A DNA stretch of 18,136 bases from Funneliformis mosseae. Its lineage: Eukaryota > Glomeromycota > Glomeromycetes > Glomerales > Glomeraceae. Below, one piece after another: positions 1 through 18,136 of this stretch (the stretch's first letter is position 1; each line of letters opens with the position of its first letter). The stretch covers positions 1 to 18,136 of the forward strand of contig CAJVPP010001729.1 of the NCBI GenBank assembly GCA_910592005.1, given 5' to 3'. The notes under the pieces are model-generated. The model did not search any database and was not told where the DNA came from. It saw only the letters and a list, made by a program, of their open reading frames with translations. The translations under genes and the position numbers were made by a program.

Positions 1-1
1 A

Positions 2-2074
2 AAATACTTGACCACTCAATTCAATCTATATGATATTCAAACAATGAGACCAAGATGTCCTATGCCTAGAGAAGAATCAACGCCTCCTCTTCCTACTATT
101 CGTTCAGTAAAACCTATACCAGAAATCCCTATTAATGCAACAGCTCAAAAACAGGCAACAAGTGAAATAGTAATAGCTGAAAAAAAACTTATTGAATCTG
201 AACAAATTTACAATATCACAACTGATCCTCAACTTCGCCATGATACATATGAGAAAATAGTAGACCTCCGAGCTCAAATTAAATCAAATCAGGACAGGAT
301 TCTTAAATTAAAAAGGAATGCACAATACGTTCAAAATTGCAAAGAAAAAAAACAGAAAATACTTGCCGAAAGACAGGAGGTTATACAATATGATAGACCC
401 GGTCGTCTATCCCTTCTTTTCAAATATCCAGAATTACACGAGCATATTTACAATTCGGTCAAGTTTGGTTCAGCTGATGAGAAATGACGAAGAGAAGTGG
501 TAAAAGTTCGGGTCATCAAAAATTTGCGTAAAAATCTTGAGGAGAAATATAATGTCTATATGGCACGGACAACATTAAATAATTATCTGTTGCCACGCCA
601 ATCCAATTCCATTGCTGCAAGAGCTCATCATCATCCAGCATGGATCGCAGTAGCTAGAGTTTTACGAACAGAGACACGCGATCATTCTGATGGTCATTAT
701 TGCCTTGCCTCTGTAAAATGTGCAAGGCAATTTGCAACTGTCTTTGCCGATATGTCAGTTGTCATCTCCCAAGATGATAAGGCAAAGATAGGTCTTGGGA
801 TACCTGCTGTAAGTCGGACCTTTCAAATATTGCAGTCAGTTCACGAGCCTGTTCATGTGGCCGATCACGATTTTCCTATAGGATATGGACAAAAGTTAGT
901 TCCATCGGTTTATCTTATAATCAAACTGAATGATTCAAATGATGAACTACGAACAGGCCAACTTGCCATTTTTGTATGACGTCAATGGTCCCTTGGTACA
1001 TCATCTCTCACATATATGCAAGATCTTGAAAATCTCTTTTTAAATACCCAATACGATGATGTGTTGAAGACCGACGGAGAAATTCGACCAATCTGAGTTT
1101 TATTAGTAGATGGAGGACCAGATGAGAACCCGAGACATTTAAAAAATATTAAAACATATTGCCATCTTTTTTGAAAATTTAATTTGGATTACCTGACTGT
1201 ACGGACACATACTCCAGGGCAATCCAAATATAATCCAGTCGAAAGGGGTATGGTGACGCTATCCAGCAAGCTAGCAGATATCATATTACCAATTGATCAT
1301 TTTAGAACACATTTAAATATGCAAGGCAAAGTGATAGATTCAGAGTTAGCTCTTCGAAATTATCAATACGCCGGAGAAGCTTTTTGTGACATTTGGCGTC
1401 GTGATTTGATTTTCAGAAAAAGCGTAGATGCTCGGTATGTTAAAGAATCCATCAATCCATTTGAAAACCTACAATTTGAGAGTATAGAAAAAGAAAAGAT
1501 TGAAGAACGAAAATGACAAAAAAAACAAAAAAAGAAACAACAAAAAGAAAAAGAAAAAGAAATAGACTTAGCTGATTGCTTTGTATCATGGTCATGGATT
1601 AAAAATCATTGTAATCTATGCCAGTATTCGCTCGATATTAAACGATGTGCGAATACAAGCTGTTGTGGTCCACCTTGTGTAAAAGAAGCCATGGAATTCC
1701 TTCAATCAAACAATGGCTTCTTACCTCCTATCACCAAAGCCAAAGATGGACAGTTTACCAACCCAATACACTTTCTCAAATATTATGATCTCTTGAAAAT
1801 TCCTGGCTACGATTTCCATTGCTCATCTCTTGATAAAATAACATATTTGCATCTTTGTTGTTCTGAATATAAACAATATTTTCTAACACTTACTTTTTTG
1901 ACGAACCACAAATGGACAGTACATCCTGCCAGCCGTGGACGGCCTAAAGGAAAAGGTAAAGACCAAAACTTCTCAACTCTCGACGACTTCTCTGTTCTCC
2001 CATCACAACGACAAGATAAAATACTGCTTTTTGAAGAAATGCGTTTGAGGGAATACATATCAGATCATGAATAA
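2..2074 (+). pseudogene. Decayed DDE-type transposase-like gene, 5' truncated by the window, five in-frame TGA codons
   Basis: One frame runs from the window edge to a TAA at 2072-2074 (about 690 codons) with no frameshift, broken only by TGA at 485, 977, 1094, 1172 and 1514. The upstream part (residues about 60-160) is lysine-rich and probably coiled or helical, followed by a stretch with HTH character. Motifs fit an RNase H-fold DDE nuclease: ISQDDKAKIGLG (first Asp at 773 or 776), LVDGGPDENPR (Asp at 1109) and SKYNPVERGM (Glu at 1241). The VDGGPDENPR...HTPG.S.YN.VER arrangement recalls a family of uncharacterised transposase-like proteins found in invertebrates and mycorrhizal fungi; this is from memory, and the mobile nature is inferred. 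The tail has CNLC and CANTSCCGPPC (about 1613-1680), a possible zinc site, then RGRPKGKGK (about 1933-1960), an AT-hook-like motif. Base composition is far richer in G+C than everything downstream. No terminal repeats were found. A functional copy may lie elsewhere. Confidence 0.75.
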
Positions 2075-2086
2075 GATCGGGTTGCG

Positions 2087-2147
2087 TAACTATATTTGTA
2101 TTGATTACAACACTTTATTGATAAGGTCTAACTATATTTGTATTGAT
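2087..2147. repeat. Two exact 19-bp direct repeats, 42 bp apart
   Basis: The sequence taactatatttgtattgat occurs at 2087-2105 and again, identically, at 2129-2147, just after the stop codon of the decayed transposase-like frame. It could be part of the 3' end of that element or a simple local duplication. No matching copy was seen at the other end because the window starts inside the gene. Confidence 0.8.
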
Positions 2148-3450
2148 ATCGATATATAGTATTAATAAAATAAGATATTACATTTATCACGTGATTTATA
2201 AGTTTATGTATAACCTAAGATCCCCTGCTACCCTCCACCCCCTAAAATATTAGCTAATATATGTCAGCGCCCTAATAGATTATAATAATTACTATTTCAT
2301 TTTTTTAAATTCAGAGACTCTTATACAAGTAAAAGATTTAGAGTATTCCAGATATAATAAACTATATTACATATTATAAATCTGAGCTAAATTGCATTAT
2401 CAATAAGGTTAAATGTCAGGTTTGATTCTTAAGTAAATTTGACGTTATGAATAATATGTCACTATTTATATAAAGAATTTGATTCTATGATCTCAGTAAT
2501 TATTAATAAGGTAAACCTTATAAATTAGATTAGTAAAGATAGTAATTGTTAATTACTATAATTGAAGTGAATTTATTATCTAATTCTGATAATTAAATTT
2601 ATATAAAGTATTAGTTGAGCAGATCTCAGAATCAAATCTAGATGAAGTAGACTATAATTACTAAATAGTAACCTCTAGACAAATATATATAATATGATTA
2701 TATATATATTTAGTAGTTATAAAATCTCAAGTTTAATAAGTATAAGATGTTAATTTAACCTCTATTAGATTTAACTGAAATAAATACATCTATAAAAAAA
2801 TTTCAAAAAGAACAATAATATAATATTCTAATTAAATAATAATGAATTATTTAATAAAAATGATAGTAAATAATCAATTCAAATTTAAATCTGAATCTGA
2901 ATCTGAATTTAACAGATTAAATTTGTATTTCTTTTTATTTTAAATAAAAAGTAATTAAAATAATAAATATATTATATTTTATGAAAATTATATTTATAAA
3001 TTAAAATAATATTATTAAATAAGTTTATATATTTTGATTATAAATAATTATATATATTAAAAATTTATTATCAGCAAAATTTTTTTGTATATTTAATTTA
3101 AAAAAAATAGCTTTATATCTACCTTTATATTAAAATTTAAAAGATAAATTTTATATATTTATTATTATTAATTATTTTTTTATTTTATTGATAAATCTTA
3201 TTAAATAAAGATAATAAAAATAAGTTTTTTTTTAAAAGATTTTAATTTATTAATTTAAGCTTTAATAGAATTTTCTTCTAAAATAACCTTTTTTTTAATT
3301 AATTTATAAATTATATTAAATTTATTAATAATTAATTTAGAATTAATTTTTTTAAAATTATATACTAAAATATTATTTAATAAATATAATAGTATCTTTA
3401 GTATTTTAAAATGTATATTTAACGATTTTATTACAAAATGATAAATATTA
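2148..3450. other. AT-rich spacer without a recognisable gene
   Basis: No reading frame of note. A short C-rich tract lies at about 2221-2243 and a CACGTG E-box-like site at about 2189-2194. A weak inverted pair sharing TTTGATTCT and GATCT lies at 2478-2496 and 2621-2636, possibly an old MITE. Three copies of the hexamer GAATCT lie at about 2887-2907. From about 2900 on the sequence is almost entirely A and T. Confidence 0.7.
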
Positions 3451-3790
3451 TACAGTCAATTCTCTATAAATATATCCCTATAAATGCATATCCTTTATAA
3501 ATACATCTTTTTATCTGGTTTTAATTTGGGCCTTAGTGTTAAATGTATATCTTTTATAAATACATCTTTTTATCTAATCTTAACTTAGGCCTTAATGTTA
3601 AATACATATTTTTTATATATATATTCTCTGTAAATGCACTCTTTATAAAAAAATTTATATAGTTTACTTATTAAATTTTTGTATTATCTTAATTTTAGAT
3701 TAGATTTATATATATTTTATAAATACACACTTTTTTAAATGCATCCTTATACCTAGTCCTAAGGAGTATATTTATAGAGAGTTGACTGTA
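3451..3790. mobile_element. Pogo/Tc1-type MITE, 336 bp, with TA target duplication
   Basis: Terminal inverted repeats begin CAGTCAATTCTCTATAAATA at 3453 and end as the reverse complement of CAGTCAACTCTCTATAAATA at 3788; about 22 bp match with one mismatch. TA flanks both ends (3451-3452 and 3789-3790), as expected for the Tc1/mariner/pogo superfamily. The CAGT..CTCTATA start resembles pogo/Tigger ends. The interior carries no coding sequence but a tandem duplication, so it is non-autonomous and would depend on a transposase encoded elsewhere. Confidence 0.85.
3490..3612. repeat. 59-bp tandem repeat, about two copies, inside the MITE
   Basis: A unit starting atcctttataaatacatc at 3490 recurs at 3549 with about 85% identity by eye, including tttttatct, a ..ggccttagtgttaaa block and a following atatc. 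A third partial and diverged copy begins near 3608. It makes up much of the left half of the MITE. Confidence 0.75.
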
Positions 3791-5920
3791 TATTTAAATT
3801 AATGTTAGTTAATTTTATCAATGAATATTATGATAATCATTCACATTATGAATAAATATATTTTTTATATTTTGTAAATAATAATTATAATAATTATTAG
3901 TGTTCATTTAAAATAATATTTTTTGTTGATTTATAGTTTTTTTTATTACTAAAATTTCAATATTTGTTAATGTATCAATAGAAGAATAAGAAATTTTAAA
4001 AGTTTGTAAATATGATTTAATTTCTAGTTTAAATATTATTAATATATTATTATTAATATTAGCTAAAAATAATATAATAAAACTAATTTTTTTTATTTTT
4101 ATTTGTTTTAAAAAATTAATTAAAACTTTATTAATATTTTTAATATAATTGTAAAAGCTATTGAATTATAAATAAGTTTATTTAATCTATTTTAATTATT
4201 ATAAAGAATATTAAACATTTTAATTATTTTACTATTTAAATTAAAGTTGTTATTTATATTATAATTTCTGATAATTTGATTTAATTACTTTAATTCTTTT
4301 CTAATATATAAAATACCTTTTCTAAATATTTAATTTTCTATTTTTAATTTATTATTATTATTACCATTATTTTTAGAAATCTGCTTTATATTATTTAACT
4401 TCTAAATATTCTAGATCTTTATTAGTTTTTTTTTTTTAATAGGATCATTATCAGTTTTTCTACATATATTGCAAATCATTGTATCTTCATTTAATTAATA
4501 TTTCAATTAATTTTTCTGGAATTTTAAATAAATTTGTTGAATTTATTTTATAAATATCATATTTTGAATGTTAATATTTTAATATTTGATATTTTATTTA
4601 ATATTAATTTAATTATAATATATTTAAAAAAGTATCAAATTAATAGTTATTGAAATATCTATTTTATTTAAATTTTTCTAATTCTTCCTTTACATATATT
4701 ATTTATGTAAAAATTACAATTATTAATATCTGCAATGATATTTTTGAAAATTAGAAATAGAATTTTAAAGTTAAAAAGTTATAATTTTAATAAATAAAAA
4801 TAATTTTGCAAATTTTTCATAAATACTATTATATTTGCACTATATGAATTTTTTTTGTGCATTTAAATTTTTAAAATATTGTGCACACTAAAAAATCATG
4901 CGCACGTGCACATTGTGCACATGAATTTTAAATATTGAGTCTGACCTCTGATATACCGACATATATTAAAAATTCGATATAGCGACAATATTTTATTTTA
5001 TTTAAATATGGAGCGTTGCAAAATCACATTACGAATCATATGATTTACTATATCTCATGACTTGATTTTCTATAAATAAATTCTTGATTTTAGCAAAGTA
5101 CCAAGTTTTGAGACCGTTTTACTTAAATTATCACAATAAAATAAAATAAATAAATTGTAATAATAAATTTAATGCAATATTCATTTGCAAACAAATAAAA
5201 ACATTCTGATATTCGAAAATTTCAAATATGCACACTTTGAAAGAAACTTACCCAAGGACTTATATACTGTATATCAATATTTTTTATTCGTTTGAATATC
5301 ATCTTTTAATGGTTATCAAAGTTATATTGTTGTTGCACCACATGAAAATTGATAATTGATCGATCATTTTTTCCACATGTTGACACACAGAACATCAATT
5401 ATAAAATAAGCTCTAACGGTTAAACTCTACCTATTAATAGTTTTTTTCAAAAAAAAGGTCGTTACGAGATATAATTTTTTTTTTTTAAAAAAAGAACCAT
5501 TCAAGCACGTTCTTTTTATCCATAATACGCGAATGATTTATTTTATTATGAAAAACTCATTCTAATGTAAGTTGTATTTCAATTATGTCTACATTAAGGA
5601 ATTGTCGTCGTTAAAAGAAAAAGTAACAGGCAAATGTACACGTTACTCTTTATTTAATATGGTTAAAATTATAAATAAATAAATAAACGAAATTTTGTTA
5701 CCATAAAGAAGCGCAGCAACTATATGAAGAAAAGATCATCAAACAAAAGTGATTTACAGTTTCAAAAAAATTTAATTTGCATGTAAACATGTAAATCTTG
5801 AAAAAGGTTGTTTTTTTTTTTATTTTTATTTTTATTTATAACCATTATTCATGTTCTCATAAATCGAAACTTTTTTGATAAATCCACCTCGTTTGGAACA
5901 AATTTTAACAAAATTAAAAT
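3791..5920. other. AT-rich spacer and upstream region of the TBC gene
   Basis: 3791-4850 is nearly pure A/T with no open frame or repeat that I could support. From about 4850 the G+C content rises. A palindrome cluster lies at 4850-4930 (listed separately). 5450-5500 holds two poly-A/T runs. T-rich tracts at 5809-5836 precede the gene at 5921 and may be promoter sequence, but no clear TATA box or transcription start can be assigned. Confidence 0.6.
4850..4930. repeat. Cluster of GTGCAC palindromes with CACGTG core
   Basis: Around catgcgcacgtgcacattgt (4898-4917) there are three GTGCAC or GTGCAC-like palindromes (4881, 4908, 4915) and one CACGTG (4903), with AT-rich arms on either side (tttaaatttttaaaatatt and gaattttaaatattg) that are partly complementary. 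The island is strikingly richer in G+C than its surroundings. It could be a binding-site cluster for a bHLH-type factor or the centre of an old foldback element. Confidence 0.5.
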
Positions 5921-7506
5921 ATGCAGAGAAATTACGAAACATTGGCACATCATAATCGAATGATATGCAATTTCGACAGTTCGTCCCAAGAAAATTTATG
6001 TCAGGATGATTGTGAAAATTCCATATCTAATTTAAATGGTCTTAATAATTATTCATCAAAATTATGTAAAGCATATTATAATGGCAGTATTATTAAACGA
6101 GATTCTAGTGACATTAAAACGATTTATGATTATTATCAAAATAATTTGTTGAAAGACGAAGTACTTGATCAATTTTCTTCTACTGTCGATAGATATGGCT
6201 TTGTAGATTTAGAAGGTGACAAATCAAAACCACAAGATACAAAATATTTGAAAAAAGATGCAAACCGTTCAGTTAAATGGGCATCATGGTTGTCTCGTAA
6301 TAAATATGTAATACATTCTGGAAATTTTGGTAGTTCTTTATTTGAATTTCCTTGGAATTCGAAATTTATTAATAGAATTAGTAAAGGAATACCTAATTCT
6401 TGGAGAAATCCTGTTTGGTATTTTTTAGTTACCAAAGGATGTTCTGAAACTGAGTTTGACGATGATTTAATTATAACTTATAAAGTAAGAATGTTAAAAG
6501 ATTTATTTAAAAAATACAAAAATGAAGTTTAACTCTTTTAATCTTTTTAGTCATTATTAAAATTGTCATCAACACATGAAAGACAAATTGACTTGGATAT
6601 CCCGAGAACATTGCATAAACATATAATGTTTCGTACAAGATATGGTTCAGGTCAGAGAGCTTTATTTAATATATTAAGAGCTTTTGCAAATTATGATAAA
6701 CAAGTCGGTTACTGCCAAGGAATGGCTAATGTTGGCACTATACTATTAATGTATTACCCTGAGGAGGTATCTATGATTAAATTTTTTTTTTTAAATTAAT
6801 TGTTTTTATCCGTTTTAAAACCAAAAATTTTAATTATTTATTTCTTTATCTTCCTCTAAAATGGTTTGTTAGTATGCATTTATAATGTTAACTAAATTAT
6901 TTATAAAATGTAATTTACATAATTTATATATACCCGGTTTTCCCGCTTTAATGGAAAGTTTTTATGTTCAAGAAAAATTAATGAATATGTATATTCCTAA
7001 AATATCAAATCACTTTGTAAGTATTTTTTAAGTCTTATTATTGAAAAAAATTTCCATTATAATTAATTCTTTTTTTTTTTTTTTTTAGAAAAAATTACAA
7101 ATTTCAAGTACAGCATATGCTACAAAATGGTATATTACTTTATTTTCAAGTGAAATTATACCTCATCATACTGTTTTAAGAATATGGGATTTATTAATGT
7201 TACATGGTTTTGATATATTATATTTTGTTGCAATTATTCTTTTAAAATTTCACAAATGTAAGTATTTATTAGTTTTAATAACAAATTTATAAAGTTTTCA
7301 AATATATTAAAAGATAATTTTTTGATTTTTTAGCAATTATATTAGCTTCTGATTTTGATGAGATTTTAATAATGTTATCATCATTTATAAATATTATTGA
7401 TGATAATAAATTAACAAAAGAGATCATAAAATTATATAATAAAAAAGAAAGAAAAAGATTAATAGATACTCTTAAAGCTGAATATAGAAATCAACTTAAT
7501 AATTAA
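5921..7506 (+). CDS. TBC-domain Rab GTPase-activating protein, five exons
   Basis: Joining 5921-6484, 6551-6766, 6873-7016, 7089-7257 and 7334-7506 gives 421 aa. Donors are GTAAGA, GTATCT, GTAAGT and GTAAGT, all acceptors end in AG after T-rich tracts, and the frame is kept at every junction. An in-frame TAA 6 nt upstream supports this ATG. Residues 1-85 are polar and unassigned. DRYGF (90-94) and KGIPNSWRNPVW (155-166) open the TBC region. IDLDIPRT (201-208) holds the arginine finger R207, and GYCQGM (241-246) holds the glutamine finger Q244; the exon 3-4 segments carry PGFP, YATKWY, LRIWD and HGFD blocks typical of the family. TBC proteins speed GTP hydrolysis by Rab GTPases on membranes and so end vesicle-traffic signals; the Rab target cannot be told. 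It looks intact and is the only clearly functional gene here. A rough resemblance to TBC1D10-type GAPs is noted without certainty. Confidence 0.9.
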
Positions 7507-8160
7507 TTACTTAAATTTTTTTTAAAAATATAATATTTAATATATTTTATTTATTTTCAAAATTTTAAATAAAAAATTATAGTTTATTAAAAATATTTTA
7601 ATTAATATTAATTTTAAAATTACAAATTAAATAGAATTATTTTTAATAAAATAATATATAAAGATTATTCTAAAAGAAGAAAAATAATATTATTTAATAT
7701 AAATTAAAATTATATATATAAATTGATAAATTTATCATTAATATAAAATATTATATTAATTTTTATATAAAATTATCTTTTTATAATTTTTAATTACTTT
7801 TGTTTATAATAATTTATACATATTTATATTATGTAAAATATATATATTAAAATTAATATCTATGTATATACTTTATAGATGAAGGATGAAAACCCTTAAT
7901 AACAGTTGAAACTTAGATAAAATTATATTAAAATCATAATAAAGAATACAATAAAATTTTTTCAATATAATAAAAGCTAAAACTGTTAAAATTATTTAAA
8001 AACATAAAAAAGGATATATCAAAATTATTTTGAGAAAGTTTCAGCAAACATCTATAATATATTTAAATACTAATTAATTTTGATAATATCAAAATTAATT
8101 ACGTTAATTTGACATTTATTAGAAATTATTAATAAAATAATTAATAAAAAAAAAATATAT
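7507..8160. other. AT-rich 3' flank of the TBC gene, no gene seen
   Basis: Possible AATAAA poly-A signals occur close after the stop (for example at about 7568-7573). A perfect hairpin lies at 8071-8101: a 14-bp stem taattaattttgat, loop aat, and its exact complement. No coding sequence is evident. Confidence 0.6.
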
Positions 8161-9110
8161 ATTAACTAACGTTCCCTTTATATCCTCTATAGAAACTTAC
8201 CTTTGATCAAGAATAAAAATCTCTAAATCCTACAAAAAAAGGTAATTAGTTTTTTTTTTAAATAAAGTTAAAAAAAAAAAAATAATTGCTGTTTCCATTT
8301 TCTCTTATAGGAACTTACTTCTGATTTAGGACAAAAACCTTTAGATTCTACAAATAAAAGGTGAGTTAATTATTAAAGTTTTTTATTACAAATAAAAAAG
8401 ATTTTGACTGATGCTTCTATTCTCCTTCTATAGGAACTTACCTTTCATTCAAGCCTTAAAAGTTCTTCAAATTCTACAAAAAGGTAAGTAGAGTGTTATT
8501 ATTTTTAAAAAAAAATAAAAAAAAATATTAACTAACATTCCCTCTATACCCTCTATACCTCCATAGAAATTTACTTTCGATCATGGATAAAAACCTCTAG
8601 ATCCTAAAAAAAAAAGGTAATTTAACTTTATTTTTTTTTTAAATAAAAAAAAATAATAATAATTACTACCATAAGAATTACTTCCTGATCCAGAACGAAT
8701 TATACAAAAAAAGGTAAATTATTGATTTTTTTTTTATTTTTAACAAATTAAAGCAATTTAACTATAAGAACTTACCTTTTATTCAAGATGAAGATCTTTG
8801 GATCCTACAAAAAGAATGAGTTTTTAATAAAGTAAAAAAAAAATTTTGACTGATACTTCCATACTCCTTTCATAGAACTTATCTTGAAAATCCTCTAAAT
8901 TCTACAAAAGGTAAACAAAGGATTATTATTTAAAAAAAAATAAAAAAAAATAATATTATCTAATGCTCTCTCTATAGAAACTTACCTTTGACCAAGAATG
9001 AAGACCTCTAGATTCTACAAAATAAAGTAATTAGTTTTCTTTTTTTTTTAATATAAATTAAAAAAAAGTAATTTAATTGCGTTTCTATTCTCTTTCCATA
9101 GGAATTATTA
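8161..9110. repeat. Tandem array of about nine exon-like units in a three-unit higher-order repeat
   Basis: A core resembling gaacttacctttgatcaag, then ..aaaacctctagattctacaa, then aaaag recurs after a pyrimidine-rich tract ending in TAG or AAG, and is followed by GTAA or GTGAGT. The AG positions are about 8191, 8309, 8432, 8565, 8674, 8767, 8874, 8976 and 9100, a period of 93-133 bp. Cores are about 50 nt; units 5 (8676-8713) and 7 (8876-8910) are shortened and the last is cut after gaa. Leading flanks fall into three kinds: ttaactaac (units 1, 4, 8), aattgc..tttc (units 2, 9) and gactgatgcttc (units 3, 7), and the spacer sequences match in the same order, giving A-B-C, A-A'-B-C, A-B. Plus-strand frames contain stops, so nothing can be called coding. 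On the minus strand the same cores give 29-nt exon-like blocks between TGTAG and GTAAGTT. It may be a satellite or a decayed array of duplicated exons. Confidence 0.85.
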
Positions 9111-9664
9111 GTTTTTTTTCTAAAAAATAAATTAAAAAATTTAATTGCAGCTTTTTATATCCGATTAAAAGATAAAAAAAATTCATAATTTACCTTTTCA
9201 AAAAAAATTTTAAAATTAATACCTATTTTAATTAATTGTCTTATGTAATCTTTGATTATAAGATCACATAACGATAAATGTACAAAATGCATTGTACTAT
9301 AATATTTGAGTATAGTACATTATTTAGAACAATACTAGTACAGTATCAGTACAGTACTAGTATAATTCCTAATTCTGCTTACATATATTATGACGAAAAA
9401 AAATCAATAATTATGTAATGCAATAAAATATGTATTATGTTAAGTAATAGTCTATATTTAAATTTTTTTTCTGAATCAGTCAAACTGGTTAAATAATCAT
9501 AACTTTTATCTTATTTCTCATTCTTAACGTAATACCTTTTAGCTGATTAAGATGATTTATAGATGCTAATAAGTTATTTTATTTTGCATACTGAGATGAG
9601 ATAAATATTTTGCCTATATTACTTTTACAATTTAATAATTGATAAGAAATTGGAAAATCATTTT
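9111..9664. other. AT-rich spacer, no gene seen
   Basis: The array fades out here; a last taattgcag tract lies near 9141-9150. At about 9331-9362 short overlapping copies of agtacagta and cagtactagta form an imperfect palindrome. No reading frame worth reporting. Confidence 0.55.
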
Positions 9665-9886
9665 TTATCTAGCAGGTAAAATACAAGTTGACTCAAAATT
9701 TGAAATACTTAGCATAGTATTTTTTGTCATAGATGTTTTAGTCTGCACATAAGCTTCATAGTGTATTGTATGATTATCATAATCATATGATACTGATGCC
9801 AATTTATCCTTTTCTGAGTATGAGTTAGATTGGAAGAAAAGCTCTAGATGAAGGTGATTAATTTTAATCTCTTCTTGTAATATAAA
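9665..9886 (-). pseudogene. Unrecognised decayed coding stretch, minus strand
   Basis: Reading the minus strand from 9886 down to a TAA at 9665-9667 gives 73 stop-free codons of mixed, non-repetitive composition, including SEKDKLASVSYDYDN and YEAYVQTKTSMTKN, unusual for random sequence of this AT content. Upstream on the same strand, another frame (about 9960-9887, MQEEIKFSNLLIEW) looks like its continuation after a frameshift. No family is recognised. It may belong with the minus-strand fragment at 10880-11480 as remains of one gene or transposon. Confidence 0.35.
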
Positions 9887-10879
9887 TTATTTATATTGCT
9901 AGATATGAAATTCCATTCTATCAATAGATTTGAGAATTTTATTTCTTCTTGCATGTTTATTCAAAATAGTATTTTCAGAAATATATCTTTTCAAGTAGCT
10001 ATCTCAATAATAATATCTAAATGACTGTTTTCAGATATAAAAACTAAGGAGTCATATATATTATAATATATGTAATTTGATGAAAGACTATAAACTTTAT
10101 TTAAATAGATTACAGATATGAGAGTACTACATTTCTAGTATTTCATAATCATGTCTTTTTGTTAAAAGGCTTATTACATTAATTATTTTTATATATTCTT
10201 CAGAACCTCTATGAGTATTATATGCATTAATTAGCTTAAAATAAGCTCTACTATTTAAATCTATATTTAGAATTATATATATAAAATAACCAGTTTGTAA
10301 CAATTTTAGCGATTAAGAGATTAATAACAATTTCAGTGATTTATAGCAGTTTATAATAAGTATACTATAATAAATATCAGATTTATTTTTATTCGATTAT
10401 AAGCATATTAGAAATTTATATTTATATATAAGGATTTTAGAAAGATCTAATTTTATATTTACATGCATATGCATGATGCCTGATTAAATTAGTTTATGAC
10501 ATAATATATATTATATCATATGTATTACCCTAGATCTTTACTAGTTTCTCAATAGTTCTAGGAGAATTCTAGGAGCTAGTGAATTTTTATAAATTACGAG
10601 ATTATCAGCCAATCAGATTTTATCATTCTTGATCTTATTGACATGATAGTTAAGCCATCATTATTATTTGATTAAATCATTATATTGATCAATTAATTTG
10701 CCTCGCAATGATCTTAACATATCATTTGATATTTTTTATATAATAGTTCTAGTGAATCTCTGATACCCAGCTTTGTATTCTCATTAATGAAAAAAAATAG
10801 AAATGTGAAGTATTACACTACTACAAATAAAAAGAAGTATCTCTTTTGAAATAAGATTGCAGAAAAATAAATGATTAAA
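9887..10879. other. AT-rich region without a supported gene
   Basis: Some minus-strand frames near 9900-10090 have short open runs, but stops are frequent. At about 10298-10340 the segments aacaattttagcgatt and aacaatttcagtgattt are a diverged direct repeat. Around 10560-10580 ttctaggag is tandemly repeated. Nothing further can be assigned. Confidence 0.5.
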
Positions 10880-11480
10880 AAAATACTAATTATTTCACTG
10901 GTAATACCTATCATAAAAAATTCTTTGGTCTTATGAAAGCTTTTTACGTAAATAGTGTCTGCTTATCTTCTATGAAGACTTGACCAGTTAATAATGCTTA
11001 TTATTATTTTTGATAGCAGAAAAATATAAAAAAGGTACTAGAATAAATGAAGTTTAGTTAGCAAAGAAATTTATAAAAAGTTCTCAACAATGTTTTAGTT
11101 AAAATCAGGTATGTTTCTGTAGAAATAAGCTAGTGATTATCTTTAAATTAACAGAATTCTATCTATCACCATTTACTAGAACTTCTATTCAAGTAAGTGC
11201 ATAATGAAAATGTTAGGTTAAATAGTGTAAATTCTTCTGAGATATTATCTTCTTTAATCTTATCTACACAATCTAAATAGAAATTAAGTTTTGAGCAATC
11301 ATTGGAAAAAGCTGTTAAAGAATCTCCTAAATTATCATCACTTATAACATCAAATCCATCAATTATCAAAACACCTAATATCTCTGCTGAAAGCATTTTT
11401 AACAGACCTGTGACCTCAAAAATTTCTTCTTTTTACAAAATATGAATATAATCAATGTCACTTTTAATTATAACAGTGCA
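10880..11480 (-). pseudogene. Unrecognised decayed coding region, minus strand
   Basis: The best segment runs from about 11437 to a TGA at about 11166: after KEEIFEVTGLL it continues through MLSAEILGVLIIDGFDVI and an acidic, serine-containing stretch (FSNDCSKL, DKIKEDNISEEF). The same frame continues downstream to about 10990 with sparse stops (for example FKDNH, then LISTETYLILTK, then LRTFYKFLC), most one transition away from a sense codon. A shorter run of similar quality goes on to about 10900. No domain is recognised. The pattern suggests an old gene or transposon open frame, inferred only from frame persistence. Confidence 0.4.
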
Positions 11481-11521
11481 TCAGAAGAGGATTAGAGTTT
11501 AAAAAATTCACTCTGATATTG

Positions 11522-11686
11522 ATATAGGACCTTTGCAATAGAAAAGGGAAAAACAGTCGGAAAAATAAAAAATGAGTTAATGCTAATTCTGAACATATTT
11601 TGACCTAAAAATCATATTTAGCATATAAAAGTAAAATTGATTTTTCTGGCTGTTTCCCCCTTTTCTATTGCAAAGGTTCCATATAG
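11522..11686. mobile_element. 153-bp MITE with 6-bp target duplication
   Basis: Inverted ends GACCTTTGCAATAGAAAAGG (from 11528) and the reverse complement of GGAACCTTTGCAATAGAAAA (to 11680) match for about 40 bp inward, including a ggg(g/a)aaacag(t/c)c block. ATATAG flanks both sides (11522-11527 and 11681-11686), and removing the element plus one copy restores continuous flanking sequence. There is no coding capacity. The superfamily is uncertain: the first base or two of the ends differ and a 6-bp duplication is not diagnostic. Confidence 0.8.
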
Positions 11687-12063
11687 TTAAAACCGATATT
11701 GAAGGATTGTATGACTACTTGAGTAGAAATTTAAATATCACTTTTTTTGGAAAAAAAATAATTTTATTTTATTGCTTATATGTTGCTATATTTAAAAAAC
11801 AGTTTTTAAAATAAAGTGAGATCTTATTTGTTACTAATTAAAAATTTATATACATAAAACAAACACACTCGTTTAAAAATTCAAAATAAAATTTTATTTA
11901 TTATTATGTAATATAGCTGATTTGTTAAGCAAAAAAAGTAAATAAAAAAAGTAAAATATTAGATCGAAAGACTGAAAGAATGTAATAATTGAAATAAATG
12001 ATGCTATCAAAGAAAAAGGAAGTTCTCAAATTTTAAGCTATAAATGAGAGTCTTAGTGTTAAG
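11687..12063. other. AT-rich spacer, no gene seen
   Basis: Only short frames and A/T runs are present. The copies of aaaaaaagtaaa near 11933-11957 are low complexity. No promoter, RNA gene or repeat could be supported. Confidence 0.5.
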
Positions 12064-12790
12064 TTATTTCATAATATTATCTTTACTAATACTTCCTTTA
12101 ATATTACCGCTACTGCTACTATTATTACTACTGCTATTATTAGAAAAACTAACTGATTTCTTATTTCTCTTCTTTTTAACTCATTTGATAATTTTATTCA
12201 TAGAAGTTCTTCTTGGTAATTTTTAATGATGATAAAACTAGCTAATATGCTAGCATTAAGTCTAATTTTAATTGATAAAATATTATATAATTATAATAGT
12301 AAATGAGCTTTTCTTTTCCTCTTATTATTAAAAGAGCCATAAATTCGACCTAGTATATTTTATATTTATCTGTATATTCAGAATACTGTTCCATAGAAAT
12401 GTGACTTGTGGAAGAGAATTAGTTTAATCTGATTAGAAAATAAGATGCAATTTAGCATAGATAAGTATATATGCATGATGTAATATATTTTCTTTCTCAG
12501 TAGTGTATAACTTATCTTGAGATATCACATCATTTCTCCATTTGGCTTTTATATGCATTTTTTGAAATTCATTACTTAATATTAAAACTGTTCTTTTAAG
12601 GTTATTATCTCCTAATTGCATTAGATATTTGCGAAAAAAGAAAATAATAGCGGTAAAGATTATGTAAATATTTACATTTCCCAAAAAAATGCCCTAGATC
12701 ATATCTATTATAAGGACACCATGGGTTACCATCTTGTAAATTACAATTGTGATGCTAAAGATTGAGATCAAGAAAATATCTATATTTGAG
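12064..12790 (-). pseudogene. Unrecognised decayed coding region, minus strand, with Cys pairs and a Ser/Asn-rich basic tail
   Basis: Read on the minus strand. About 12760-12630 gives CNLQDGNPWCPYNRYDLGHF then FGKCKYLHNLYRY, four cysteines in a zinc-binding-like spacing. After a frameshift, 12640-12433 encodes KYLMQLGDNNLKRTV, QKMHIKAKWRNDV and DKLYTTEKENILHH. About 12400-12250 continues with MEQYSEYTDKYKIY, VEFMALLIIRGKEKL and two TAG codons that are one C-to-T change from CAG. The end (12222-12064) is PRRTSMNKIIK, a TGA, then KKKRNKKSVSF and a serine/asparagine run to a TAA. Together this looks like a roughly 230-residue protein ruined by a few frameshifts and stops. No family is recognised; the leucine-rich plus-strand frame over 12044-12226 is the shadow of the Ser/Asn codon run. 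Confidence 0.4.
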
Positions 12791-12907
12791 AACATATTTG
12801 TTTAATATGAAATTAATATTTTTTTACTTTATTAAAGGAAAAGAATTACCAAAATGCTTTTCTAAAAATAATCCTTTTATATGTTTTATAATCACCTAGC
12901 AAAATAA

Positions 12908-13670
12908 ATGTCTATATATACTAGCATAAAGAATCTGTGTCAAAATATAGATCTGGGATATTTGGCTAAAAGTGCTATGTATGAAAATGATATCATATAT
13001 ATACTTTTTATTTCTAAAAAAAGAAAATTATTAAAATCCTATCTAGCTTTTATACCTAAAAATGAAAAAAGTTAGTGTATTCCTGTATCCTTATATCTTC
13101 ATAACATATTTCAAATAATAAAAATAATAATATTTTTTCGTAAATGCTTGACCAAGAGAGTCTTACACAAGAGAAAAGTTTTTTATTAATAAAAAATATT
13201 GAAATATTTGTTAGGTGATTTTACTATTATGTAAGTATAATATGTAAATAAGCTATATTATAAAGTACTATTCTCTTATTACATTTTTATCTAAAGAAAG
13301 AGTGAAGGAAGAATTAGATATCTATCTAGATTTTTTTCTCACTTCAGATATATAAGAAGATAAGACTTCTTTTATTTATGATGCAATTTGCTATAAAAAA
13401 CCTTCATTATCATAGGTGAATGCAGATCAAAATATGAAGTCTGTTGAAAGGAAATAAACAGAATATTTATGAAAAATATCAGACAGATCTGCATGAATAT
13501 TTTTGTGAAAAAATTAAACATTTTAGGAATAAAATTATTGGAATTATTGACATAAAATTTTTACCTTTTGTATCTCACAATTTGCAGCTACCATTTATTA
13601 TCTAGATTGGCCAATATACCTCTATTGCAAAAAAAATCAGAATAAAGAATATTATCATGGATTGAGATCT
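12908..13670 (+). pseudogene. Unrecognised decayed coding region, plus strand
   Basis: 12908-13075 is an ATG-started 55-codon frame (contains NLCQNIDLGYLAKSAMYEND and SYLAFIPKNEKS). About 13147-13215 has MLDQESLTQEKSFLLIKNIE. About 13291-13440 has SKERVKEELDIYLDFFLTSD and EDKTSFIYDAICYKKPSLS with one TAA and one TAG. About 13434-13604 has YEKYQTDLHEYFCEKIKHF then RNKIIGIIDIKF. Frames change between pieces but all lie on the plus strand and each is unusually balanced in composition for such AT-rich DNA. No domain is recognised. It could be one eroded gene or two. Confidence 0.35.
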
Positions 13671-13825
13671 GTAAAATAGTAGATGATAAATCACTCATGT
13701 TGGATTACGTATTGCTAATTTCTATAACTTTATCTTAAAAATAAATTAATATGTAACTAGCTTATCATGTAATTTAAATGCGTTAACATTAGCAGGATAA
13801 TAAATTTATCTGAAAATCTATTAAT

Positions 13826-14525
13826 CATAGATTCCAATCTATGTTACCTTTACCAAAAAGTTTAGAGGTAAAAGTCAGAAGACCCTGCTCATAAATAGTA
13901 TACATAAATTCAGCATTAAGGTTCCTCTAAAAGCAAAATAGCTTATCAAATCCAGAAGCAGAAAACATTTTTAAACATAAACTTTTAGTAGATGCTTAAT
14001 AGAACAAAACACTTTTTTTCTATCAGAAAACTGCTAAACCTTTTTTTTTGATATATATAATTGAAATGTATTCTCATCTGTAAAAACAACTCGATTCTAA
14101 TCAAAATTTTTATATTTTTTTGCCCATTGCAACTTTTTCTTTCAATGGTCTTCTTTAAGCAAAGGTTTAAAAATTTTATTACTAAACTTTCCTCCAAACT
14201 TATAAAGACGTCATTTTACTGTTTTTATACTAAACCCAACACCTCTTTTTTTTATTTTTTCTTGTATTTGAATGGCTGTTATATTATGTTATTTCTCTTC
14301 CATCTTTATAATCTTGTCATCTTATTTCGCGGATGTTATACAAAGCTGCCCCAGTCTTTCTGAAGTACTTAAGTTCCGATTTTCATGATATCTTTTAATT
14401 CAATAAATAGCTGTAGACTTACTACAATGTACTTGTTTAACAATAAATCTAAAACTAAACTTTAGATCAGCTAGATGCTCACGTAAAAAGATAATTTCAT
14501 ATCATTTCTCTAAAAAAAGTTCCAT
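13826..14525 (-). pseudogene. Tc1-like transposase remnant, first half only, many stops
   Basis: From the ATG at 14525 a single frame runs through HTH-type segments (FIVKQVHCSKSTAIY, HNITAIQIQEKIKKRG, WAKKYKNFD) to VVFTDENTF, whose aspartate is the first catalytic residue. It contains seven stops (TGA, TAA, TAA, TGA, TGA, TAG, TAG), each reachable by one transition from Arg, Gln or Trp codons expected there. After a frameshift near 13975 the frame continues with MFSASGFDKLFCF, YTIYEQGLLTF and KLFGKGNIDWNL, then homology ends before the second catalytic Asp (the DN..P.H block). It therefore cannot encode an active cut-and-paste transposase. Confidence 0.8.
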
Positions 14526-14697
14526 TTTTCAAATAAAAGTTTAATGATCATCTAAATTTTTTTTTGTATCATTGATACTTATAAATTTACAGGTGATCAT
14601 GTATTATGTTACATTATATTTCTGAAAAATTTAAGGGGTAATTATATAATAATTTTAGATGATCTCAAACGATCAGATACTTATGACCGCTACTGTA
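13826..14697 (-). mobile_element. Tc1-like transposon relic, 3' truncated
   Basis: The right end, read on the minus strand from TA at 14697-14696, starts CAGTAGCGGTCATAAGTATC and leads to the transposase ATG at 14525. A second copy of ATAAGTATC followed by GATGATC lies about 110 bp inside (14587-14545), as in Tc1 elements of the IR/DR type that carry two binding sites per end. The homology stops near 13826, in the middle of the transposase, and no matching left end was found, so the element is truncated. Confidence 0.75.
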
Positions 14698-15660
14698 CCT
14701 TAAAAAATAATCTAGTAAAATTCTAATATTTTTCCTAAAATACTAGTACACTTTTTGGCAATCAAATAGCCTGACTGTATTACACCTCTAATCTCAGATA
14801 TGAAATTGGCATACATATATTAGCAAAATAGTTGGGTTGCAAGATGATGCACTTCTAGCAACCAAATGGGTTGGTCATAGTAAAGCATATTGTTAAATCA
14901 AATTTCACAAGTGACTCTCTCATATAACTATTTCAAATTTTTAGAAAACCCATTAATTCTTAGTAACAGGTTTTATATCACATGATAATTTAAAATATTC
15001 CTTGAATATCTCAAAAATAAAACTTATAAATAATTCAAAATGGCTTTTCTTCCTTAATCAGTATACAATCTTTTTTTTATCTTTAAATTTATTCCTTAAT
15101 ATAATGATCACTAAATAATTACTCGTATGACAAAAATAACTAATTTAATTAAGGGGTTGATTTATTAAGGAAAATAATATTTTCATATAATGTGTAACAA
15201 GTATTTCTGATTATAAAGCTTAAAATATAATAATGCAGCAATATAAAATAAACAGTTTTAATGGTCCTACCTAATAACTTTTCATCACACAAAATCCCTA
15301 CTTAGTCAAATTATTAAATTGAAATAGACAAGGTATCACAAATTTAAAAAAATTTAAATTAAGTTATTGTCAACATGACTTGTGACTTTTTAACTAACAG
15401 TTTTGTTACCTCTTGTTCAATGTTAACTGTTACTTTATCTATTGAATTAACTTTATTTAAAAAATAAGTAAATTAATATATATTAAATATTTAATAAAAT
15501 ATTTTCAATTTTTATTATAACTTACTTAGTAAAAAGCAGAATTTTTAAATCAAGTCCTAAAGGTCATATTTATTACTTTCATCATTTATATAAAAACTTT
15601 CTTCTATTACTAGTATAATCAAACCTCTATATAGTTATATCCTATATAGTTACACCTTTA
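14698..15660. other. AT-rich spacer with faint repeat traces
   Basis: Diverged segments ggcaatcaaatagcct (about 14757) and agcaaccaaatgggtt (about 14857) suggest remnants of a small element but are not a clean pair. At 15621-15656 aaacctctatatagttat and a repeat ctatatagttaca look like the end of a pogo-type MITE into which the element at 15663 inserted. No gene is seen. Confidence 0.5.
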
Positions 15661-16261
15661 TATAGAGGGTGGATAAAAGTATCTGCATACTTTTTTACTC
15701 AATATAAAACTTATAATTTTTTGCATTAACAATAAACAGTCAATTAATATTTTATTTAAAGCCAATTAAGATCTACATTTTATACTAAGTAACTAGTATT
15801 TAGTTATACTACTATTTGTTACAATTACAGCTTGAATTTATTACAGTATACTATCGACTAGATTTCGATAGTATGCTTCAGAATTTCTTGTCAAGCCTTT
15901 TTAACATATCAGTCAAATTAGATAAAGGTTTTTTTATAAGCTCAGATGCTTTTCTTGATTTTAGCCCAAAGATTCTCAATTGGATTAATATCAGGGCTTT
16001 GAGCTAGCCAAGATAATGTATGAAGATTGTTTTTCACTTGAAAAATTATTGCAGTTAATACTTTAGTTTTTACCATTTTTTTTAGATTTTCAGAGAAGAA
16101 AAATTTATTAAAAAAAAAATAAATTGTTATTCTTTTTATTTTATAATATAAATAAATACTTAAGTGTTATATAAACGTAATTTGTTATTGTAATTATATA
16201 ACTTTACTAGCATTAATTCATGTTATGGAGAGTGTGCAGATACTTTTGTCCTCCCTCTGTA
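15661..16261 (-). mobile_element. Internally deleted Tc1/mariner element, 597 bp, with both ends and TA duplications
   Basis: The inverted ends are tagagggtggataaaagtat (from 15663) and the reverse complement of cagagggaggacaaaagtat (to 16259), matching for about 28 bp with few differences. TA flanks both ends (15661-15662, 16260-16261). The transposase lies on the minus strand, so 16259 is its 5' end. Its length is less than half that of a full element, because the first part of the transposase is missing. Confidence 0.85.
15841..16076 (-). pseudogene. Tc1/mariner transposase C-terminal remnant
   Basis: The minus strand from ATG at 16076 reads into LSWLAQSPDINPIENLWAK, the block holding the third catalytic acidic residue of Tc1-type DDE transposases, then reaches a TGA in KIKKSI. 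Two frame changes later the same strand continues SELIKKPLSNLTDMLKRLD and YYRNLVDSIL, the usual C-terminal end of the family. The HTH domains and first two catalytic aspartates are absent, so it is non-functional. The plus-strand open frame over this stretch is antisense. Confidence 0.85.
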
Positions 16262-16329
16262 TAAGAACTTATTTTTGCAAAATGAACTTTAAACTTATTA
16301 ATTTCCTTCTATATAATTACAAATTAGTT

Positions 16330-16476
16330 ATAGTCACTAAAGATGGTCACCGCAATTGAAAAAAATGGCGCAATTGAGTTGCAACTTGTGGCGTAATTAA
16401 ATTTCCTTATAGCGCAATTAAGTTGCAACTCAATTGAAATTTGAAAATAATTATGGGAACCATCTTTAATAGTCAC
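16330..16476. mobile_element. 131-bp foldback MITE with 8-bp target duplication, hAT-like
   Basis: The element 16338-16468 starts TAAAGATGGTCACC and ends in the reverse complement of TAAAGATGGTTCCC. The inverted similarity continues through CAATTGAGTTGCAACTT to nearly the centre, so the whole unit can fold into one long hairpin. The octamer ATAGTCAC flanks both sides (16330-16337, 16469-16476). Eight-base duplications are characteristic of hAT elements (also of P elements), so the superfamily is likely but not certain. It is richer in G+C than its surroundings and has no coding sequence. Confidence 0.85.
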
Positions 16477-16511
16477 TATCACTATATAATTTAAAACTAC
16501 ACATTATTTTT

Positions 16512-18061
16512 ATAGTAATTAAACCTCTCTATATTCAGAATTTTCTAATTAGCTGATAATTTATGGTAATATGAAATGTATACTTAAAAATGTAACATTA
16601 GAAAATAGAATAATGTAGTGATAAAGTTTTTTTATTACTCTAATAATTTTAATGAAAGTTTTCACATTCTTTTCATGACGGTATTTTTTATTAATATGAA
16701 TTTTATGCAAATAATATTTACACACAATGTGATACAATCTTTTTTGTGCTTTTCTGATTTCCTTCCTTTTCAAAATAATTTTCAATGTCTTATTTTATTA
16801 AATAAGTTTATAAATGCCTCTCAACCAATTCAGATAACCTTCTGACCAGTCTAAGCAATATTCTATTATAAGTGTCAGTCTTAAATATGAAATTTGTAAA
16901 TGGGTAAAAAAAAAATAGTAATAGAAAATATCATGAAATTGCAAAACATTTTAATGAAAAAAACCTGACTTTAAATATTAATTGTAATACCATAATAAAG
17001 ATATTAACAAATAATGAAAATAGAATGCTGTAATAGAAATTGAAAGTTCTAAAGAAATCTTTAGATATAGAAGGGTTAATTTCCATTTCTTGACAATGCT
17101 ATAAACTTGTGAATAGAAAATGTAACAATAGGTGATGTCATTTTAACAGATTTATTAATAAAGAAAAAGGCAAAATTTTTTGCTAATACATTTAATATAC
17201 AAGAAAATAAGTTAGTTTTTTCTAATAATTAGTTAGATAGATTTAAAAAAAAGGAATAATATTTGTTGACATCACATATATAGAAAATCAGAAAGCGCAT
17301 TAATAGTATTCCTTTCAGAAGAAAGAATTAAGCTCTGTTAATTATTAAGCCAATATTCTCTAGACCAAATATATAATATTGATAAAATATGTCTTTATTA
17401 TAGAATGTCTCTGAATCAGACACTTTTCATTAAATCAATTTTTGGTCAAAAAAAAGAATAAAATACGAATTATTGTCCTTTTAGGTGTAAATATTACAGG
17501 AACTAACAAACTTAAACCATAGGTAATTGATATATCAAAATGTTCAAAACCTCTCTTATATATTAATTTAGACTATCTTCTAGTTCACTATCATGAAAAT
17601 CCTAAAGCATTGATGAATTCAAGATTATTTGAAGAAATACTTCTTGATATGGATAGACATTTTAGAGTACAAAATAAAAAAATTTTGCTTTTAATTGATA
17701 ATGCCCTATCACACTTTGACTTGAATTATCATTTGTAAGATAAAGATAATACTTTAAACTTGGATTCAGATTCAGGTTTTACTTTAGGTTCTACTTCAAG
17801 AAGATACGGTAAGTTAAATTTAATTTTTTTTTTTAAATTTAAAAGTAAACTACTAAAAATTACTGAATTAGTACTTTTTTAAAGGAAATTAAATTTTAAG
17901 ATTAAGAAGGCATAATTCTATTCTATCAGATACTTATCAACTTTAACTTACACATGTTAAAGTGATCTTTTTACCACTAAATACCCAAGCCACTTACAAC
18001 CTCTTGATATCAAGATTATTGCAAGTTTTAAAAATCATTATAAATGATATTATTATCATTA
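16512..18061 (+). mobile_element. Degenerate pogo/Tigger-type transposon
   Basis: The 5' boundary is placed at a diverged pogo-like end, taattaaacctctctatatt (16516-16535), in the same orientation as the transposase remnant; this boundary is uncertain. The coding remains run from 16920 to 18047. The 3' end is not seen because a Tc1-like end begins at 18062, so the element was probably interrupted there. 16540-16915 has no recognisable coding sequence; the open frames on both strands there are read as chance. Confidence 0.7.
16920..18047 (+). pseudogene. Pogo/Tigger (CENP-B-like) transposase remnant
   Basis: Plus-strand blocks occur in the family order. A psq-type HTH is at 16920-17000 (KYHEIAKHFNEKNLTLNI). 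The CENP-B-type HTH is at 17080-17265 (VILTDLLIKKKAKFFANTF, NKLVFSNN, LDRFKKRNNI). The DDE_1 nuclease follows: EERIKLC and YSLDQIYNIDKICLYYRM with the first Asp at 17381 (next Glu replaced by Lys), VNITGTNKLKP, LLLIDNALSHF with the second Asp at 17697, and LTHVKVIFLPLNTQA followed by HLQPLDIKIIASFKNHY with the third Asp at 18006. At least three frameshifts and several stops break it, including a TAG where the family has Trp after NN and a one-base loss near 17989. A GTAAGT..AG segment (17809-17884) may be a real intron. All three catalytic aspartates survive, but the gene is not translatable. Confidence 0.85.
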
Positions 18062-18136
18062 TACACTCCCTGGCCAAAAGTTTAGGACCACCCGATAAAT
18101 TTAAAAAAAACTTAATTTTTTTATTAAATTACATTT
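18062..18136 (+). mobile_element. Probable left end of a Tc1-like element, cut by the window
   Basis: Directly after the pogo sequence stands TA then CACTCCCTGGCCAAAAGTTT followed by aggaccaccc, a G+C-rich tract abruptly different from its surroundings and of the form seen at ends of Tc1-like elements (CA..CCTGGCCAAAAGTTT). Its other end lies outside the window, so the identification rests on one terminus and recall. Confidence 0.5.

Follow-up and report, generated by a model that had tools for sequence, protein, structure and literature searches.

What kind of sequence is the tandem array of short exon-like units found within the 18,136-nt stretch of DNA analysed here (hereafter, the window)? 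The sequence-only reading had described about nine units of roughly 50 nt lying between TAG and GT, and had suggested that they come from an in-frame amplified three-exon coding module. The features placed in and around the array are the following.

About 8143..9377, plus strand: hAT-like DNA transposon remnant (family I), array part and right end, lacking transposase and left end; delimited by homology to copies and by termini
8161..9110, plus strand: array of exon-like units
8192..8241, plus strand: unit 1, class A; acceptor TATAG, donor GTAATT
8311..8360, plus strand: unit 2, class B; acceptor TATAG, donor GTGAGT
8434..8483, plus strand: unit 3, class C; branch-like site TTGACTGATG, acceptor TATAG, donor GTAAGT
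8567..8616, plus strand: unit 4, A-like; acceptor CATAG, donor GTAATT
8676..8713, plus strand: unit 5, short (38 nt); preceded by AAG, donor GTAAAT
8769..8814, plus strand: unit 6, 46 nt; preceded by AAG, 3' border without GT
8876..8910, plus strand: unit 7, short (35 nt), C-like; acceptor CATAG, donor GTAAAC
8978..9027, plus strand: unit 8, class A; acceptor TATAG, donor GTAATT, placed so that the donor GT overlaps the last core base
9070..9101, plus strand: lone pyrimidine tract and CATAG acceptor with no complete unit behind it (by eye)
9309..9362, plus strand: subterminal short repeats AGTACTAGTAC near the right end
9368..9377, plus strand: right terminus, CCTAATTCTG in the window, CCAACCCTG or similar in other copies

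The array is confirmed as real: its units present a branch site, a pyrimidine tract, TAG and GTAAGT-like donors, and they are arranged in an A-B-C higher order. It is composed of eight exon-like cores and one lone acceptor (8192-9101, plus strand), close to the nine units expected, but the uniform size and borders held only for part of them: five of the eight cores are 50 nt long (the remaining three 38, 46 and 35), the base triplet before the core is TAG in six and AAG in two, and GT is present at the far border of seven (GTAATT, GTGAGT, GTAAGT, GTAAAT, GTAAAC), the exception being 8769-8814 (triplets and far borders read by eye). Allowing at most one mismatch, GGTAAGT occurs five times on the plus strand of the array against 0.6 in dinucleotide shuffles, and six times on the minus strand against 1.8. 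The placed cores and this excess of donor-like sites bear out the description of tandem exon-like units with splice-like borders. The G+C content is 28.5% in the cores and 18.4% in the spacers, and the array was absent from the output of Tandem Repeats Finder.

When classes were assigned by a simple motif rule, which leaves some units unassigned, seven of the eight cores gave the string A-B-C-?-A-C-A, a partial reproduction of the series A-B-C, A-A'-B-C, A-B reported before. The triplet order is plainer in the class strings of four longer copies (L009, L010, L011, and L013) and is reflected in the offset of about 364 bp between two window matches in L009 (8078 vs 8442), which supports the earlier proposal that whole triplets were duplicated.

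The genome searched amounts to 82 Mb in 4154 contigs, one of which is the window. The search for further copies that the sequence-only reading had recommended was productive: the array gave 70 matches, including three other full-length copies at 86-88% identity. Homology between the window and the other copies starts at about 8143 (slightly further left in some) and ends at 9342-9384 in the best ones, and the right ends of family I copies align to ...CCAACCCTG-like termini. The window array belongs to a hAT-like DNA transposon, decayed and truncated, of which it forms the right-hand part. It contains six unit hits (E<0.01), against 17 in L009, 21 in L010, 18 in L011, 17 in L012, 18 in L013, 12 in L014, and 16 in L015. 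In L011, the array lies downstream of a decayed transposase, hAT-like by eye, and stops about 300 bases before the right terminus, which is 5.6 kb from the left terminus TAGGGTTG; the neighbourhood of this left terminus has four other genome matches, one of them weak. The candidate short TIRs of family I read TAGGGTTG at the left end and, on the other strand, a CAGGGTTGG-like sequence at the right ends. Short GTACT repeats are found near both ends of the L011 element (the left end by eye), and the bases flanking it agree at six of eight positions in a check for an 8-bp target duplication made on this one copy.

Two L011 fragments matched no Pfam family, so that family I owes its hAT label to ends, layout, and resemblance. 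In family III, a C-terminus of L027 assembled from two exons scores exactly at the PF05699 cut-off (21.4 bits, E 2.2e-4). All the copies analysed are decayed. The array is at or near a contig end in C168, C200, C3044, C394, C459, and C2377; since the assembly seems to break inside arrays, array lengths and counts are lower bounds. A piece of window unit 3 with its flanks (8375-8557; about 136-185 bp, 84% identity) stands alone in L018, L019, L020, and L028, and two contigs with such a lone piece (C1398 and C3005) also present dyads of the family IV type, thus arrays may exchange pieces.

The two ends of a unit are reverse-complementary, ACTTACCT...AGGTAAGT, so that each strand shows donor-like sites. 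In its exact form the dyad, ACTTACCT-N20-45-AGGTAAGT, each site of which reads identically on either strand, occurs 62 times in the genome, against two occurrences of the pattern written backwards and four of the pattern with swapped halves, two of these four being on contigs that also bear the dyad. In the window, the exact two-arm dyad is in unit 3 (8436-8489). The distance from arm to arm peaks at 50-56 bp, with outliers from 31 to 69 bp.

We show that this layout is common to at least six families. The sample consisted of 21 array stretches from families I, II, III, IV, V, and VIII, selected and oriented by eye; the array-bearing loci L016-L021, L028, L030, L032, L033, L040, L041, and L043 are outside the counts. 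GGTAAGT (at most one mismatch) exceeded the shuffles on both strands in all 21 stretches. The units were called on the basis of their donor-like arms, giving 283 calls in which overlapping alternatives are counted. On the plus strand, YAG was found within 3 nt before the left arm in 159/283 calls, compared to two at the control offset (family I: 73/134 vs 0). On the minus strand, YAG was found 2-10 nt inside the arm in 179/283 calls, compared to 58 at the control offset; by family, 86/134 vs 33 in I, 21/52 vs 3 in II, 23/32 vs 5 in III, 22/28 vs 1 in V, and 12/14 vs 5 in VIII, while in family IV the minus-strand acceptor barely exceeds the control (15/23 vs 11/23).

The branch motif CTRAY was compared with a reversed-motif control. 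On the plus strand it was found in 74/134 calls vs 1 in family I, 14/23 vs 0 in IV, 8/32 vs 1 in III, and 12/52 vs 5 in II; on the minus strand, in 27/52 vs 0 in II, 23/32 vs 4 in III, and 11/14 vs 0 in VIII. No excess was present on the minus strand of family I (6/134 vs 23) or on either strand of family V (minus 18/28 vs 24, plus 0 vs 0). The motif is therefore on the plus strand in families I and IV, on the minus strand in VIII, and on both in III and II (more weakly on the plus strand in II). In general, donors are two-sided, and two-sided acceptors are clear except in family IV, but only families II and III support a complete set of splice signals on each of the two strands. In family I, to which the window belongs, donor, acceptor, and branch signals occur in order on the plus strand only. 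The sequence-only reading had set against its own exon interpretation a pattern of free borders around a conserved interior; we found the reverse, the borders and not the interior being common to the families.

The signals surround units in which no reading frame is kept. Lengths modulo three (0/1/2) of plus-strand exons, measured in large number in family I only, were 21/25/25 among the 71 exons of this family; the values were 5/8/10 in II, 5/10/6 in III, 7/6/1 in IV, 3/3/9 in V, and 4/1/4 in VIII. Stops are present in 16 of the 24 plus-strand core-frames of the window, and three of its eight cores are closed in all three frames, while some are open in one or two. In addition, one-base differences in the A-run that precedes the donor alter the unit lengths. 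One family III unit, of about 200 nt, holds about 155 bp of a host gene. The matching ORF is open in C780 (L037), a gene that need not be the donor copy. The captured piece is present in three copies of the element (C1304, C291, and C609), oriented like the array and joined at the short shared sequence GATCCGGAT, and all three have in common two 1-nt deletions relative to the C780 gene. Both captured units that were translated contain stops in all three plus-strand frames.

The even frames of family I, the stops, and the closed captured unit led us to reject coding exons, on the plus or the minus strand, as the main reading, and with them the amplified in-frame module. An argument from frames that open once C-to-T changes are undone was also dropped, because each stop codon is one such change away from a sense codon. 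By eye, foreign-looking stretches akin to the family III capture are visible inside family V units (L029, about 3360-3565; L044, about 1716-1800).

The variation of the arms, scored in 234 deduplicated units, is informative on their nature. Most single changes are G-to-A decay, the essential G included, and a changed arm is frequently found opposite an exact one, while no matching double change occurs among the 30 commonest arm combinations; we therefore rejected the hypothesis that pairing of the two arms is kept. Among single A-to-G changes, 18 fall at the third intron base, giving GTGAGT, and one at each of two other A positions, counts that are not independent since many of these changes are inherited. 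The arms vary independently and tolerate GTGAGT, which is donor-like and not stem-like behaviour.

Three points go beyond the sequence-only reading: the array belongs to DNA transposons, both of its strands bear donor-like sites, and it is found again in transposon superfamilies that are unrelated. Family V arrays sit in pogo-like elements (Tc1/mariner, pogo group): transposase fragments of L042 matched HTH_Tnp_Tc5 (E 2.7e-7) and DDE_1 (E 2.6e-10 and 2.1e-5), and in this locus a decayed transposase on the minus strand is followed by the array at its 5' side and then by the terminus. The short element L044 has both of its termini and contains three complete units besides one that is disrupted; its termini are of the type TACAGTCA.../...TGACTGTA, with TA at both outer ends (by eye). 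The terminal stretch beside the family V array has at least 55 genome matches, and it occurs together with the exact dyad on eight contigs (C1607, C920, C1351, C2658, C2713, C472, C394, and C840).

With the arms taken off, the interiors of units from families II, III, V, and VIII resemble each other more than shuffles do. From III to V, 17/20 sampled units beat all 19 shuffles, and 14/20 did so when the bases near the border were also removed; the corresponding values were 17/20 and 6/20 from I to II, and 13/20 and 12/20 from II to I. Interiors of family IV compared with other families fell to shuffle level after this removal, and a shared interior was not supported for this family. This suggests that hAT-like and pogo-like units derive from one ancestral unit, to which family IV is not tied. 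Since the units of hAT-like elements resemble those of pogo-like ones in their interiors, the module may have moved from one superfamily to another.

Families I, III, and IV have their array 3' of the transposase (by eye in III and IV), while in L042 it is on the 5' side, a difference in position that no single role in transposase expression fits. In C1224 (L035, family VIII), about 0.5 kb separates a PF05699 hit from the inverse-type array that lies beyond it, and in C1695 (L040) a strong PF05699 hit has a nearby dyad of the opposite type. Two observations by eye concern family III: an intron-like AAG/GTTAGT...TTCTAG (slashes mark splice borders here and below) directly follows the hAT stop codon, upstream of the array, in L027 (about 4927-4830, minus strand) and L039 (about 515-600), and a Tc1/mariner-like remnant lies directly behind the array in C291, C1304, and C609 (about 2680-2080, minus strand, in L027; about 1180-1680 in L026). 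This remnant was apparently inserted before the family III element multiplied.

The explanation that we favour, with a confidence somewhat short of an even chance, is that the array is a non-coding set of splice signals through which a decayed hAT-like transposon would let the transcripts that cross it be spliced. A unit is exon-like, with an acceptor (branch site, pyrimidine tract, YAG) on one side and a donor (AG/GTAAGT) on the other, and units multiplied through tandem and triplet duplication; the spliceosome would thus be offered repeated acceptor-exon-donor units and transcripts across the element would be spliced there. Splicing would be possible in at least one direction per family, in II and III perhaps in both, and where both strands carry full signals the orientation of the insertion would not matter. 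A large part of the AT-rich element would thereby leave the RNA, and the damage of readthrough to host genes would fall. The predicted junctions are TAG/GAACTTACC and AAAG/GTAAGT on the plus strand, and TTTGTAG/ and CAGAG/GTAAGT on the minus strand. In a search for spliced copies, the junction pattern CTACAA-N1-6-G-N0-3-ACTTACCT was found at four places of the genome (C207, C112, C480, and C1105); the only one read, C207, is unrelated sequence, so that no copy with an exon-exon junction emerged from it. A wider proposal, possible but decidedly tentative, is that of a self-contained tandem exon-intron module, spliceable on either strand in some families, which may have spread between the unrelated hAT-like and pogo-like elements of a probably mycorrhizal fungus, making insertions tolerable in either orientation and trapping pieces of host genes as new exons.

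Other explanations were weighed as well. The perfect symmetry of ACTTACCT...AGGTAAGT and the tandem spacing would suit sites for a transposase or another DNA-binding protein, with an incidental resemblance to donors, and repeated binding sites are common towards the ends of hAT and pogo elements. We hold this to be unlikely: YAG acceptors and branch motifs occupy fixed places for which a dyad has no use, the length from arm to arm varies widely, and elements whose transposases are unrelated share these arms. Moreover, in the copies read the array is on one side only, whereas the GTACT repeats are near both L011 ends, which makes classical subterminal transposase sites the less likely identity for the array. 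That the array is a neutral tandem repeat of satellite type, housed in transposons and never involved in splicing, now or earlier, appears rather improbable to us. The copies are decayed, and because the interiors of II, III, V, and VIII are alike beyond shuffles, the conservation of the borders could in part be common descent; on the other hand, family IV has the same arms around interiors not similar above shuffles, and the acceptor geometry is retained in six families.

Roles free of splicing were also considered, namely clustered U1 snRNP sites, present on either strand, that would suppress premature polyadenylation in AT-rich RNA, or an RNA stem of the paired arms that would mask the donors. 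The sequence AGGTAAGT closely matches the U1 5' end, and it is present on both strands, but acceptors and branch motifs would stay unexplained by U1 binding and the pairing required by a stem is not kept; these roles seem to us quite improbable. Hardly credible, finally, is an amplified protein-coding module with the units as its exons. Each of the first three cores of the window measures 50 nt, one or two frames are open in some cores, and exon lengths are less even in families IV (7/6/1) and V (3/3/9), but this reading is opposed by the 21/25/25 of family I, by the captured unit closed in all frames, and by the single-base length changes in the A-run before the donor.

The array can be compared with known systems. 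Pack-TIR and Pack-MULE elements are TIR transposons containing a host-gene piece, as does one family III unit with its roughly 155 bp, but here the piece is within a single unit of a splice-bounded array and is joined at a short shared sequence. DNA transposons of the En/Spm type have a second, many-exon gene (TnpA), which the small exon-like pieces beside the transposase recall, although the array has no kept reading frame. Maize Ds and Ds1 are hAT-type DNA transposons that bring splice sites, with one forward and four reverse donors in Ds, and three donors and two acceptors in Ds1 (PMC5432752). Those sites are few, near-terminal, and tested by RT-PCR (PMC5432752), whereas the arrays described here are long, higher-order tandem series of predicted acceptor-exon-donor units, present also in pogo-like elements. 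Introners likewise derive from DNA transposons, carry splice sites, and are removed as introns (PMC9860276); they provide one intron per insertion, in genes, while here many exon-like units are found per element, inside the transposon (PMC9860276). The tandem higher-order arrangement and the presence in two superfamilies set the array apart from Ds/Ds1 and introners, and no description of such arrays was found in the titles and abstracts that searches of the open-access literature brought up.

If the array is spliced, it would represent a further use of the spliceosome by DNA transposons, beside Ds-type exonization and introners, in which splice units, in part two-sided, are amplified into an array that is common to superfamilies. 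It would then bear on how genes remain readable in AT-rich, transposon-laden fungal genomes, on the origin of new exons and introns, and on the exchange of parts among transposons.

Other features of the window were also noted. A decayed transposase-like ORF (2-2071, plus strand) contains five in-frame stops, all TGA (485, 977, 1094, 1172, and 1514). In an alignment of eight relatives, R prevails at the first two positions and W at the third, with no majority residue at the last two; the stops are therefore decay (CGA or TGG to TGA), not recoding. PF07592 was found in a few relatives. The named matches among the 120 listed for this ORF belong to Rhizophagus, Entrophospora, Gigaspora, Cetraspora, and Scutellospora. 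A short host protein has 77% identity to Rhizophagus clarus, and the relatives point to a probable host of the Glomeromycotina type. A gene with a RabGAP-TBC domain (E 2.5e-20, one exon) and short introns extends from 5921 to about 7500 (plus strand), and the window copy of the array lies beyond this readable part. Lastly, a short element at about 3450-3792 is built around a 59-bp tandem repeat, and its termini, TACAGTCAATTCTC.../...GAGTTGACTGTA by eye, resemble those of the pogo-like family V.
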